A DNA stretch of 64,000 nucleotides, taken from the NCBI RefSeq assembly GCF_014526325.1, contig NZ_JACNMJ010000002.1, forward strand, positions 62,001 to 126,000, read 5' to 3'. The DNA is from Psychroserpens algicola (GTDB lineage: Bacteria > Bacteroidota > Bacteroidia > Flavobacteriales > Flavobacteriaceae). Below, piece after piece: positions 1 to 64,000 of this stretch (within the stretch, counting starts at the first letter, position 1; every line of letters starts with the position of its first letter). The translations under genes were made by a program, and so were the position numbers. The notes beneath the pieces were generated by a model. That model searched no databases. It worked only from the letters and a program-made list of their open reading frames with translations, and was not told the origin of the DNA.

Positions 1-1
1 A

Positions 2-184
2 GATAATGCAGTTGAAGACTTTAGAACTTTAATTGGTGCTACAAATCCTGCAGAAGCTGCTGAAGGAACTATTAGAAAATTATACGCAGCCTCTATTGGA
101 GAAAATGCTGTTCACGGAAGTGATAGTGATGAAAATGCAGCTATTGAAGGTGCTTTTCACTTCTCTGGAAGAGAGATGTTTTAA
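2..184 (+). CDS. ndk: Nucleoside diphosphate kinase, C-terminal part
   Basis: Last 60 residues of nucleoside diphosphate kinase; the 5' part lies left of the window. The enzyme is cytosolic and moves the gamma phosphate from ATP to other NDPs through a phosphohistidine. The catalytic His is visible in [12 protein letters not shown]. It is preceded by [13 protein letters not shown] and the protein ends in FHFSGREMF, both characteristic of the family. A strong hairpin terminator follows about 20 bases after the stop, so this gene closes its transcript. Identification is secure although only the C-terminus is present. Confidence 0.95.
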
Positions 185-201
185 GTATTATAAACATTAT
201 T

Positions 202-238
202 ATAAAAAAAGCGCAACCATCGGATGCGCTTTTTTTAT
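202..238. terminator. Bidirectional Rho-independent terminator
   Basis: An A-tract plus GCGCA arm is mirrored by a TGCGC plus T-tract arm around a loop of about 10 bases. It lies between the end of ndk (+) and the end of the leftward membrane-protein gene at 263, so it can serve both convergent transcripts. Confidence 0.85.
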
Positions 239-262
239 AGGATATATCAATCAGGTTGCAAT

Positions 263-619
263 TTAACCTTTTACCAGAACACTACATTGCTTACCAAGTA
301 AAGCCGCAATTCCTGCAGCTAAGCCACCAACTAAACCTGTGATCAAAATTAGTAGATAAGGACTGCCTCCTAAGGGTAGAAGCACTGCTATTTTTTTGGC
401 TAGTGTAAAATCATTGCCACTACTAATTATAAAAGCATGCACAGACCAAAATACAAGAATAGCCAAAAACGGTACTAGAAACACAGCAACTTTTTTTAAA
501 CTAAAAAATAAAGCAGAGACAAATCCTGCAACCATAACAGACCACCAAGGCAAAAATTGTGATAAAATTAAAGCCAGTAAAAGTGTCACAACGAAGTTTA
601 TAATGTTTTGCTTACTCAT
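263..619 (-). CDS. Small integral membrane protein, unknown function
   Basis: 118-residue, very hydrophobic protein with about four predicted membrane segments (residues roughly 8-25, 27-42, 45-66 and 88-110). The last one is rich in Gly and Ala. There is no signal peptidase site and no catalytic motif that I recognise. It begins two bases after the stop of the upstream penicillin acylase gene on the same strand, so the two are probably cotranscribed and translationally close. I do not recognise a named family. A role in the envelope is inferred from topology only. Confidence 0.7.
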   Translation of the reverse strand: MSKQNIINFVVTLLLALILSQFLPWWSVMVAGFVSALFFSLKKVAVFLVPFLAILVFWSVHAFIISSGNDFTLAKKIAVLLPLGGSPYLLILITGLVGGLAAGIAALLGKQCSVLVKG

Positions 620-621
620 AA

Positions 622-3036
622 TTACTTTGAAGGATTTAAAGTTTGTGTTGAAATTAGTCCACTGGTAGAATTTACATGTTGCATAAAGTTGAGCTCATAA
701 TAACGTCCGGCTGCCCAGTCATCAATCATATTATCATAGTATTTACTGCCAGGGTTTCCCGATTGTCCACCAGGATAAATACCCAAAGCTTTTGGAGGTG
801 AGCTCATTTCAACAATCATTCGCCAGGAGGGACCATGCGTACTAGATGTTGCATTGACAATATTTCGATCACCACCAATAGGTAAATCAAATCTCGAAAA
901 CGCTGGTAAAGCCTGAAGCAAGTGACCAACACGAGTTCCTTTATAGGCTTGCCAGTTATAATCTCCGTTTTTAGCTTTCCAGTCTGTAAGTGTTTTAGCA
1001 GCCTCTTTAAATGCTAATACAAACAAATCATTGGCAGTTTCTTTTTCAGGAGTATCTAAGATGTCCATGAATGAATCTTCAGGGTGATTCTTTAGAAGAT
1101 AGATAGCTTGATAAGCATAAGGTGTGACTAATAGTTCATCTTCAGAATCAAACTCATCCCAAATCATATTATAAAGTTTAGACCACCAGGCTGTCCATAT
1201 GCTAGGACCAATTTGATCAATATCATTATTTAAATCCCATGATTTTACCTGATTATAAATTTCTAGTTCTTCCGAAGTCAATAATGAAATATCCATCGAT
1301 GTTATCATATGCGGAAGTAATTCTGCAGCTTTCAGGTTGTAATTGTTATTGTGCAAATCTTTAAAATCATCAATGCTAAACTTTTCTTTAGATTTAAAAA
1401 AGTCATTAATCACTCTATTTCTGTAAGTTTCATAACCGTCATTAAACACATAAAACGGATAATTTTCATCAACAGGATGTTGATTTGCAGAACTCACAAA
1501 ACCGCGTTCAGGATTTTTAACATGTGCATTAAATTCTTGTGGAATAAAACTTTGCCAATCGTGTTCAGGGTTTGTTCCATCCATCAAAAATTTACCTTGA
1601 CCTTTCCATTTATTTGGAAATAAGCCTTGAATCCAGATGGCGATATCACCTTCGGTAGATGCAAAGACAAAGTTTTGAGCAGGAGCTGTATACGTTTTTA
1701 AGGCGTTAACATAATCCTCATAATTTTTAGATTTGTTTAAAGCTAAAAACGGAAGTTGGTTATTGCCACCAATTAAACCAATCCACTGCATCGCATAGCC
1801 AGCCTTAGGATTGTCACTTTTAAAAGTATGGTCATAAGTCACAGGACCATGATGCGTATAAATTACCGAATCTACTACTGTTGCAGCTCCTTTTACTTTA
1901 ATTTTCTCGACGCGAACACTGGTGTTTTTCCATTGGTTATCATGTTTATATTGTGTTCGAGATGCATCTTTAAATTCTATTTTATACCAATCTAGCACAT
2001 CACGTGTTGCATTAGTTTCTCCCCAGGCAATATGATTATTAAATCCGGATATCACACCTAATGCTCCTGGTAAAGTTGCTCCCATTGCCGTATGCTCAGG
2101 TGTACTCAATTGCATCACAAACCAAATAGAAGGTAAGTTTAATCCTAAATGCGGATCATTTGCTAAAATCGGATTTCCTGTTGTCGATTTTGCTCCAGAC
2201 ACAGCCCAATTATTACTTCCATTATCTGGATTAGGTTTTTGAATGGTTTCTCGGATAGTATCTAAAGGTAATTCGCTTTGCGGTGTTTTAGTTCTATCAA
2301 CATTAATATAGCTCCAGTCTGTTTCCTTCGGAATGATAGGATCGTTCACATCAAAGAAATCCGGAAATAGTAAATCAAATCGATCTTTTCCAAATTTGCG
2401 AAGTAGATTAGTATATTCTAAATCTTCATCGCCACCAGCGAGCATTTTTGTCATATACATTAATAACAAAGCTGTTTTTTTTGTCGTCCAGGCTTCAGGC
2501 TTATAATCCAATAATTTGTATTCTACAGGGTAAGATTTGATGTCTAAACTATTGATGTAACTATTCACGCCATCACGATAGGCTTCAAGATAAATTGATA
2601 TTTCTGGATCATCTAGCATAACTTCTAGAGCTTTTTCGGCACCAAAACCCATACCACGTCGTCGTTCTTGACGATCATAATTAAGAGCAGATTCACCAAC
2701 GATTTCAGATAAGCGTCCAGCAGCTGCATGTGTTTGAAATTCCATTTGCCATAAACGATGCTTAGCAGTGATATAGCCTTGAGCCTTGTATAAGTCGGCG
2801 TCGTTTTCTGCAAATATGTGTGGAATGAATTGTTCATCATAATGAATGGTTACAGAAGCAGATAAGCCTTCAATCAACACGTTACCGTCGATGATTTCAT
2901 CAGTATCATTTTGCCAGACACCAGCAACAGGATCTAGAAATTTTCCAATAGGAGGAACTGAACCAAGCTTCGTATTTAAGCAATAAAAAACAACTATAGT
3001 TAGCACCAGAGTTGCAATGAGTTTTATATATTTCAT
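622..3036 (-). CDS. Penicillin acylase family protein (Ntn hydrolase)
   Basis: 804 residues, the usual size of a penicillin/cephalosporin/acyl-homoserine-lactone acylase precursor. An N-terminal hydrophobic segment (residues 4-21) should direct it to the periplasm. The family matures by autocleavage before a catalytic Ser, and here that Ser is in DNGSNNWAV at about residue 274, which would give an alpha chain of about 270 residues and a beta chain of about 530. The beta-chain motif NDPHLGLNLPS follows at 293. Such enzymes hydrolyse amide bonds of acylated amino compounds, but the substrate cannot be told from sequence; quorum-signal or antibiotic degradation are only possibilities. The next gene downstream starts after two bases. 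Confidence 0.9.
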   Translation of the reverse strand: MKYIKLIATLVLTIVVFYCLNTKLGSVPPIGKFLDPVAGVWQNDTDEIIDGNVLIEGLSASVTIHYDEQFIPHIFAENDADLYKAQGYITAKHRLWQMEFQTHAAAGRLSEIVGESALNYDRQERRRGMGFGAEKALEVMLDDPEISIYLEAYRDGVNSYINSLDIKSYPVEYKLLDYKPEAWTTKKTALLLMYMTKMLAGGDEDLEYTNLLRKFGKDRFDLLFPDFFDVNDPIIPKETDWSYINVDRTKTPQSELPLDTIRETIQKPNPDNGSNNWAVSGAKSTTGNPILANDPHLGLNLPSIWFVMQLSTPEHTAMGATLPGALGVISGFNNHIAWGETNATRDVLDWYKIEFKDASRTQYKHDNQWKNTSVRVEKIKVKGAATVVDSVIYTHHGPVTYDHTFKSDNPKAGYAMQWIGLIGGNNQLPFLALNKSKNYEDYVNALKTYTAPAQNFVFASTEGDIAIWIQGLFPNKWKGQGKFLMDGTNPEHDWQSFIPQEFNAHVKNPERGFVSSANQHPVDENYPFYVFNDGYETYRNRVINDFFKSKEKFSIDDFKDLHNNNYNLKAAELLPHMITSMDISLLTSEELEIYNQVKSWDLNNDIDQIGPSIWTAWWSKLYNMIWDEFDSEDELLVTPYAYQAIYLLKNHPEDSFMDILDTPEKETANDLFVLAFKEAAKTLTDWKAKNGDYNWQAYKGTRVGHLLQALPAFSRFDLPIGGDRNIVNATSSTHGPSWRMIVEMSSPPKALGIYPGGQSGNPGSKYYDNMIDDWAAGRYYELNFMQHVNSTSGLISTQTLNPSK

Positions 3037-3070
3037 AGGTTTGGAATATCGATAGTGAAATGATTTTTAA

Positions 3071-3367
3071 TTACCGCAAGACTAATTTTTTTACTACAGT
3101 TTTTCCAATAGATTCGTTGAGCATATCAATTATCTTTTGCGAGCCATAGCTTAATTCCTCACGAAGCACACTAGAGCTTAAAGATACATAAAGCACATCT
3201 CTGTCAAGTTTGATGTCGGTAGTATAATTATTTACGCCATTTCCCATCATTTTTGCCCAAGCTTCTCTCACATCAACCTTATCTAGACCAGATTGCAGCT
3301 TATTTGCTTCTACAAATTCTTTAAGAATTTCACTTATTGGTAAATTGTCATTGTGTCGTTTTGCCAT
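3071..3367 (-). CDS. DUF721 (DciA-like) domain protein
   Basis: 98 residues covering the DUF721 fold, with the pattern V..AW..MMG..V..YT.DI.L....LYV...SSVLREELSYG. DUF721 includes DciA, the loader or recruiter of the DnaB replicative helicase in many bacteria, and Bacteroidota members are short like this one. It lies one lipoprotein gene away from recF on the same strand, a common DUF721 neighbourhood. Its start overlaps the preceding lipoprotein stop by one base. DciA function is inferred from the family. Confidence 0.85.
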   Translation of the reverse strand: MAKRHNDNLPISEILKEFVEANKLQSGLDKVDVREAWAKMMGNGVNNYTTDIKLDRDVLYVSLSSSVLREELSYGSQKIIDMLNESIGKTVVKKLVLR

Positions 3368-3783
3368 TACTCTAAATCAAGAGGTTTATATCGCTTATAA
3401 AGATACATATCTTTATTGGCATTTAGAATAATTAGCTGTGTTTCATCAGCTTTTAAAACAGTCTCTTTCCAGTTGGCGTAAGGTGTTTTATAATGCATAT
3501 AAAGACTATCGTTTTCAATTGACACACTAAATATCTCCATGCTTTTTGAGGTTTCAAAAGTACCCATTAAGTTGGGTTTTAATTTTTTTCTCAGACCAGA
3601 CATGCTATCGGTAATTTGTATATAATCTATAGTGTCGTTGAATGTATATTCTTTTATTGAGCCATCATTGAGCGTGACTTTTTCTATTTCCCAGTAACCT
3701 GCAATATGAGGAATATAAGTAGCAGGATATTCTGCACAACTGTTCAATGTTATTAAAAGTAGTAAAACGAATATTTTTTTCAC
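3367..3783 (-). CDS. Lipocalin-like lipoprotein, unknown function
   Basis: 138 residues with a lipoprotein signal peptide ([13 protein letters not shown], lipidated Cys at residue 16). The mature part has the pattern of a small lipocalin-like beta-barrel, with [15 protein letters not shown] near the start and alternating strands after it. It overlaps the recF stop by 4 bases upstream and the DUF721 gene by 1 base downstream, so it is translated inside the recF-DUF721 operon. No enzymatic motif is seen. The link of an envelope lipoprotein to replication genes is probably positional only. Confidence 0.75.
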
Positions 3784-4859
3784 AATTTAAAAATTTTATA
3801 CGACTGATGAATTTGTTTAATAATCCTTTCAGTTCTATCTGCATGCGTATCGCTAATGAATAATTGTCCGAAATCATCATTATCCACTAAACTAATAATT
3901 TGAGCTACACGGTTTTCATCTAATTTATCAAAAATATCATCCAGTAATAGTAAAGGCGTCACACCACTTTGTTGTTTTATAAAGTCGAACTGTGCCATCT
4001 TTAAAGCAATTAAAAATGATTTTTGCTGACCTTGACTCCCAAATTTCTTAATAGGGTAGGTTTCAATTTCAAAACTTAAATCATCTTTATGAATTCCGAC
4101 ACTTGTATATTGTAAGGCTTTATCCTTATTAATATGCTTTGCTAAAAGTGATTGTAAGTCATCCTCAAATAAATCACTTTTATAATTTAAATTAACAACT
4201 TCATTATCATTACTTATGGCTTTATAACGCGCTTTAAAAATTGGGATGAATGTTTTGAGAAATTCGTCTCGGGTTTTAAATATGTCACTGCCATAAGTGT
4301 GTAATTGGTCATTATAGACCTCTAGTGTTTGTGCATTAAATGTATTATTTAGCGCAAAGTATTTAAGTAGAGCATTTCGTTGCGATAAGACCTTATTATA
4401 ATTTATAAGATTTAATAAGTAAGTTTTATCACTTTGAGAAATAACGCTGTCAATAAACTTTCTGCGTGTATCACTACCTTCAATAATTAGGTCACGATCT
4501 GCAGGTGAAATTATTACCAGTGGAATAAATCCAATATGATCACTAAATTTTTCATAAGCTTTACTATTGCGCTTAATCACTTTTTTTTGTCCGCGTTTTA
4601 GCGACACCACTATTTTTTCAGTTTTATCATTTTTACTGAATATTCCATCCACAACAAAAAAATCTTCATCGTGTTTTATATTTTGGGTTGCTACTGGATT
4701 GAAATAACTTTTTCCGAAGGACAAATGATAGATGGCATCTAAAACGTTGGTTTTTCCTACACCATTAGAACCAACAAAACAGTTAATTTTTGCGTCAAAT
4801 TCAAAATCTTGGCTTTCAAAATTCTTATAATTAACTAAGCTTAACATTTTTAAAATCAT
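3780..4859 (-). CDS. recF: DNA replication/repair protein RecF
   Basis: 359 residues, full length for RecF, an SMC-like ATPase that helps load RecA at gaps together with RecO and RecR. The Walker A motif GSNGVGKTN lies at residues 30-38, after the typical N-terminal L.NYKNFES.DFEF. The Walker B/D-loop region [15 protein letters not shown] is near residue 305, and [14 protein letters not shown] is the signature region before it. It is the first gene of a leftward operon followed by a lipoprotein and a DUF721 protein. Confidence 0.95.
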
Positions 4860-4953
4860 AAAAGTAATAGGAATATTCGTATTTAGGTTGCCTTTATTGT
4901 AAGATGAAGTAAAAATAACAAATAATTTACCTTTTAAATCCCAATAAAAATTT

Positions 4954-4961
4954 TATTTTTG
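4954..4961 (+). promoter_or_regulatory. Probable -7 promoter box (TAnnTTTG)
   Basis: TATTTTTG fits the Bacteroidota -7 consensus TAnnTTTG and stands 19 bases before the ATG of the TPR gene. No exact TTTG -33 box is present at the usual 19-21 base spacing, only a T-rich stretch. Confidence 0.45.
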
Positions 4962-4980
4962 CGGGCACAAATATAGAATT

Positions 4981-5754
4981 ATGGCAACATATAAGAAAAG
5001 AGGATATAAACCAAAACCTATCAAGGAGAAAGGTGAAACGATAGATGTATTAGAACAAGAATCTACAACAGCTGAAGTTTTTAATACTTTAGATGAAAGT
5101 GCTAATAAAGCTGAAGATTTTGTTGCAAAGAACCAGAAAGGTATTTTTATTATTATCGGTCTGGCTGCATTAGTTGTTTTAGGATATTTAGGCTATAATA
5201 AATTTATTGCTGAGCCAAAAGCGGAAGAAGCAATGAATGAAATGTATACAGCACAGAAATATTTTGAAGAAGCTGTAACCGCTACAAATAAAGATTCTAT
5301 ATATAATCTTGCATTAAACGGAAGCGAAGGGAAATATGGTCTTGTCGATATCGTTAGTGAATATGGAAGCACACCTGCTGGTAATTTAGCTAACTATTAT
5401 GCTGGTATGGCGTATTTAAACACTAAAGATTATACAAACGCTGTAAAGTATTTAAGTGATTTTGATGGTGATGATGCAGTATTGGGACCACTTGCAAAAG
5501 GTGGAATTGGTGATGCTTTTGTACAACTTAATCAATTAGATGATGCTTTAGGATATTATGAACAAGCGATTAAGGCGTCAACAAATGCCTATACAACACC
5601 AATGTATTTATTCAAAGCTGCTGGTGTGGCAGAATCTTTAGGTAAGCCAGATAAAGCATTAGAATACTACAAACGTATAAAAGCCGAATTTTCAGAATCT
5701 GATCAGGCAAAAAATATCGATGCATTTATCGGAAGAGCAGAAGGTAGTAAATAA
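4981..5754 (+). CDS. Membrane-anchored tetratricopeptide repeat protein
   Basis: 257 residues. A basic, hydrophilic N-terminus (MATYKKRGYKPKPIKEKGE) precedes one membrane helix at about residues 53-72 (GIFIIIGLAALVVLGYLG). A C-terminal TPR region follows, with repeats ending in GDAFVQLNQLDDALGYYEQAI and SLGKPDKALEYYKRI. This layout resembles YfgM-type periplasmic TPR proteins that assist protein export, but identity with YfgM is not established. It lies 7 bases upstream of ribH, so cotranscription is likely. Confidence 0.85.
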   Translation: MATYKKRGYKPKPIKEKGETIDVLEQESTTAEVFNTLDESANKAEDFVAKNQKGIFIIIGLAALVVLGYLGYNKFIAEPKAEEAMNEMYTAQKYFEEAVTATNKDSIYNLALNGSEGKYGLVDIVSEYGSTPAGNLANYYAGMAYLNTKDYTNAVKYLSDFDGDDAVLGPLAKGGIGDAFVQLNQLDDALGYYEQAIKASTNAYTTPMYLFKAAGVAESLGKPDKALEYYKRIKAEFSESDQAKNIDAFIGRAEGSK

Positions 5755-5761
5755 TTGAATT

Positions 5762-6247
5762 ATGGCAACTGTAAATCATAATTTATCTAACTACGATAAA
5801 AACACAATCCCAAACGCGAAAGACTTTCGGTTTGGGATTGTTGTTTCTGAATGGAATGATACCATAACTAATGGACTTTACCAAGGTGCTTATGATGCAT
5901 TGTTGGATTGTGGTGCTCTTTCAGAAAACATCATAAAATGGGATGTTCCAGGTAGTTTCGAATTAATTTACGGAAGTAAAAAAATGGTTGAATATCAAGT
6001 TGATGCCGTAATTGCTATTGGCTGTGTTATTCAAGGAGAGACTAAACATTTTGATTTTGTTTGTGAGGGTGTTACTCATGGTATTAAAGAGCTTAATCTT
6101 AACTCAGATACGCCAGTTATCTTTTGTGTTTTAACAGATAATACGATGCAGCAATCTATTGATCGCTCAGGAGGTAAGCATGGCAACAAAGGAACTGAAG
6201 CCGCTATTGCAGCAATCAAAATGGCAAACTTACGCCGAAACAGATAA
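5762..6247 (+). CDS. ribH: 6,7-dimethyl-8-ribityllumazine synthase
   Basis: 161 residues, the normal length for lumazine synthase, which condenses 5-amino-6-ribitylaminouracil with 3,4-dihydroxy-2-butanone 4-phosphate in the penultimate step of riboflavin synthesis. Family motifs: FGIVVSEWN at the substrate site, WDVPGSFELIYG, GCVIQGETKHFDFV with the catalytic His at about residue 96, and NKGTEAA near the C-terminus. It follows the TPR gene by 7 bases. No FMN riboswitch is seen upstream. A promoter-bearing gap of 157 bases follows. Confidence 0.97.
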   Translation: MATVNHNLSNYDKNTIPNAKDFRFGIVVSEWNDTITNGLYQGAYDALLDCGALSENIIKWDVPGSFELIYGSKKMVEYQVDAVIAIGCVIQGETKHFDFVCEGVTHGIKELNLNSDTPVIFCVLTDNTMQQSIDRSGGKHGNKGTEAAIAAIKMANLRRNR

Positions 6248-6369
6248 TCTAAATTCGTTAGATCTTCATTTATTATTGCAAACGATAACGTCTTATAAAA
6301 TTTCCGAAGAAACTGATGTTTGTTAACAATTTTTAGGAATTGATTAGCTGATTTTACTTGTAAATTCTG

Positions 6370-6377
6370 TACTTTTG
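6370..6377 (+). promoter_or_regulatory. Probable -7 promoter box of the mutL operon
   Basis: TACTTTTG matches TAnnTTTG exactly and stands 28 bases before the TTG start at 6405. No good TTTG -33 box is present. This placement would start a transcript reading through both small membrane proteins, mutL, the two rhomboids and the EEP protein. Confidence 0.45.
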
Positions 6378-6404
6378 ATACCATAGACTAGATAAGTAGA
6401 GGGT

Positions 6405-6617
6405 TTGTTTCAACAGCGAAAACATAAACGTTTTAATTACATACCTCGGCATCTCAGAGATTCTAAATCTGGTGATAACCTTAAATCACATTGGGAATCT
6501 GTAAGAGGTCAAGGAAAGCACAAAAGCAAACAACGTATGCCACTCGTCATCCTTTTAGTCATTTTAGGAATGATAATTGCACTGTGGTATGTTTTAACTC
6601 ATTACGAAACATCATAG
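6405..6617 (+). CDS. Small basic single-pass membrane protein, paralogue of next gene
   Basis: 70 residues, with about 45 hydrophilic basic residues (QQRKHKRFNYIPRHLRD) and then one membrane helix (LVILLVILGMIIALWYVL, about residues 47-64), probably N-in. The only plausible start is TTG at 6405, since an in-frame stop lies 12 bases upstream. The N-terminus K.KRF.Y.PR resembles NKRYSYQPRYY of the next gene, so the two look like ancient duplicates. It ends 4 bases before the next ATG. Function is unknown. Confidence 0.7.
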   Translation: MFQQRKHKRFNYIPRHLRDSKSGDNLKSHWESVRGQGKHKSKQRMPLVILLVILGMIIALWYVLTHYETS

Positions 6618-6621
6618 CATC

Positions 6622-6909
6622 ATGGGAATTTTAAACACACGAAAAAATAAGAGATACAGTTACCAGCCTCGTTATTATAATGGCGAAGGAAGTCCGTTTG
6701 AATTAAAACATAAATTCGATGATTATCGTGTAACTGCTGGCAGTAATAAAGGATTAAAAACTAAATTCAACAATGCCATAAGTGATTATAAAACTAATAA
6801 TGATACTACTGGAGCTAATCGTCGTGTACTATATATCATAGCGGCTTTAATTCTCGTATTTTTATTTATTATCGATTTCGATTTATCCATATTCTCCTTT
6901 AAACGCTAA
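6622..6909 (+). CDS. Small single-pass membrane protein, unknown function
   Basis: 95 residues: a soluble part with TRKNKRYSYQPRYYNGEGSP and an L.HKFD.YR motif, then a C-terminal membrane helix (VLYIIAALILVFLFIIDF, about residues 69-86). Orthologues next to ribH in Flavobacteriia have, as I recall, been labelled riboflavin synthase subunit beta; nothing in this sequence supports that, and true lumazine synthase is encoded just upstream. Its stop overlaps the mutL start by one base, indicating translational coupling to mutL. Function is unknown. Confidence 0.75.
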   Translation: MGILNTRKNKRYSYQPRYYNGEGSPFELKHKFDDYRVTAGSNKGLKTKFNNAISDYKTNNDTTGANRRVLYIIAALILVFLFIIDFDLSIFSFKR

Positions 6910-8768
6910 TGTCAGACATTATTCAATTGTTACCAGATCATGTTGCGAATCAAATTGCAGCAGGTGAAGTTGTACAACGACCAGCTTCGGTTGTAAAAGA
7001 ATTACTTGAAAATTCTATCGATGCTGGAGCAAATACCATTAAATTAATTATCAAAGATGCAGGTAAAACACTTATCCAGGTTATTGATAATGGAAAAGGA
7101 ATGACAGTGACAGATGCTCGCCTGAGTTTTGAACGCCATGCGACATCAAAAATTCGTTCTGCTGAGGATTTATTTTCTATAAACACAAAGGGGTTTAGAG
7201 GTGAGGCGCTCGCTAGTATTGCAGCTATTGCGCATGTTGAATTAAAAACAAAGCAAGATGGTGACGAATTGGGAACCCTTATAGAAATTGAAGGTAGTAC
7301 TGTAAAACATCAGGATGTTACTGTAACACCTAAAGGAACATCCTTATCCGTCAAAAATTTATTTTTTAATATTCCGGCACGACGTAATTTTCTGAAATCT
7401 AATAATGTTGAACTCAGACATATCATTGATGAGTTTCACCGCGTAGCTTTAGCACATCCCAATATTGCCTTTGTCATGTATCACAACGGAAGTGAAAGTT
7501 TCAATCTTCCAACGAGCAATTACAGACAACGTGTAGTTAATATTTTTGGAGGAAAAACAAACGAAAAGTTAGTTCCTGTTGAAGAGGAAACAGAAGTTTT
7601 AAAAATTTCCGGATTTGTTGGTAAACCCGAATTTGCAAAGCGAACCAAAAATGAACAGTTTTTCTTTGTTAATGATAGATTCATCAAAAGTGCCTATTTG
7701 AATCATGCGATTAATTCGGCTTATGAAGGTTTGATTAAAGATGGGAGTTATCCGAGTTATTTTTTGAATCTGACAGTCGATCCAAAAACGATAGACATCA
7801 ATATACATCCTACCAAAACCGAAATTAAGTTTGATGATGAGCATACCTTATATGCCATTTTGCGATCTGCAGTTAAACATAGTTTAGGGCAATTTAATAT
7901 TGCTCCAGTATTGGATTTTGATCGGGATAATAATCTGGATACACCTTATGATTATAAAAATAAAGGTGTGTCATCGCCATCAGTAGAAGTTGATCGGAGT
8001 TTTAATCCTTTTCAGGAGGAGACCAGAACGTCAAAAAGCAATCATATTGGAGCGTCCTATAAAAAGGAACCAGCAGCGCAATGGGAAAGTTTGTATGTTG
8101 GATTAGAATCGAAAGGCACAAAAACAGAACGTCATTTTAGTGAGGTTGAATTTGAAAGCGAATCGGAAAACACCTCTTTATTTTCCGAAGATAAACTAGT
8201 CGAAACTACACAGACCACATATCAACTACTCAATAAATATATTATTAGTACTATAAAATCTGGAATGATGATTTTAGATCAGCATCGTGCGCATCAAAGG
8301 ATTTTATATGAAGGGTTTCTAAAACACCTTACGATCAAAGAAGCTGTAAGTCAGCAATTACTTTTCCCGTTAACCTTAGAGTTTTCACTATCTGAAATGG
8401 AATTGCTATTGCAATTAAAAGAAGATTTAGAGCACACAGGATTTGTGTTTTCAGCATTTAAAGATAACACTATATCTATTACAGGAGTGCCAGTAAACGT
8501 TCCTGAAAGTGAAGTCTCCATTATATTAGAACAATTAATAAGTGATGTAGAACAAGAAGTGCCTGATAGTAACTATAGTGCTACCGATTTATTAGCAAAA
8601 TCAATGTCAAAAAGTTTGGCAATTAAAACCGGTCAATCATTAACCAAAATAGAGCAGGAGCATCTAGTAAACAGTTTATTTGCTTGTAAAGAACCTTCAG
8701 TGTCTCCAACAAACAGAGTGACATTTATTACAATGAGTGTTGATGATTTTGATAAAAAATTTATGTGA
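6909..8768 (+). CDS. mutL: DNA mismatch repair protein MutL
   Basis: 619 residues. The N-terminal GHKL ATPase is complete: IAAGEVVQRPASVVKELLEN, then IDAGA, DNGKGM and GFRGEALASIA. The transducer domain follows to about residue 330, then a variable linker to about 440, then the dimerisation domain. MutL couples mismatch-bound MutS to strand incision. In the C-terminal domain the endonuclease motif normally reading DQHAxxE is DQHRAHQ at about residue 457, and the usual late CPHGRP motif is replaced by VSPTNRVTF after C593. It may therefore lack the classic nicking site. It overlaps the preceding gene by one base. Confidence 0.96.
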   Translation: MSDIIQLLPDHVANQIAAGEVVQRPASVVKELLENSIDAGANTIKLIIKDAGKTLIQVIDNGKGMTVTDARLSFERHATSKIRSAEDLFSINTKGFRGEALASIAAIAHVELKTKQDGDELGTLIEIEGSTVKHQDVTVTPKGTSLSVKNLFFNIPARRNFLKSNNVELRHIIDEFHRVALAHPNIAFVMYHNGSESFNLPTSNYRQRVVNIFGGKTNEKLVPVEEETEVLKISGFVGKPEFAKRTKNEQFFFVNDRFIKSAYLNHAINSAYEGLIKDGSYPSYFLNLTVDPKTIDINIHPTKTEIKFDDEHTLYAILRSAVKHSLGQFNIAPVLDFDRDNNLDTPYDYKNKGVSSPSVEVDRSFNPFQEETRTSKSNHIGASYKKEPAAQWESLYVGLESKGTKTERHFSEVEFESESENTSLFSEDKLVETTQTTYQLLNKYIISTIKSGMMILDQHRAHQRILYEGFLKHLTIKEAVSQQLLFPLTLEFSLSEMELLLQLKEDLEHTGFVFSAFKDNTISITGVPVNVPESEVSIILEQLISDVEQEVPDSNYSATDLLAKSMSKSLAIKTGQSLTKIEQEHLVNSLFACKEPSVSPTNRVTFITMSVDDFDKKFM

Positions 8769-8775
8769 TTAATTT

Positions 8776-9603
8776 ATGATGAGAGGTATAACTGATACAG
8801 TAAAGCATTTAATCATTATAAACGTTGTCATGTTTATAGGGACAATTGCTATTCAAAATGGTGCATTGTTTAATGCTTGGTTCGCTTTATATTTTCCCGA
8901 AAATAATTTATTTCAACCCTGGCAAATATTTACCCATATGTTCATGCATGGTGGCGTTACTCATATTTTATTTAACATGTTTGCGCTATGGATGTTTGGT
9001 ACTGCAGTCGAAACGCAATTAGGTTCTAAAAAATTCTTATTTCTATACTTATCAGCTGGATTAGGAGCTGTTCTTTTTCAACTGGCTTATTATTACTACG
9101 ACTTTTATTCAGCATATCAGAGCATTGCAGATTTAAATATGAGTTCTGAACTGATTCATAGTATAGCTAATATTAATGCCAGTGACGGGATGTTTATTAG
9201 GGGAGAATTGTTCGAGCAAGGATTATATCCCGTTTTAAATGAGTTCAATTTTAATAGAAGCCTTATCAACCAACAAGTATTTGATGCTTTATTTGATATG
9301 AATGTTACATCAAACTCAAGAATGGTTGGAGCTTCGGGATGTATTATGGGTATTTTAGCGGCTTTCGGAATGATGAATCCTGAGGCCAAACTAATGCTAA
9401 TATTCCTGCCAATACCTATTAAAGCTAAGTATTTTATCCCTGGAATTATCCTATTGGATATTATCTCTGCTTTAACTGGTCAGTCTTTTTTCAGTCCAAG
9501 TAATACAGCTTATATGGCTCACGTTGGTGGTGCTATCACCGGATTTTTAATTATGTGGTACTGGAAAAAAACACAGTTTAATAAAAACCGTTGGGATCGA
9601 TGA
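8776..9603 (+). CDS. Rhomboid family intramembrane serine protease (first copy)
   Basis: 275 residues, polytopic. Rhomboids cut membrane helices using a Ser-His dyad. The Ser is in VGASGCIMG (S187) and the His in MAHVGGAITGF (H249). The conserved early segment HMFMHGGVTHILFNMFALWMFG is at about residues 55-76. An unusual hydrophilic insertion of about 60 residues separates the third helix from the catalytic Ser helix. A second rhomboid gene overlaps its stop (ATGA). Start could be either of two adjacent ATG codons; the first is used. Confidence 0.93.
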   Translation: MMRGITDTVKHLIIINVVMFIGTIAIQNGALFNAWFALYFPENNLFQPWQIFTHMFMHGGVTHILFNMFALWMFGTAVETQLGSKKFLFLYLSAGLGAVLFQLAYYYYDFYSAYQSIADLNMSSELIHSIANINASDGMFIRGELFEQGLYPVLNEFNFNRSLINQQVFDALFDMNVTSNSRMVGASGCIMGILAAFGMMNPEAKLMLIFLPIPIKAKYFIPGIILLDIISALTGQSFFSPSNTAYMAHVGGAITGFLIMWYWKKTQFNKNRWDR

Positions 9604-10478
9604 CATCTTTAGCATACGATATAAAAGATAAGTTAAAACGCCTTAACGTTTTTGAGAAGATCATGGCACTAAATGTTTTGGTCTTTTTCGTTGGCTGGTT
9701 ACTGCAAGTTATTAGACAGATACCAAGATCTAGCACACTCAACTGGTTAGAGTTGCCTAGTGGCTTTTCAGATTTTATTATGAAACCATGGGCACTAATT
9801 ACTTACGGGTTTACGCATTACGACCTATTCCATCTGTTGTTTAATATGCTTGTACTGTATTTTGTGTCACGAACAATGGTAAATTTGTTTCCTACGAAAC
9901 AATCACTAAGTGTTTATTTTTTAGGTATTATTTGTGGCGGACTCACTTTTTTATTAGTAAATGCAGTCATACCATCGCTTTTAGTTGATAAGGTTACCGT
10001 TTTAGTTGGCGCATCTGCTGGCGTAAATGCTCTACTTATTTTCGTGTGCGCTTATATGCCTTATCGTGAAGCCCAGTTTTTTATTATTAAAATTAAATTA
10101 TGGTACATTGGTGTAGCTATTGTTGTATTTGATTTAATTGGCTTTTTTAGTGGTATCAATCAAGGAGGTCGAGTTGCTCATCTTGGAGGTAGTTTGTTGG
10201 GTTATATTTATGCAACACAACTTTTAAAAGGAAAAGATATCGGTAAGGGGTTTTCGAATTTAATGGACACTGTTACGAATTTATTTAGTCGGAAACCAAT
10301 ACTTAAGACCGTTCATAAGAATAAAAAGAAACCATTTGCCGGCCATAATAAAGACGAATTTAATGAGTTTAATAATCAGAAAAAAGTCGATCTTATTTTA
10401 GATAAAATAAGTAAAAGTGGTTACGACAGTTTAACTAAAGAAGAAAAAGCATTTTTATTTAAATCTGGTAAAGATTAA
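9600..10478 (+). CDS. Rhomboid family protease (second copy) with C-terminal tail
   Basis: 292 residues from the ATG at 9600, which overlaps the previous stop as ATGA; an in-frame TTG 9 bases upstream is less likely. Catalytic Ser in VGASAGVNA (S139), His in VAHLGGSLLGY (H194), and the membrane motif GFTHYDLFHLLFNMLVLY. After the last helix a basic cytosolic tail of about 80 residues ends in VDLILDKISKSGYDSLTKEE, a short helical module seen at the end of many Bacteroidota rhomboids (DUF6576 type). The tandem copies may process different membrane substrates. Confidence 0.92.
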   Translation: MTSLAYDIKDKLKRLNVFEKIMALNVLVFFVGWLLQVIRQIPRSSTLNWLELPSGFSDFIMKPWALITYGFTHYDLFHLLFNMLVLYFVSRTMVNLFPTKQSLSVYFLGIICGGLTFLLVNAVIPSLLVDKVTVLVGASAGVNALLIFVCAYMPYREAQFFIIKIKLWYIGVAIVVFDLIGFFSGINQGGRVAHLGGSLLGYIYATQLLKGKDIGKGFSNLMDTVTNLFSRKPILKTVHKNKKKPFAGHNKDEFNEFNNQKKVDLILDKISKSGYDSLTKEEKAFLFKSGKD

Positions 10479-10483
10479 TCCAT

Positions 10484-11503
10484 ATGCGTAAACTAAAAGG
10501 TTTTGAGAAGCTTATGTTTGTTGTCAATTCATTGATGGCATTTGCATTGCTGCTATCTTACCTTTTACCATATTTAGAACCAAAGCAATTTGCTTTTCTC
10601 TCTGTGTTAAGTTTGGCGGTTCCTTTTTTAATTCTGGTAAATCTACTTTTTGTTTTATACTGGTTACTAAAAACAAAAAAACAATTAATACTATCAATTT
10701 TAGTACTCGCTATCGGATATAGTTATGTCTTTTCGTTGTATAAATTTTCAGCTTCTAAAAATGTAGATGACCTTCAGAATTTTTCAGTAATGAATTATAA
10801 TGTACGCTTATTTAATGCATTTAACTGGATTGATGATCCCAATTTAAAACAAAATATTTCTGGTTTTATTTCTGAAAAGCGTCCCGATATTTTATGCATG
10901 CAAGAATACAGACCAGATGATGACATTGTTTTAAACGGATATTTTAAGTATGAAGAGCTTTCGGGTAAGAAAGTTAAAAACGGACAAGCTATCTATACCA
11001 GATTTCCTATTATAAATTCTGGATCTATTGAATTTCCAAACACATCTAACAATGCTATTTTTGCCGACATTGTAAGAAACACCGATACCATTCGTATATA
11101 TAATGTGCACTTACAATCTTCAGGAATTGATCCTACATCTGAAAAATTTACTAAGGAAAACTCTGAAAACTTATTTAAACGGGTGAGTTCAACATTTAAA
11201 ATGCAACAGTCTCAAACTGAACTATTCTTAAGTCATAAAGCCCAGTGTCCGTATCAAATGATAATTTGTGGCGACTTTAATAATACTGCTTATTCGTACG
11301 TCTATAAAGAAATAAAAGGCGATTTAAAAGATGCGTTTGTTGAGGCTGGTAATGGATTTGGTCGTACTTACGACTTCAAGTTTTTTCCTGTACGAATTGA
11401 TTTTGTCTTGGTTGATAATGGTTTTGATACAAATTCATTTAAAACCTATGATGTCAAATATTCTGATCATTATCCAATAATGGCCAAAGTAAAACTTAAA
11501 TAA
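10484..11503 (+). CDS. Endonuclease/exonuclease/phosphatase family protein with membrane anchor
   Basis: 339 residues. Three hydrophobic segments within residues 10-85 precede an EEP catalytic domain at about 100-339: NYNVRLFN, CMQEY with the metal-binding Glu, GDFNNTAYS with the catalytic Asp and Asn, and the terminal SDHYPIMAKV with Asp-His. EEP enzymes hydrolyse phosphodiesters of nucleic acid, lipid or inositol phosphate; the substrate is unknown. It follows the second rhomboid by 5 bases. A paralogue of the same layout is at 50018-51088. It converges with the next gene, with one base between stops. Confidence 0.9.
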   Translation: MRKLKGFEKLMFVVNSLMAFALLLSYLLPYLEPKQFAFLSVLSLAVPFLILVNLLFVLYWLLKTKKQLILSILVLAIGYSYVFSLYKFSASKNVDDLQNFSVMNYNVRLFNAFNWIDDPNLKQNISGFISEKRPDILCMQEYRPDDDIVLNGYFKYEELSGKKVKNGQAIYTRFPIINSGSIEFPNTSNNAIFADIVRNTDTIRIYNVHLQSSGIDPTSEKFTKENSENLFKRVSSTFKMQQSQTELFLSHKAQCPYQMIICGDFNNTAYSYVYKEIKGDLKDAFVEAGNGFGRTYDFKFFPVRIDFVLVDNGFDTNSFKTYDVKYSDHYPIMAKVKLK

Positions 11504-11504
11504 A

Positions 11505-11813
11505 CTACATCATCCAGCAATCTACCTGATCGGCTATAATGTGAATTACCAATCCTAAACCTATCAGTCTGGTTTTCTTTATAAGAGTTAAAACCATATA
11601 TACACCAATAGCATAATAGGAGTGTAGTGGGTGAAAATTAATACTACAACGATTAGAATCAAATAATGGTGTTGCCAGAAGATGGTCTAAATCAATCAAA
11701 AACGTGCTTAGCATAATTAGGTAAGCCAATTTCCAGTTCGTTTTAAAAAACAGCAAAGCAACTATAAGCGGCAATAAAAAGTGAATGCCATAATGTACGA
11801 ATGGTTGTAACAT
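11505..11813 (-). CDS. DUF6122 family membrane protein
   Basis: 102 residues with three or four membrane helices and conserved polar residues inside them: FVHYGIHF, FLIDLDHLLA, FHPLHSYYA and IHIIADQVDCWM. This His/Asp-rich pattern resembles DUF6122 and the wider group of membrane-bound metal-dependent hydrolase-like proteins, though activity is unproved. Its start overlaps the stop of the wbqC gene by one base, so the two are coupled. Confidence 0.8.
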   Translation of the reverse strand: MLQPFVHYGIHFLLPLIVALLFFKTNWKLAYLIMLSTFLIDLDHLLATPLFDSNRCSINFHPLHSYYAIGVYMVLTLIKKTRLIGLGLVIHIIADQVDCWMM

Positions 11814-12433
11814 TATAATTGTAAATTTTGAGCTTCCAGGTATAGTTCAGTGTTTGGCCCTTCATTAAACAAGAGATCTAGGATACTGAGATTAGAAATA
11901 AATCCATGTTTCTCATCAAATACTTGAGCATAAGGCTTAAAAACCTGCTTGATTTCTTTTCTGCTGCTGGCTAAGCCTCTGGCATCCAATATCGCATTTG
12001 GGTTCATGTCGAAGCGCTCTGTTGTTTTATAGCTAAATGCCAACTGTAGACATTCAAAAATGCGTGAAATACATTTTAAATTAAACTCCATTATCGATGT
12101 CGTTTCCATTTCAAATAAAGGTATTAAATCATCAATATAGAACTCATAAAAAGGGGAGGTTCGATAAGCAGACTCTAAAGATTTTAGATGTTGTATTTGC
12201 CAGTTTTCCGTATTAAATATGTCAACGTCACGATACAACTGACGATTTCTTTGAGAATACACCACAGGTACGTTTAAATCTAATTTACCATTGGCTGCAT
12301 AAATAGATGTCCGATTTCTATAGGTCTGCTTCTGATAGTTATCACAAGTTTCAAATACGATATGGTCTGCTTGTAACATTGCAACAAAATGTGCAATGTT
12401 AGGAAAGTATGTTGGATGTAATAATACGTCCAT
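11813..12433 (-). CDS. WbqC family protein
   Basis: 206 residues, cytosolic. It shows the WbqC pattern: an early FPNIAHFVAMLQAD with YQKQTYRNRTSIY and a later LDLNVPV. The family is found in O-antigen and other polysaccharide clusters and has a papain-like fold proposal, but its reaction is unknown. No glycan genes flank it; it sits between lepB and the DUF6122 gene, a common Flavobacteriaceae arrangement. It starts 20 bases after the lepB stop. Confidence 0.88.
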   Translation of the reverse strand: MDVLLHPTYFPNIAHFVAMLQADHIVFETCDNYQKQTYRNRTSIYAANGKLDLNVPVVYSQRNRQLYRDVDIFNTENWQIQHLKSLESAYRTSPFYEFYIDDLIPLFEMETTSIMEFNLKCISRIFECLQLAFSYKTTERFDMNPNAILDARGLASSRKEIKQVFKPYAQVFDEKHGFISNLSILDLLFNEGPNTELYLEAQNLQL

Positions 12434-12453
12434 TTGAAATTCAGATATAAGTG

Positions 12454-14037
12454 CTATTGCGCCTCCTTTTTCTTTTTACGCCATTTATTAAAACCAAACC
12501 ACGCAGCCAGTAATATCAAAAATGGAATTAAATACGATACAGGCTTTCCGGAGCCACCAACGGTTGTAAACCAGCGTTCCCAACGCGGATTCCTAAGTCC
12601 GTCCCAGCTCATCCAGATTAAGACAGGTTTTCCAACCACATGATCGAAAGGCACAAACCCCCAACCACGTGAATCGATTGAATTATTACGATTATCACCC
12701 ATCATCCAGTAATAATCTTGAGTAAACGTATACGATGTACTTGGTTGTCCTTCAATCAAAATTTGATTTCCATTGGTAGTTACTTTCTTGTTTTCGTATT
12801 CTGAAATCAAGCGTTTGTATATTGGAATGACCTCCATATTAAGTGCCACAGTTTCCCCTTTTTTCGGAATGTAAATTGGTCCGAAATTATCATAATTCCA
12901 GTTATAGCTTGAGTTATGAGGAAAAACTCTTTCGTCTCTTGTTCCTTTTTCCGTAGTACTCTTGGTGATACTTACTACGTTAGGATGATTTTTAAAACGT
13001 TCTAAGGCTTCATCGGTAATGGCAGAGAAGTAGTAGGTTTTTCCATCGTTTAAAAGAATGATTCGATCTGTAATATCGTATCTGTTTTTTAATTCTACAG
13101 GATTAAACGTTCTGTTTTTAGCCACAACATAATAGCTAAATTGAAGTTTAGCACGATCTGGTAATTCATTTTTTTGTCCGTTAATATAAACATAACCATC
13201 TCTAACTTCCAGAGAGTCTCCAGGCACACCTACACAGCGTTTTACCAGATTTGTCTTCTTATCTATAGGCTTATAATAGTTACGATCGGGATTAAAATCA
13301 TCCATGTTAACCAAGGTGTCAGCAGGCTGATTAAAAACTACAATATCGTTACGCTCGATAGATTCAAAACCAGGAAGCCTCATATAAGGCAACTGTGTTT
13401 TGTTAATTAAAGATGTATTACGCTTATCATAATTATCATTAAACAGATACGACTTGACATTAGCAACAGGAATGGTATCATGTACCATAGGCATTGCTAC
13501 AGTAGTCATTGGCACTCTTGCTCCGTAATGAAATTTACTTACAAATAAGAAATCACCAATGTATAGCGATTTTTCCAGAGATGAACTTGGTATCGTAAAA
13601 GGTTGAATGAAATACGTATGTACAATTGTTGCTGCAACGATGGCAAATAAAATAGAGCTTGTCCAGTCACCAGAACTAGATTTAGGATCTAAGTCTCTGT
13701 TTTCAACATAAGTTACGTCAGCAACATAATTGAGATAGAAATTATAAAAGCCCAGACTAATAACAGCTAAGAAAGTGTCCATATACTGGTTTTTTCCAAA
13801 ACTTCTTGCGGTCTCAACCCAAACCACTGGAAGCATAATAAGGTTGACAATAGGAACGAAGAGCAATATAGTCCACCACCAAGGACGGTTTATAATTTTC
13901 ATTAAGATGACTGCGTTATACACAGGAATAAAAGCTTCCCAAGCTTGGCGACCAGCTTTTACGTATAATTTCCATGTACCAATTCCGTGAATGATTTGGA
14001 TGACTAAAATAAAAATTAACCACTGAGTAATTGTCAT
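12454..14037 (-). CDS. lepB: Signal peptidase I, long Bacteroidota form
   Basis: 527 residues against about 320 in E. coli. The first 110 residues form an extra multi-helix membrane domain containing NRPWWWTILLF and PIVNLIMLPVVW. A further helix near residues 127-143 precedes the catalytic Ser in IPSSSLEKSL (S153). The general-base Lys is in LVKRCVGVPGDSLEV (about K266), and the late box is GDNRNNSIDSRGWGFVP. A long insertion lies between the last two boxes. It removes signal peptides on the periplasmic face. The residue after the nucleophile is Leu where Met is usual. The C-terminus has another hydrophobic segment and a basic tail. Confidence 0.95.
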   Translation of the reverse strand: MTITQWLIFILVIQIIHGIGTWKLYVKAGRQAWEAFIPVYNAVILMKIINRPWWWTILLFVPIVNLIMLPVVWVETARSFGKNQYMDTFLAVISLGFYNFYLNYVADVTYVENRDLDPKSSSGDWTSSILFAIVAATIVHTYFIQPFTIPSSSLEKSLYIGDFLFVSKFHYGARVPMTTVAMPMVHDTIPVANVKSYLFNDNYDKRNTSLINKTQLPYMRLPGFESIERNDIVVFNQPADTLVNMDDFNPDRNYYKPIDKKTNLVKRCVGVPGDSLEVRDGYVYINGQKNELPDRAKLQFSYYVVAKNRTFNPVELKNRYDITDRIILLNDGKTYYFSAITDEALERFKNHPNVVSITKSTTEKGTRDERVFPHNSSYNWNYDNFGPIYIPKKGETVALNMEVIPIYKRLISEYENKKVTTNGNQILIEGQPSTSYTFTQDYYWMMGDNRNNSIDSRGWGFVPFDHVVGKPVLIWMSWDGLRNPRWERWFTTVGGSGKPVSYLIPFLILLAAWFGFNKWRKKKKEAQ

Positions 14038-14100
14038 ATCTATAATTTGATTTTTTAGTAAGTTGAGCCGTTTTTAAAAACGTTACATTTTATTAAACTA

Positions 14101-14802
14101 TTAACTAATATTTAGGACATCTTTCATTGTAAAGACACCTTTTTTATCATGAACATATTCGGCAGCAACCACTGCGCCTAAAGCAAATCCCTCACGACTA
14201 TGAGCTGTATGTTTGATTTGTATGCTATCCACTTCAGAGTCGTAATTGATTTCATGAGTTCCAGGAACGTTTTCAATACGTGTTGCTAAAATACCAATCT
14301 CATTTTGTTTTGGAGCATCTAAAGTCCAATTTTTATAGTCCGTAGCTTCAATAATACCTTCTGCAAGCGTAATTGCAGTACCACTTGGCGCATCTAACTT
14401 TTGGGTATGGTGAATTTCTTCCATACTCACATTATATTGCGGTAAGCCTTTAAGAAGTTTAGCTAAGGTTTTATTAAGTTCGAAAAATATATTAACACCC
14501 AAACTAAAATTAGAAGCGTACAAAAATGTACCCTGTTCTGCATGGCATAACGACACGATATCTTGATAATGGTCAAGCCAGCCAGTTGTTCCAGAAATGA
14601 CAGGCACATTATTTTTAATACATTCTGAAATATTAGCAACTGCAGTTGTAGGTAAACTAAAATCTATGGCAACGTCAATAGCGTCAAGCGAAAAATTTTC
14701 AGTAGTACTAGATACTTTCAGAATAATTTGATGACCACGATCGACAGCAATTTTTTCAATGGCTTTGCCCATTTTTCCGTAGCCTAAAAGTGCAATATTC
14801 AT
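14101..14802 (-). CDS. dapB: 4-hydroxy-tetrahydrodipicolinate reductase
   Basis: 233 residues, the short form usual in Bacteroidota (E. coli 273). It catalyses NAD(P)H reduction of hydroxy-tetrahydrodipicolinate in the lysine/diaminopimelate pathway. Motifs: nucleotide-binding GYGKMGKAIEKI at residues 7-18, SGTTGW near 70, and the catalytic signature EEIHHTQKLDAPSGTA near 128-143. It starts 3 bases after the upstream DUF5683 gene and is followed by lepB after 63 bases. Confidence 0.96.
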   Translation of the reverse strand: MNIALLGYGKMGKAIEKIAVDRGHQIILKVSSTTENFSLDAIDVAIDFSLPTTAVANISECIKNNVPVISGTTGWLDHYQDIVSLCHAEQGTFLYASNFSLGVNIFFELNKTLAKLLKGLPQYNVSMEEIHHTQKLDAPSGTAITLAEGIIEATDYKNWTLDAPKQNEIGILATRIENVPGTHEINYDSEVDSIQIKHTAHSREGFALGAVVAAEYVHDKKGVFTMKDVLNIS

Positions 14803-14805
14803 TCT

Positions 14806-15405
14806 TTAGAATTTAAAATTGAGGGTAAGTCCTAAATTGGTATTGTTTTCCATTTCGTTGTACTTGAAATGTGGTCTTAGAGATAAATCCTCATCGACGT
14901 TAAACTGCAATAAGTGTGCATCGACATTAGCGTCAATAATATTAAGCGCATAGGCACCAATAGCAATAAGTAATGCCAACTCTTTATTTCTTCGTAATTG
15001 CTTTTGAGCGTTTATGAGTCCGTCGTTTGTAATATTCGGAAATGGATCACCTTCAGACGCTTGAGGGAAACCAGACAAACGTCTTTTATAAGCGTCACGA
15101 TATAATTGGTAATCTTGATCATTTTTCACATACAGATACACAGGAATACCAATAGCAGCATACACAAGTGGGATTTTCCAGTATTTTTTATTGTAAGCCT
15201 GACCTAAACCTGGTAAGATGGCAGAGTAGAAGGCTGCTTTTGAAGGCGCCAAAATATTAATTGGGTCACGCTTGTTAAGGTTAACAGTATCTTTAACAAC
15301 GATCATATCTGTACTCACTTCATCAGTAGTGTTTTCATCTTGCGCATGTACTATGCTGATGAAAAAAAAAGATAAGAGAAGGCTGTATACTAATTTATTT
15401 AGCAC
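14806..15405 (-). CDS. DUF5683 domain protein, exported
   Basis: 199 residues with a signal peptide (LLLSFFFISIVHAQ, cleavage about residue 21). The DUF5683 core follows: KAAFYSAILPGLGQAYNKKYWKIPLVYAAIG, with two hydrophobic segments and a third near 145. The PGLGQ.YN..YWK pattern resembles TM2-like domains. The C-terminus alternates as if membrane-associated (LGLTLNFKF). It overlaps the parB stop by 11 bases, so it belongs to the parAB operon. Function is unknown. Confidence 0.85.
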   Translation of the reverse strand: MLNKLVYSLLLSFFFISIVHAQDENTTDEVSTDMIVVKDTVNLNKRDPINILAPSKAAFYSAILPGLGQAYNKKYWKIPLVYAAIGIPVYLYVKNDQDYQLYRDAYKRRLSGFPQASEGDPFPNITNDGLINAQKQLRRNKELALLIAIGAYALNIIDANVDAHLLQFNVDEDLSLRPHFKYNEMENNTNLGLTLNFKF

Positions 15406-16294
15406 GTTGTACCAGTTTTTTTATACGGTTAAAATCTTCTTCAGAATGAAAAGGAATAGTGATTTGTCCTTTTCCATTCTTTGACAATTTAACGCCAATT
15501 TTATGCCCAAAGTATTCTGAAAATTCTTTTATGCCTTTTTTAACAAATTTAGGAAGTTCCTCAGGTTCAGATGGTTTTTTATCTGAAGGGTTGTTGTAAC
15601 TCTTCACTAAAGCTTCAGTAGCTCTCACCGATAATTTATCGGTAATAATCTTTTCGTAAATATCTAACTGAAGGTTTTGATCCTCAATGTTAATTATGGC
15701 ACGACCATGACCCATAGAAATGAATCCATCTCGCATACCCGTTTGGATAATCGGGTCTAATTTTAATAAACGCAAATAGTTAGCAATTGTAGAACGTTTT
15801 TTACCAACACGTTCACTCATTTGCTCTTGTGTTAGTGATATTTCATCAATCAGACGCTGATAGGAAAGCGCTATTTCAATAGGATCTAAATCCTGACGTT
15901 GAATGTTTTCAACCAAAGCCATTTCTAATGATTCCTGATCATTAGCAATTCTGATATAGGCTGGTATTGTTTTTAATCCGATTAACTTAGACGCTCTGAA
16001 ACGGCGTTCACCAGACACCAGCTGAAACTTATTAAATTCTAATTTTCTAACGGTTATAGGCTGAATTACACCTAATTCTTTAATAGAAGATGCTAATTCC
16101 CGTAAGGTTTCTTCATTAAAATTGGTACGCGGTTGAAATGGGTTGATTTCAATCACGTCGATATCTAAATCAATGATATTTCCAATTATAGTATCTGCAT
16201 GCTTATCGTTTGCAGATTTTATATCGTTAGAAGGATCTTTTAACAATGCAGATAAACCTCTGCCCAATGCTTGTTTTTTGGTTGCCTTCGCCAT
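15395..16294 (-). CDS. parB: Chromosome partitioning protein ParB
   Basis: 299 residues. It has an N-terminal basic region KQALGRGLSALL, the CTP-binding ParB/Sulfiredoxin domain with NPFQPRTNF and SGERRFRASKLIGL, a helix-turn-helix centred on LTQEQMSERVGKKRSTIANYL (about residues 155-175), and a C-terminal dimerisation end. ParB clamps load at parS and spread. It overlaps parA by one base. I see no convincing parS within the window. Confidence 0.96.
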   Translation of the reverse strand: MAKATKKQALGRGLSALLKDPSNDIKSANDKHADTIIGNIIDLDIDVIEINPFQPRTNFNEETLRELASSIKELGVIQPITVRKLEFNKFQLVSGERRFRASKLIGLKTIPAYIRIANDQESLEMALVENIQRQDLDPIEIALSYQRLIDEISLTQEQMSERVGKKRSTIANYLRLLKLDPIIQTGMRDGFISMGHGRAIINIEDQNLQLDIYEKIITDKLSVRATEALVKSYNNPSDKKPSEPEELPKFVKKGIKEFSEYFGHKIGVKLSKNGKGQITIPFHSEEDFNRIKKLVQRAK

Positions 16295-17058
16295 TATGCG
16301 TTTTTATTTATGATTTCTTTTGCTAAACTTAAATAATTTGTTGCGCCTTTACTGCTAACATCATATTTAATTATACTCTCGCCATAACTTGGTGCTTCGC
16401 CAAGCCTTACATTTCGTTGTATAATGGTATTAAACACCATATCACTAAAGTGTTTTTGAACTTCTTCAACAACTTGATTTGAAAGACGCAAACGCTGATC
16501 GAACATCGTTAACAACATGCCTTCAATATCTAAATCTGTATTGTGTATTTTCTGAACACTTTTTACAGTATTTAATAACTTCCCTAAACCTTCTAGTGCA
16601 AAATATTCACACTGGATTGGAATGATCACAGAATCTGATGCTGTTAGCGCATTTAATGTTAACAGTCCAAGAGATGGTGCACAATCGATTAAGATGTAGT
16701 CATAAGCCGACTTAAGATGAGAAATCGCTTTTTTAAGCATATATTCTCGTTCATCTTTATCTACTAATTCAATTTCGATAGCGACCAAATCTATATGAGA
16801 TGGTATAATGTCTACATTAGGAGAATCGGTTGTGATAATTGATTCTTCAGCCGAGGCTGTATGTTCTAATAACTGGTAGGTTCCAATTTCAACTTGCTCT
16901 ACATCAATACCAAGACCTGATGTTGCATTGGCTTGAGGATCTGCGTCTATAAGCAATACTTTTTTCTCTAGAACGCCTAACGATGCTGCTAAATTGACTG
17001 AAGTTGTTGTTTTACCAACACCTCCCTTTTGATTGGCAATTGCAATGATTTTACCCAT
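16294..17058 (-). CDS. parA: Chromosome partitioning ATPase ParA
   Basis: 254 residues, full-length Soj/ParA. Deviant Walker A KGGVGKTTTSVNLAASL at residues 11-27, LLIDADPQANAT near 36-47, and LIDCAPSLGLLT near 122-133. ParA binds DNA nonspecifically in its ATP form and drives segregation of ParB-parS complexes. It is the first gene of a leftward run parA-parB-DUF5683-dapB-lepB. The 115 bases upstream are AT-rich and show no exact TAnnTTTG box on this strand. Confidence 0.97.
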   Translation of the reverse strand: MGKIIAIANQKGGVGKTTTSVNLAASLGVLEKKVLLIDADPQANATSGLGIDVEQVEIGTYQLLEHTASAEESIITTDSPNVDIIPSHIDLVAIEIELVDKDEREYMLKKAISHLKSAYDYILIDCAPSLGLLTLNALTASDSVIIPIQCEYFALEGLGKLLNTVKSVQKIHNTDLDIEGMLLTMFDQRLRLSNQVVEEVQKHFSDMVFNTIIQRNVRLGEAPSYGESIIKYDVSSKGATNYLSLAKEIINKNA

Positions 17059-17173
17059 TAAATGATTTGGTTTAATTGAATGTAAAAATACAATTATTTA
17101 CGAGTTTTGGAAACCCAAGTTGTTAACAGTTCTTAAAGTATTCAGATAAGTGTTAAAGCAAGAAAATAAGCCA

Positions 17174-18016
17174 TTATAATTCACGAAAGTAGGACTTGAC
17201 GATTTTTTTAAAATGACGATTTAATTTGCGCTTCATTTTTTGATTAGAAATGGGTTTTTCATAATCAAAACCATTGAGAGAAATTATTGTTTTGCCAGAA
17301 ACTGGACTTCGTAATGATATATCTGCATTTCGCAATGTATCTTGATTAATAATAAACGCTTTGATAGTGTAATAGTTTAAACTGTCTTCAGAAAAGCCAT
17401 AACGATTTTCGTTAATCTGGTTGTAATTTGTGTCAGCTTTAATGTTAAACCGTTTTAATTTCTCCAGAATTTCAGCTTGCGACATATCTAATTTAAGATC
17501 ACAATTATGACACTTAAAATTACTATCAGTATGAGTGATGTAATATTGTCTTCCTGGTGTTTCAGAGATTAAAATAAATAAAGTTAAAACAAAGATGTAT
17601 GCCGAATTGAAACGGGTTTTAATTTGAAAATATTGAGGATTCGTATTAATTTTTGTTATAATGTAATAAGCAATCGGTAACATGATTAATGCTATATAAT
17701 CGGTATAATCCACAACTCTTGATGTTTTGATAAAAGCATAAGTATTATATAGAGCTATGGCATTAGTGGATAAAGAGGATTTCCAAAACATAAAAAGAAC
17801 TGCAGATAGCACTAAGTTGAATTTAAGATGCTTTGGGTTGCAGTAAGTAATGATTATGGGAAGTATTAGCATTCCGGCGAAATCAGATAATTTGCCTGTT
17901 AACCAATTTGAATATTCCCATTTCAGAATATGATCATTTAGTACCAGTACGATGAGACATCCAATGAAAATATAATTTAGAAGTAAGTGTCTTCTTTGAA
18001 ATTTCATAGTATACAC
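17174..18016 (-). CDS. Multi-pass membrane protein, unknown function
   Basis: 280 residues; the true start may be the Met at residue 4 (MKFQRRHLL). About five membrane helices lie in residues 10-160. The second half (from about 165) is a soluble domain containing CHNC near residue 174. The segment NWLTGKLSDFAGMLILP is shared, as far as I recall, with uncharacterised polytopic proteins in several phyla, but no function is known. It is separated by more than 75 bases from both neighbours and may be monocistronic. Confidence 0.7.
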   Translation of the reverse strand: MYTMKFQRRHLLLNYIFIGCLIVLVLNDHILKWEYSNWLTGKLSDFAGMLILPIIITYCNPKHLKFNLVLSAVLFMFWKSSLSTNAIALYNTYAFIKTSRVVDYTDYIALIMLPIAYYIITKINTNPQYFQIKTRFNSAYIFVLTLFILISETPGRQYYITHTDSNFKCHNCDLKLDMSQAEILEKLKRFNIKADTNYNQINENRYGFSEDSLNYYTIKAFIINQDTLRNADISLRSPVSGKTIISLNGFDYEKPISNQKMKRKLNRHFKKIVKSYFREL

Positions 18017-18093
18017 AACGTAACAAATTCAATATTATTGGAGTCATGCAGATTTCAATATGTCCTCTTGCTTATGAACTCAAGTTATATGAA

Positions 18094-19260
18094 CTAATCT
18101 TTTGAAAAATTGATAATATACGACGCCTTCAAAGCAATTATACTGTTGTCAATTTCAAAGGTGTTATTTAAGAAAATAGTGTATTTCTCTTTGGATTTTG
18201 GTTGGTAAAGTAAAGCTAATTCAAATTGCCTGTTAAATTGAACACCAGCTTCAATACCAAAAATAAAACTTTTACGTGTTCCTTCTACATCTCTAAAAAT
18301 AGACTCCTCGTTTTTTACTAATTCATAATTTGTATAGTTAATTCCGAAATTAGCACGAGCAAAAGGATTTAATTTTCTATCACGTAAAAAATAGTATGTT
18401 GGGGATACGTTGATTAAAAAATTAGCTCTGCTAACATCATAAAATTCAACCTCAAATTCTGGAGCTATATTATACGATACTGAAATGTCAAAATATAAGA
18501 TATCTCTCAACTGGTTAAAGTAAGTAGGAGACACATTAAAACTTACAAAAGCACCATAACCTACGTTATTAGATTTAGTACTTTCATTTTGAAGAAAAGG
18601 AATCTGACTATCAAAATTATTGAAGGCTAAAGTGCCACCAAAATCTAGTGAATAAATACTAGGCTGTTTTAGGTATTCTTGTTCTTTTTTCTGTTTGTTT
18701 GAAAGCTGAAAACCGTTAGCATATTCTGGGCATTTGTTATAATTATTTGTTAACTGAATCACCATAGATTCGTTAATATCTTCTTTTTCTATCTGAGATC
18801 TAACTGAGATACAATCTTCAAAAATAAGAGAAAGAATTCCGGCATTGCGACTATTTTTTTTAGAACTTTTGAACGGCTCCAACTTTACAATTTTTGAATT
18901 TCTTGATTCATTTTGAATATAGAAATTTTTAGAATTTATATCCTTATAAAACGATGCTTTACCATCAACTATTAGAATAAACGGATGGATGTATCCTTCG
19001 ACATTAAGTGTTTTGTAAAGGTTGCGTTTTGAATTTATTTTAAAAACAATATTCTCAGAATTGAAAAGATCTATGATTTCTCCACTATCAGAATATTTGA
19101 AGTTAAGCGAATTAGTGTATTCATTTAATTCTTCAGAAAAGAATCCTTTTTTAAACTCGCCATCAACAGAGACCTCTCCTGGAATAGTGAAGTTTTGAGA
19201 AAAGATAAAATTAATGCTAAAAGTAAATAAAAGGGCAAGAGCAAAGTAAGTTTTGATCAT
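18094..19260 (-). CDS. Exported protein with predicted outer-membrane beta-barrel domain
   Basis: 388 residues with a signal peptide ending FIFSQ (about residue 21). Residues 22-190 form a soluble domain with two Cys (ECIS, KCPEY). From about 205 to the end, alternating hydrophobic strands (VGYGAFVSFNVSPTYF, FARANFGINYTNYE, IIALKASYIINFSKD) suggest an 8-10 strand outer-membrane barrel ending in an aromatic-poor C-terminus. It lies 17 bases downstream of the mutase large-subunit gene but has no metabolic link to it. No named family is recognised. Confidence 0.7.
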   Translation of the reverse strand: MIKTYFALALLFTFSINFIFSQNFTIPGEVSVDGEFKKGFFSEELNEYTNSLNFKYSDSGEIIDLFNSENIVFKINSKRNLYKTLNVEGYIHPFILIVDGKASFYKDINSKNFYIQNESRNSKIVKLEPFKSSKKNSRNAGILSLIFEDCISVRSQIEKEDINESMVIQLTNNYNKCPEYANGFQLSNKQKKEQEYLKQPSIYSLDFGGTLAFNNFDSQIPFLQNESTKSNNVGYGAFVSFNVSPTYFNQLRDILYFDISVSYNIAPEFEVEFYDVSRANFLINVSPTYYFLRDRKLNPFARANFGINYTNYELVKNEESIFRDVEGTRKSFIFGIEAGVQFNRQFELALLYQPKSKEKYTIFLNNTFEIDNSIIALKASYIINFSKD

Positions 19261-19277
19261 AAATAGTAGTTTGTTTT

Positions 19278-21401
19278 TTAATCAATTAAGATCTCTAAGA
19301 TTTTGATTGCTGCATCACTAATTTTTGTTCCTGGACCAAATACAGCAACAGCACCAGCATCAAATAAATATTGATAATCCTGCTTAGGAATCACACCACC
19401 AACAATCACCATAATATCCTCTCGGTTGTAATTTTTAAGTTCTTGTATAACTTGAGGTACTAGCGTCTTATGCCCTGCAGCTAAGGATGATACGCCTAAA
19501 ATATGTACGTCATTTTCTACAGCTTGTTTTGCAGCTTCTTTAGGTGTTTGAAATAAAGGGCCGATGTCAACATCAAACCCAACATCTGCATAGCCTGTTG
19601 CGACTACTTTAGCACCACGATCATGGCCATCTTGTCCCATTTTGGCTATCATAATGCGTGGACGCCTTCCATCTTGCTCTGCAAATTTATCGGCTAATTC
19701 TCTAGCTTTTTTAAAGCTTTCGTCATCTTTTATTTCTTTACTATACACACCAGAAAAGGATTTTATTTGTGCTTTATAGCGACCAAATTCAGCTTCTAAA
19801 GCATCACTTATTTCTCCGAGAGTTGCTCGCTCTCGCGCAGCATTAACGGCTAAAGCTAATAAATTTTCTTCGCCTGTACGTGCTGCTTCAGTTAATTTTG
19901 ACAATGCCAGATTTACAGCGTCTGTATTTCTTGTCGCTTTTATATGATTTAAACGTTTAATTTGACCGTTTCTTACCGTTTGGTTATCAACTTCAAGTGT
20001 AGCTATAGGATCTTCTTCCTCTAAACGGTATTTATTTACACCAACAATAATATCTTGGGCAGAGTCAATTCTGGCTTGTTTTCGTGCTGCAGCTTCCTCA
20101 ATTCGTAATTTAGGAATCCCAGCTTCAATAGCTTTGGTCATTCCGCCAAGTTCTTCAACCTCTTCGATAAGTGACCAGGCTTTTTGGGCAATATCATGCG
20201 TTAGTTTTTCAACGTAATAGCTACCAGCCCATGGATCAACAGTTTTGGTTATGCCTGTTTCCTCTTGTAAGAATATTTGCGTGTTTCTGGCAATTCGTGC
20301 CGAAAAATCGGTTGGTAATGCAATAGCTTCATCCAAAGCATTTGTATGCAAACTTTGTGTACCTCCAAAAGCTGCTGCAGCTGCTTCAATGGTTGTTCGC
20401 GCGACATTATTAAACGGATCTTGTTCTGTTAAGCTCCAACCAGAAGTCTGACAATGCGTACGAAGCGCTAATGATTTTTGGTTTTTAGGATTGAATTGAC
20501 TCACTAATTTAGCCCAAAGCATACGAGCCGCTCGCATTTTGGATATTTCCATAAAATGGTTCATGCCGATAGCCCAAAAGAAGGATAAACGTGGTGCAAA
20601 GGTGTCAATATCCATACCTGCTTCAAGACCTTTTTTAATGTATTCTAAACCATCTGCTAAGGTGTAAGCCAATTCGATATCACAGGTTGCACCAGCTTCT
20701 TGCATATGATATCCCGAAATGCTGATACTATTAAATTTGGGCATATGCTTGCTCGTGTATTCAAAAATATCTGAAATGATTTTCATAGAAGGTGTAGGAG
20801 GATAGATGTACGTATTACGAACCATAAACTCCTTCAGAATATCATTTTGAATGGTTCCTGCCAATAGCTCTGGAGCAACACCTTGTTCTTCAGCCGCAAC
20901 GATATAAAACGCCATAATGGGTAATACAGCACCATTCATGGTCATAGACACCGACATCTTATCTAAAGGAATCTGGTCGAATAGGATTTTCATATCCTCA
21001 ACGCTGTCAATGGCAACGCCAGCTTTCCCAACATCACCTACCACACGTTCGTGGTCAGAATCATAGCCACGATGAGTCGCCAAATCAAATGCCACAGATA
21101 GGCCTTTTTGACCAGCAGCCAAGTTTCTTCTGTAAAAGGCATTACTGTCTTCAGCAGTAGAAAAACCTGCATACTGACGTATAGTCCAAGGGCGTCTAAC
21201 ATACATAGTCGAATATGGTCCACGTAGGTTTGGTGCTATTCCGGCAATAAAGTTTAAGTGCTCTACATCTTCAAGATCAGATTTAGAATATGAAGGTTTT
21301 ACCAGGATGTCTTCAGCAGTTTTGAAAGACGGATTGGTATTGGCCTTTCTGACATTAGCCTTTGTATTGATTTTTAAATGTTGGAGGTTTTTTCTCGTCA
21401 T
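19278..21401 (-). CDS. scpA: Methylmalonyl-CoA mutase large (catalytic) subunit
   Basis: 707 residues. It isomerises succinyl-CoA and (R)-methylmalonyl-CoA with adenosylcobalamin. The TIM barrel begins with [17 protein letters not shown] and [16 protein letters not shown]. The C-terminal cobalamin domain holds the lower-ligand His in [11 protein letters not shown] near residue 590. The large chain is therefore complete by itself for cofactor binding. Its start overlaps the stop of a small lipoprotein gene by 4 bases; the small subunit lies two genes upstream. Confidence 0.96.
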
Positions 21402-22006
21402 TTCACAACTATTTTTTCTATAAATGAATTATAGTTTTTATTTGTGTTTGAAAATATATCTATTGAAAATGTCTTATAGTTTGATGAAATAAAATATACT
21501 GTATTGTAAGTGCTATAATCATTCTCATCTGTTAATCTGTATGCAGCCTTAAAAACTTTAGTTTTGTAAGTATCTGAATAACCAGCAGTTATTTTTTCAC
21601 AATTCATATCAAATAACTCAGCATAACTATTGCAGGAACTTGATAGTATTCCCAAAATTTGAGATGATTCTTCTTTACTAAACGGTAAATATGATCCCAT
21701 TTTCACGCTGATTAAAGTTGATGAGGCTAAGTCTTTAAAAAAATAAATATGTCCTTTAGAGTATTTTAAATAGTTAAATCGTTTTCTCTCAATTCGTTTT
21801 TCTTCTGAATCAGGCAAATTACTTATAACCTTATCGTATTCCTCTTCAGAAAATCTTTCAAAATAGGCAGGTAAAAAAAGTTTAATATTATCGTTATCTA
21901 GTTCAAAGTATTCTCCAACAACATCATTCTCTTTTTTCTTTACAGAAGCTTCTTTACAATTTGAAAAAATAAGACAAACTACTATAAAAATCAGTCTGAA
22001 ATTCAT
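21398..22006 (-). CDS. Lipoprotein, unknown function (between mutase subunits)
   Basis: 202 residues with a lipoprotein signal ([15 protein letters not shown], Cys at about 17). The mature part is charged and mixed alpha/beta, with no recognised motif. It sits in the mutase transcription unit, overlapping the large-subunit start by 4 bases and following the next lipoprotein by 3 bases. The overlaps make cotranslation likely, but a cell-envelope lipoprotein has no evident role in a cytosolic mutase. Confidence 0.7.
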
Positions 22007-22009
22007 TAA

Positions 22010-22669
22010 TTAATGATTATGTCCATCATGAGATGAATGCTCTTTCAACCCGCTATTTTCCTCATAATTATCATCTTTAGATTGTTTGTTAAAGTCTACA
22101 TCATATAATTTTCCGTAAAACAACTCTAAGGCAACATACGTTGCTAAATACTTATCATCTTTCATCCCGAAAGTTTTACGTTTTAATTGGTCACCAAACA
22201 TACGTAGACTCATACTTTTTGTATCAATTAATGCATTATAGGTCTTGCTTAGTGGCTCATCTGCAATTTCATTTCCAATACACTTAAAAAGTGGATGGTT
22301 AAAATTTAAACGGCTACCATCCGGATTAGTAGTCCACAAGCTTTTATCTTGTTTTAAAGCTTCAAATACTTGTTTAGAATGTTCTGATACCATTTTAGGA
22401 TAATCTGCAACACCAGTTAATGACTGACTTACAAACAGACTATAGGCTCTTGAATATATAGGTTTATCAGGTGTGTAAAAATTAAGAATATCATCTTCAA
22501 AAGCAAAGAGAGCCTCCTGAATCAGTGTATTATCAACACCATCACAATCGATGACTTGTGTTCGCGATGCGTGTTTATAATCAAGTTTTACTTTGTCTTG
22601 TTGAGACCCATCTTGTTTGCAATTAAAAAGGCATAGACCTATTGCTATGAGCGCTAATTTTATTTTCAT
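22010..22669 (-). CDS. Lipoprotein with His-rich C-terminus
   Basis: 219 residues with a lipoprotein signal (LIAIGLCLFNCKQD, Cys at about 17). The C-terminal tail ends in EHSSHDGHNH, a possible metal-binding stretch. The core is mostly helical with conserved-looking acidic and aromatic residues; no family is recognised. It lies 10 bases after the small-subunit stop and 3 bases before the next lipoprotein. Metal binding is inferred from composition alone. Confidence 0.7.
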   Translation of the reverse strand: MKIKLALIAIGLCLFNCKQDGSQQDKVKLDYKHASRTQVIDCDGVDNTLIQEALFAFEDDILNFYTPDKPIYSRAYSLFVSQSLTGVADYPKMVSEHSKQVFEALKQDKSLWTTNPDGSRLNFNHPLFKCIGNEIADEPLSKTYNALIDTKSMSLRMFGDQLKRKTFGMKDDKYLATYVALELFYGKLYDVDFNKQSKDDNYEENSGLKEHSSHDGHNH

Positions 22670-22679
22670 AATTTTTAAT

Positions 22680-24041
22680 TTATTCGGTTTTAAGTCGTTC
22701 TTGTTCTATCTTTTCGGCGAGGCGTTTTTCAATAATTGGTGCTATTAAGGTTTTAACTGGATTGGATTTTACAAAAGGATAAATTTCCAAATCCTGCTTC
22801 ATTTTATCATCTGCATTCGGATGTTTATTGGTACCTAACAATACCAGTTCGCCAGTATCAAACTGTTGTTGTTCCTTTTGAGCACTTTCTTTTATTTTTT
22901 TCTGAATAGTGCCTTCTTTTAAATGAGATAGAAATCCACCACCTGCTTCAATAGCTTTAAATACGTCCAGAGCTTTATCAGAAAGCTGAGATGTTAAACT
23001 TTCAATATAATATGCACCATCAGAAGGATTATCAACCTTATCAAAATAACTCTCGTGTTTTAAAACCAGAAGCTGATTACGGGAGATACGTTCTCCAAAC
23101 TCATTATCTTTATGATAAATCGCATCGTAAGGCATATTAGAAATTCGATTTGCACCACCTAAAATTGCACTCATACATTCTGTAGTCGTACGTAACATAT
23201 TTGTATTGTAATCGTAAATTGTTTTGTTTCGCTTCGTTGGTGTTGCATGTATCGTACAAACGGCATTCATAGCATATTCAGTTGCCAAAGTTGTATGTAA
23301 TACTCGTAGCGCTCTTAGTTTCGCAATTTCAAGAAAGTAATTGGTGCCGACAGACACATTATAAATAACGTTTAGGCTTTCTTTTTGGTTGTCATCAAGC
23401 AAGTCTTTAAAATGATTGAAGTACTCATTTAAATGCGCTAGGGCATAGGCTAATTGTTGCACTATATGAGCACCAGCATTTTGGTAAACGTCCAGATTAA
23501 TACTGATGGTATTGGTTTGTTTGACTATGCTTTCAAAATGTTTATGATCGTCTTTTAAGTTATGGTACCAATTTCCGGTTTTTGCCAAATGCCCAATAAT
23601 ATCAACGGAAATAGTTATGTTTTCCGAAGAAGGGATTGTACTGATATATTCCGACGAAAGACATTGTAATTCCAGGGAAATAGGAGTCCTGCTAAGGTCT
23701 ATTCCTTTTAGTAGTTGTTCAATAGAAACAGTTTCAGAAGGAATAATAAATTCAATAGTTTCGGCACCTCTGGAAATGGCATCAACAGCTTTGGCGTTAG
23801 ATTTTTCAGTATTTGCCACATATATGGACTGGCAAATTTTAAACTCACTTGCCTTAGATTCTGGAATTTTCAGAACATCATCAAATTCATCAGCGTGATA
23901 AAAAGGCTTCACATCAATGCCTTCATTGGTGTGCCAAATTAAAGTCTTATTATAGTCAGCTCCCTTTAAATCGGCTTGAATTTTTTGCTTCCATTGTTTT
24001 GATGAGACTTCTGAAAACTCCTTAAATAATACTTTACTCAT
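22680..24041 (-). CDS. Methylmalonyl-CoA mutase small (beta) subunit, short form
   Basis: 453 residues from the ATG at 24041 (MSKVLFKEFSEVSSKQW); an in-frame ATG 12 bases earlier is possible. It shows the mutase barrel pattern (FLEIAKLRALRVLHTTLA, and AILGGANRISNMPYDAIY near 290). Classic small subunits of about 620-640 residues carry a degenerate cobalamin-like domain at the C-terminus; here the protein stops soon after the barrel. The small subunit is non-catalytic in studied enzymes. It overlaps the DivIC-type gene by 8 bases and is separated from scpA by two lipoprotein genes. Confidence 0.9.
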   Translation of the reverse strand: MSKVLFKEFSEVSSKQWKQKIQADLKGADYNKTLIWHTNEGIDVKPFYHADEFDDVLKIPESKASEFKICQSIYVANTEKSNAKAVDAISRGAETIEFIIPSETVSIEQLLKGIDLSRTPISLELQCLSSEYISTIPSSENITISVDIIGHLAKTGNWYHNLKDDHKHFESIVKQTNTISINLDVYQNAGAHIVQQLAYALAHLNEYFNHFKDLLDDNQKESLNVIYNVSVGTNYFLEIAKLRALRVLHTTLATEYAMNAVCTIHATPTKRNKTIYDYNTNMLRTTTECMSAILGGANRISNMPYDAIYHKDNEFGERISRNQLLVLKHESYFDKVDNPSDGAYYIESLTSQLSDKALDVFKAIEAGGGFLSHLKEGTIQKKIKESAQKEQQQFDTGELVLLGTNKHPNADDKMKQDLEIYPFVKSNPVKTLIAPIIEKRLAEKIEQERLKTE

Positions 24042-24339
24042 CTTTTTTCTCAAGGTTTAAGCTGTCTTCATATTCAATAATGTAAATGTCTTCATTATCC
24101 TTCTTCATATAATATTTTTCTCTTGCTAATTTCTCAACACCCTCGTCAGTACTCAGTTCTTTAATTGCCTTTTTATCTTTTTCAATTTCCTTTTTATAAT
24201 AATCTTTTTCGTTTTCTAAATCTTCGATATCTTGATTTAATTCACGATGAATAAGTAACGAGTTTGAATCGATAAATAGCATCCATATCGCAAAAACGAT
24301 AAAAACAATCACAAATATGTTCTTTAAGTACTTGAGCAT
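24034..24339 (-). CDS. Septum formation initiator (FtsB/DivIC) family protein
   Basis: 101 residues: short cytosolic N-terminus, one membrane helix (IFVIVFIVFAIWMLFID, about 8-25), then a coiled coil (residues 30-65) and the family end with EKLAREKYYMKKDNEDIYIIEY. FtsB/DivIC joins FtsL and FtsQ/DivIB in the divisome. Overlap of one base with the upstream uridine kinase and 8 bases with the downstream mutase subunit indicates an operon. Confidence 0.92.
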   Translation of the reverse strand: MLKYLKNIFVIVFIVFAIWMLFIDSNSLLIHRELNQDIEDLENEKDYYKKEIEKDKKAIKELSTDEGVEKLAREKYYMKKDNEDIYIIEYEDSLNLEKKDE

Positions 24340-24947
24340 TAATTTAATTTTTCGTTGATAATAGTTTTTACTATATCAACTGCAACTGTATTGTATTTGT
24401 TGTTTGGTATGATAATATCTGCATACTCTTTCATAGGTTCAATAAATTGCTGATGCATTGGTTTAAGTGTCGATTGATATCGACTTAACACTTCGTCTAT
24501 ATCACGCCCACGCTCAGAAATATCACGTTTTAAACGTCGTATTAAACGTTCATCACTATCGGCATGCACAAAGATTTTAATATCAAACATTTCCCTTAAT
24601 TCTGGGTTTGTTAATATTAAAATACCTTCAACAATCATTACTTTTCTTGGATTAGTTGTAATGGTGTCACCAGTTCTGTTATGTTTTACAAACGAATATA
24701 CAGGTTGATCAACAGGTTTTCCTTTTCGTAATTCTCCAAGATGTGCTTCAAGCAATTCGAAGTCAATAGATCGTGGATGGTCAAAATTTATTTTTTTACG
24801 TTCTTCAAAACTCAAGTGTGAGGTATCCATATAATACGAATCTTGAGATATCACGCCAACTTCACCTTCTGGTAATTCGTTAAGTATCTGATTTACAACA
24901 GTTGTTTTGCCACATCCTGTTCCACCAGCTATTCCAATTATGAGCAT
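24339..24947 (-). CDS. udk: Uridine kinase
   Basis: 202 residues, full length. P-loop GGTGCGKTT at residues 8-16, SQDSYYMD near 35, FDHPRSIDFELL near 55, and VEGILILTN near 105. It phosphorylates uridine and cytidine to UMP and CMP for pyrimidine salvage. It is the first gene of the udk-divIC-mutase unit. Confidence 0.95.
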   Translation of the reverse strand: MLIIGIAGGTGCGKTTVVNQILNELPEGEVGVISQDSYYMDTSHLSFEERKKINFDHPRSIDFELLEAHLGELRKGKPVDQPVYSFVKHNRTGDTITTNPRKVMIVEGILILTNPELREMFDIKIFVHADSDERLIRRLKRDISERGRDIDEVLSRYQSTLKPMHQQFIEPMKEYADIIIPNNKYNTVAVDIVKTIINEKLN

Positions 24948-24972
24948 ATTTTATATCTAAGTTTAACTTGAG

Positions 24973-24980
24973 CAAATTTA
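24973..24980 (-). promoter_or_regulatory. Probable -7 promoter box of udk
   Basis: On the minus strand the bases read TAAATTTG, matching TAnnTTTG, 25 bases before the udk ATG. The -33 element is poor. Confidence 0.35.
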
Positions 24981-24997
24981 GTAATAATGATATAAAA

Positions 24998-25453
24998 TCA
25001 TTCTTCTATTTTTGAAACTTCTTTAGCGGTTATTAAATTAGAGTTTGAATTTCCCCAACTGTTGGTGATATAGTTCATAACATCAGCAATTTCAGAATCT
25101 TCCAGTCCTAATGGCGTCATTGTTCCGTTATATGTTATCCCATTTACAGTGATTTCTCCAGATTGTCCGTATTTGATTGATTTAATACTTTCAATACGAT
25201 TATTCATAAGGTAATCCGACTTTGCTAAAGGTGGAAACGCTTTTGGCACACCTTTGCCATTTGGCATGTGACAACTCACACAGAAATCGGTGTAAATAAC
25301 TTTCCCGCGTTTCATGCTTTCAGTTAAATCTGGATCTTGTTGCGTTTTAGATGCTATTGTCTCATCAACTTTTGAAATGTCTTGCTTTTTTTCTGAAGAA
25401 TTACAAGAGACAAATAGAGCTACTGTTATTATAGTGATGACTTTTAATTTCAT
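24998..25453 (-). CDS. Lipoprotein c-type cytochrome
   Basis: 151 residues. Lipoprotein signal ALFVSCNSS (Cys at about 17), a linker, then one cytochrome c domain with heme motif CVSCH at residues 58-62, followed by MPNGKGVPKAFPPLAKSDYL. The later GTMTPLGLEDSEIADVMNYI contains a candidate axial Met. It overlaps the stop of the PQQ-type dehydrogenase by 4 bases, so it is likely the dehydrogenase's periplasmic electron acceptor. Confidence 0.92.
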   Translation of the reverse strand: MKLKVITIITVALFVSCNSSEKKQDISKVDETIASKTQQDPDLTESMKRGKVIYTDFCVSCHMPNGKGVPKAFPPLAKSDYLMNNRIESIKSIKYGQSGEITVNGITYNGTMTPLGLEDSEIADVMNYITNSWGNSNSNLITAKEVSKIEE

Positions 25454-26556
25454 TTTGTTTTTATGAGTTTTACGATTCCTAGATTTTCAATTCCAACATA
25501 GATATATCCGTCAGGACCTTGGTTTACTGAACGTACACGCCCTAAACCATCAAGAAGACGTTCTTCTTTAACGATTTTTCCATCTTTAATATAACAGTTA
25601 TCTAAGTACTGAAATTTTAATGAGCCTACCAATAAATTTCCTTTCCATCCTTTGTATTTATCGCTTGAAATAAATTCCATACCACTTGGAGCAATAGAAG
25701 GCACCCAGTAGTGAAGAGGTTGTTCCATACCAGGTTGAGCCGTTTTATCGGTGATTTTGGTGCCAATATAATTTACACCATAAGTAATTACTGGCCAGCC
25801 ATAATTTTTTCCAGATGCAATAATATTGATTTCGTCTCCACCTTTAGGACCGTGTTCGTGAGTCCATATCTCACGGGTTTCTGGATGTATGACCATGCCT
25901 TGCGGATTGCGATGACCATAGGAATAAATAGCTGTTTTTGCATTTTTTTCACCAATAAACGGATTATCATCAGGAATAGAGCCGTCATCATTTAAACGAT
26001 AAACTTTACCGCCGTCACGAGTGATATCTTGTGGATTTTCATCACGATTACCACGCTCCCCAATTGTAAAATACACATAACCTTGGTCATCAAACACTAT
26101 GCGCGATCCAAAATGCTGACCTCTGGTTGTGTTTGGTGTTGCTTTATATAATACTTCTTTTTCAATCAAGTTATTATCCTTTAATTTGGCACGCATCAAT
26201 GCTGTATGTCCGCCTTTTTCTTCACCTTCAGAAGACGCATAAGTCAAGTAAATCCAACCATTTGTCTTATAATCAGGATGAAGTTTTATATCTAGCAAGC
26301 CACCTTGACCACGATTGTAAACAGAGGGAACACCTTTTATTTCTGTTTTAATTCCATTCTTAAAATGAATAATTTTTCCAGCTTTCTCATTTATAAGCAT
26401 TGAATTATCTGGCAGAAAGATAAATGCCCAGGGGTTATTTAGTTCTGAAACAACCACTTCATGCGAATGATTATTATTAATAGGTGTTTTGTCTTGAGCA
26501 CAAGTTAAAAGACTTATCAAACTGATAATGAATACGGATTGACTAACAAATTTCAT
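25450..26556 (-). CDS. PQQ-dependent sugar (aldose) dehydrogenase, lipoprotein
   Basis: 368 residues. Lipoprotein-like signal (SLISLLTCAQD, Cys at about 19), then the six-bladed propeller of soluble glucose dehydrogenase-like enzymes: NPWAFIFLPD, GQGGLLDIKLHPDY, SYGHRNPQGMVIHP and WTHEHGPKGGDEINII. The family oxidises aldoses with PQQ in the periplasm. The next gene is a lipoprotein cytochrome c that overlaps it, so both partners would sit on the membrane. No PQQ synthesis gene is in the window. Confidence 0.9.
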   Translation of the reverse strand: MKFVSQSVFIISLISLLTCAQDKTPINNNHSHEVVVSELNNPWAFIFLPDNSMLINEKAGKIIHFKNGIKTEIKGVPSVYNRGQGGLLDIKLHPDYKTNGWIYLTYASSEGEEKGGHTALMRAKLKDNNLIEKEVLYKATPNTTRGQHFGSRIVFDDQGYVYFTIGERGNRDENPQDITRDGGKVYRLNDDGSIPDDNPFIGEKNAKTAIYSYGHRNPQGMVIHPETREIWTHEHGPKGGDEINIIASGKNYGWPVITYGVNYIGTKITDKTAQPGMEQPLHYWVPSIAPSGMEFISSDKYKGWKGNLLVGSLKFQYLDNCYIKDGKIVKEERLLDGLGRVRSVNQGPDGYIYVGIENLGIVKLIKTK

Positions 26557-26592
26557 TAAAATAAATTTTATGCTTAAATTTAATAATAAAAG

Positions 26593-26624
26593 TTGTCAAC
26601 TTTTAAAGAAAAGATATATATTTG
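26593..26624 (+). promoter_or_regulatory. Promoter of the tRNA-Pro/tRNA-Arg unit
   Basis: TATATTTG at 26617-26624 is an exact TAnnTTTG -7 box, with TTG at 26593-26595 as a -33 element 21 bases upstream. Transcription would begin about 50 bases before tRNA-Pro. Confidence 0.65.
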
Positions 26625-26681
26625 CACCTCGAATTTTTAGAGAAATTAAATTTTAATTCCTCAAAAAAGTTGATAACCATT

Positions 26682-26756
26682 CGGGGTGTAGCGTAGCCCG
26701 GTTATCGCGCCGCGTTTGGGACGCGGAGGTCGCAGGTTCGAATCCTGCCACCCCGA
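26682..26756 (+). tRNA. tRNA-Pro(TGG)
   Basis: 75 bases without encoded CCA. Acceptor CGGGGTG pairs with CACCCCG; D stem GCG/CGC; anticodon stem CCGCG/CGCGG around loop TTTGGGA, anticodon TGG; T arm GCAGG-TTCGAAT-CCTGC; discriminator A. All four stems close. Confidence 0.97.
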
Positions 26757-26765
26757 CACAATTGA

Positions 26766-26839
26766 GGGCTCTTAGCTCAGCTGGATAGAGCACCTCCCTT
26801 CTAAGGAGGCGGTCGAAGGTTCGAATCCTTCAGGGCTCA
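26766..26839 (+). tRNA. tRNA-Arg(TCT)
   Basis: 74 bases without encoded CCA, 9 bases after tRNA-Pro. Acceptor GGGCTCT pairs with AGGGCTC using two G-U pairs; anticodon stem CCTCC/GGAGG around loop CTTCTAA, anticodon TCT; T arm GAAGG-TTCGAAT-CCTTC; discriminator A. Confidence 0.97.
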
Positions 26840-26842
26840 CAG

Positions 26843-26880
26843 AATCCCTTTCATGTATTTGGAAGGGATTTCTTGTTTTT
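26843..26880 (+). terminator. Rho-independent terminator after tRNA-Arg
   Basis: AATCCCTTTC pairs with GGAAGGGATT (10 pairs including one G-U) around an 8-base loop, followed by TCTTGTTTTT. It begins 3 bases after the tRNA. Confidence 0.8.
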
Positions 26881-27430
26881 ATTCAAAAATGAAACCATAA
26901 ACAATTTAGCTATAAGTAAGGTGAACTATCTAAAAGCGAAACTAAAATTCTTATTGTCATATTTGAAGTCGGAATGGGATTTTGATGATTATCCTATTGA
27001 AACTTGGAAAAATCATAGTACAGAGCAAAATGATGTCGAATTTGGAGCAAGATTCTCCAATTGGTCAGGTCTATTCGCTTATGGCAACACTAAATATCAA
27101 GCTATTGAAAATTTAAAGATTCAGTTTATAGATTATAAAAAGAATCATCAAGAATTACCCAGACCCGGAGCCAACGTTCCTTTTGAGTTTGTTGAAAACG
27201 TACGAATACAAAACTATGAATCTATAGCTGTTGATTTTTTTGACAAGATTATAGGAATTGGTTTTTATAATTGCTATATCTCAGACTTAACGTCTTTACA
27301 TGAATTTGATTTGGATTTGGAACCTACACTCAAGAAAATTGAGTCTGAATATGGTATAACACCAATTGATAGTGATTTATTTCTAGCAGACATTTTTGAG
27401 TTGATTCATAACAAAAAAAGCAGTTCATAA
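26873..27430 (+). CDS. Unknown protein with HicB-like region
   Basis: Up to 185 residues. The earliest start, TTG at 26873, lies inside the T-tract of the tRNA terminator, so the GTG at 26921 (giving 169 residues, MNYLKAKLKFLL) is more plausible. Around residues 57-82 the sequence FGARFSNWSGLFAYGNTKYQ, then AIENLK and later ELPRPG, follows the spacing of HicB-type antitoxin domains (F.D..G..A.G.T..EA..N). The C-terminal half is unrelated and acidic. No HicA toxin lies beside it. It has lower G+C than its neighbours by eye. HicB relation is inference. Confidence 0.6.
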   Translation: MFLFKNETINNLAISKVNYLKAKLKFLLSYLKSEWDFDDYPIETWKNHSTEQNDVEFGARFSNWSGLFAYGNTKYQAIENLKIQFIDYKKNHQELPRPGANVPFEFVENVRIQNYESIAVDFFDKIIGIGFYNCYISDLTSLHEFDLDLEPTLKKIESEYGITPIDSDLFLADIFELIHNKKSSS

Positions 27431-27680
27431 CGTTTGTGATTCATTGTAATGCTACATAGGTATATGCAAAAGCTTTTAAACACTTTTTTAGCCAAAGATA
27501 AATTTGCTACATGTTTCGTGTAACTTGCTATATAATAATACATTAATTATCTAATCCTTTTAAAGCAATATGATTCTGAAAACACGTAGAATATCAGTGT
27601 TTTTGTAGTGTATTTCATCGGTGATTTTGATTTGCAAGTGTATTTTGTCGAGTATTTTAATCATTTAATCGATAAAATAG
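27431..27680. other. Intergenic stretch, AT-rich, no gene seen
   Basis: With the promoter that follows it, the gap between the HicB-like gene and the lipoprotein gene is 309 bases. I find no ORF with a convincing start, no tRNA and no strong terminator. There is a weak AAAACAC/GTGTTTT hairpin at 27579-27603 and an imperfect 24-base direct repeat just after it. Confidence 0.5.
27608..27661. repeat. Imperfect direct repeat, 24 bases, period 30
   Basis: Copies at 27608-27631 and 27638-27661 share GTGTATTT, then TCG, then ATTTT and AT at the same offsets (18-19 of 24 positions). They lie 20 bases upstream of the -33 box of the lipoprotein gene and could be protein-binding repeats. Confidence 0.4.
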
Positions 27681-27711
27681 TTTGTTTAATTCAATTTTAG
27701 GATTACATTTG
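27681..27711 (+). promoter_or_regulatory. Consensus Bacteroidota promoter
   Basis: TTTG at 27681-27684, exactly 19 bases, then TACATTTG at 27704-27711: a perfect match to TTTG-N19-TAnnTTTG. Start of transcription is expected about 20 bases before the lipoprotein ATG at 27740. Confidence 0.75.
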
Positions 27712-27739
27712 TCTACATATTTCATTAAACCCCAAATCG

Positions 27740-28177
27740 ATGAAAAACCTACTTAAATACACAATTTTGTGTGCTGTTGTTATGACTACATGTTTTAATT
27801 GCTCAGTAGAATCTATTGAAAATGAGCAATTTGAAGAATCATTTCTCTTAGAAAACGCTATTGCACCAAACTCTCAGAATCCACCTTGTAGTGGTGTCGA
27901 TCCACAAGCTAGAATTACTAATAACGGAAGTGTTGTTGTAACATTACAAATTGCAACTGCTGAAGGTGTAGTACTTCATACTGTACAAGACTTGGCTCCA
28001 GGTAATAGCTCTAGCTATTTAATGTTTGCTGAAGGTAATGTTATTTTTAATGTTGAAAAAAATACTACAGGACTAAGAGATGAAAAAGTTGTCTACACTA
28101 TGAATCAGTGTATGAGCTTTGACTTAGAAGTCGATACAGACAACTATCTTACTGATGCAACTCCAGAAAGTCTTTAA
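27740..28177 (+). CDS. Small lipoprotein, unknown function
   Basis: 145 residues with a lipoprotein signal (AVVMTTCFNCSVES, Cys at about 21) and an acidic linker. A C-terminal domain follows with a Cys in PPCSGVDPQARITNNGSVVV and another in NQCMSFDLEV, which could form a disulfide in the periplasm. The alternating strands suggest a small Ig-like or jelly-roll fold. It has a consensus promoter and is probably monocistronic. The stop abuts the stop of the convergent methyltransferase gene with no gap. No family is recognised. Confidence 0.75.
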   Translation: MKNLLKYTILCAVVMTTCFNCSVESIENEQFEESFLLENAIAPNSQNPPCSGVDPQARITNNGSVVVTLQIATAEGVVLHTVQDLAPGNSSSYLMFAEGNVIFNVEKNTTGLRDEKVVYTMNQCMSFDLEVDTDNYLTDATPESL

Positions 28178-29356
28178 TTAGATTTTTGAACAAACAACTA
28201 CAATTTTTTCGTTGTGAACATTTGTTGTAAAAAACAAGTAGTTTTGACTACCATCTTTTATACGATGCTTCTTACGAATTTGTTGTACAGTTTCAGGGAA
28301 ATTTCTGGTTGTTATATTGGCTTTAGATAACCCAAGCGCTTTTAGGCTCTTTTTATTGTAAGCTAATACAGTTTCAATTTTAAACCTTCGGCCGGGAAAA
28401 TCAACCAAATGATCACTAGTGTATAAATGCGAGTGTTGGTGTAGCTTCGAAAGCTTATAAGTTTCAGCCAAAGAATTAAAACCTCCAGATTTAAGAATAG
28501 AGGAATTAGGCTCATAAAGATATTGTAACGGTAACTCATAAGTCACAGATGCTTTAGATTCACCGTTTAATGAAAAAGAAAATACATCTTTTGTGTCCGC
28601 TAATATATTAACGGTTTTGATAGTAATTGTACTATCAAAACCGTTTTCTATTATCCAAATGAGCTCTTTAACTTCATTTTTTACAGCTACAACATGGATG
28701 TCTTTTACATACTGCAATTCTTTTATTCCAACTGAAATGTCCAATAGAGGAGATGTTTTTATAGCTATTGAATTACTATGCTTTAAAAGCGAATTTAAGT
28801 GCTTTGGCACATCTGGCAAACAGTCTTTTAAGAAAAAAACTTTCCCTTTTTGCTCATGTCGTCGCGACGGATCTATATAAATCCAATCATAGGTATTTTT
28901 TGACGCAAGTAGGTGTTCAATACCATTTGAGGCTATTATTTGAATGTTTGTAATACCTAATTGAATATTATTATGGGCAACAATCTGTGAGAGGTCCTCG
29001 TCAATCTCACAATGCGTTACAGTTTCAAAGCTTTTAGCGAAATAATAACAATCTACACCAAAGCCTCCAGTAAGATCTATTAGTGACTTTCCTGAGAGCA
29101 ATTCTGATTTATATGCTGCAGTGATTTCAGATGAAGTTTGTTCAATATTAAGTTTATTGGGATAGTAAATATCTTTGTTAGCAAACCAGGTTGGCAACTT
29201 ATTTTTGCTCTTTCCTTTGGCTTCGATTTGTTCAATAATTTCTAATGTGCTTACCGTTTTGAAGTTTGTGCCTTTGAGTATGAGTTTAGAAATATCAGCA
29301 GCTAGATTATTGGTAATAAAATCTTGAACTTCAGTATTTAAAATTTCAGTATTCAA
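28178..29356 (-). CDS. Class I SAM-dependent methyltransferase with THUMP-like C-terminal domain
   Basis: 392 residues. SAM-binding motif I DLTGGFGVDCYYFAKSF near residues 94-110, acidic HCEIDEDLSQIV, and the active-site-like YIDPSRR near 175. The C-terminal part LGLSKANITTRNFPETVQQI with RKKHRIKDG is a THUMP-like module, suggesting an RNA target. The exact nucleotide modified is unknown. It starts 7 bases after the AI-2E exporter gene stop. Confidence 0.88.
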   Translation of the reverse strand: MNTEILNTEVQDFITNNLAADISKLILKGTNFKTVSTLEIIEQIEAKGKSKNKLPTWFANKDIYYPNKLNIEQTSSEITAAYKSELLSGKSLIDLTGGFGVDCYYFAKSFETVTHCEIDEDLSQIVAHNNIQLGITNIQIIASNGIEHLLASKNTYDWIYIDPSRRHEQKGKVFFLKDCLPDVPKHLNSLLKHSNSIAIKTSPLLDISVGIKELQYVKDIHVVAVKNEVKELIWIIENGFDSTITIKTVNILADTKDVFSFSLNGESKASVTYELPLQYLYEPNSSILKSGGFNSLAETYKLSKLHQHSHLYTSDHLVDFPGRRFKIETVLAYNKKSLKALGLSKANITTRNFPETVQQIRKKHRIKDGSQNYLFFTTNVHNEKIVVVCSKI

Positions 29357-29363
29357 AATATTT

Positions 29364-30452
29364 TTACAGCCCTTGTGTTAATTTTTTAACCACTTTATTG
29401 TCTGATAAGAATTCTTTCAAAATCACTTTTATAGCTGTGTAACTTGGTACTGCGACAATCATTCCAACGACCCCAAAAAGCAATCCAGCAATGATGATGA
29501 TTAAGAAAATTTCTAGTGGATGGGATTTTACACTTTTAGAAAAGATAAATGGCTGACTGAAAAAATTGTCAATTAATTGCGCTACAGTAATAATGATTAA
29601 CGTATAGATTATGTTTGGTAAAATCACCTCACTAAAACTATCCGTTAAGTTGTTTGTCATTACTAAAAGCAGCATTAAAGCACCTCCAATTAATGGTCCT
29701 AAATAAGGAATTAAATTAATTAATGCACATAAAAAGGCGATGACAACAGCATTTTTTACTCCAATTATAAGTAAGCCGATGGTATAAATCACAAACAGAA
29801 TTAGGATCTGAAAAAATAAACCGACAAAATAACGGGAAAGTAAATCTGAAATCTTACTAAAAGATCGTTTGGTATTTGATTCCTTTTCATTGGGTATAAA
29901 GGTTAAAATACCTTGCTGAAATAAGTTGCTGTCTTTTAAAAAGAAAAACGCAATAAATAATACAGACATCAAGCCAATACTAAAGCTTCCAATACCAGCT
30001 ACAAAACTATTTAAGAAGTTTGGAATAATACTATAGTCGAGATTTGAAAGAATTTTAGACTCTTTAATTGCTTGTTCGGCATCGATATGATTGAGTTCAA
30101 GGTATTGAATAGACGCTTTGTATAATTCTTCAATATTAATTTTAAGTTGGTCAATATCTAATAGAGATAAATTTTGACCTTGTTCAACAATCAACGGAAT
30201 TAATAAACTTATGATTCCTGCAAAAATTCCAATAAGAAAAACCATGGTAACAACCACGGCAAAAGTGTTTTTAAATTTTAAGCGTCGTCTCAAAAAGATA
30301 ACTATTGGTCTGCCAATAAGCGATATTACAGCTGCAATGAGAATGTAAACAATAACCGATTGTATTTTATATAAGAAATATAATACCAGAGCAACAGCAA
30401 GAATAATGCCTACAGCTCTAAGGATTCCATTTGCAATGGCTTTAGAATTCAT
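29364..30452 (-). CDS. AI-2E family transporter
   Basis: 362 residues with about eight membrane helices and a soluble insertion at about residues 75-140, as in the PF01594 family. The motif ALINLIPYLGPLIGGALMLL near 245 is characteristic. The family includes exporters of autoinducer-2 and Na+/H+ antiporters, and the substrate here is unknown. It is 32 bases downstream of the SPOUT methyltransferase gene. Confidence 0.9.
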   Translation of the reverse strand: MNSKAIANGILRAVGIILAVALVLYFLYKIQSVIVYILIAAVISLIGRPIVIFLRRRLKFKNTFAVVVTMVFLIGIFAGIISLLIPLIVEQGQNLSLLDIDQLKINIEELYKASIQYLELNHIDAEQAIKESKILSNLDYSIIPNFLNSFVAGIGSFSIGLMSVLFIAFFFLKDSNLFQQGILTFIPNEKESNTKRSFSKISDLLSRYFVGLFFQILILFVIYTIGLLIIGVKNAVVIAFLCALINLIPYLGPLIGGALMLLLVMTNNLTDSFSEVILPNIIYTLIIITVAQLIDNFFSQPFIFSKSVKSHPLEIFLIIIIAGLLFGVVGMIVAVPSYTAIKVILKEFLSDNKVVKKLTQGL

Positions 30453-30484
30453 TGAATTAGTTTTACACTATAAATATAAAGACT

Positions 30485-30985
30485 TTATTTAATTTGCTTT
30501 GTGATTTCGTATAAAGTTATACTTGTAGCCTGAACCACATTCATACTACTATTTTGACCATACATATCAATATGAAGCACAGCATCACTTATGTTTAGCA
30601 AGGATTCGGATACACCAAAATTCTCGTCACCAATAATCAAAGCTATCGGTGTATGCTTCGGAAATGTATAATTTGTAAGTGCAGTGCTATTAGATGTGAT
30701 TTCTAGCGCAATGATAAAATATCCTTTGGTCTTTAATTCTGAAACGACTGTAAGAGCATCTGTAGTAACTTGAAAATTTACTGCTTTTTCGGTTGCTCTT
30801 GACGTTTTAGTCATTTTACGACCTAAAGGAATTTGCTCACCACAAAAAATTAATTGTTCAATACCAAATGCATCGGCAGTGCGAAATAAACTTCCAACAT
30901 TAGGTGCATTGGTCACCTGTTCACAGACTAAAGTGACAGGAAAATTCTTAGGAGTAAAATTTGTAGAGTAGTGGTCGAGTTGCAT
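30485..30985 (-). CDS. TrmH/SpoU family RNA 2'-O-methyltransferase
   Basis: 166 residues, a catalytic SPOUT domain without an N-terminal substrate-binding part. The three SpoU motifs are present: EQVTNAPNVGSLFRTADAFG (residues 22-41), LIIGDENFGVSESLL (about 115-129) and IDMYGQNSSMNVVQATSI (about 137-154), which form the trefoil-knot SAM site. The target is tRNA or rRNA and cannot be specified. Confidence 0.92.
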   Translation of the reverse strand: MQLDHYSTNFTPKNFPVTLVCEQVTNAPNVGSLFRTADAFGIEQLIFCGEQIPLGRKMTKTSRATEKAVNFQVTTDALTVVSELKTKGYFIIALEITSNSTALTNYTFPKHTPIALIIGDENFGVSESLLNISDAVLHIDMYGQNSSMNVVQATSITLYEITKQIK

Positions 30986-31000
30986 TAAAATAGGTTATCC

Positions 31001-31672
31001 TTAGTTTTCAAACGCGTATTTTACAATGTTAGCTCCCATTTTAAGTGCTTTTTCTCTCACGTCTTCGGGATCATTATGAACTTCAGGGTCTTCCCAGCCA
31101 TCACCTAAGTCACTTTCAAAAGTAAAAAGCAATACTAAGCGGTCTTTTTCAAAAATGCCTAATGCTTGCGGACGCTTGCCGTCATGCTCGTGAATTTTCG
31201 GCAAACCACCTGGGAATTTATATGCAGTATTGAAAATTTCATGAGATTTAGGTAGTTCAACCAGTTCCTGGTTTGGAAATACTTTTTTCAACTCTTCTTT
31301 TATGTAAGGCTCCATACCATAATTATCATCGATATGTAAAAAGCCACCAGAAACTAAATATGTTCTCAGGTTGTCAGCATCTTCATCGGTAAAGAATACA
31401 TTTCCGTGACCTGTCATATGTAACATCGGAAACTGGAAAATATCAATACTGCCAACTTCAACCACTTGTGGCTTGGTATTCATTTTGGTTTTAATATTAT
31501 CATTACAATACGCAATTAGATTTGGTAGCGCAGTCGGATTACTATACCAATCGCCACCGCCTTTATATTTAACAATAGCCAAATCCTGAGCAGAAGCTGT
31601 TGTGCTAGAAAACCACATCACACACAGTACTATTATATAAAGACTTCTGAATGTTTTTAATAGATATCTCAT
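31001..31672 (-). CDS. DUF4159 domain protein, exported
   Basis: 223 residues. Signal peptide ends at SSTTASAQ (about 29). DUF4159 core: VKYKGGGDWYSNPTALPNLI, then FFTDEDADNLRTYLVSGGFL with HIDDNYG, and HEIFNTAYKFPGGLP. The fold resembles ThuA/glutamine-amidotransferase-like domains and the family often occurs with envelope or transport genes; activity is unknown. The TATTTTTG on the minus strand 4 bases before the ATG fits a -7 box, which would make the transcript nearly leaderless. Confidence 0.88.
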   Translation of the reverse strand: MRYLLKTFRSLYIIVLCVMWFSSTTASAQDLAIVKYKGGGDWYSNPTALPNLIAYCNDNIKTKMNTKPQVVEVGSIDIFQFPMLHMTGHGNVFFTDEDADNLRTYLVSGGFLHIDDNYGMEPYIKEELKKVFPNQELVELPKSHEIFNTAYKFPGGLPKIHEHDGKRPQALGIFEKDRLVLLFTFESDLGDGWEDPEVHNDPEDVREKALKMGANIVKYAFEN

Positions 31673-31830
31673 ATACCAAAAATAAAAATTTAAATAGATG
31701 ATGAATAGGTTTTAACGTTATTTATGATTCCATTATTTTATTAATACTCAAATAAATCAAAGCTATTAAAATTTTTAATCATAATTTTCAAAATACTGAA
31801 ATACAATATTTTAAACTATTTTATATGAAC

Positions 31831-32538
31831 TTATGATTCATTGCTAAAAGCAACCGAATGACAGGCTACAATTGCAGCTGTTTCTGTTCGTAATCGAGTT
31901 TCGCCTAACATTACAGGTTTAAAGTTATGCTTGATTGCGAGTTTAATTTCAGAAGTGCTAAAATCACCTTCGGGACCTATTAAAATAATTACATCTTCAT
32001 TAGACTTTAATTTGCGCTTTAACGATGTTTTGTCTGTGTCTTCACAATGTGCAATAAAACGCTGACCTTTAAAATCCTGAGTTATAAAATCTTTAAAATG
32101 CTGTGCTTCATTTAATTTTGGTAAGTAACTGTTTAGTGATTGCTTCATTGCAGTTTGAAGAATTTTTTCAAACCGTTCTATTTTTATCACACGACGCTCA
32201 CTATTGTCACAGAAGATAGGTGTGATACTATCAATACCAATTTCAGTAGCTTTCTCTAAAAACCATTCATAACGATCGTTCATCTTAGTTGGAGCAACAG
32301 CAAGGTGTAATTGATAATCTTTTTGGGCTTGAAAAGTAGCAGACTTAATCGTAGCGCAACAATTTTTGATATCAGCTATCATTACTTCAGCCAAAAACAA
32401 CCAACCTTTTCCATTGGTAATATGCAACGAGTCACCAACAGATTTACGAAGTACTTTTACAATATGCCGACTTTCATCTTTTGAAAACTTGATTTCAGTA
32501 TCGGTTTGGGTTAAATCTGGGTTGTAAAACAATTGCAT
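31831..32538 (-). CDS. rsmE: 16S rRNA (uracil1498-N3)-methyltransferase
   Basis: 235 residues. N-terminal PUA-like domain (ESRHIVKVLRKSVGDSLHI) and SPOUT domain with KMNDRYEWFLEKATEIGID and IGPEGDFSTSEI, then LGETRLRTETAAI, the RsmE signature. It methylates U1498 in the decoding region. Its start overlaps the stop of the parvulin gene by one base. Confidence 0.96.
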   Translation of the reverse strand: MQLFYNPDLTQTDTEIKFSKDESRHIVKVLRKSVGDSLHITNGKGWLFLAEVMIADIKNCCATIKSATFQAQKDYQLHLAVAPTKMNDRYEWFLEKATEIGIDSITPIFCDNSERRVIKIERFEKILQTAMKQSLNSYLPKLNEAQHFKDFITQDFKGQRFIAHCEDTDKTSLKRKLKSNEDVIILIGPEGDFSTSEIKLAIKHNFKPVMLGETRLRTETAAIVACHSVAFSNES

Positions 32539-33176
32539 TACTTTCTGGGTTCTGTAACTTTTAACACTTTAGCTTCTTCAATTAGTTTTTTGTCTTCTGT
32601 TATTAAAACTACATAATAGGCTTTAATATCTGGTATGTCTAACGTAAAGATATCATCGACATTATAAGCGCCATCAATTACAGCAGATTCAAAATCAGGA
32701 TGCAAATCACCATTTGTAAACCAGCCTAAATCACCACCTTGTTTAGCAGACATATCCATAGAATACTGTTTAGCCAGATCTTCAAACCTGTAACCTTTTC
32801 CGTATTTAGAAATCACCGTTTGTCTGATAGTATTTATATCCTCAATTGATTTTTTATGTCCGTCTAAAAACACACAACTGACTTTGTAGTAAGGGATTTC
32901 ATATTTTTCAATGACTTTATAATAGGTTTTTTGTGGCGCATCTTTAAAGTATTTCTTAGCGCCAACACTCATCTTAAAAATGTCCTGTGCCATTTGTGTT
33001 TTGTGCTTTTCTTCATTAAATACTATCACTTTTCCTTTAGCTTTCTTATGTTTCTTAAAAAATAGTGTTACGTCATCTAGTGTTTGAACTGAGTCTAGTG
33101 ACTTTTCAAATTCCTTTTGAGCAAAAGCAATGGTTGAAATAAAGAGTAGAGTAGTTGTTAGTAAAATTTTAAGCAT
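32538..33176 (-). CDS. Exported parvulin-type peptidyl-prolyl isomerase
   Basis: 212 residues with a signal peptide ending STIAFAQ (about 19). The second half is a rotamase domain: YGKGYRFEDLAKQYSMD, then QGGDLGWFTNGDLHPDFESAV. Periplasmic chaperone/isomerase action on outer-membrane proteins is inferred. One-base overlap with rsmE. Confidence 0.88.
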   Translation of the reverse strand: MLKILLTTTLLFISTIAFAQKEFEKSLDSVQTLDDVTLFFKKHKKAKGKVIVFNEEKHKTQMAQDIFKMSVGAKKYFKDAPQKTYYKVIEKYEIPYYKVSCVFLDGHKKSIEDINTIRQTVISKYGKGYRFEDLAKQYSMDMSAKQGGDLGWFTNGDLHPDFESAVIDGAYNVDDIFTLDIPDIKAYYVVLITEDKKLIEEAKVLKVTEPRK

Positions 33177-33201
33177 AGTTAAGTTGTTTAGTATTATAGT
33201 T

Positions 33202-33209
33202 CAAAATTA
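33202..33209 (-). promoter_or_regulatory. Probable -7 promoter box of the parvulin-rsmE unit
   Basis: The minus strand reads TAATTTTG, an exact TAnnTTTG match 25 bases before the ATG, with a TTTT stretch 18 bases further upstream as a poor -33 element. Confidence 0.4.
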
Positions 33210-33284
33210 AACCGATGATACTATTATAAAACACCTAAGTGGTGAAGTTTTTAAGAAATGATTGTTTATAACTCTGCCAGAATC

Positions 33285-33665
33285 CTATTTGACAGCAATC
33301 ATGCTAATTTCAACATTCACAAATTTTGGCAAATTTGCGACCTCAACTGTTTCGCGTGCAGGAGCTGTGTCGGCATTGAAATACTTAGCATACACCTCGT
33401 TAATTTCAGAGAAATTATGCATATCACTAATAAATATTGAGGTTTTAATTACATGCTCAAAAGTCATGTCAGCAGCAGTTAAAACCGCTTTCAAATTTTG
33501 CATGACTTGTTCTGTTTCAGCCGTAATAGAGTCTAAAACCAGTTCACCTGATTCCACATTAATTGCAATTTGACCTGAGGTATAGAGTGTGTTTCCTGTT
33601 AAAACGGCCTGATTATACGGTCCGATAGGAGCAGGAGCATGAGGTGTATTAATGATTGTTTTCAT
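33285..33665 (-). CDS. ridA: RidA family reactive-intermediate deaminase
   Basis: 126 residues, the size of RidA/YjgF. Motifs APAPIGPYNQAVLTGNTLYT near the start, the GQIAIN strand, and near the end ARETVEVANLPKFVNVEISM with the Arg that binds the substrate carboxylate. It hydrolyses enamine/imine intermediates from PLP enzymes. It lies 11 bases after the lptD stop. Confidence 0.94.
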   Translation of the reverse strand: MKTIINTPHAPAPIGPYNQAVLTGNTLYTSGQIAINVESGELVLDSITAETEQVMQNLKAVLTAADMTFEHVIKTSIFISDMHNFSEINEVYAKYFNADTAPARETVEVANLPKFVNVEISMIAVK

Positions 33666-33676
33666 AAGACGTTAAT

Positions 33677-36448
33677 TTATAGTTGTTGATCTCTCTGTCT
33701 ACGCTTGTCATATTTAAGATCTTTAAGTAGGTTAGAACGTATTCCTATAAAGAAGTTCCATGATTTATAGGTGCCGAAAGGTACCCAGCTAAAATTCAAG
33801 CGCCAGCTTAATAAATCTCGTTCAAAACGCAATTGGGTTTGAGTAAATCCTTTATTGGCAAAATCATAACCAGATGAAACACCAACTGACCATCGCGGTG
33901 ATAATTCGACATCTCCTGAAAACATTAAAGAGTTACTCGAAATTTCATTTTGTCGTGCCGAATTACTATAATTTACCGCATATGCCAATCTCAAACTCCA
34001 AGGCGGTATGTAGTTATACAGTTCTGATTCTTCTTCTTCATCGCCTTTATCTTTGTCCCGGTCGTCATCAGATAATCGCTGATCGGCAAAATCTTGAGGT
34101 TTTCCAAAAAGGTCATCTGCACGACCACCATTACGTAGGGATTCTTGCGTTGCTCGGTCGTCTTCACCATCACCTTCAAATGTTTTACTAGATAAGGAGT
34201 AACTCACGTTTAAAGACGCTGAAGTTAGTCGAAATAAACTTCCGCCATTATCAATATTAAACTGGTCAATTTTCCTGTTATTATTATCTAAGGCATATGG
34301 GTCGAGTACCATTCCAAAATTGACATTCATTTTGTCTTTGAGTAAGGTGGTTCCTCCAGAGACACGTAACGGACTCCATTGTAACGAATCTCCAGCAAAG
34401 TTATATGAGGTTGAAAAGTTAAGGTTGTTTAAAAGTTTGATTTTCTTTGGCTCAGTTGCTGTACTATCATTATCTCTAATTTTAGCTTCAAAGTTATTTC
34501 CTAAGGAAATTCCCATAGAACTTGAGAAGGTTTTATTAGGCGAGCCAAACAAAGCGCCTTCAAATCTTGTATAGTCGGCAACTGTCGTTCCATCTGCATC
34601 AATAATCTCATACGTATCATAATACTCATCAAAAGCCGGATTAATATTATAGCTAATAGATGGTCGCATGACATGCCTTATTTTTTGAATTTTTGGGTTT
34701 TTACCTTTCTTTTCGAAATTAAACATCCCATAGATAGTTGTTCCAATACTTGTACTGAAATTGTAAGTAAAGAAACGATCAAACTGATTTAAGTCTTCAG
34801 TTATAATGTCACCATCTTCATCTTGAAATCGATTAATGGTATTAAGCGTCCAGTTTTCTTCAAAATTAGCACTGGCACTCATACTAAAGTATTTAAAGAC
34901 TTTAAAATTCGTAGATACAGGAATCGAGTGTAAGGCTCCAATACGTGCATCATCGAACATTTCAGATTTAAAAAACAGAGAGTCTGTTGTTTGAATTCTG
35001 TTTTCAGCTCTTACATTGTACTGAAAGTTGATATTTTGAATGACACCCTTTTTACTGCCAACTTTTGGAGCAAAAGGAAACATACGTCCAACACTACCTT
35101 GAAGCGTCGGTAAGGTCATATTAATTTGTTCGGTGTTTGTATTTTGAGAATGCGTAGCAGTAACATTCAAATTGACCTGTGGCTCACCTTGAAATGTTTT
35201 AGAATACGATATCGAAGATGCTAACGTATTATTTTGTGTGCTTGGCAGGTTTAATTGATTAATAGATTGTTGAAAATACCGACTACTACCCAAGTTTACA
35301 GATGCTGAAAATCGAGAATTGGGATTAGATTTGGCATCCTGACTATGTGACCACCTAATATTATATATCGTAGATTTTGAAAAATCTGGAAAGCCACGCT
35401 CACCATTAATAAGATTTTCGTACCTAAAGCTCAGATTTCCTCTAAACTTATAACGCAAACCATAATTAGATTCTAAACGCAAACCATAACTACCGTTGGT
35501 GTAATAATCTCCTAATACAGCCAGATCTAAATAATCACTGATGGCAAAATAATATCCACCGTTTTGTAAGTTATACCCTCTATCTGTACTTCCTAAATCT
35601 TGTCCTGGAGTAGGCATAATTACACCAGAGGTTTGTTTATTAGTCATCGGGAAATAAGCAAAAGGCAATCCTATAGGTGTTGGCACATCATAAATAAAAA
35701 GATTTGTTAACCCTGTAACTACTTTTTTTCCGGGAACGACTTTTGCCTTCCTCATTTTAAAGTAATATTCGGGATCTTCTTCGTTTTCTGAAGTAGTAAA
35801 CTTTCCGTTTTTAATAAAGAGAATCGAATCGTTTTCCATTTTTGTGACTTCAGCGATAATGATTCCGCCACTTTGTTCCGTTTTAGAATTAAAAACAAGC
35901 GCTCTTTTGGTTAAAGTATTGAATATAATCGAGTCGGGTTCTATGACACTTTGCCCTTGAGTGAATACCGGTTTTTGCGTGTAAACTCCTGCTGAATCTT
36001 TAAGCCGACCTGCATAAACGAGATTTTTACTGTGATCAATGACAATGATACCTGCTTTAATATTCATGTCAGTATAGGTCACTTCGGCCTCATTAAATAA
36101 TGTCGTCTGATTAATTCTTTGGTTGAGTTTAACGTAATCTTTAGCTTTATAATTGACGATCCCTTCTAAAGTTTCCTTCTTTTTTTTCTTCGGAATGGAA
36201 TCATTAGCAATACTATCATTTTCTCTTACATTAACAGGAGGAGCTAATAAGTCGTCAACAGTTACTGAAATTGAGTCATTTAAAGGTTTTGGCTTGATAG
36301 TCTCCTTAGATTTAGGCAACTCTTGTGCGAAGCAAAACATGTTAATAAACATGGTAAAACTTAGGGTAAAAAGTATGTGTAAGCTTTTTGTACGCAATGC
36401 TTTTAAATGTATTTTTGCTAAAGTATGGCTCGGTTTTTGAATTGCCAA
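33677..36448 (-). CDS. lptD: LPS assembly protein LptD (putative)
   Basis: 923 residues from a TTG start. The N-terminal region has a periplasmic OstA-like part (about residues 95-230: VNYKAKDYVKLN, FNEAEVTYTDMNIKAGIIVI), then a long outer-membrane beta-barrel with PTPIGLPFAYFPMTN at its entry and strands to the C-terminus. LptD with LptE inserts lipopolysaccharide into the outer leaflet. The start is uncertain: a second TTG at 36397 would give a conventional signal peptide (MRTKSLHILFTLSF), and a TAATTTTG promoter-like box overlaps the first start. A disordered acidic stretch near residue 780 (DDDRDKDKGDEEEE) is unusual. Confidence 0.9.
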   Translation of the reverse strand: MAIQKPSHTLAKIHLKALRTKSLHILFTLSFTMFINMFCFAQELPKSKETIKPKPLNDSISVTVDDLLAPPVNVRENDSIANDSIPKKKKKETLEGIVNYKAKDYVKLNQRINQTTLFNEAEVTYTDMNIKAGIIVIDHSKNLVYAGRLKDSAGVYTQKPVFTQGQSVIEPDSIIFNTLTKRALVFNSKTEQSGGIIIAEVTKMENDSILFIKNGKFTTSENEEDPEYYFKMRKAKVVPGKKVVTGLTNLFIYDVPTPIGLPFAYFPMTNKQTSGVIMPTPGQDLGSTDRGYNLQNGGYYFAISDYLDLAVLGDYYTNGSYGLRLESNYGLRYKFRGNLSFRYENLINGERGFPDFSKSTIYNIRWSHSQDAKSNPNSRFSASVNLGSSRYFQQSINQLNLPSTQNNTLASSISYSKTFQGEPQVNLNVTATHSQNTNTEQINMTLPTLQGSVGRMFPFAPKVGSKKGVIQNINFQYNVRAENRIQTTDSLFFKSEMFDDARIGALHSIPVSTNFKVFKYFSMSASANFEENWTLNTINRFQDEDGDIITEDLNQFDRFFTYNFSTSIGTTIYGMFNFEKKGKNPKIQKIRHVMRPSISYNINPAFDEYYDTYEIIDADGTTVADYTRFEGALFGSPNKTFSSSMGISLGNNFEAKIRDNDSTATEPKKIKLLNNLNFSTSYNFAGDSLQWSPLRVSGGTTLLKDKMNVNFGMVLDPYALDNNNRKIDQFNIDNGGSLFRLTSASLNVSYSLSSKTFEGDGEDDRATQESLRNGGRADDLFGKPQDFADQRLSDDDRDKDKGDEEEESELYNYIPPWSLRLAYAVNYSNSARQNEISSNSLMFSGDVELSPRWSVGVSSGYDFANKGFTQTQLRFERDLLSWRLNFSWVPFGTYKSWNFFIGIRSNLLKDLKYDKRRQRDQQL

Positions 36449-36453
36449 AATTA
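36446..36453 (-). promoter_or_regulatory. Possible -7 box overlapping the first lptD start
   Basis: TAATTTTG on the minus strand matches TAnnTTTG and overlaps the TTG at 36448. If used, translation must begin downstream, for instance at the TTG at 36397. There is no good -33 element. Confidence 0.3.
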
Positions 36454-36573
36454 CATATATTTTTTATGATTAATTTATAATTCAATTAATTTATCTAAAG
36501 TTTCTAAAGCCTATATTAGCTAGCTTTTATAAGACTTAAAAAATAAACCAAGTTGATTAAACGTTAAACACGT

Positions 36574-37686
36574 ATGAGAACGACACTACATTATATATTC
36601 GTATTAACAGTTTTGTTAATTACAAGTTTTTTAACATCTGCTCACGCTTTTCAGAAAAACAGCGATAAGTTTGTTGTGGTTTTAGATGCTGGTCATGGTG
36701 GTCATGATTCTGGTAATGTCGGCAATGGCTACAGGGAAAGTAATATTGCATTAAATATTGTTTTACAGGTTGGTAAGGAACTTGAAAAGAACAAAGACAT
36801 TAAGGTTATTTATACCAGGACAAAAGATGTGTTTGTAACCTTAAGAGGTCGTGCTAAAATTGCAAATGATGCCGATGCCGATTTATTTGTTTCGGTGCAT
36901 TGTAATGCTCATAATTCTTCAGCAAACGGGACTGAGACTTTCGTGTTAGGTTTGCATGCTAATCAGCGTAACTTTGAGATTGCAAAAAAAGAGAATGAAG
37001 TGATTTTCTTAGAATCTGATTATGAAAAACACTATGAAGGTTTTGACCCAAATTCTCCTGAATCATTCATCACATTAAGTTTAATACAAGAAGACTATCT
37101 TGATCAGAGTATCAGGTTGGCACGTTATATTGAAGACAACTTTAAATCTCAGCAAAAGCGTAAAAGTAGAGGTGTAAAGCAAGCCGGATTCTGGGTATTG
37201 CACAATACGTATATGCCAAGTGTATTGGTAGAAACAGGTTTTTTGACTTACAAAAAAGAAGGATCATATTTAAATTCGAAAACCGGACAATCAAAAATGT
37301 CTAAATCTATAACAGATGCTATTTTAGATTACAAAAAGCAATTAGATTTAAATGTTGGGGAGAATATTTATAACGATTCTAATACCGTACCTTCCGAAGT
37401 TGAAGAGCCTCAAATTATAGATAATGTTGTTTTTAAAGTTCAAATAGCTGCCAGTTCAAAAAAACTAGAGCCTAAATCTTATAATTTTAAAGGTTTAAAC
37501 GATATCTCCAGAGAAAAAGTGGGTAACTTTTATAAATACTTTTATGGCTATACGTCTGATTATAGCCAGATCAAACAACTTCAAATACAAGCCAAATCTA
37601 AAGGCTATAAAGACTGTTTTGTTGTGGCTTATAGAGATGGAAAAAAAATAGATGTTTCCGAAGCATTGAAATCTGCCTCTAATTAG
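36574..37686 (+). CDS. N-acetylmuramoyl-L-alanine amidase, exported
   Basis: 370 residues with a signal peptide ending TSAHAFQ. Amidase_3 zinc domain: VVLDAGHGGHDSG (zinc His41), GYRESNIALN (Glu55), DLFVSVHCNAH (His near 107) and VLVETGFLTY (catalytic Glu near 225). The C-terminal part (from about 287, VFKVQIAASSKKL) is a SPOR-like domain that would target denuded septal peptidoglycan. It cleaves the amide between MurNAc and L-Ala during cell separation. It is divergent from lptD and followed by the MlaD-type gene. Confidence 0.95.
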   Translation: MRTTLHYIFVLTVLLITSFLTSAHAFQKNSDKFVVVLDAGHGGHDSGNVGNGYRESNIALNIVLQVGKELEKNKDIKVIYTRTKDVFVTLRGRAKIANDADADLFVSVHCNAHNSSANGTETFVLGLHANQRNFEIAKKENEVIFLESDYEKHYEGFDPNSPESFITLSLIQEDYLDQSIRLARYIEDNFKSQQKRKSRGVKQAGFWVLHNTYMPSVLVETGFLTYKKEGSYLNSKTGQSKMSKSITDAILDYKKQLDLNVGENIYNDSNTVPSEVEEPQIIDNVVFKVQIAASSKKLEPKSYNFKGLNDISREKVGNFYKYFYGYTSDYSQIKQLQIQAKSKGYKDCFVVAYRDGKKIDVSEALKSASN

Positions 37687-37740
37687 AAAGGTTCTTTATA
37701 TTTTTATTGCTAATTTTGTTTTAACCCAAAATTGTAAAAT

Positions 37741-38694
37741 TTGAAAGTCTCAAGAGAAGTAAAAACAGCAATACTCGTCCTTTCGGGTATTATATTATTG
37801 ATATTTTTATTCAATTATCTTAAAGGTGAAAATCTATTCGAATCACCTAATACTTATTATACCGAATTTGACTACAATGCACTCAGCGCTTCTTCGCCAG
37901 TGACTATAAAAGGGAATAATGTTGGTAAAGTAAAAGACATTAAATACGATTTTGAAACTGGCAAAACTCGTGTAGAGTTTAGTGTTGATGAAAAGTTAGT
38001 CTTTACAAAAAACAGTAAAATTCGTTTGTATCAAACTGGACTTATGGGTGGAAACGCGCTTGCTATAGTTGTTAGTGAAGAAGGTGAACGTGCTCAACCG
38101 GGAGACTTTTTACAATCTGAAATTAAAGATGGCTTAATTAATAACCTTACAGAAAACTTTGAAGGTGTTAGTGATGACTTAGGTGCTACATTAAAATCGG
38201 CCGACACCTTATTAATCAACTTAAATAGTCTTGTTGTTGACGAATCTGAAGAAGGCATCAAAAGTGCGATTAAAGAGCTTAATGCTACAATGAAATCCTT
38301 TAAATCGGTTTCTTACTCTGTCAATAAGTTGATCACTAAAAATGATGAAAAACTGAGTTCGATGTTAACCAACTTCGATTCTATTACTAAAGATTTATCG
38401 GTTATAACGGGAGATTTAAAAGAGGTGAAGCTATCTAAAACTATTGCAGAACTTGATAAAACACTTGCTTCAGTAAATTCACTCATGACGAGCATTGAAA
38501 ATGGCGATGGTTCTATAGGTAAGCTGTTAAAAGACGAAGGACTCTACAATAACTTAGAAGGTGCTGCTTTACAAATGGAGCAATTGCTAGAAGATATGAA
38601 GCTAAACCCGAAGCGTTATGTGCATTTCTCTCTCTTCGGAAAGAAACCTAAGCGTTACGATGCTGAAGGCAATGAAATAAAAGATAAAGACTAA
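37741..38694 (+). CDS. MlaD/MCE family protein
   Basis: 317 residues. TTG start at 37741 gives a short cytosolic end, one membrane helix (TAILVLSGIILLIFLFNYL, about 9-27) and an MCE domain (about 38-115) with SSPVTIKGNNVGKVKDI and YQTGLMGGNALAIVV. A helical C-terminal part follows. MCE proteins form hexameric rings that shuttle lipids between membranes with an ABC transporter; no ATPase or permease partner is adjacent. Confidence 0.92.
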   Translation: MKVSREVKTAILVLSGIILLIFLFNYLKGENLFESPNTYYTEFDYNALSASSPVTIKGNNVGKVKDIKYDFETGKTRVEFSVDEKLVFTKNSKIRLYQTGLMGGNALAIVVSEEGERAQPGDFLQSEIKDGLINNLTENFEGVSDDLGATLKSADTLLINLNSLVVDESEEGIKSAIKELNATMKSFKSVSYSVNKLITKNDEKLSSMLTNFDSITKDLSVITGDLKEVKLSKTIAELDKTLASVNSLMTSIENGDGSIGKLLKDEGLYNNLEGAALQMEQLLEDMKLNPKRYVHFSLFGKKPKRYDAEGNEIKDKD

Positions 38695-38708
38695 TAAACC
38701 ATCCTTAT

Positions 38709-40037
38709 ATGAGCTTTTTACCACAACTAATATTTGCCATAGCATTGGTCATAGGCATTGGTTATTTTGCTAATAATGTCAGAAAACTAATGCGTAACAT
38801 CAAGCTTGGACGCGATGTTGACATTAACGACAATAAACCGCAACGCTGGAAAAACATGGCTATGATAGCTTTGGGTCAGAGCAAAATGGTAAAACGACCT
38901 ATTGCTGGTTTTTTACATATTATCGTATATGTTGGGTTTGTAATTATAAATATCGAAGTTTTAGAAATCATTATCGACGGACTCACAGGTCAACACCGTA
39001 TTTTTTCATCAGCAGGTGAAATTTATGATATATTAATCGGTTCGTTTGAGCTTCTGGCTTTTGCTGTATTAGTAGCGGTTATTGTATTTTGGATCAGACG
39101 AAATATCGTAAAACTAAAGCGTTTTTTAAGTTCTGAAATGAAAGGTTGGCCAAAAAGTGATGGTAATATTATTCTTTATTTTGAAGTGGTCTTAATGTGC
39201 TTGTTCTTAACAATGAATGGTGCCGATTTACAATTGCAACTCAATGGAGCAGAAGGGTATCCTACAGCTGGTTCTTTTCCAATAAGTCAATGGTTATTGC
39301 CTTTGTTTGACGGACTTTCTAACAGCACACTTATCATCATAGAACGAACAGCTTGGTGGTTACATATTTTAGGGATTCTAACTTTTTTAAATTACTTGTA
39401 TTTCTCTAAACATTTACACATTCTGTTAGCGTTTCCAAATACGTACTACGGAAAATTAACACCAAAAGGACAATTTGAAAACCTTGAAGCAGTTACTAAT
39501 GAGGTAAAAATGATGATGGATCCTAATGTTGATCCTTTCGCTGCACCACCTGAAGGCACAGAAGCGGCAGTACCAGCAAAGTTTGGTGCTAGTGATGTTC
39601 AGGATTTAAGCTGGGTTAATTTACTTAATGCTTATACCTGTACCGAATGTGGACGCTGTACAAGTGAATGTCCGGCAAACCAAACCGGTAAAAAATTATC
39701 ACCTCGTAAAATCATGATGGATACTCGTGATCGCCTGGAAGAAGTCGGTAAAAATATAGATGCTAATAAAGGTGAATTTAAAGACGACAATAAACAATTG
39801 CTTGGCGATTACATTACCAATGAAGAACTTTGGGCTTGCACAAGTTGTAATGCCTGTGTTGAAGCGTGTCCGGTGAGTATTGACCCTTTAAATATTATTA
39901 TGCAAATGCGTCAGTATTTGGTCATGGAGCAAAGTGCTGCGCCTATGGAACTTAATAATATGATGACTAATATTGAAAATAATGGAGCGCCTTGGCCTTA
40001 TAATCAAATGGATCGTTTAAACTGGAAAAATGAGTAG
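38709..40037 (+). CDS. Membrane iron-sulfur protein, 2x[4Fe-4S] (GlpC/HdrC-like)
   Basis: 442 residues. About five membrane helices occupy residues 1-240. The soluble part has two ferredoxin-type clusters: CTECGRCTSECP from C311 and CTSCNACVEACP from C377. This resembles NarI-like/HdrC-type membrane electron carriers. With the CCG-domain protein at 40437 it likely forms one redox complex; electron donor and acceptor are unknown. A small gene starts 2 bases after its stop. Confidence 0.9.
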   Translation: MSFLPQLIFAIALVIGIGYFANNVRKLMRNIKLGRDVDINDNKPQRWKNMAMIALGQSKMVKRPIAGFLHIIVYVGFVIINIEVLEIIIDGLTGQHRIFSSAGEIYDILIGSFELLAFAVLVAVIVFWIRRNIVKLKRFLSSEMKGWPKSDGNIILYFEVVLMCLFLTMNGADLQLQLNGAEGYPTAGSFPISQWLLPLFDGLSNSTLIIIERTAWWLHILGILTFLNYLYFSKHLHILLAFPNTYYGKLTPKGQFENLEAVTNEVKMMMDPNVDPFAAPPEGTEAAVPAKFGASDVQDLSWVNLLNAYTCTECGRCTSECPANQTGKKLSPRKIMMDTRDRLEEVGKNIDANKGEFKDDNKQLLGDYITNEELWACTSCNACVEACPVSIDPLNIIMQMRQYLVMEQSAAPMELNNMMTNIENNGAPWPYNQMDRLNWKNE

Positions 40038-40039
40038 TA

Positions 40040-40378
40040 ATGCGTGTTTTTCTTCGGAAATATCAACTCATCATAATCACTGTCTTTTGTTTGGTCAGTG
40101 GGTTTTTAGATGCTCAATCATATACTAAAGACTCTTTACAAATAAAGTCGTATACAGTAATTGAGTATCGCAATAATGAGGTTAAAGATATTCAGCTTTT
40201 GAAAGTGATTTGCGATTATTGCAGCGATTTTCAAAAGGAAGTTATAGGTGAAGAAGCCAAGCGAAGAACGTATTTAGAGCGCTTCGATCCTAAAAACAGA
40301 TTAAAAGATGGGAAGAAAAAACTAGCCATCTATATTAGAATAGCAAAAACAGATTTTGCTGAAATTAAAGATAATTAA
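40040..40378 (+). CDS. Small exported protein with CxxC, between Fe-S genes
   Basis: 112 residues. Signal peptide ends VSGFLDAQ (about 26). The mature 86 residues contain one CDYC pair (KVICDYCSDF) and a basic C-terminus. It is 2 bases after the membrane Fe-S gene and 58 bases before the CCG gene, so it is probably cotranscribed. No family is recognised. It could be a partner of the redox complex or a neutral insertion. Confidence 0.65.
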   Translation: MRVFLRKYQLIIITVFCLVSGFLDAQSYTKDSLQIKSYTVIEYRNNEVKDIQLLKVICDYCSDFQKEVIGEEAKRRTYLERFDPKNRLKDGKKKLAIYIRIAKTDFAEIKDN

Positions 40379-40436
40379 GTTGAGTTATCAGAGTCTAATT
40401 AGTAGATACTATAACTAAAGATATATGAATAAAATT

Positions 40437-41228
40437 ATGAGCGAATTACTTAAAGTGCCAACTATGGCAGAATTTATGGCAGCTGGAAAACAACCTGAAG
40501 TATTATTTTGGGTAGGTTGTGCTGGAAGCTTTGATGATAGAGCAAAAAAAATAACAAAAGCATTCGTAAAACTTTTAAATAAAGCTAACGTAGAATTTGC
40601 TGTTTTAGGTACCGAAGAAAGTTGTACTGGTGATCCAGCAAAACGCTCAGGGAATGAATTTTTATTTCAAATGCAGGCTGTTACCAATATTGAAGTTATG
40701 AACGCCTATGAAATTAAAAAAATTGTAACTGCTTGTCCGCATTGTTTCAATACCATAAAAAATGAGTATCCAGAACTAGGTGGTACTTATGAAGTGATGC
40801 ATCACACACAATTTTTAAAATCATTACTTAATGAAGGTCGATTATCTATAGAAGGTGGCGAATATAAAGGTAAGCGTATTACATTTCATGATCCTTGTTA
40901 TTTAGGACGTGCTAATGATGTTTATGAAGCACCAAGAGATTTGATTAGAAAACTGGATGCCGAACTGGTAGAAATGAAAAGCTGTAAATCTCGTGGTTTA
41001 TGCTGTGGTGCTGGTGGAGCTCAAATGTTTAAAGAACCAGAACAAGGACATAAAGACGTAAATATTGAAAGAACAGAACAAGCTCTAGAAACACAACCTC
41101 AAATTATTGCTGCTGGTTGTCCGTTTTGTAATACCATGATGACCGATGGTGTTAAAAATAAAGAAAGGGAAAATGATATTGCTGTTATGGATATTGCAGA
41201 GTTAATCGCCAACGCTCAGGATTTATAA
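40437..41228 (+). CDS. (Fe-S)-binding protein with CCG domains
   Basis: 263 residues from the ATG at 40437 (MSELLKVPTMAEFM); an in-frame ATG 12 bases upstream is possible. Two CCG (heterodisulfide-reductase subunit B-like) domains: VGCAGSFD and CTGDPAKRSG with TACPHCFNT in the first half, DPCYLGR and SRGLCCGAGGAQMF with AAGCPFCNT in the second. Such modules bind a noncubane [4Fe-4S] cluster and accept electrons from a membrane partner such as the gene at 38709. Confidence 0.92.
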   Translation: MSELLKVPTMAEFMAAGKQPEVLFWVGCAGSFDDRAKKITKAFVKLLNKANVEFAVLGTEESCTGDPAKRSGNEFLFQMQAVTNIEVMNAYEIKKIVTACPHCFNTIKNEYPELGGTYEVMHHTQFLKSLLNEGRLSIEGGEYKGKRITFHDPCYLGRANDVYEAPRDLIRKLDAELVEMKSCKSRGLCCGAGGAQMFKEPEQGHKDVNIERTEQALETQPQIIAAGCPFCNTMMTDGVKNKERENDIAVMDIAELIANAQDL

Positions 41229-41230
41229 TT

Positions 41231-41431
41231 ATGGCCAACGTAAGTAAAAAACGTGTGATAACAGCAGGTTTAATAGGAGGTACTGTATTCTCAATTGTTG
41301 TCGTCTTATTTGACAAGCTTATGGATAGAGAATTTTCATGGCTAAGATTAGCTTTTTACTTTGTTTTTGGCGTTCTTATGTATGGATTTTTGACCTACAG
41401 AAATTTTAAGAAGCACAATAAAAAAAGGTAA
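41231..41431 (+). CDS. Small membrane protein, unknown function
   Basis: 66 residues with two membrane helices (about 11-27 and 36-54) and basic ends (NVSKKR and KKHNKKR). It is 2 bases after the CCG gene and 19 bases before the PH-domain gene. No family is recognised. Confidence 0.65.
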   Translation: MANVSKKRVITAGLIGGTVFSIVVVLFDKLMDREFSWLRLAFYFVFGVLMYGFLTYRNFKKHNKKR

Positions 41432-41450
41432 TTAATACCACTAACAGAAA

Positions 41451-41969
41451 ATGAACTTCACCAATACACAAATTCATAACGAGATGATGCCAAGTATTGA
41501 TGATGTCATTTTAAAGCCTATTTCCAAAGCATATATTAAAGTAATAATTGTCAATAGTGTTATTGTCTATGGCATTATACTTTCCGTATTAACTGCAATC
41601 AAAGTCTTTTTAAAAAAGGAAGTTATTCAAGACAATTTCTGGTATCTCTTCGTCATAGTACTAGTGATTTGTGCTTTTAATTTTGTGACAGCTTTACTGG
41701 CGTTTAAAAAGCGACAATATGCTATACGTGAAAAAGACGTTATTTATGCTAAGGGATTTATTGTACATTCTGTAACTACTGTACCTGTATCAAGAATTCA
41801 ACATATTGAAACATCACGATCCTGGCTGGATCGGAAACTCAACCTTGCGACTTTAAATATTTATACAGCTGGAGAATCTGGAACTGATTTAAGTATTAAA
41901 GGTTTACCAAATAAAGAGGCTAAACAGGTTAATGATTTTTTAAGTAGCAAGGTCAATGAAAATAATTGA
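41451..41969 (+). CDS. PH domain (bPH2/DUF304) membrane protein, short partner
   Basis: 172 residues: two membrane helices (about 28-52 and 62-83) and one bacterial PH domain of the DUF304 type (YAIREKDVIYAKGFIVHSVT, PVSRIQHIE, RKLNLATLNIYTAGESG). It overlaps the next gene by 14 bases. The pair resembles YdbS/YdbT of Bacillus, which affect resistance to some circular bacteriocins. That function is an analogy only. Confidence 0.87.
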   Translation: MNFTNTQIHNEMMPSIDDVILKPISKAYIKVIIVNSVIVYGIILSVLTAIKVFLKKEVIQDNFWYLFVIVLVICAFNFVTALLAFKKRQYAIREKDVIYAKGFIVHSVTTVPVSRIQHIETSRSWLDRKLNLATLNIYTAGESGTDLSIKGLPNKEAKQVNDFLSSKVNENN

Positions 41970-43449
41970 CTATACTAAGCCAGTTAGGCAATCTTCAAAA
42001 GGTGTTTTGGTGATTTTTGCGCTAAATGCTTATAAGTTTATTCGGCATTTTTTTGTTTTTTTTATCGCTATCGGGTTAACAATTTCAAAAAAAGAATCTT
42101 TCAAGTTTTTAACAGTCGGTACATTAATTACTATAGGTATTATAATACTTTTGATCATCCTAATAGTTGCTGTTTTGAGATATTTAAATTTCAAATTTCA
42201 TCTTACATCAGATGAATTTCATTTGTCTACAGGCATTATTAATAAAGACATTACAATAATTCCCAAATCAAAAATTCAAAACGTCTACATCAAACAAAAT
42301 TTTATTCAGCAACTTATCAATGTCGTCGGACTCAATATTGAAACGGCAGGTGATGAGAAGTCTGAAATACATATCAATGCTTTAGATAAGCCTACTGCCT
42401 TGCGTCTAAAAAAGGAATTATTTAATAAAATTCTAACCAAAGATTCAGATTCGCAAGTTGATGACAGCAGTACTGTGTTTTATCGCATTTCAACCAAGCG
42501 ATTGATTTTGGAAGGAATATCACAAAACCATTTAAGAAGTTTTGCAATTATCACATCATTTGTATTTGGTTTATACTACGAATTTAGAGACTATGTTAAA
42601 GAACAGATGTTGCTGGAACGTTTTAAAGCCATGACTCATTTTGATAATGACAGCTTTATAAGCGTTATGATTACTGGTGTGTTCATGATACTGTTTGCGC
42701 TTTTATTATCATTGTTGTTTTCAATTATCAAGACCTTTATCATCAATTTTAACTTAGAAGTTTTAGAGCATAAAAAGACCATCGAAATCAATAAAGGGCT
42801 TTTTAATAAAATATCACTAAGCTTAACACCAAGTCGAATTCAAAATATAATCATCAAAACCAATCGTATTAAAGCTTATTTTGGTTTGTATACACTTTCA
42901 GTAAAGCAAGCTATGGTTCATGCAAAACAGCAAAAAAACTTTGTGATTGTCGCTATGAACAAACAACAAATAGAACACTTGGTGAAAAAGCTGTATAAGA
43001 CTTACGAGACTATTTCCGAAGTGTATAAACCACAACTGTATTATAAGCGCATTTTAGCTTATAGAATGTTAATTGTAATCATGATACTCAATCTTGTGGC
43101 ATATATGATTTTTAAAACCAATTTTTGGTTGATTAACATCGTCTTAGGACTAATATCTGTTTTATATGTCAACCTTAAATATAAAAAGGCCTATTACCAA
43201 ATTGATGCAGATTATGTAACAGTAGGACGTGGTTTTATTGATCGTGTTACCGAAATTTTTGAGATTCATAAAATTCAGTCAATTGTGATAAAGCAAAGTG
43301 TATTTCAAAAGCGCAAACAGATTGCATCTCTTGAAATTTCAACAGCTTCAGAAGATGTAACCATTCCGTATATAAAAGAAGACGAAGCAAAACGCATCTA
43401 TAATTTTTTATTATTTAAGGTCGAATCTCAAGATAAAGATTGGATGTAA
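41956..43449 (+). CDS. PH domain (bPH2/DUF304) membrane protein, long partner
   Basis: 497 residues with three DUF304-type PH domains, each after a pair of membrane helices: near residues 75-140 (FHLSTGIINKDITIIPKSKI), 260-345 (NLEVLEHKKTIEINKGLFNK) and 410-490 (TVGRGFIDRVTEIFEIHKIQ). Three PH copies is the YdbT layout. The partner overlaps at the 5' end. Confidence 0.88.
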   Translation: MKIIDYTKPVRQSSKGVLVIFALNAYKFIRHFFVFFIAIGLTISKKESFKFLTVGTLITIGIIILLIILIVAVLRYLNFKFHLTSDEFHLSTGIINKDITIIPKSKIQNVYIKQNFIQQLINVVGLNIETAGDEKSEIHINALDKPTALRLKKELFNKILTKDSDSQVDDSSTVFYRISTKRLILEGISQNHLRSFAIITSFVFGLYYEFRDYVKEQMLLERFKAMTHFDNDSFISVMITGVFMILFALLLSLLFSIIKTFIINFNLEVLEHKKTIEINKGLFNKISLSLTPSRIQNIIIKTNRIKAYFGLYTLSVKQAMVHAKQQKNFVIVAMNKQQIEHLVKKLYKTYETISEVYKPQLYYKRILAYRMLIVIMILNLVAYMIFKTNFWLINIVLGLISVLYVNLKYKKAYYQIDADYVTVGRGFIDRVTEIFEIHKIQSIVIKQSVFQKRKQIASLEISTASEDVTIPYIKEDEAKRIYNFLLFKVESQDKDWM

Positions 43450-43454
43450 TATTG

Positions 43455-43462
43455 TACTTTTG
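43455..43462 (+). promoter_or_regulatory. Probable -7 promoter box
   Basis: TACTTTTG matches TAnnTTTG, 21 bases before the ATG at 43484. No good -33 element is visible, partly because the previous coding region ends here. Confidence 0.4.
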
Positions 43463-43483
43463 TGTCCGTAAAAATGAAAACCT

Positions 43484-43969
43484 ATGCTCGTAGATTTTAA
43501 TACATTACCTGAAGAATCTCGCGTTTGGATTTACCAAGCGAACCGATCGTTTACAGAAGACGAAATTTCAGAAATAAAAAGCAAGCTCGATGTTTTTATA
43601 GAAAACTGGACTGCACATGGCAGTGATTTGCAATCGGGATATCTTATTAAATATAAGCGATTTATAGTTATTGCTCTAAATCAAAGTTTAAATCGCGCGA
43701 CAGGATGCAGTATTGATGCTTCGGTACACTTTATCCAGCAATTAGAAAAAGACTATAATGTTGATTTGATGGACAAAATGAATGTGTCCTACAAACAAGG
43801 AGACTACATTGCTCATAAGTCATTATTGGATTTTAAAAAAATGGCGAAAGACAAAGCAGTTTCAAAAAACACTATCGTTTTTAATAATCTGGTTACTAAT
43901 ATTGCAGAGTTTAAAGAAAACTGGGAGGTTCCAGCAAGTGAGAGTTGGCACAGCCGATTTTTAAAATAA
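43484..43969 (+). CDS. Conserved cytosolic protein, unknown function
   Basis: 161 residues, no signal peptide or membrane helix. It starts with FNTLPEESRVWIYQANRSFT and has a central GYLIKYKRFIVIALNQSLNRATGCSID block and a C-terminal SESWHSRFLK. Orthologues are, to my recollection, sometimes labelled ABC transporter ATPase, but there is no Walker A, signature or Walker B motif here. It has its own promoter box and lies just before serB. Confidence 0.75.
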   Translation: MLVDFNTLPEESRVWIYQANRSFTEDEISEIKSKLDVFIENWTAHGSDLQSGYLIKYKRFIVIALNQSLNRATGCSIDASVHFIQQLEKDYNVDLMDKMNVSYKQGDYIAHKSLLDFKKMAKDKAVSKNTIVFNNLVTNIAEFKENWEVPASESWHSRFLK

Positions 43970-43987
43970 ATACGTTACTATATAAAT

Positions 43988-45211
43988 ATGACTAAGGAGA
44001 TTTTTTTATTAAACATATCTGGACAGGATAAACCAGGATTAACCTCAGGATTAACTAACGTGTTATCACAATATGGAGCTAAGGTTTTAGATATAGGACA
44101 AGCCAATATCCACGATACATTATCTCTGGGTTTTTTATTTGAAATTGATTCTAAAAAAAAATCGGCTGCGGTTTTAAAAGATTTATTGTTTAAAGCTTAT
44201 GAACTTGGTGTTACTGCAAAATTCACTCCAATTTCCCTTGATGATTATGAAAACTGGGTGCAATTACAAGGTAAAGATCGCTATATCATTACCATTTTAG
44301 GTGAAAAATTATCTGCCGAGCAAATATCAAGAGTAACCGAAGTCATCTCTCAAAGAAATTTAAATATAGATGCTATTAAGCGACTTACTGGTCGGACGTC
44401 ACTTGTCAACGAAGAAGAATACCCAAGAGCTTCTATACAACTATCTATAAGAGGTAAAATTGACTGTAAAGCTGATTTAACTGAAAAATTCATGCAAATT
44501 TCTAGCGATTTAGATGTTGATATTGCATTTCAGGAGGATAATATTTACCGAAGAAATAGACGTCTGGTTTGTTTCGATATGGATTCGACCCTTATTCAAA
44601 CTGAAGTTATCGATGAATTAGCAGAACTAGCTGGAGTTGGTGAGGAAGTTAAAGCCATTACAGAATCGGCAATGCAAGGCGAAATAGACTTTAATGAGAG
44701 TTTTGAAAAACGCATGAAGCTTTTAAAAGGCTTAAAAGAAGAAGTCCTACGTGATGTTGCTGTTAATTTACCAATTACAAAAGGCGCTAAGCGACTTATC
44801 GATACTTTAAAAAGTTACGGCTTTAAAACTGCTATTCTATCTGGTGGCTTTACGTATTTTGGTCACTATTTGCAAAAAGAGTTGGGAATGGATTATGTAT
44901 ATGCCAATCAATTAGAAATTAAGGATGGTGTATTAACTGGTGGTTATATTGGTGACATTGTCGATGGTAATAAAAAAGCCGAATACCTTAAGGAAATTGC
45001 AAAAATGGAAGGTATCGATATTAGTCAAACTATTGCAGTTGGTGATGGTGCCAACGATTTGCCTATGCTTAATCTGGCAGGTTTAGGGATTGCTTTTCAT
45101 GCAAAACCAAAGGTTAAACATAATGCCCAGAGTTCTATATCTAGTATTGGTCTTGATGGTGTATTATATCTACTTGGATATCATGACAGACATATCGATT
45201 TGATTGAATAA
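43988..45211 (+). CDS. serB: Phosphoserine phosphatase with N-terminal ACT domains
   Basis: 407 residues. Two ACT-like domains (residues 1-75, NISGQDKPGLTSGLTNVLSQ, and 95-175) precede the HAD domain: FDMDSTLIQTE (D197, D199), LSGGFTYFG and GDGANDLPML (D353, D357). It performs the last step of serine synthesis; the ACT domains may sense serine. The gene starts 18 bases after the preceding stop. Confidence 0.96.
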   Translation: MTKEIFLLNISGQDKPGLTSGLTNVLSQYGAKVLDIGQANIHDTLSLGFLFEIDSKKKSAAVLKDLLFKAYELGVTAKFTPISLDDYENWVQLQGKDRYIITILGEKLSAEQISRVTEVISQRNLNIDAIKRLTGRTSLVNEEEYPRASIQLSIRGKIDCKADLTEKFMQISSDLDVDIAFQEDNIYRRNRRLVCFDMDSTLIQTEVIDELAELAGVGEEVKAITESAMQGEIDFNESFEKRMKLLKGLKEEVLRDVAVNLPITKGAKRLIDTLKSYGFKTAILSGGFTYFGHYLQKELGMDYVYANQLEIKDGVLTGGYIGDIVDGNKKAEYLKEIAKMEGIDISQTIAVGDGANDLPMLNLAGLGIAFHAKPKVKHNAQSSISSIGLDGVLYLLGYHDRHIDLIE

Positions 45212-45390
45212 CTACTGTAGAATCTTGTTGTGCTAAAGCGTTTGCAATTGCAATATTCATCTAGTTGTTTACAACCTTCTTTATAAATCTATCTTAAAGT
45301 CTTTATACTTCCTACTAAAAATACTATTTTGGCATAGTTTTTAGTTCTTAATATCAGTACCCAAAGAACAGTTTAAAAAGACGTTTATTT

Positions 45391-48345
45391 ATGCGATATA
45401 TAGTGTCCCTTATTTTTACCCTTGTTATATCATTTCCTATGATATCTCAGGAAGCAAACCATCCTTTAGCACACAAAAACCTTAAAGCACAACAGCAATG
45501 GGTTGACAGTGTATACTCGAACATGAGTTTGAAAGAAAAAATCGGACAACTTTTTATGGTTCGTGCATTTTCTAACGATAGTAAAGGCAATGAAAATGAG
45601 ATTGCTAAACTCATCAACAACAATCACATTGGTGGCTTAATTTTCTCAACAGGAGGTCCTGTTCGTCAGGCTAAGCTAAATAATTTATATCAAGCTATTT
45701 CAAAAACGCCATTATTGATAGGTATGGATGCCGAATGGGGTTTGAGTATGCGTTTAGATTCTACATATGCCTTTCCATGGAATATGACATTAGGAGCTAT
45801 AAAAGATAAAAAGTTAGTAGAACGTACAGGCTATCATATTGGAGAACATTGTAAACGAATTGGTGTGCATTTTAATTTTGCACCTGTCGTTGATATTAAT
45901 ACAAATCCGAAAAATCCAATCATTGGTAACCGCTCTTTTGGAGAAGACAGAGATAATGTTACTGAAAAAGCATCAGCATTTATGAAAGGGATGCAGGATG
46001 CAGGTGTGTTAGCAAATGCAAAACATTTTCCTGGTCATGGCGATACAGATAGTGATTCTCATAAAACACTTCCGACGATAAATTTCAATGAAAAACGTAT
46101 TGATTCTATCGAATTATATCCTTATCGCCAACTGATAAAAGAAGGCTTATCTAGTGTCATGGTTGCACATTTAAATGTGCCTAGTTTAGAACCTCGTGAC
46201 GGCTTTCCTTCATCATTATCCAAACATATTGTTACTGATATATTAAAAGATTCTTTAGGCTTTAAAGGTTTAATTTTTACAGATGCTTTAGAAATGAAAG
46301 GGGTGTCTAATTACAGCACTCCTGGAGAAATTGACTTAGCGGCATTTCAAGCTGGAAACGATGTATTATTAATTTCAGAAGATGTTCCTAAAGCTATTGA
46401 TAAAATTATAGATGCTTACAACAAAAACGACATTTCCGAAGAACGCTTAGCACATTCAGTAAAGAAAATTTTGATGGCGAAGTATAAAGTCGGTTTAGAT
46501 AATTACCAACCGATAGGAACCGCAACATTAGTTGATGATTTAAATCGCCTGGAAGACGATATTCTATACGAAGAGTTATTTGAGAATGCTATAACAGTTT
46601 TAAAAAACAAATCGGAAGTATTGCCATTACGACATTTAGAAACTAAAAAAATTGCCTATGTCGAGCTTGGAGATAGCTCTGGTTCTGAGTTTTATGAAGA
46701 ATTAAAAAAATACACCAAAGTCCATAAAGTAACTGCCGATAAATTAGATGAACTTATTACGAAGCTTCAAAATTACAATACGGTTATTGTTGGTTTCCAT
46801 AAAAAGAATGACAACCCTTGGCAAGGCTATAAATTTAAAGACAAAGATTTAGTCTGGCTTTACGAAATAGCAAGGACCAATACAGTAATTCTTGATGTGT
46901 TTGCGAGACCGTATTCGCTTATTGACTTGTCTACAATTGAAAATATTGAAGGCATTGTTATGAGTTATCAAAACAGTGCTATTTCACAACAAAAATCTGC
47001 TCAAATTATTTTTGGATCACTTTCGGCAAAAGGGACCATCCCTGTATCATTGGGTGAACACTTTAATGCTGGCGACGGTATTGTTTATAATTCAATTTCC
47101 TCATTAAGTTACGGACTTCCAGAACGTGTCGGAATGAGTTCAAAAAAATTGCAACGTTTAGATTCTGTTGCTAATTACGCAGTAGACAACAAAATGACAC
47201 CTGGAATTCAATTATTAGTCGCTAGAAAAGGAAAAGTAGTGTACAATAAAAATTTCGGAAAACATACTTACGACGGAAAAGAAAAGGTGAAATTTGAAGA
47301 TATTTATGACGTAGCCTCGCTTACAAAAATTTTGGCAACACTTCCGCTATTAATGGAGTTGGAGGAAAAAAAGGCAGTTTCATTGAATACTAAATTGTCG
47401 CGAATTCTTCCTGAATATTTAAATTCAAACAAAAAAAATATTACGATTAAAAGCATGTTGTCGCATTATGCTCAACTGCGTCCTTGGGTTCCTTTTTATG
47501 TTGCAACCTTAGACTCTGTAACTCAAAAGCCCGATCCAAAATATTACAGGAGAGTAGCAACTCCTCGCTTTAGTATAAAAGTTGCTGAGGAAATGTTTTT
47601 ACGTCATGATTATCCAGATTCGATTCAAAAAGTCATATTAGAAACCGAATTGTTATCAACTTTACGCTATCGATACAGTGATTTACCCTATTATATTTTG
47701 AAAAAATATATAGAAGGATATTATAAAAAACCACTAGACGAGCTGGTTCAAACGCATTTCTACCAATCTCTAGGTGCAAATTATACGACATATAATCCGT
47801 CGACAAAATTTAGCGATAAAAATATCATTCCTACCGAGATTGATGATTATTTCCGTTATCAAAAAGTTCAAGGCTATGTACATGATATGGGAGCAGCAAT
47901 GCAAAATGGTGTAGGTGGTCATGCAGGTGTGTTTAGTAATGCCAATGACGTTGCAAAAATGATGCAGCTATACCTTCAGAAAGGCTATTATGGTGGAAAA
48001 CGATATTTTAAAACTGAAACCATAGATAAATTTAATACCTGTCATTTTTGTCATAAAAATGTAAGGAGAGGCGTTGGTTTCGACAAACCACAACTAGGGG
48101 ATGAAGGTCCAACATGTGGCTGTGTATCCATGACCAGTTTTGGGCATTCCGGATTTACAGGAACTTATGCCTGGGCAGATCCTGAAGCTGAGATCGTATA
48201 TATATTCTTAGCCAACAGAACTTATCCTAAGGCAGGGAAGAATTTATTATTAAGAGAAAATATAAGAACAGAAATACAGCGATTAATTTATGAAGCCATT
48301 ATTGATAATGATTCTGATGATGATATCGCCGAACATAAACATTAG
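45391..48345 (+). CDS. GH3 beta-N-acetylglucosaminidase fused to serine beta-lactamase-like domain
   Basis: 984 residues with a signal peptide ending FPMISQ. The GH3 (NagZ-type) domain contains KHFPGHGDTDSDSH at 211-224, the NagZ His-Asp loop, and FTDALEMKGV as the nucleophile region. A GH3 C-terminal domain follows to about 570. Residues about 590-970 form a beta-lactamase/transpeptidase-like domain with SLTK (S643), a Tyr-Ser-Asp box, and HSGFTGT (H919). It should process peptidoglycan fragments in the periplasm. Four Cys near residues 890-912 (CHFCHKN, CGC) are an odd insertion. Confidence 0.93.
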   Translation: MRYIVSLIFTLVISFPMISQEANHPLAHKNLKAQQQWVDSVYSNMSLKEKIGQLFMVRAFSNDSKGNENEIAKLINNNHIGGLIFSTGGPVRQAKLNNLYQAISKTPLLIGMDAEWGLSMRLDSTYAFPWNMTLGAIKDKKLVERTGYHIGEHCKRIGVHFNFAPVVDINTNPKNPIIGNRSFGEDRDNVTEKASAFMKGMQDAGVLANAKHFPGHGDTDSDSHKTLPTINFNEKRIDSIELYPYRQLIKEGLSSVMVAHLNVPSLEPRDGFPSSLSKHIVTDILKDSLGFKGLIFTDALEMKGVSNYSTPGEIDLAAFQAGNDVLLISEDVPKAIDKIIDAYNKNDISEERLAHSVKKILMAKYKVGLDNYQPIGTATLVDDLNRLEDDILYEELFENAITVLKNKSEVLPLRHLETKKIAYVELGDSSGSEFYEELKKYTKVHKVTADKLDELITKLQNYNTVIVGFHKKNDNPWQGYKFKDKDLVWLYEIARTNTVILDVFARPYSLIDLSTIENIEGIVMSYQNSAISQQKSAQIIFGSLSAKGTIPVSLGEHFNAGDGIVYNSISSLSYGLPERVGMSSKKLQRLDSVANYAVDNKMTPGIQLLVARKGKVVYNKNFGKHTYDGKEKVKFEDIYDVASLTKILATLPLLMELEEKKAVSLNTKLSRILPEYLNSNKKNITIKSMLSHYAQLRPWVPFYVATLDSVTQKPDPKYYRRVATPRFSIKVAEEMFLRHDYPDSIQKVILETELLSTLRYRYSDLPYYILKKYIEGYYKKPLDELVQTHFYQSLGANYTTYNPSTKFSDKNIIPTEIDDYFRYQKVQGYVHDMGAAMQNGVGGHAGVFSNANDVAKMMQLYLQKGYYGGKRYFKTETIDKFNTCHFCHKNVRRGVGFDKPQLGDEGPTCGCVSMTSFGHSGFTGTYAWADPEAEIVYIFLANRTYPKAGKNLLLRENIRTEIQRLIYEAIIDNDSDDDIAEHKH

Positions 48346-48360
48346 TAAGTTAATTAAGGT

Positions 48361-49497
48361 ATGAAAATAGGAATTGTTTGTTACCCAACTTTTGGTGGAA
48401 GTGGTGTCGTTGCGACCGAATTAGGCTTAGAACTCTCTAAACGCGGTCACGAAATTCACTTTATAACTTACAGTCAACCTGTGCGTCTGGAGTTATTAAG
48501 TCATAATGTGCATTATCACGAAGTTAACGTTCCTGAATATCCCTTATTTCTTTATCAGCCGTATGAGTTGGCGTTATCCAGCAAATTGGTCGATATGGTG
48601 AAACTTCACAAAATTGAAGTCTTACATGTGCATTATGCAATTCCGCACGCTTATGCAGCCTATATGGCAAAAAAAATGTTGCAGGAAGAAGGTGTTTATG
48701 TACCTATTGTAACCACACTTCACGGTACAGATATTACACTGGTTGGAAGTCACCCATTTTATAAGCCTGCAGTTACGTTTAGTATTAATAAATCAGATGC
48801 AGTTACATCGGTTTCTCAGAGTTTAAAAGAGGACACTTTACGTCTGTTTGATATAAAAAAAGAGATTAACGTTGTTCCTAATTTTATAGATTTAACAAAG
48901 CACGAGCCTAATTTTACAGATTGCCAGCGTGCTATGATGGCTACAGATAATGAAAAAATCATCACACATATTAGTAACTTCAGAAAAGTAAAGCAAATTC
49001 CAGATGTGATTAAGATTTTTAATACGATTCAAAAGAAAATTCCAGCTAAGTTGATGATGGTTGGCGAAGGACCAGAGCGAGAACCAGCAGAACGTTTATG
49101 CGAAAAATTAGGGATTAGCGATAAAGTGGTGTTCTTCGGAAATAGTAATGAAATTGATAAGATTCTGTGTTTTAGTGATTTGTTTTTACTCCCATCATTG
49201 ACAGAGAGTTTCGGATTATCGGCTTTAGAAGCTATGGCTTCTGGAGTTCCGGTAATATCAAGTAATACTGGAGGGATTCCTGAAGTAAATGAGCATGGCT
49301 TCTCAGGGTATTTAAGTGAAATTAATGACGTTGATGATATGTCTAAAAATGCAATTTATATCCTGTCGGATGACCAACGCTTAGCTTCATTTAAATCTAA
49401 CGCGAAAGCTGTAGCTCAAAAGTTTGGTATTCATAAAATTGTACCACAATACGAAGCGATATATGAAGATACTTTAAAGAAGTGTTTGATATTGTAA
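48361..49497 (+). CDS. bshA: N-acetyl-alpha-D-glucosaminyl L-malate synthase
   Basis: 378 residues, GT4 family. Start GGSGVVATELGLELSKRGHE, middle HVHYAIPHAYAAYMAKK and TLHGTDITLVGSHPFYKP, late PSLTESFGLSALEAMASGVP with EX7E. It makes the first bacillithiol intermediate from UDP-GlcNAc and L-malate. Its presence indicates bacillithiol as the main low-molecular thiol. It follows the GH3 fusion by 15 bases. Confidence 0.95.
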   Translation: MKIGIVCYPTFGGSGVVATELGLELSKRGHEIHFITYSQPVRLELLSHNVHYHEVNVPEYPLFLYQPYELALSSKLVDMVKLHKIEVLHVHYAIPHAYAAYMAKKMLQEEGVYVPIVTTLHGTDITLVGSHPFYKPAVTFSINKSDAVTSVSQSLKEDTLRLFDIKKEINVVPNFIDLTKHEPNFTDCQRAMMATDNEKIITHISNFRKVKQIPDVIKIFNTIQKKIPAKLMMVGEGPEREPAERLCEKLGISDKVVFFGNSNEIDKILCFSDLFLLPSLTESFGLSALEAMASGVPVISSNTGGIPEVNEHGFSGYLSEINDVDDMSKNAIYILSDDQRLASFKSNAKAVAQKFGIHKIVPQYEAIYEDTLKKCLIL

Positions 49498-49503
49498 CAG
49501 AGT

Positions 49504-50013
49504 TTAAAAATCCATAATCCAATCGTCCAAAGTTTTGTCACTGGAACCATGTAGGACTGAAATATCACCTGTTGATTCAAATACAACGGCTTTAATTTCA
49601 CTTAGTTGTATCACATTAGCTTCACGTAATTTCGCTTTTAAATCCGATTCTGTGACATGGCATTTTTCTAGACTCCCTTCAATGATTTTCCCGTCTTTCA
49701 TGAGTAATGTAGGCTTATTGTCCATGAGGTGTCTGATACCTTTAAAACGTCTCCCATAAGCGACTATCATTTGGATGGCATACATAATTAATAAGCCTGT
49801 AATGCCCTGAAGTAAGGATACCGATTTAGAGATGATAACAGTAGCCATTATAGATCCTATGGCTACAGTCACAGCAAAATCAAAACTAGACATTTTAGAA
49901 AAGCTTCGTTTGCCACTTATTCGAGTTATGAGGACTATAGCGATATAAATTCCAATGGCTGTTAAAATTATAGCTATTAAACTTTCCGAGGTAATAGTAA
50001 ACCAATCTTTCAT
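49504..50013 (-). CDS. DUF421 (YetF-like) membrane protein
   Basis: 169 residues: three N-terminal membrane helices with RISGKRSFSKMSSFDFAVTVAIG, the DUF421 signature, then a soluble domain (DNKPTLLMKDGKIIEGSLEK, LREANVIQLSEIKAVVFEST). It follows the EEP gene by 4 bases on the same strand. The function of the family is unclear; sporulation-linked homologues exist in Bacillus. Confidence 0.9.
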   Translation of the reverse strand: MKDWFTITSESLIAIILTAIGIYIAIVLITRISGKRSFSKMSSFDFAVTVAIGSIMATVIISKSVSLLQGITGLLIMYAIQMIVAYGRRFKGIRHLMDNKPTLLMKDGKIIEGSLEKCHVTESDLKAKLREANVIQLSEIKAVVFESTGDISVLHGSSDKTLDDWIMDF

Positions 50014-50017
50014 AATA

Positions 50018-51088
50018 TTATTTATTGTCTTTAAACTTTTTTATTTGATCCTCAGCAGATTTTAAATCCGCCTCAGCTGGATAAGGTGATTTCTGTAACT
50101 GCTTATGCTCGGGCTCAAAACTTAATTCTATATACAGAGGAAAATGATCTGAATTTACATCATCACATAGTTCTAAATGTTTTAATCTAAATTCACTAGA
50201 TATAAAAATATGGTCTAATGGCCATCGCATTATGTAACTGTTTGCATTGTATGTATTGTACAAACCTCTGCCTTTTCTTAAGTCTAATAAACGACTGACA
50301 CGTTGAAATAGTTTTGAGGTTTGCGACCAGGCTACATCATTAAAATCACCAATAACAACTACAGGATATTTAGAGTCTAATGCCAGTTTTGCCACCATCA
50401 TCATTTCTGCATCTCGGTCGGTTGATTTAGGATTTTCCTGAGGCATAGGAGGAGTTGGATGTATGGCATATAGCTGAATCGTATCATTGCTTGCTAATTT
50501 TACTTTTGTATGAATTGAAGGAACACTATCGCTGACCATAAATTCTACAGAAGTGTCAAATAACTCCAATTTTGAATAAAGCAACATGCCATAAGTATTG
50601 TCTAAAGGAAATTCTACTTGATGTATATATGAACGGTTTAATGAATTTCTTATCTCATGGTTCCAGTTTTTATCGGTTTCTGTAAATAGCATGATGTCTG
50701 CATTTTTAGTTGTAGACATCGATTTTATCAATTCATAATCTGTATTTGTTTGCAATACATTTGAAGTAAATAGGCTTAAATTCGACTCACCACGTTCTGA
50801 ATTTAAAACTTCATAGTCTGCAAATTTAGTATAAGGGTATATTTTACTAAACTGAAATATAGAGCATAGCACTAAAATTCCTACGAACAGATAATCTCTC
50901 CAAGCATTAAAGTCAAATTTTATGATATAAAAAAGTATAGCAGAAAACGTTAAAAATGTGAGTTGTAAATGTGGAAAGTCAAACATACGTATCCACCAGT
51001 AATCTAAGGCTACAAAAGGCATTAATGTCAGTACGATGGAAATCATACCAAAACCGGTGAGTATATTTTTTAGTTTTAATGTCGTCAA
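50018..51088 (-). CDS. Endonuclease/exonuclease/phosphatase family protein with membrane anchor (second copy)
   Basis: 356 residues. Three hydrophobic segments (residues 10-85) then an EEP domain: LFTSNVLQTN, TETDKNW with the metal Glu, VIGDFNDVAWS and SDHFPLYIEL. Same layout as the protein at 10484-11503 but different sequence, so an ancient paralogue. A charged C-terminal tail follows the catalytic domain. Confidence 0.9.
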   Translation of the reverse strand: MTTLKLKNILTGFGMISIVLTLMPFVALDYWWIRMFDFPHLQLTFLTFSAILFYIIKFDFNAWRDYLFVGILVLCSIFQFSKIYPYTKFADYEVLNSERGESNLSLFTSNVLQTNTDYELIKSMSTTKNADIMLFTETDKNWNHEIRNSLNRSYIHQVEFPLDNTYGMLLYSKLELFDTSVEFMVSDSVPSIHTKVKLASNDTIQLYAIHPTPPMPQENPKSTDRDAEMMMVAKLALDSKYPVVVIGDFNDVAWSQTSKLFQRVSRLLDLRKGRGLYNTYNANSYIMRWPLDHIFISSEFRLKHLELCDDVNSDHFPLYIELSFEPEHKQLQKSPYPAEADLKSAEDQIKKFKDNK

Positions 51089-51249
51089 GTCAGGTTGTGT
51101 TAGAAAACTAAATGTACGGCTATTAAACGGTTTCTATTAAAATCTACGCAATTGAGGTGCTTTTTTTTGCTTTTGGATTAATAATATGCCTTTTTACAAA
51201 CAATAGATTCTCACAAAAGCTTGTCAAAATAATTTTGTCGGCGTCATTA

Positions 51250-51271
51250 CATTTAATGTCTCCATTAAATG
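51250..51271. promoter_or_regulatory. Candidate palindromic operator upstream of the copper-storage gene
   Basis: CATTTAATG and CATTAAATG form a perfect 9-base inverted repeat around a 4-base spacer. A further half-site-like GTTAATG follows at 51273-51279. It lies about 80 bases before the copper-protein ATG. There is no U-tract after it, so an operator is likelier than a terminator. Confidence 0.45.
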
Positions 51272-51351
51272 AGTTAATGTTTTTAGTATTCGCATTATTG
51301 CACGCAGTTAAATTTCTTTTACTTCACACCATAAATCAAAACTTACAAATC

Positions 51352-51669
51352 ATGACTATTAAATATGAATCCTGTATAGAAGCTTGTCAAACTTGCTTGG
51401 TTGAATGTCAACATTGTTTATCTGAAATGGCAGGTAAATCTAGTATGAATGACTGTCCGAAATGCTGTGTGCAATGTATCGATGCCTGTTATATCTGTAT
51501 TAAAATGATGGCATGTGATAGTGCATTTGTAAAACAATATGCACTCTTGTGTGCCGAAATATGTGACTATTGTGCCGACCACTGTGAAGCTCATGATCAT
51601 GAGCATTGTAAAGCCTGTGCTGTATCATGTCGTAAATGTGCTGAAGAATGTCGAAAAATAGCAGCGTAA
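51352..51669 (+). CDS. Cytosolic four-helix-bundle copper-storage protein (Csp3-like)
   Basis: 105 residues from ATG 51352. It contains 21 Cys in C..C and C...C helical spacing (ESCIEACQTC, CPKCCVQCIDACYIC, CRKCAEEC) plus an HDHEH cluster, which matches the DUF326/Csp fold that packs many Cu(I) ions inside a four-helix bundle. It has no signal peptide, so it is the cytosolic Csp3 type. The same frame is open for another 65 codons upstream, but those would encode an unrelated hydrophobic stretch. Confidence 0.9.
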   Translation: MTIKYESCIEACQTCLVECQHCLSEMAGKSSMNDCPKCCVQCIDACYICIKMMACDSAFVKQYALLCAEICDYCADHCEAHDHEHCKACAVSCRKCAEECRKIAA

Positions 51670-51725
51670 AATTTGTAATAAACATTGAAATTAATAGTAA
51701 ATACTAACATTTATAGAAATTATAT

Positions 51726-53252
51726 ATGGCAATTTTAGGTAATATCATTAAAAGTTTCATCCAGTTAAAAGACACGTTTTCTTCTGAAATAGAACACACT
51801 AAAGCTCAGGCAGAGGTACTAAAACACTTATTAGAAAAGGCTAAAGACACTCAGTTTGGGAGACATTATAAGTTTGAGGATATCCTTAACGCCGATAATA
51901 GTTCTGAAGCATTTGCTAAAGGCGTACCTTATTTTGACTACAATAAAATTAATGAAGAATGGTGGTATAAACTACATGAAGGTGATGTAGATGTGACTTG
52001 GCCTGGTAATCCTTCTTACTTTGCACTAAGTTCTGGTACAACTGGAACCACGAGTAAACGTATTCCAGTTACAGATGACATGATTGAAGCCATCAGGCAA
52101 GCAGGTATCAAACAAGTGTTTGCCTTAAATAACTATGATTTACCAGCCGATTTTTTTGAAAAGGAAATTATGATGTTGGGAAGTTCAACCGATTTGGATG
52201 AAAAAGACGACCATCTGGAAGGTGAAATTAGCGGGATAAGCGCTAGCAACATTCCGTCGTGGTTTAAAAGCTATTACAAGCCTGGTGAAGATATCGCTAA
52301 AATTGATGACTGGGATAAAAGAGTACAACGTATTGCAGAGCGAGCTAAAGACTGGGATATTGGAGCGTTAAGTGGTATTCCTTCATGGATTGAACTGATG
52401 CTGCAAAAAGTTATCGATTATCATAAAGTTGAAAACATTCATGATATATGGCCAAACCTCAAAGTCTATACTTCAGGAGGCGTAGCTTTTGGTCCGTATG
52501 AAAAGAGTTTTAAAGCACTCATGGGCAAACCTGTCACAGTTATTGATACATATCTAGCGTCTGAAGGCTATATCGCTACGCAAGTCCGACCTGAAACCGA
52601 TGCCATGCAACTCAACACCGATAATGGTATCTATTTCGAATTTGTTCCTTTTCAACCAGAATATATCAATCAGGATGGTTCTTTAAAGGATGATGCACCT
52701 TCAGTAACATTAAAAGATGTAGAGTTAGATCAGGATTATGTTCTTATTATAAGTACTGTAAGTGGTGCATGGCGCTATTTGATTGGTGATACTATAGAAT
52801 TTACAAATGTTGAGCGTGCTGAAATTAAAATTACTGGTCGAACAAAATTCTTTTTGAATACTGTAGGTTCGCAACTCTCAGTAAATAAAATGGATGCTGC
52901 GCTAAGAGATTTAGAAGCACAATTTGATACGACAATTCCAGAATATACCATTTGTGCACATAGGGCAGAAGATGGAGAATTTTACCATTGCTGGTATTTG
53001 GGTTCTGAATTAAAAAATGCTGATGAAACTGAAATTGCTAAAGCCTTAGACGCCTCATTAAAAGCAGCAAATAAAAATTATAAAGTAGCGAGAAGCAAAG
53101 CTTTAAAAGGTGTGAAGGTCAAAGTTGTAGCGCCAGAAAAATTCTATGATTGGAATGCCAGAAATAAGAAGAAAGGCGGACAAGTTAAAATGGAACGTGT
53201 TATGGGTGAAGAAAAATTTGAAGACTGGGAAGCTTTTATTTTAGAATCTTAA
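51726..53252 (+). CDS. GH3 auxin-responsive-promoter family protein (acyl-acid-amido synthetase-like)
   Basis: 508 residues. The adenylation motif SSGTTGTTSKRIPV is at 102-115, followed by GSSTDLDEKDDH, and ASEGYIATQ near 275 and WRYLIGDTIEFTN near 345 as further ATP-site elements. Plant GH3 proteins conjugate amino acids to acyl hormones; bacterial members have unknown acids and amines. Its stop overlaps that of the next, convergent gene by 4 bases. Confidence 0.9.
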   Translation: MAILGNIIKSFIQLKDTFSSEIEHTKAQAEVLKHLLEKAKDTQFGRHYKFEDILNADNSSEAFAKGVPYFDYNKINEEWWYKLHEGDVDVTWPGNPSYFALSSGTTGTTSKRIPVTDDMIEAIRQAGIKQVFALNNYDLPADFFEKEIMMLGSSTDLDEKDDHLEGEISGISASNIPSWFKSYYKPGEDIAKIDDWDKRVQRIAERAKDWDIGALSGIPSWIELMLQKVIDYHKVENIHDIWPNLKVYTSGGVAFGPYEKSFKALMGKPVTVIDTYLASEGYIATQVRPETDAMQLNTDNGIYFEFVPFQPEYINQDGSLKDDAPSVTLKDVELDQDYVLIISTVSGAWRYLIGDTIEFTNVERAEIKITGRTKFFLNTVGSQLSVNKMDAALRDLEAQFDTTIPEYTICAHRAEDGEFYHCWYLGSELKNADETEIAKALDASLKAANKNYKVARSKALKGVKVKVVAPEKFYDWNARNKKKGGQVKMERVMGEEKFEDWEAFILES

Positions 53253-53857
53253 TTTTCAGAATGTTGAGCTTGTCGTTGATTCACTAATTCCATAATTTCT
53301 TCAGGAGAGAGGTAGTATTTTTTTATACGGTCTTTATAGGATTTTGTTATTTGAGCATGGTTCAATATAAAGTCCTTAGTTTTCAAAATATAGTCTTCCA
53401 TACCGTGATATACAGCAAATGTATCTGCTGCACGCTCAGCCTCAACAATATGATTTTCAGAAAGTAAGTATTTGATTCCGAACCAAATCAGGTTGAGTTT
53501 ACTACGATCTTGATAATCCATAATATGTCCAAGTTCATGACCTATCCATCCTATTAAAATATCTGAAGGAATATCTCTGGTACGAAATTCTTTATCAGAA
53601 ATTTTAAATGTCTCACTAATTAACACTACAAATCTTCTATTTTTTTTACTTCTAAAAAAACTTCCAAATGTCGGTCTAGCCTGCATCGTTGATTTTTTTA
53701 TATTCTTTTTGAATTTGAATTTTATATGAATGCTATCCAATTGTGAATAATACGATAAAGCAGTGTTAACTTCGGTAGATATTGAATCTGGAATTATATG
53801 CTGTGCACTCATTTGAAAATTTTGTATTAAGATGAATATAGTTATGAATCGTTTCAT
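53249..53857 (-). CDS. Exported HExxH protein, putative metalloprotease
   Basis: 202 residues with a signal peptide (IFILIQNFQMSAQ, cut near 19). HELGHIMDY at 107-115 is a zinc-binding HExxH site, followed by VEAERAADTFAVYHG, where a Glu could be the third ligand. This suits a gluzincin-like peptidase. Divergent from the radical SAM gene with a 158-base gap. Confidence 0.75.
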   Translation of the reverse strand: MKRFITIFILIQNFQMSAQHIIPDSISTEVNTALSYYSQLDSIHIKFKFKKNIKKSTMQARPTFGSFFRSKKNRRFVVLISETFKISDKEFRTRDIPSDILIGWIGHELGHIMDYQDRSKLNLIWFGIKYLLSENHIVEAERAADTFAVYHGMEDYILKTKDFILNHAQITKSYKDRIKKYYLSPEEIMELVNQRQAQHSEN

Positions 53858-53937
53858 AGTGACACAGTATAATCATTGTCTGTAATTGGCTTTGCTAGAT
53901 ATGCTATAATTATTAACGCTAATGAAAATTATATTTA

Positions 53938-53961
53938 AAATTTAAACATATGTTTAATTTT
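53938..53961. promoter_or_regulatory. Candidate palindromic operator upstream of radical SAM gene
   Basis: TTAAACATATGTTTAA (53942-53957) is a perfect 16-base palindrome, extended with one mismatched pair to 24 bases. It lies in the divergent gap, about 55-75 bases before the ATG at 54016, and could control either gene. Confidence 0.45.
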
Positions 53962-54015
53962 ATTGGTTATATTCAGTAATATTTACGATATTTGTCCTAC
54001 AAATTAATCCTACTT

Positions 54016-55278
54016 ATGTCTTTTGAACGTACCCAAGAAAAATTAAAAATTTTAGCTGATGCTGCAAAATATGACGTTTCATGTTCTTCAAGCGGAAGCC
54101 AGCGAACAAATAAAAATAAAGGTCTAGGTGATGCCACAGGAATGGGAATTTGCCATTCTTATACCGAAGATGGCCGATGTGTATCCTTGCTCAAAATTCT
54201 TTTAACTAACTACTGCATTTTTGATTGTGCTTATTGCGTTACTCGAAAGAGTAATGATATCAAACGTGCAGCATTCAAGGTTCAGGAAGTGGTAGATTTA
54301 ACTATTAATTTTTACAGACGTAATTATATAGAAGGTCTATTTTTAAGCTCTGGTATTTTTAAAAGTGCCGATTATACCATGGAGCGTTTGGTGGCCGTTG
54401 CTAAAAAATTGCGCTTGGAAGAGAATTTTAACGGATATATACATTTAAAATCGATTCCAGGAGCTTCAGATGAATTGATGCGAGAAGCAGGTTTATATGC
54501 AGACCGACTCAGCGTAAATATTGAAATTCCTACTGCTTCAGGATTAAAAAAATTAGCACCAGATAAAAAACGTGAAGATTTTATCAAACCAATGGTAAAG
54601 GTAAAAAATGAAATCATTCAATATAAATCAGAAAAAAAGATTATAAAAAATACACCTAAGTATGCACCAGCTGGTCAAAGTACGCAAATGATTATTGGTG
54701 CTAGTGGTGAGAATGATTTTCAGATTATGCAAACCTCTAATCATTTTTACAACACTTATAATTTGAAGCGTGTATACTATTCTGGCTACGTACCTATAAG
54801 CTATGATAATCGCTTACCTCAAATAGGAAGTGCCGTTCCTATGATGCGAGAAAACAGATTATATCAAACCGATTGGTTAATGCGCTTTTATGGTTTTGAT
54901 GTGAGTGAAATTTTAAATGAAAAGCATCAAAATTTAGATTTAGATGTTGACCCAAAATTAAGCTGGGCACTTAGAAATTTGCACGAATTTCCTGTAGATG
55001 TTAATACAGCAGACAAGCGCATGCTTGCTAGAATTCCGGGTTTGGGAATGAAGTCTGTATATAAGATTTTAAATGCACGTCGCTTTAGAAGATTAAACTG
55101 GGAGCATCTTAAAAAGATAGGAATTGCATTAAACAGAGCACAGTACTTTATGTTATGTGATAGCAATCAGTTTGAGCGTAGAGACTTATCTCCTGAAAAA
55201 ATTAAAGGATTAATTCTACAAAACTCTACAAGTAAATATCGCAGCACATTGAGTAATCAATTAAGTTTATTCGGATAA
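54016..55278 (+). CDS. Putative DNA modification/repair radical SAM protein
   Basis: 420 residues from ATG 54016 (MSFERTQEKLKIL). Radical SAM cluster motif CIFDCAYC at C67-C71-C74. The C-terminal region carries a helix-hairpin-helix (FPVDVNTADKRMLARIPGLG, MKSVYKILNARRF), a nonspecific DNA-binding element. The following gene, 2 bases away, is the usual TIGR03915 partner. Such pairs are annotated as DNA repair/modification; the lesion is unknown. Confidence 0.92.
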   Translation: MSFERTQEKLKILADAAKYDVSCSSSGSQRTNKNKGLGDATGMGICHSYTEDGRCVSLLKILLTNYCIFDCAYCVTRKSNDIKRAAFKVQEVVDLTINFYRRNYIEGLFLSSGIFKSADYTMERLVAVAKKLRLEENFNGYIHLKSIPGASDELMREAGLYADRLSVNIEIPTASGLKKLAPDKKREDFIKPMVKVKNEIIQYKSEKKIIKNTPKYAPAGQSTQMIIGASGENDFQIMQTSNHFYNTYNLKRVYYSGYVPISYDNRLPQIGSAVPMMRENRLYQTDWLMRFYGFDVSEILNEKHQNLDLDVDPKLSWALRNLHEFPVDVNTADKRMLARIPGLGMKSVYKILNARRFRRLNWEHLKKIGIALNRAQYFMLCDSNQFERRDLSPEKIKGLILQNSTSKYRSTLSNQLSLFG

Positions 55279-55279
55279 G

Positions 55280-56053
55280 ATGCACAATCGAAATTTAATT
55301 TATGATGGCACTTTTGATGGATTTTTAAGCACAGTCTTTTATGTGTTTGAACAACAATTAGATGCTGTAACAATTCAAAGTGAGTCGGGTGTGCAACATA
55401 TTATGTTTTCTGAAAATGAAACCATTGTCACAGATGAATTAAAAGCCAATCGCGTTTGGAAAGGGTTAAACAACAAAATGTCTAAATCTGGTCATTATCA
55501 ATTGTATTATGCATTTTTAAGTGAACAGGCTGGTGTTGAAAATCTATTACTGGATTATATACGATATGTTTTCTCAACAGATTTAAAAGTTGACAAAGAC
55601 TTTTCTCACCCTTCCGTTTTGAAAATAGTACAAATTGCCAAAATGGTTGGCCGTGAAAAGCATCGAATGGAAGCGTTTGTGAGATTCAGACTAACAAAGG
55701 ATGCTATTTATTTTGCAAGTATTGAACCCGATTTTAATGTATTGCCTCTAATTTCAAAGCATTTTAAACGCCGTTATGCTGACCAAAAATGGTTGATTTA
55801 TGATATCAAACGTCAGTATGGACTCTTTTATGACTTACAGAAGGTAGATATTATTGCTATGGAATTTCCTTCAAATTTTGATTTTACTAAAACCAATACA
55901 GACTACTTTGATCAACAGGAATTTGAATTTCAGAAGTTATGGCAAGATTATTTTAAAAGCACCAATATTGAATCTCGAAAAAACATGAAACTCCATATAC
56001 GACACGTGCCAAAACGTTACTGGAAATATTTAAGCGAAAAACAGCCTTATTAA
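55280..56053 (+). CDS. TIGR03915/DUF4130 family putative DNA repair protein
   Basis: 257 residues. YDGTFDGFLSTVFYVFE at the start, KIVQIAKMVGREKHRMEAFV in the middle and RRYADQKWLIYDIKRQYGLF later match the DUF4130 family, found next to radical SAM repair proteins. It starts one base after the partner's stop, so the pair is cotranscribed and probably acts together. Confidence 0.92.
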   Translation: MHNRNLIYDGTFDGFLSTVFYVFEQQLDAVTIQSESGVQHIMFSENETIVTDELKANRVWKGLNNKMSKSGHYQLYYAFLSEQAGVENLLLDYIRYVFSTDLKVDKDFSHPSVLKIVQIAKMVGREKHRMEAFVRFRLTKDAIYFASIEPDFNVLPLISKHFKRRYADQKWLIYDIKRQYGLFYDLQKVDIIAMEFPSNFDFTKTNTDYFDQQEFEFQKLWQDYFKSTNIESRKNMKLHIRHVPKRYWKYLSEKQPY

Positions 56054-57766
56054 TTAACTTCCTAATTGATTCACATAAGCTTCTGCCCAGTCCTTAATTC
56101 TCGGTCCGAAACATTCCAAAATAGCATCAACACCAATTACACTGCCTTTTGATAATCGACCTAAAACTGCTATAGGGATGTCTTCGTTATTTTCTTCAGT
56201 TATAACATAGGCGTTTGGTTTTGTGTCTATACCTAACTTTGAGTGTATGGGCTCAATTAAATCATTATGAATAAGATTAGTAATTATGGGAGCTGTGACT
56301 TCCAAAAGTTTAGGCGCATCTAAAACACTGTTAATCATGATGTCAATTTGTATGGTTTGTTGTTGCGCATTTTCTAATTGCCATCCCTTATCATTAAGTT
56401 CGATATCTGGATCATTAACATAATCCAAACTAAGAATATTGGCATCTACCAACGCCAGAATTTGTTGCATACTCTCTACTGGTGGTCCGTAAGAAAACCG
56501 TTTACTTTCCTCGTCAAGCGCAATACCTTTTTCAATGATAGCTTCGTCTAATTGGGCATGAGAAAATGATTTGTATAGGGTTGGCTGACAATGTCTCCAG
56601 ACTTGACCAATGCAGTAATCAAGGCTTATCGACTCCAGTCCTAATGCCATTTGAATATACGATTTAATAGTATTGTATGTTGAACTGTTATCTTGAAAAA
56701 GGTGATGTTTTGTTTCTGAATCATCCAACCATTCTAGAATCAAAGTTTCAATTTGTTTTTGATTCAAATCATGATTCATCGCTTCAGACTTAAGTTCAAC
56801 AAAAACCCTAGCGGCTATTTTAGAAATAGGTATGGTTAAAAAATCAAGGGAACTCACCTTAATTTGAGTTCGTGATACTGCTTCTAGTTCCGTTTTAAAA
56901 TAATTCAGTTCTTCATCAGTGGGTTTGAACCAATCATCTATATGCTTGTTTAAGGGCTTAGGAGCCATTGGTAAGCCGTCTAACGAAAATGGAATTAATT
57001 TGAGGTGCTGTGCTGCGTTACTTATATATTGTGTTTTAAAAGTTGAAGGGTCTACAACTCTAAATGTTCCAAATGAGTTGGTAACCAAATCACGCATCAC
57101 ATCTATCATAGCCAAACCAAAACCTCGTATCCCAATATTTAAATGCTTTTGATTTTTAATACTTTCAAATTGTGATAATGGATAGCAGTCTTCAAAAGTG
57201 TTTATGTTTTGATGAGCTTTTGCATGCGCTTTCCATTCTTTAATTTGCTTTGATAATTCAGTTGGTTGGTGACCAATTGTAATTAAAGCGTCATCACAAA
57301 TGTAGCTGTTGTCTTTTGTAAGTACTTGAAGTTGCTGTTGCTTAAACTCAATACGTTCAACTTTAGAATTTATAAGTTGAAAGCTATCATGCTCTAGTGA
57401 TTTGGTAAGAGATTCATAACGTTCATGTAAGTAGCGTCCCAATTGTTTTCTCGGAGGAAAAGTATCTGGAGCTTTATCACTCTGCGCGAAGTTTATCCAT
57501 TCGTGATATGAAGGAAATCCTTCAATTAAACGGTCTCGATAGTGTATTTCTTGTCGACCTTCTAAGTTTTTTAAAGCTCTTTCACTAATGTTTGTCCAAT
57601 TTGCATCAGATTGATTAGTATACCAAACTTGTCCGGCACCAGGTTCATGGCAAGGCTCAAAAGCTAATATTTGAATGTGCTTATTAGCTCTGGAAAGATT
57701 AATTAACAGGTTTTCTAAAGCATGCAATCCGCGAGGACCAATTCCAATTATAGCTAAGGTTGTCAT
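56054..57766 (-). CDS. FAD/NAD(P)-binding protein, oxidoreductase-like
   Basis: 570 residues. N-terminal dinucleotide-binding GIGPRGLHALENLL, then EPCHEPGAGQVWY; a second nucleotide region TIGHQPTE near 170. It fits the PF13454-type FAD-NAD(P)-binding family, common as a stand-alone flavoprotein with unknown substrate. It converges on the TIGR03915 gene with no gap between stops. Confidence 0.85.
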   Translation of the reverse strand: MTTLAIIGIGPRGLHALENLLINLSRANKHIQILAFEPCHEPGAGQVWYTNQSDANWTNISERALKNLEGRQEIHYRDRLIEGFPSYHEWINFAQSDKAPDTFPPRKQLGRYLHERYESLTKSLEHDSFQLINSKVERIEFKQQQLQVLTKDNSYICDDALITIGHQPTELSKQIKEWKAHAKAHQNINTFEDCYPLSQFESIKNQKHLNIGIRGFGLAMIDVMRDLVTNSFGTFRVVDPSTFKTQYISNAAQHLKLIPFSLDGLPMAPKPLNKHIDDWFKPTDEELNYFKTELEAVSRTQIKVSSLDFLTIPISKIAARVFVELKSEAMNHDLNQKQIETLILEWLDDSETKHHLFQDNSSTYNTIKSYIQMALGLESISLDYCIGQVWRHCQPTLYKSFSHAQLDEAIIEKGIALDEESKRFSYGPPVESMQQILALVDANILSLDYVNDPDIELNDKGWQLENAQQQTIQIDIMINSVLDAPKLLEVTAPIITNLIHNDLIEPIHSKLGIDTKPNAYVITEENNEDIPIAVLGRLSKGSVIGVDAILECFGPRIKDWAEAYVNQLGS

Positions 57767-57787
57767 AGTAGAAGTTTAGTTTATAAA

Positions 57788-57795
57788 CAAATCTA
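57788..57795 (-). promoter_or_regulatory. Probable -7 promoter box of the FAD-protein gene
   Basis: The minus strand reads TAGATTTG, matching TAnnTTTG, 22 bases before the ATG. A weak TTTA lies 16 bases further upstream. Confidence 0.35.
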
Positions 57796-57861
57796 ATACT
57801 TATCATGCATGTAAATTAACTGTAATGCTAGATTTAAGCGTGTTTATAACAATTTAAAGTT

Positions 57862-58674
57862 TTACCACCACACCAAAAAGCCTTTAGATACTGTACCGTT
57901 TTCAGTTTTTATCCAAAATAAAGGGGATTGTTGTTGTTCTAAAAATGTATGCGAATCCAGAATAAAATTAGCATAATTCAACCAGTCAACATCAGTTTGC
58001 GGTTCTAAAAACCAATCCAATTTATTTGGTATATAGAATTCGCAAACTTTAAAATGTTCTAGTTGCTTGGTATGTATATAAAAGCCACAAACACAATCTT
58101 GATTGAGCTGTTCAAAATGAATCTCTTGCTGATAAGGCACAAACAGTTGTGCTTTAAATAAGACCCGTTGTTTAAAACTATAATTGTCCAAACCTAAATG
58201 TTTTAGCGTTGATTTACAATCACTAGAATAGAGTAGAGGCAACTGTTTTTTTGTGAGTTTGGTGAGTTTTTCTTTGAGACTGTCTTTTCGGTTGGGACCA
58301 ATCCATTTATCTGTTTCTAAAGTCCCTAAACTTTCATCATATACGTAAAACTTATAGATAATTTCAAGATGAATTGGTTGGTTATCAATAAGTAGCAAGG
58401 CATCCAATTCACCTTTAGTATGCTTTTCTTTTTGGATTTGAATATTCTCGGCTAGTATTTCTAAGGCTTCACATGACTCCATATAATTAAATGCAAATTG
58501 TTCAGCTAATTGACCAAGTCGGAGTCGTCGCTTCAGTTTCCGAAGAAAAACTAAAGATGTTTCATTGGGCAATTGGAGTTGTTTGAGACCACATACAACA
58601 CTATTTTTCCAAAGCAAATGCGTATTGCAGCAGGCTTGATATAGCTGTTGGATATGTTTTGAATCGATTTCCAT
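57862..58674 (-). CDS. DUF1853 family protein
   Basis: 270 residues, cytosolic. RLGQLAEQFAFNYMESC near 93, ELDALLLIDNQPIHLEIIYKFYVYD near 125 (an acidic-rich E-x-K nuclease-like strand), and WIGPNRKDSLKEKLTKL with KQLPLL near 155 are DUF1853 features. The D...E.K arrangement resembles PD-(D/E)xK nucleases; function is not established. Confidence 0.75.
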   Translation of the reverse strand: MEIDSKHIQQLYQACCNTHLLWKNSVVCGLKQLQLPNETSLVFLRKLKRRLRLGQLAEQFAFNYMESCEALEILAENIQIQKEKHTKGELDALLLIDNQPIHLEIIYKFYVYDESLGTLETDKWIGPNRKDSLKEKLTKLTKKQLPLLYSSDCKSTLKHLGLDNYSFKQRVLFKAQLFVPYQQEIHFEQLNQDCVCGFYIHTKQLEHFKVCEFYIPNKLDWFLEPQTDVDWLNYANFILDSHTFLEQQQSPLFWIKTENGTVSKGFLVWW

Positions 58675-58700
58675 TTCAGTTCGAAATTACGAATATTAAT

Positions 58701-58731
58701 TCTGAAAGCTAGCAGAATAACAATACCTTTG
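58701..58731 (+). promoter_or_regulatory. Promoter of the DEAD-box helicase gene
   Basis: TACCTTTG at 58724-58731 matches TAnnTTTG, and TCTG at 58701-58704 is a near -33 box exactly 19 bases upstream. Transcription would start 10-15 bases before the ATG. Confidence 0.5.
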
Positions 58732-58750
58732 CAGACAATTATTATTGATT

Positions 58751-59872
58751 ATGGACAAGACATTTTTCGACTTAGGCGTTTCAAAACCTTTGATTAAAGG
58801 ATTGAAAGAACTCAACATAAAACAACCCACTCAAATTCAGGAAGAAGCCATACCTGTGTTGCTTAAAAATGAAAACGACTTTATTGGCTTAGCACAAACA
58901 GGTACTGGTAAAACAGCAGCTTACGGATTGCCAATTCTTCAGAATATCAACCCCAAAAAAGACCATGTTCAAGCTTTGATTTTAGCACCAACACGAGAAT
59001 TGGTGCAACAAATTCAGAAACAGCTATTCAAATTCACCAAATATTGTGATGCTAAAATTTTTGCTGAAGGCGTGTATGGTGGAGAAAAAATGGACATTCA
59101 ATTAAAACGCTTGCAACGTACAACTCATATAATTGTAGCAACTCCAGGGCGATTATTGGATTTTATAGAACGAGGCGAGGTTAACATTAAACACATCGAC
59201 ACATTGGTTTTAGACGAAGCTGATGAGATGCTGAGTATGGGATTTAAGCAGGATTTGAATAAAATTCTCAAATACACAACAGGAACGAGACATACCTGGT
59301 TGTTTTCGGCGACGATGCCTGAAGAGATTCAGAAAATTATCAAAACCTATATGGCTGCTGATGCCATGCGTGTAGAAATTGACAGAAACAGTATTGTGAA
59401 TGCTAATATTTCGCATCATTATATCGTCACTTCAATTAAAGAAAAAGTCAATATCATTACGCGTTTACTAGATAAATATGATGATGACAGAGGTATTATT
59501 TTTTGTAGAACTAAAGCAGGAACCAATCAGCTAACTGAAAAATTAAAAGCAGAAGGCTTTTCAGTCGATGCTTTGCAAGGCGATATGCAGCAAAAAGAGC
59601 GTGATAAGGTAATGCGAGCGTTTAAAAACCAGTCTTTACAATTTTTAGTGTCTACCGATGTTTCGGCTAGAGGTATTGATGTCAACAATCTGGCGTTTGT
59701 GATTCATCATCAGTTACCAGATCAGCTGGACTACTATACCCATAGAAGTGGCCGAACAGCCAGAGCAGGTAAAACAGGTGAGTCTATTGCACTTATTATT
59801 TCTGGTGAAGAGCAGGAAATTCAAAACATCCAAAAGGACCTGGGAATTAAGTTTAAACAAATGACACTTTAA
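58751..59872 (+). CDS. DEAD-box RNA helicase, short form
   Basis: 373 residues from the ATG at 58751. All core motifs: Q-motif KQPTQIQEEAIP, AQTGTGKTAA (I), PTRELV (Ia), TPGRLLDF (Ib), LDEADEM (II), FSATMP (III), IIFCRTKAGT (IV), ARGIDV (V) and HRSGRTARAG (VI). It ends soon after motif VI without an RNA-binding extension, unlike CsdA/DbpA, so its target cannot be assigned. Confidence 0.94.
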   Translation: MDKTFFDLGVSKPLIKGLKELNIKQPTQIQEEAIPVLLKNENDFIGLAQTGTGKTAAYGLPILQNINPKKDHVQALILAPTRELVQQIQKQLFKFTKYCDAKIFAEGVYGGEKMDIQLKRLQRTTHIIVATPGRLLDFIERGEVNIKHIDTLVLDEADEMLSMGFKQDLNKILKYTTGTRHTWLFSATMPEEIQKIIKTYMAADAMRVEIDRNSIVNANISHHYIVTSIKEKVNIITRLLDKYDDDRGIIFCRTKAGTNQLTEKLKAEGFSVDALQGDMQQKERDKVMRAFKNQSLQFLVSTDVSARGIDVNNLAFVIHHQLPDQLDYYTHRSGRTARAGKTGESIALIISGEEQEIQNIQKDLGIKFKQMTL

Positions 59873-59950
59873 TAATTTTTAAAACTTATCGGCAAATTGC
59901 GTGTTTACTAAATAAATTAGTCTACTTTCGCAGCCACTTAAATATGTAGC

Positions 59951-60052
59951 AATACGCATTTAAGTATTACACAAATAGAACTCCTTAGTATGGTCACTAA
60001 GGAGTTCGTCTTTTTACAAAGGTTTTTTCTCCAAACGCTTTTAAATGCGTTA
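59951..60052 (+). ncRNA. Candidate structured RNA or regulatory leader
   Basis: Three hairpins in the 263-base gap after the DEAD-box gene: AATAC/GTATT (59951-59968), a 12-pair stem GAACTCCTTAGT/ACTAAGGAGTTC around 6 bases (59978-60007) followed by T-rich sequence, and AACGC/GCGTT (60034-60051). ACGCATTTAA at 59954 and TTAAATGCGT at 60041 are perfect complements and could pair instead. TACTTTCG at 59922 is promoter-like. Confidence 0.35.
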
Positions 60053-60135
60053 ATAGTTTCATCATTTAAGCGAATCTCTGAGCGTATTTTTTAGCAACTT
60101 AGCTTATAAATTAATAGTAACTAAAAATCAATATT

Positions 60136-60759
60136 ATGAAAATAGGAGTTATAGGAAGTGGAAACATTGGAGGAAATTTAGGAAAACATTGGGCTAAAGC
60201 CGGACATGAGGTATTGTTTAGCAGTAGACATCCTGAAGAGTTGAACGATTTAGTTCGGTCGTCAGAAGGTAAGGCTAAAGCTATGAGTATTGAAAAAGCC
60301 TTTGAAGCTAATGCTGACGTGTATTTACTAGCTACACCATTTAAAGCCATTGATAGACTATCAGAATTATATGCAGGTGAATACGGAAACAAAGTTATCA
60401 TTGATGCTACAAACCCGTATCCGCAACGCGATGGTGACATGGCAAAAGAGGTAAGAGATAGTAATCGAAATGCTTCAGAATATACAGCAATGAAGTTTAA
60501 TACGGCTAAGACAGCCAAAGCATTTAATACGATTAAAGCTGAAGATTTAAAAAACAGAGCCTGGGATTCATCTCAAAAACTGGCTATTCCTTTTGCTGCA
60601 CAAGATGCCGATAGTAGAGCAGCTACGCAACAATTAATTGAAGATATCGGATTTGATGCAGTATATGTTGGTGATTTAACACAAACATCAATTATGGATC
60701 CAGACCAGAAATTATACGGACAATCGGTTTCTAAACAAGAATTACAAGATATGATATAA
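60136..60759 (+). CDS. NADPH-dependent F420 reductase-like oxidoreductase
   Basis: 207 residues. Rossmann motif GSGNIGGNLGKHWAKAGH at 7-24, then SSRHPEEL and DATNPYPQRDG. This is the NAD(P)-binding F420 reductase-like family, which in Bacteroidota cannot use F420 and has unknown substrates. It closes with the bidirectional terminator at 60777. Confidence 0.87.
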   Translation: MKIGVIGSGNIGGNLGKHWAKAGHEVLFSSRHPEELNDLVRSSEGKAKAMSIEKAFEANADVYLLATPFKAIDRLSELYAGEYGNKVIIDATNPYPQRDGDMAKEVRDSNRNASEYTAMKFNTAKTAKAFNTIKAEDLKNRAWDSSQKLAIPFAAQDADSRAATQQLIEDIGFDAVYVGDLTQTSIMDPDQKLYGQSVSKQELQDMI

Positions 60760-60776
60760 TGTATCAATTACGTCAT

Positions 60777-60809
60777 AAAAAAAGACTACCAATTAGTAGT
60801 CTTTTTTTT
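60777..60809. terminator. Bidirectional Rho-independent terminator
   Basis: A-tract, then AGACTAC paired with GTAGTCT around CAATTA, then a T-tract. It separates the convergent reductase and hydrophilic-protein genes. Confidence 0.9.
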
Positions 60810-60823
60810 GTTTAAACCCCTAA

Positions 60824-61117
60824 TTATTTAAGGTGTTCAGTAGTTTGCTCTAAATTTTCATTTGATTCACTTCCCTGACTATATAACTGATTTTCCTCAT
60901 CTTTTAATTTTTTAGGAGTACTGTCCTTTGGAAGTTTTCGACCCGGAACATCTAAATCCTTACCAGTGAAATCAACAGGCTTATTTCTGTTTTTGAGTAG
61001 ATCATCATCACTCGTTTCTGTTTTTAGATGCCCTTGTTTGTCACCCAAATGTTTTAAATCCTCTTTGGTGATTTCAGGATTGTAATCTAAATCTTTTGTG
61101 TCTTTATTGGTTTTCAT
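60824..61117 (-). CDS. Small hydrophilic, probably disordered protein
   Basis: 97 residues, almost no hydrophobic residues, rich in Lys, Asp, Glu and Asn. The short motif PVDFTGKDLDVPGRKLP is, to my recollection, shared by many Bacteroidota stress-associated small proteins. No fold or catalytic motif. Neighbours YqaE and PepSY-like suit a stress role, which is inferred. Confidence 0.7.
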   Translation of the reverse strand: MKTNKDTKDLDYNPEITKEDLKHLGDKQGHLKTETSDDDLLKNRNKPVDFTGKDLDVPGRKLPKDSTPKKLKDEENQLYSQGSESNENLEQTTEHLK

Positions 61118-61127
61118 GATTTTAGTA

Positions 61128-61280
61128 TTATTTGTTAACGATTAAAGCGTGAATCACACCTGGAACCCATCCAAGTATGGTTAATAAAATATTGATAAGC
61201 AGTTCTTTTCCAACACCGTGTTGCATAAATACAGCAACGGGTGGGAGTAGTACGCTTATAATGATTGTAAGTATTGACAT
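61128..61280 (-). CDS. YqaE/Pmp3 family membrane protein
   Basis: 50 residues, two hydrophobic hairpin helices: N-terminal ILTIIISVLLPPVAVFMQHG, then INILLTILGWVPGVIHALIV. The PP.AVF...G and LGW.PG.IHA pattern is the Pmp3/YqaE (UPF0057) signature; these small proteins respond to salt and membrane stress. It lies 10 bases upstream of the hydrophilic-protein gene start, and is short enough to be missed by length-limited gene finding. Confidence 0.9.
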   Translation of the reverse strand: MSILTIIISVLLPPVAVFMQHGVGKELLINILLTILGWVPGVIHALIVNK

Positions 61281-61486
61281 AATAATATAGTTTTAATGAT
61301 TATTTAATAGTTGTAAAGTAGTATAATCACCAGACTTAATATATCCGATATGATGAAATCATTGACTCTAATGCGGCTTAGTGATACCGCTCTTAATTAT
61401 AGTTAATGAGATAATACTGTAGGATGTAAATATTTAATTTTACTGAAATTATAGAATTATTCACATTAAACATAACTACAAAAATT

Positions 61487-61915
61487 ATGAAAAAGCATAT
61501 CTTATTTACACTACTGATAACATTTTTTTTAGCATGTCAAAACAGCTCAAATGCTCAGGCTCCAGATGCGGTTAAGAAAACATTTCAAAAGATGTATCCT
61601 GGTGAAAATGATCCAGACTGGCATAAAGATTCCAATGGAAATTATGAATCTAACTTCAAAATAGATGGCATAAAATACAGAGCCGATTATGCGCCTAACG
61701 GACAATGGATTGAAACCGAAAGTAGTATCGATGTTAAAGATTTACCTAAGGCCATTAGAGATGTCATTAAATCGGACTATGATAGTGATGATATTACTGA
61801 AGTTGAAAAAGTTGAACACCACTCTAAAGGTTTGTTTTACGATGTGGAATTTAAGCAAAAAGGAAAAAATAAGGATATTGAGTTTAGAGCAAATGGTGAA
61901 ATAATAAATCAATAA
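61487..61915 (+). CDS. PepSY-like domain protein, exported
   Basis: 142 residues. Signal peptide LLITFFLACQNSSNAQ with a possible lipobox Cys (residue 17), then a repeat of the PepSY-like fold: VKKTFQKMYPGENDPDWHKD, NYESNFKIDGIKYRADYAPN, GLFYDVEFKQKGKNKDIEFR. The family is periplasmic and mostly uncharacterised in Bacteroidota. Confidence 0.88.
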   Translation: MKKHILFTLLITFFLACQNSSNAQAPDAVKKTFQKMYPGENDPDWHKDSNGNYESNFKIDGIKYRADYAPNGQWIETESSIDVKDLPKAIRDVIKSDYDSDDITEVEKVEHHSKGLFYDVEFKQKGKNKDIEFRANGEIINQ

Positions 61916-61988
61916 CCTTATATAAAATGTTAAATGCCAATGATTTGAACTTATGGATTTGTATCTTTAGTAAGCTAAAAAGCATATT

Positions 61989-62537
61989 ATGAAAACAAGA
62001 ATTATCATATTGTCATTTGTGAGTTTATTTGTAATGGCTTGTAGTGCTTCAAAAACAAATGCAACTCCAGAACAAATAGCTGCTTTAGATCAATTAGTAG
62101 CCAATCAGACATTTAAAATTGAATCTCACTGGGCAATGCCACAAGTGAACAGAAGTATATCTGCTTTACAAAATTCTGGAATTATTGCGCCAGGAAGTAA
62201 CGCCAACCGCATTAGTCTAACAGGTATTGCAAACGAACTTAAGCTCGATGGTGAAACCATAACATCTCGACTTCCATATTATGGAGAAGTACAAATGCCA
62301 TCGGGTTATAACGAATCTGATGATAATAATATTTCGTTTGATGGAACGATTAAAAACTACAAAGCTGAAAAAAATGATAACAGCAGTTATACCATTTCAT
62401 TTGATGCAAAAAGTAATAATGAGGGTTATAACGTTACCATTATTTTATATCCTTCGCTTAAGAGTGATATGATTCTAAAAGGAGCGAAGCGTTTTCCAAT
62501 TCGATATACTGGACAAATTACTCCAATTTCAGAATAA
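61989..62537 (+). CDS. DUF4251 domain lipoprotein
   Basis: 182 residues. Lipoprotein signal FVSLFVMACSASKT (Cys at 18). The core FKIESHWAMPQVNRS, then SRLPYYGEVQMPSGYNESDD and NISFDGTIKNY match DUF4251, a beta-rich domain of unknown function. It ends 10 bases before the convergent TMEM175-like gene. Confidence 0.88.
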   Translation: MKTRIIILSFVSLFVMACSASKTNATPEQIAALDQLVANQTFKIESHWAMPQVNRSISALQNSGIIAPGSNANRISLTGIANELKLDGETITSRLPYYGEVQMPSGYNESDDNNISFDGTIKNYKAEKNDNSSYTISFDAKSNNEGYNVTIILYPSLKSDMILKGAKRFPIRYTGQITPISE

Positions 62538-62547
62538 CTAAAGCGTA

Positions 62548-63168
62548 TTATTTAAGTCTTGTTGTTTTTTTTTTGTAATTACGGTTAATAAAAAACTGAA
62601 TTACAAATATTAAAATGAATATTAATCTTGCAACCGAAGGCAGTATAAATGCTAAAACACCTGCTAAAATCCAGATGATTAATGCATTAAGAGCTGTATG
62701 TAAATACCACCTTTTGATGTGAGGTGTTAATTCTGGATTAGCAATTTCTTTTTTCATGATATACCTTATCAATAAAAAATTAAAAAGCCCGATAGCTGAA
62801 AGATTAAAACAGTAAAAGACAAATGGCCCGACTAAATTGTAACCAGTCACATAAAACCCTGTAGAGAAGGGCATAAGTACTATAAATAACAATAAAAAAA
62901 TATTAAGCCATAATAGTTTAGCATCTACAGTTGTAACGTATTTCATCGATCTTAGATGTGATACCCAATATAAAGCAGTCACTAAAAAACTAACAACCAA
63001 TCCAATAAAACTCGGAATTCTATTTTGTAATATCACCCAAGTACTATTAGATGAAATGGCTTTAATTGAAGGGATACCTACTTCTAAAACTAACAATGTC
63101 ATAGCGATAGAAAACACAGCATCACTAAAGTTTATAACACGGCTTTTATCGAATGTGAGGTCTTTCAT
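62548..63168 (-). CDS. TMEM175-like (DUF1211) potassium channel family protein
   Basis: 206 residues, six predicted helices. The N-terminal RVINFSDAVFSIAMTLLVLEV is the TMEM175 signature, whose FSD motif lines the channel. Bacterial members form K+-selective channels. A promoter-like box precedes it. Confidence 0.88.
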   Translation of the reverse strand: MKDLTFDKSRVINFSDAVFSIAMTLLVLEVGIPSIKAISSNSTWVILQNRIPSFIGLVVSFLVTALYWVSHLRSMKYVTTVDAKLLWLNIFLLLFIVLMPFSTGFYVTGYNLVGPFVFYCFNLSAIGLFNFLLIRYIMKKEIANPELTPHIKRWYLHTALNALIIWILAGVLAFILPSVARLIFILIFVIQFFINRNYKKKTTRLK

Positions 63169-63184
63169 AGTATTAAGTTATACT

Positions 63185-63192
63185 CAAATATA
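63185..63192 (-). promoter_or_regulatory. Probable -7 promoter box of the TMEM175-like gene
   Basis: The minus strand reads TATATTTG, an exact TAnnTTTG match 16 bases before the ATG at 63168. There is no good -33 element. Confidence 0.4.
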
Positions 63193-63217
63193 GGATATCC
63201 AGTATAATTTTTTGCTA

Positions 63218-63409
63218 CTAATCAATATCTAAATTGTCTTTAAGTTTATCTAATGCTTTTTGAGCATTTTTAAAAATCGTTTTGTTATCGCTGTATGTTA
63301 AAGTGATTTTACTATTGCAATTTTTGCATATAAAATCTTTTCCGTCTAAAACAGTTTTAAAATCAAATTCAATTGTAGTGCTACATTTGGGACATGGGAT
63401 ATTTGGCAT
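63218..63409 (-). CDS. Small zinc-ribbon protein
   Basis: 63 residues. CPKC at 6-9 and CKNC at 33-36 form a likely zinc knuckle pair; the rest is a short basic helix. It starts 4 bases after the stop of the upstream exported-protein gene. Function is unknown. Confidence 0.75.
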   Translation of the reverse strand: MPNIPCPKCSTTIEFDFKTVLDGKDFICKNCNSKITLTYSDNKTIFKNAQKALDKLKDNLDID

Positions 63410-63413
63410 ATAC

Positions 63414-64000
63414 TTAATTTTTTAATGTACAATTACCATCTGTGAGTTTGACGTCTTTAAACCGTTCCCAAATTGCCTCATCAAAATCTAATGGTGATAA
63501 CTTAAACATAATATTGGTTCTATTAGAGGCGATGCAATGGTATAATTTCACTTGAACATTTAAAGTGATTATCGCTTCAGAATTAAATGAATCATAAACT
63601 TTTAGTTTGCCAATAAAATCACTAGCGGCATCACCTTTAGCATTAATAACGAGAACAGTAGTTTCAGGAACTTCAAAATCTTTCTTTTTATTAACGGCTT
63701 TCATGAGTCCGTCATAATACAATTTCAACTGCTGTTCTAAATCTTTTGCCGATGGTTTCTGAATACTATCAACATGCCACACAAACATATAGCACCAAAA
63801 ATCATCATGGTCTATTGCTCTCCATTGCTTTGCAAATCTAAGATCTTCATATCCTGTATAATTGATTTCAGGAGCAAATCCTATCGGAAATTTAATAATT
63901 TCTTTGAGCCATGTTGTATCCGATTCTAGTACGCCTAAAGACGCTTCATCTTGTCCGAAACTCATAACGGAGACCATCAGAAAAGTAAAGCTAAGTAAGA
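63414..64000 (-). CDS. Exported protein, unknown function, start beyond right edge
   Basis: At least 195 residues; the frame stays open to the right end. Translating the last bases gives a hydrophobic segment LSFTFLMVSVMSFGQ before DEASLG, which is the end of a signal peptide, so the internal ATG at 63977 is not the true start. The mature part has no recognised motif, with Trp-rich RFAKQWRAIDHDDFW and a Cys near the end. The zinc-ribbon gene follows. Confidence 0.75.
   Translation of the reverse strand, partial: LLSFTFLMVSVMSFGQDEASLGVLESDTTWLKEIIKFPIGFAPEINYTGYEDLRFAKQWRAIDHDDFWCYMFVWHVDSIQKPSAKDLEQQLKLYYDGLMKAVNKKKDFEVPETTVLVINAKGDAASDFIGKLKVYDSFNSEAIITLNVQVKLYHCIASNRTNIMFKLSPLDFDEAIWERFKDVKLTDGNCTLKN

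What the first reader, a model, noticed from the sequence alone, without database searches (positions are those of the whole stretch)
59951..60052. Possible RNA with mutually exclusive pairings
Two small hairpins flank a strong 12-pair hairpin, and the loop region of the first (ACGCATTTAA) is exactly complementary to part of the third (TTAAATGCGT), allowing a long-range closing stem or a kissing interaction. It has T-rich stretches and an upstream TACTTTCG box. It may be a small RNA or a switch controlling the reductase gene at 60136.
Basis: seen in the sequence. Interest (0 to 1): 0.5.

Follow-up and report, generated by a model that had tools for sequence, protein, structure and literature searches.

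The report
New conserved flavobacterial small RNA gene
Between two unrelated genes of a flavobacterium lies what looks like a gene for an RNA of about 82 letters, with its own start and stop signals and a two-hairpin shape preserved in related bacteria, which is probably an uncatalogued small regulatory RNA rather than a switch for the next gene.

Summary
The conserved unit is 59935-60016 (+), about 82 nt: hairpin 1 (59936-59965, 13 stem positions, one mismatched, GCAA cap), a linker containing GUAUUACACA, and a 12-bp hairpin with loop AUGGUC and a T run (59978-60015), an intrinsic terminator. A Bacteroidetes-type -7 box (TACTTTCG, 59923-59930) predicts a start at 59935. Covariance models found 18 copies in 18 genomes of 5 Flavobacteriaceae genera (9 of 23 genomes in the window's genus). 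Over these, 10 of 25 pairs show changes on both sides and 99.1% of cells pair; 18 of 18 copies have TAnnTTTG or TAnnTTCG at one distance although the promoter was not modelled. The ACGCATTTAA/TTAAATGCGT pairing is exact but lies past the terminator and occurs in 1 of 18 copies. The reductase follows in 1 of 9 genus copies and also occurs without the RNA. Rfam has no match. Best reading: an independent, probably trans-acting sRNA. No target was found, so the mechanism is inferred; expression is untested.

The parts
59916..59930 (+). Promoter: -7 box TACTTTCG (59923-59930) with an ATTAG element just upstream (59916-59920); no consistent -33 TTG
   Evidence: 18 of 18 homologues have TAnnTTTG (11) or TAnnTTCG (7) at the same distance; TTG somewhere in an 11-base -33 zone in 7 of 18. 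ATTAG seen by eye in many rows, not counted. Sigma-A box TAnnTTTG at -12 to -5 per passages of PMC9723704.
59935..60016 (+). sRNA gene, about 82 nt; start predicted from the -7 box
   Evidence: R1 match 106.9 bits (the window is one of the model's own sequences); 18 homologues; 71-95% identical to the 17 others while the next 100 bases are 45-59% identical
59936..59965 (+). Hairpin 1: 13 stem positions (one A.C mismatch here), GCAA tetraloop 59949-59952
   Evidence: 98.3% of cells paired, 5 of 13 pairs with changes on both sides over 18 sequences
59964..59973 (+). GTATTACACA, invariant in 18 of 18; last two bases of hairpin 1 plus the start of the unpaired linker; candidate seed or protein site
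   Evidence: alignment A5
59978..60015 (+). Hairpin 2 (12 bp, loop ATGGTC) and T run: intrinsic terminator of the sRNA, probably also of the upstream helicase gene (inferred)
   Evidence: terminator scan; 100% of cells paired, 5 of 12 pairs with changes on both sides
59988..59997 (+). GTATGGTCAC, loop of hairpin 2 with its two closing pairs, invariant in 18 of 18; candidate second contact site
   Evidence: alignment A5
60041..60050 (+).
   Evidence: complement to hairpin 1 present in 1 of 18

Best explanation
59935-60016 (+) is a stand-alone small RNA gene. RNA polymerase starts at a TAnnTTTG-type promoter, makes an RNA of about 82 nt whose 5' end is folded into a capped hairpin, and stops at hairpin 2 with its U tail (supported by conservation and covariation; transcription itself not shown). 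The most likely mode of action is in trans: the exposed invariant linker GUAUUACACA..., with or without the invariant hairpin-2 loop AUGGUC, contacts mRNAs by imperfect base pairing, possibly with an RNA-binding protein (inferred). Where it lies behind the DEAD-box helicase gene, its terminator probably also ends that mRNA (inferred).
For: Model R1 from 9 genus sequences found full-length copies in three other genera at E 1.3e-14 to 3.0e-12; R2, rebuilt with those, found a fourth. Covariation on 18 sequences: 51 cells with changes on both sides and a covariation score of 0.381, neither reached by any of 500 shuffles; 10 pairs with changes on both sides, reached by 1 of 500; slid controls 1-11 cells. 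Promoter box at the same place in 18 of 18 although outside the model. RNA block conserved, downstream not. Neighbours differ: helicase locus in the genus, other loci in 4 genera. One match per carrier genome. By inspection of A5 no reading frame fits: stem bases change in compensating pairs.
Against: No transcript data. 'Further standard pair types' is reached by 89 of 500 shuffles on the 18-row alignment (0 of 500 on 12 rows). A4 and A5 were fitted to the model's structure, and the rows are related. Target search negative: exact complements of GTATTACACA in 6 genomes (59 sites, 6 of them the sRNA; reversed control 61) and of GTATGGTCAC in 8 genomes (28 sites, 8 of them the sRNA; control 21) showed no convincing shared site at an orthologous gene start. 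Patchy: no match in 14 of 23 genus genomes and in most of the family sample. No consistent -33 element.
Confidence: 0.6

Rival explanations
1. A protein-binding RNA: the two invariant, similar stretches GUAUUACAC and GUAUGGUCAC are recognition sites of an RNA-binding protein that the sRNA titrates or carries, rather than antisense seeds.
For: Both stretches are invariant in 18 of 18 while the stems around them drift; no convincing conserved target for either.
Against: No protein partner known; neighbours give none; only exact 10-mers were tested, and real sRNA seeds are often shorter or imperfect.
Confidence: 0.25
2. Only a transcription terminator or 3' element of the upstream DEAD-box helicase mRNA, with no function of its own.
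For: In all 9 genus copies it lies directly behind the helicase gene on the same strand.
Against: 8 of the 17 genus genomes with this helicase lack it; 4 other genera carry it at other loci; hairpin 1, linker and the promoter box are conserved, which a terminator does not need.
Confidence: 0.07
3. Riboswitch or attenuator in the leader of the reductase gene at 60136.
For: Terminator upstream of the gene on the same strand; a long-range complement to hairpin 1 that the predicted fold of the longer stretch uses.
Against: Long-range complement in 1 of 18; reductase follows in 1 of 9 genus copies, four different downstream contexts; reductase behind the helicase without the RNA in L053 and L055.
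Confidence: 0.03
4. A remnant of a mobile element or a phage RNA.
For: Patchy distribution and different genomic sites in different genera.
Against: One match per carrier genome; no match in plasmids or phages, nor for one exact 24-base pattern in viral contigs. Repeat borders were not searched for.
Confidence: 0.04

Closest known systems
Rfp independent transcripts of Flavobacterium psychrophilum, e.g. Rfp18 (PMC9723704, passages seen)
   Same: Intergenic, structured RNAs of the same bacterial family, in a genome whose sigma-A promoters carry TAnnTTTG; Rfp18 is reported as required for precise protease expression
   Different: Their sequences could not be read here, so identity was not tested. 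The paper's independent transcripts have a median length of 176 bp against about 82 nt here; predicted pairing of Rfp18 is in its third stem-loop, whereas this RNA has two.
GibS of Bacteroides thetaiotaomicron (PMC7366714, passages seen)
   Same: Intergenic Bacteroidetes sRNA with a likely terminator, acting by base pairing in an organism without an obvious Hfq or ProQ
   Different: About 145 nt with a mainly single-stranded 5' seed region; here the 5' end is a stable hairpin
6S-flavo (RF01685), Flavo-1 (RF01705), Bacteroidales-1 (RF01693) (table in PMC2864571, passages seen)
   Same: RNA motifs of Bacteroidetes
   Different: No match to any of 4227 Rfam families at gathering score; at E up to 5 only three hits to unrelated families, E 0.5-3

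Membership tests
Trans-encoded intergenic bacterial sRNA | Own promoter | tested here: met
   TAnnTTTG or TAnnTTCG at fixed distance in 18 of 18; -33 TTG not consistent; activity not shown
Trans-encoded intergenic bacterial sRNA | Intrinsic terminator at the 3' end | tested here: met
   (by sequence)
Trans-encoded intergenic bacterial sRNA | Conserved structure independent of neighbouring genes | tested here: met
Trans-encoded intergenic bacterial sRNA | Pairs with target mRNAs through an exposed seed | tested here: inconclusive
   No convincing conserved exact 10-nt site; shorter or imperfect seeds not tested
Trans-encoded intergenic bacterial sRNA | Detected transcript | not testable with these tools
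   No RNA-seq available
Riboswitch / attenuator | Fixed association with a regulated downstream gene | tested here: not met
Riboswitch / attenuator | Conserved mutually exclusive pairings | tested here: not met
Any Rfam 15 family (incl. 6S-flavo, Flavo-1) | Score at or above the gathering threshold | tested here: not met
Rfp18 of Flavobacterium | Sequence similarity to Rfp18 | not tested

The most novel reading that the evidence does not exclude
The RNA carries two versions of one recognition word, GUAUUACAC in the linker and GUAUGGUCAC in the terminator loop, and both bind the same partner, a dedicated RNA-binding protein of Flavobacteriaceae. That would make it a new kind of protein-sequestering or chaperone-guided sRNA in an understudied family of bacteria.
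Probability: 0.15. Interest if true: 0.6.

Novelty: new member of a known kind. Interest (0 to 1): 0.38.

Why it matters
My five paper searches returned one paper that maps small RNAs of a member of the Flavobacteriaceae, Flavobacterium psychrophilum. This candidate has borders, a structure, a promoter box, 17 homologues and two invariant contact candidates, so a deletion and a pull-down can be designed directly. It also illustrates that a terminator next to a gene can be the 3' end of an independent RNA rather than part of that gene's regulation.

Tried and rejected
Rejected: reductase switch and long-range or kissing pairing. Rfam hits at E 0.5-3 taken as chance: two on the minus strand (snoRNA and Streptococcus sRNA models) and one microRNA model on the plus strand outside the RNA. 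Three weak model hits (L030-L032, 33-35 bits) were dropped: plain hairpins without the linker or loop word. Eight antisense matches of the same hairpins were dropped before counting, and the resulting alignment A3 was not used. Small peptide from the AUG in the hairpin-2 loop: rejected by inspection, the bases behind it change as compensating pairs.

Led nowhere: target search with exact 10-mers. Of the orthologous pairs of sites, two have a following frame within 200 nt in both members: L090/L096 (inside a 153-aa frame, 114 nt before a 179-aa frame; methionine sulfoxide reductase-like, name recalled), which I take as conserved coding sequence, and L064/L072 (78 nt before a 61- or 63-aa frame), which lies antisense within a 266-aa frame. 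Some sites lie shortly before a plausible gene start in one genome only (for example L079, L094; L132); not pursued. Helicase tree for gain or loss: 5 changes by parsimony on a mostly unresolved tree, only 1 forced, so gain and loss cannot be told apart. Papers: no report of this RNA seen in five searches. 6S RNA was not looked for elsewhere in the genome.

Limits: family and order searches scored 11-15 candidates per genome with strict filters, and the genus search 150 of 469-916 candidates, so absences are soft; the samples overlap.

Full report
Setting. The window lies in a genome of 3.8 Mb. The flanking genes are a DEAD-box helicase (58745-59872; Pfam DEAD and Helicase_C) and an F420_oxidored-type reductase (60136-60759).

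What is there. A DNA search of the 23 genus genomes, the window's own included, found matches in 11. In 9 of these the match covers at least 59915-60015; the other two (L010, L011) are short matches that do not hold the RNA. The alignment shows a block that begins around the promoter box and ends at the T run; beyond it little aligns. (L007 was entered there in the wrong orientation; it is turned round from then on.) The block holds two hairpins. Hairpin 1 is 59936-59965: ACUUAAAUAUGUA-GCAA-UACGCAUUUAAGU, 13 positions with one A.C mismatch. Hairpin 2 is 59978-60007: 12 Watson-Crick pairs, loop AUGGUC, followed by GUCUUUUU, which a terminator scan picks up. Folded alone, the RNA gives these two hairpins at -26.5 kcal/mol, z -6.0.

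Conservation of structure. On 9 genus sequences, 5 of 25 pairs have changes on both sides (3 of 500 shuffles reach this). The covariance model R1 finds 9 of 23 genus genomes. In 299 genomes of the family it finds two of the genus plus three strong hits in three other genera (88.6, 82.3 and 76.9 bits) and three weak ones that I dropped. Model R2, built from 12 sequences, finds 6 of 397 family genomes, including one of a fourth further genus; 1 of 296 order genomes, the window's own; 5 of 6 genomes of G388's genus, G388 included; 1 of 1 of G162's; and 2 of 40 relatives of G218, G218 included, both among the 4 searched of its genus. In all, 18 genomes of 5 genera, one match each. On these 18, 446 of 450 cells (99.1%) form standard pairs and 10 of 25 pairs show changes on both sides (51 cells; the pair count is reached by 1 of 500 shuffles, the cell count by none). 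No shuffle of 500 equals the covariation score, and slid controls score 0.045-0.093 against 0.381. One measure, further pair types, is not beyond shuffles (89 of 500). The alignment was fitted to the model, but L027-L029 fold by themselves into the same two hairpins (L027 with an internal loop in hairpin 1 and three pairs closing around both hairpins, L029 with a small extra 5' pairing).

Promoter and borders. The models begin at 59935 and contain no promoter. Yet 18 of 18 copies have TAnnTTTG (11) or TAnnTTCG (7) directly upstream at the same distance; a TTG in the -33 zone is seen in 7 of 18. PMC9723704 (passages) places the flavobacterial sigma-A box TAnnTTTG at -12 to -5, which puts the start of this RNA at 59935, the base before hairpin 1. 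Identity to the window is 71-95% in the RNA for the 17 others, against 45-59% in the next 100 bases and 48-98% in the 40 bases upstream.

Independence from neighbours. In the 9 genus copies the RNA follows the helicase, but the next gene is the reductase in 1, a small protein that by eye resembles the window's PepSY-like one in 1, a helicase-like gene (name from motifs, recalled) in 6, and a convergent gene in 1. In the other genera it lies at different loci; in several it is near a gene that resembles YifB/ComM (name recalled). Of 23 genus genomes, 17 have this helicase at E <= 1e-150. Eight of those lack the RNA at that locus even with filters off (best match 16.7 bits, E 0.18), and in two of them the reductase lies behind the helicase (129 nt in L053, about 700 nt in L055). 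RNA and reductase are therefore decoupled.

ACGCATTTAA and TTAAATGCGT are exact complements, but the second lies about 25 bases past the T run. In the 17 homologues the longest exact complement of hairpin 1 in the next 120 bases is 5-8 nt; the closest relative, L026, has 6. Shuffles give 10 or more in 13 to 29 of 2000. The fold of the longer stretch does use this pairing, but the RNA is predicted to end before it. I read it as a mild coincidence.

How it may work. The stems change while keeping their pairs. What does not change is GUAUUACACA across the end of hairpin 1 and the linker, and GUAUGGUCAC in the loop and closing pairs of hairpin 2 (18 of 18). These are the candidate contact sites. 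Their exact complements are not enriched: 53 sites besides the sRNA against 61 for the reversed control in 6 genomes, and 20 against 21 in 8 genomes. No convincing site at the start of orthologous genes was found. Trans antisense action by a shorter or imperfect seed remains my first choice because it is the common mode of such RNAs (general knowledge); a protein-binding role is second. I put about 0.85 on 'independent sRNA gene' in either mode and 0.6 on that plus trans pairing.

Known or new. No Rfam 15 family matches. No match was found in plasmids or phages, nor for one exact 24-base pattern in viral contigs. Literature searches showed no report; the Rfp sRNAs of F. psychrophilum could not be compared because supplements cannot be opened here. 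I rate it a new member of a known kind.

Noticed in passing
L055 (G022), downstream of the helicase stop: Array of near-repeats of the ACGATTTGGGATT / ACGATTAACGATT kind between the helicase and the reductase, seen by eye.
   Followed up: no
window 60780-60809: A second terminator-like hairpin (AAAAGACTAC CAATTA GTAGTCTTTTTTTT) behind the reductase gene, seen by eye.
   Followed up: no
window 59916-59920 and the same place in homologues: An ATTAG element just upstream of the -7 box is shared by many copies (by eye) while a -33 TTG is present in only 7 of 18; possibly a promoter variant.
   Followed up: partly
L027-L029, L033-L038: In other genera the RNA sits at loci near a YifB/ComM-like gene, a small secreted-protein gene or a hydrolase-like gene (names recalled), suggesting that the RNA or its neighbours moved.
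   Followed up: partly
   Followed up: no
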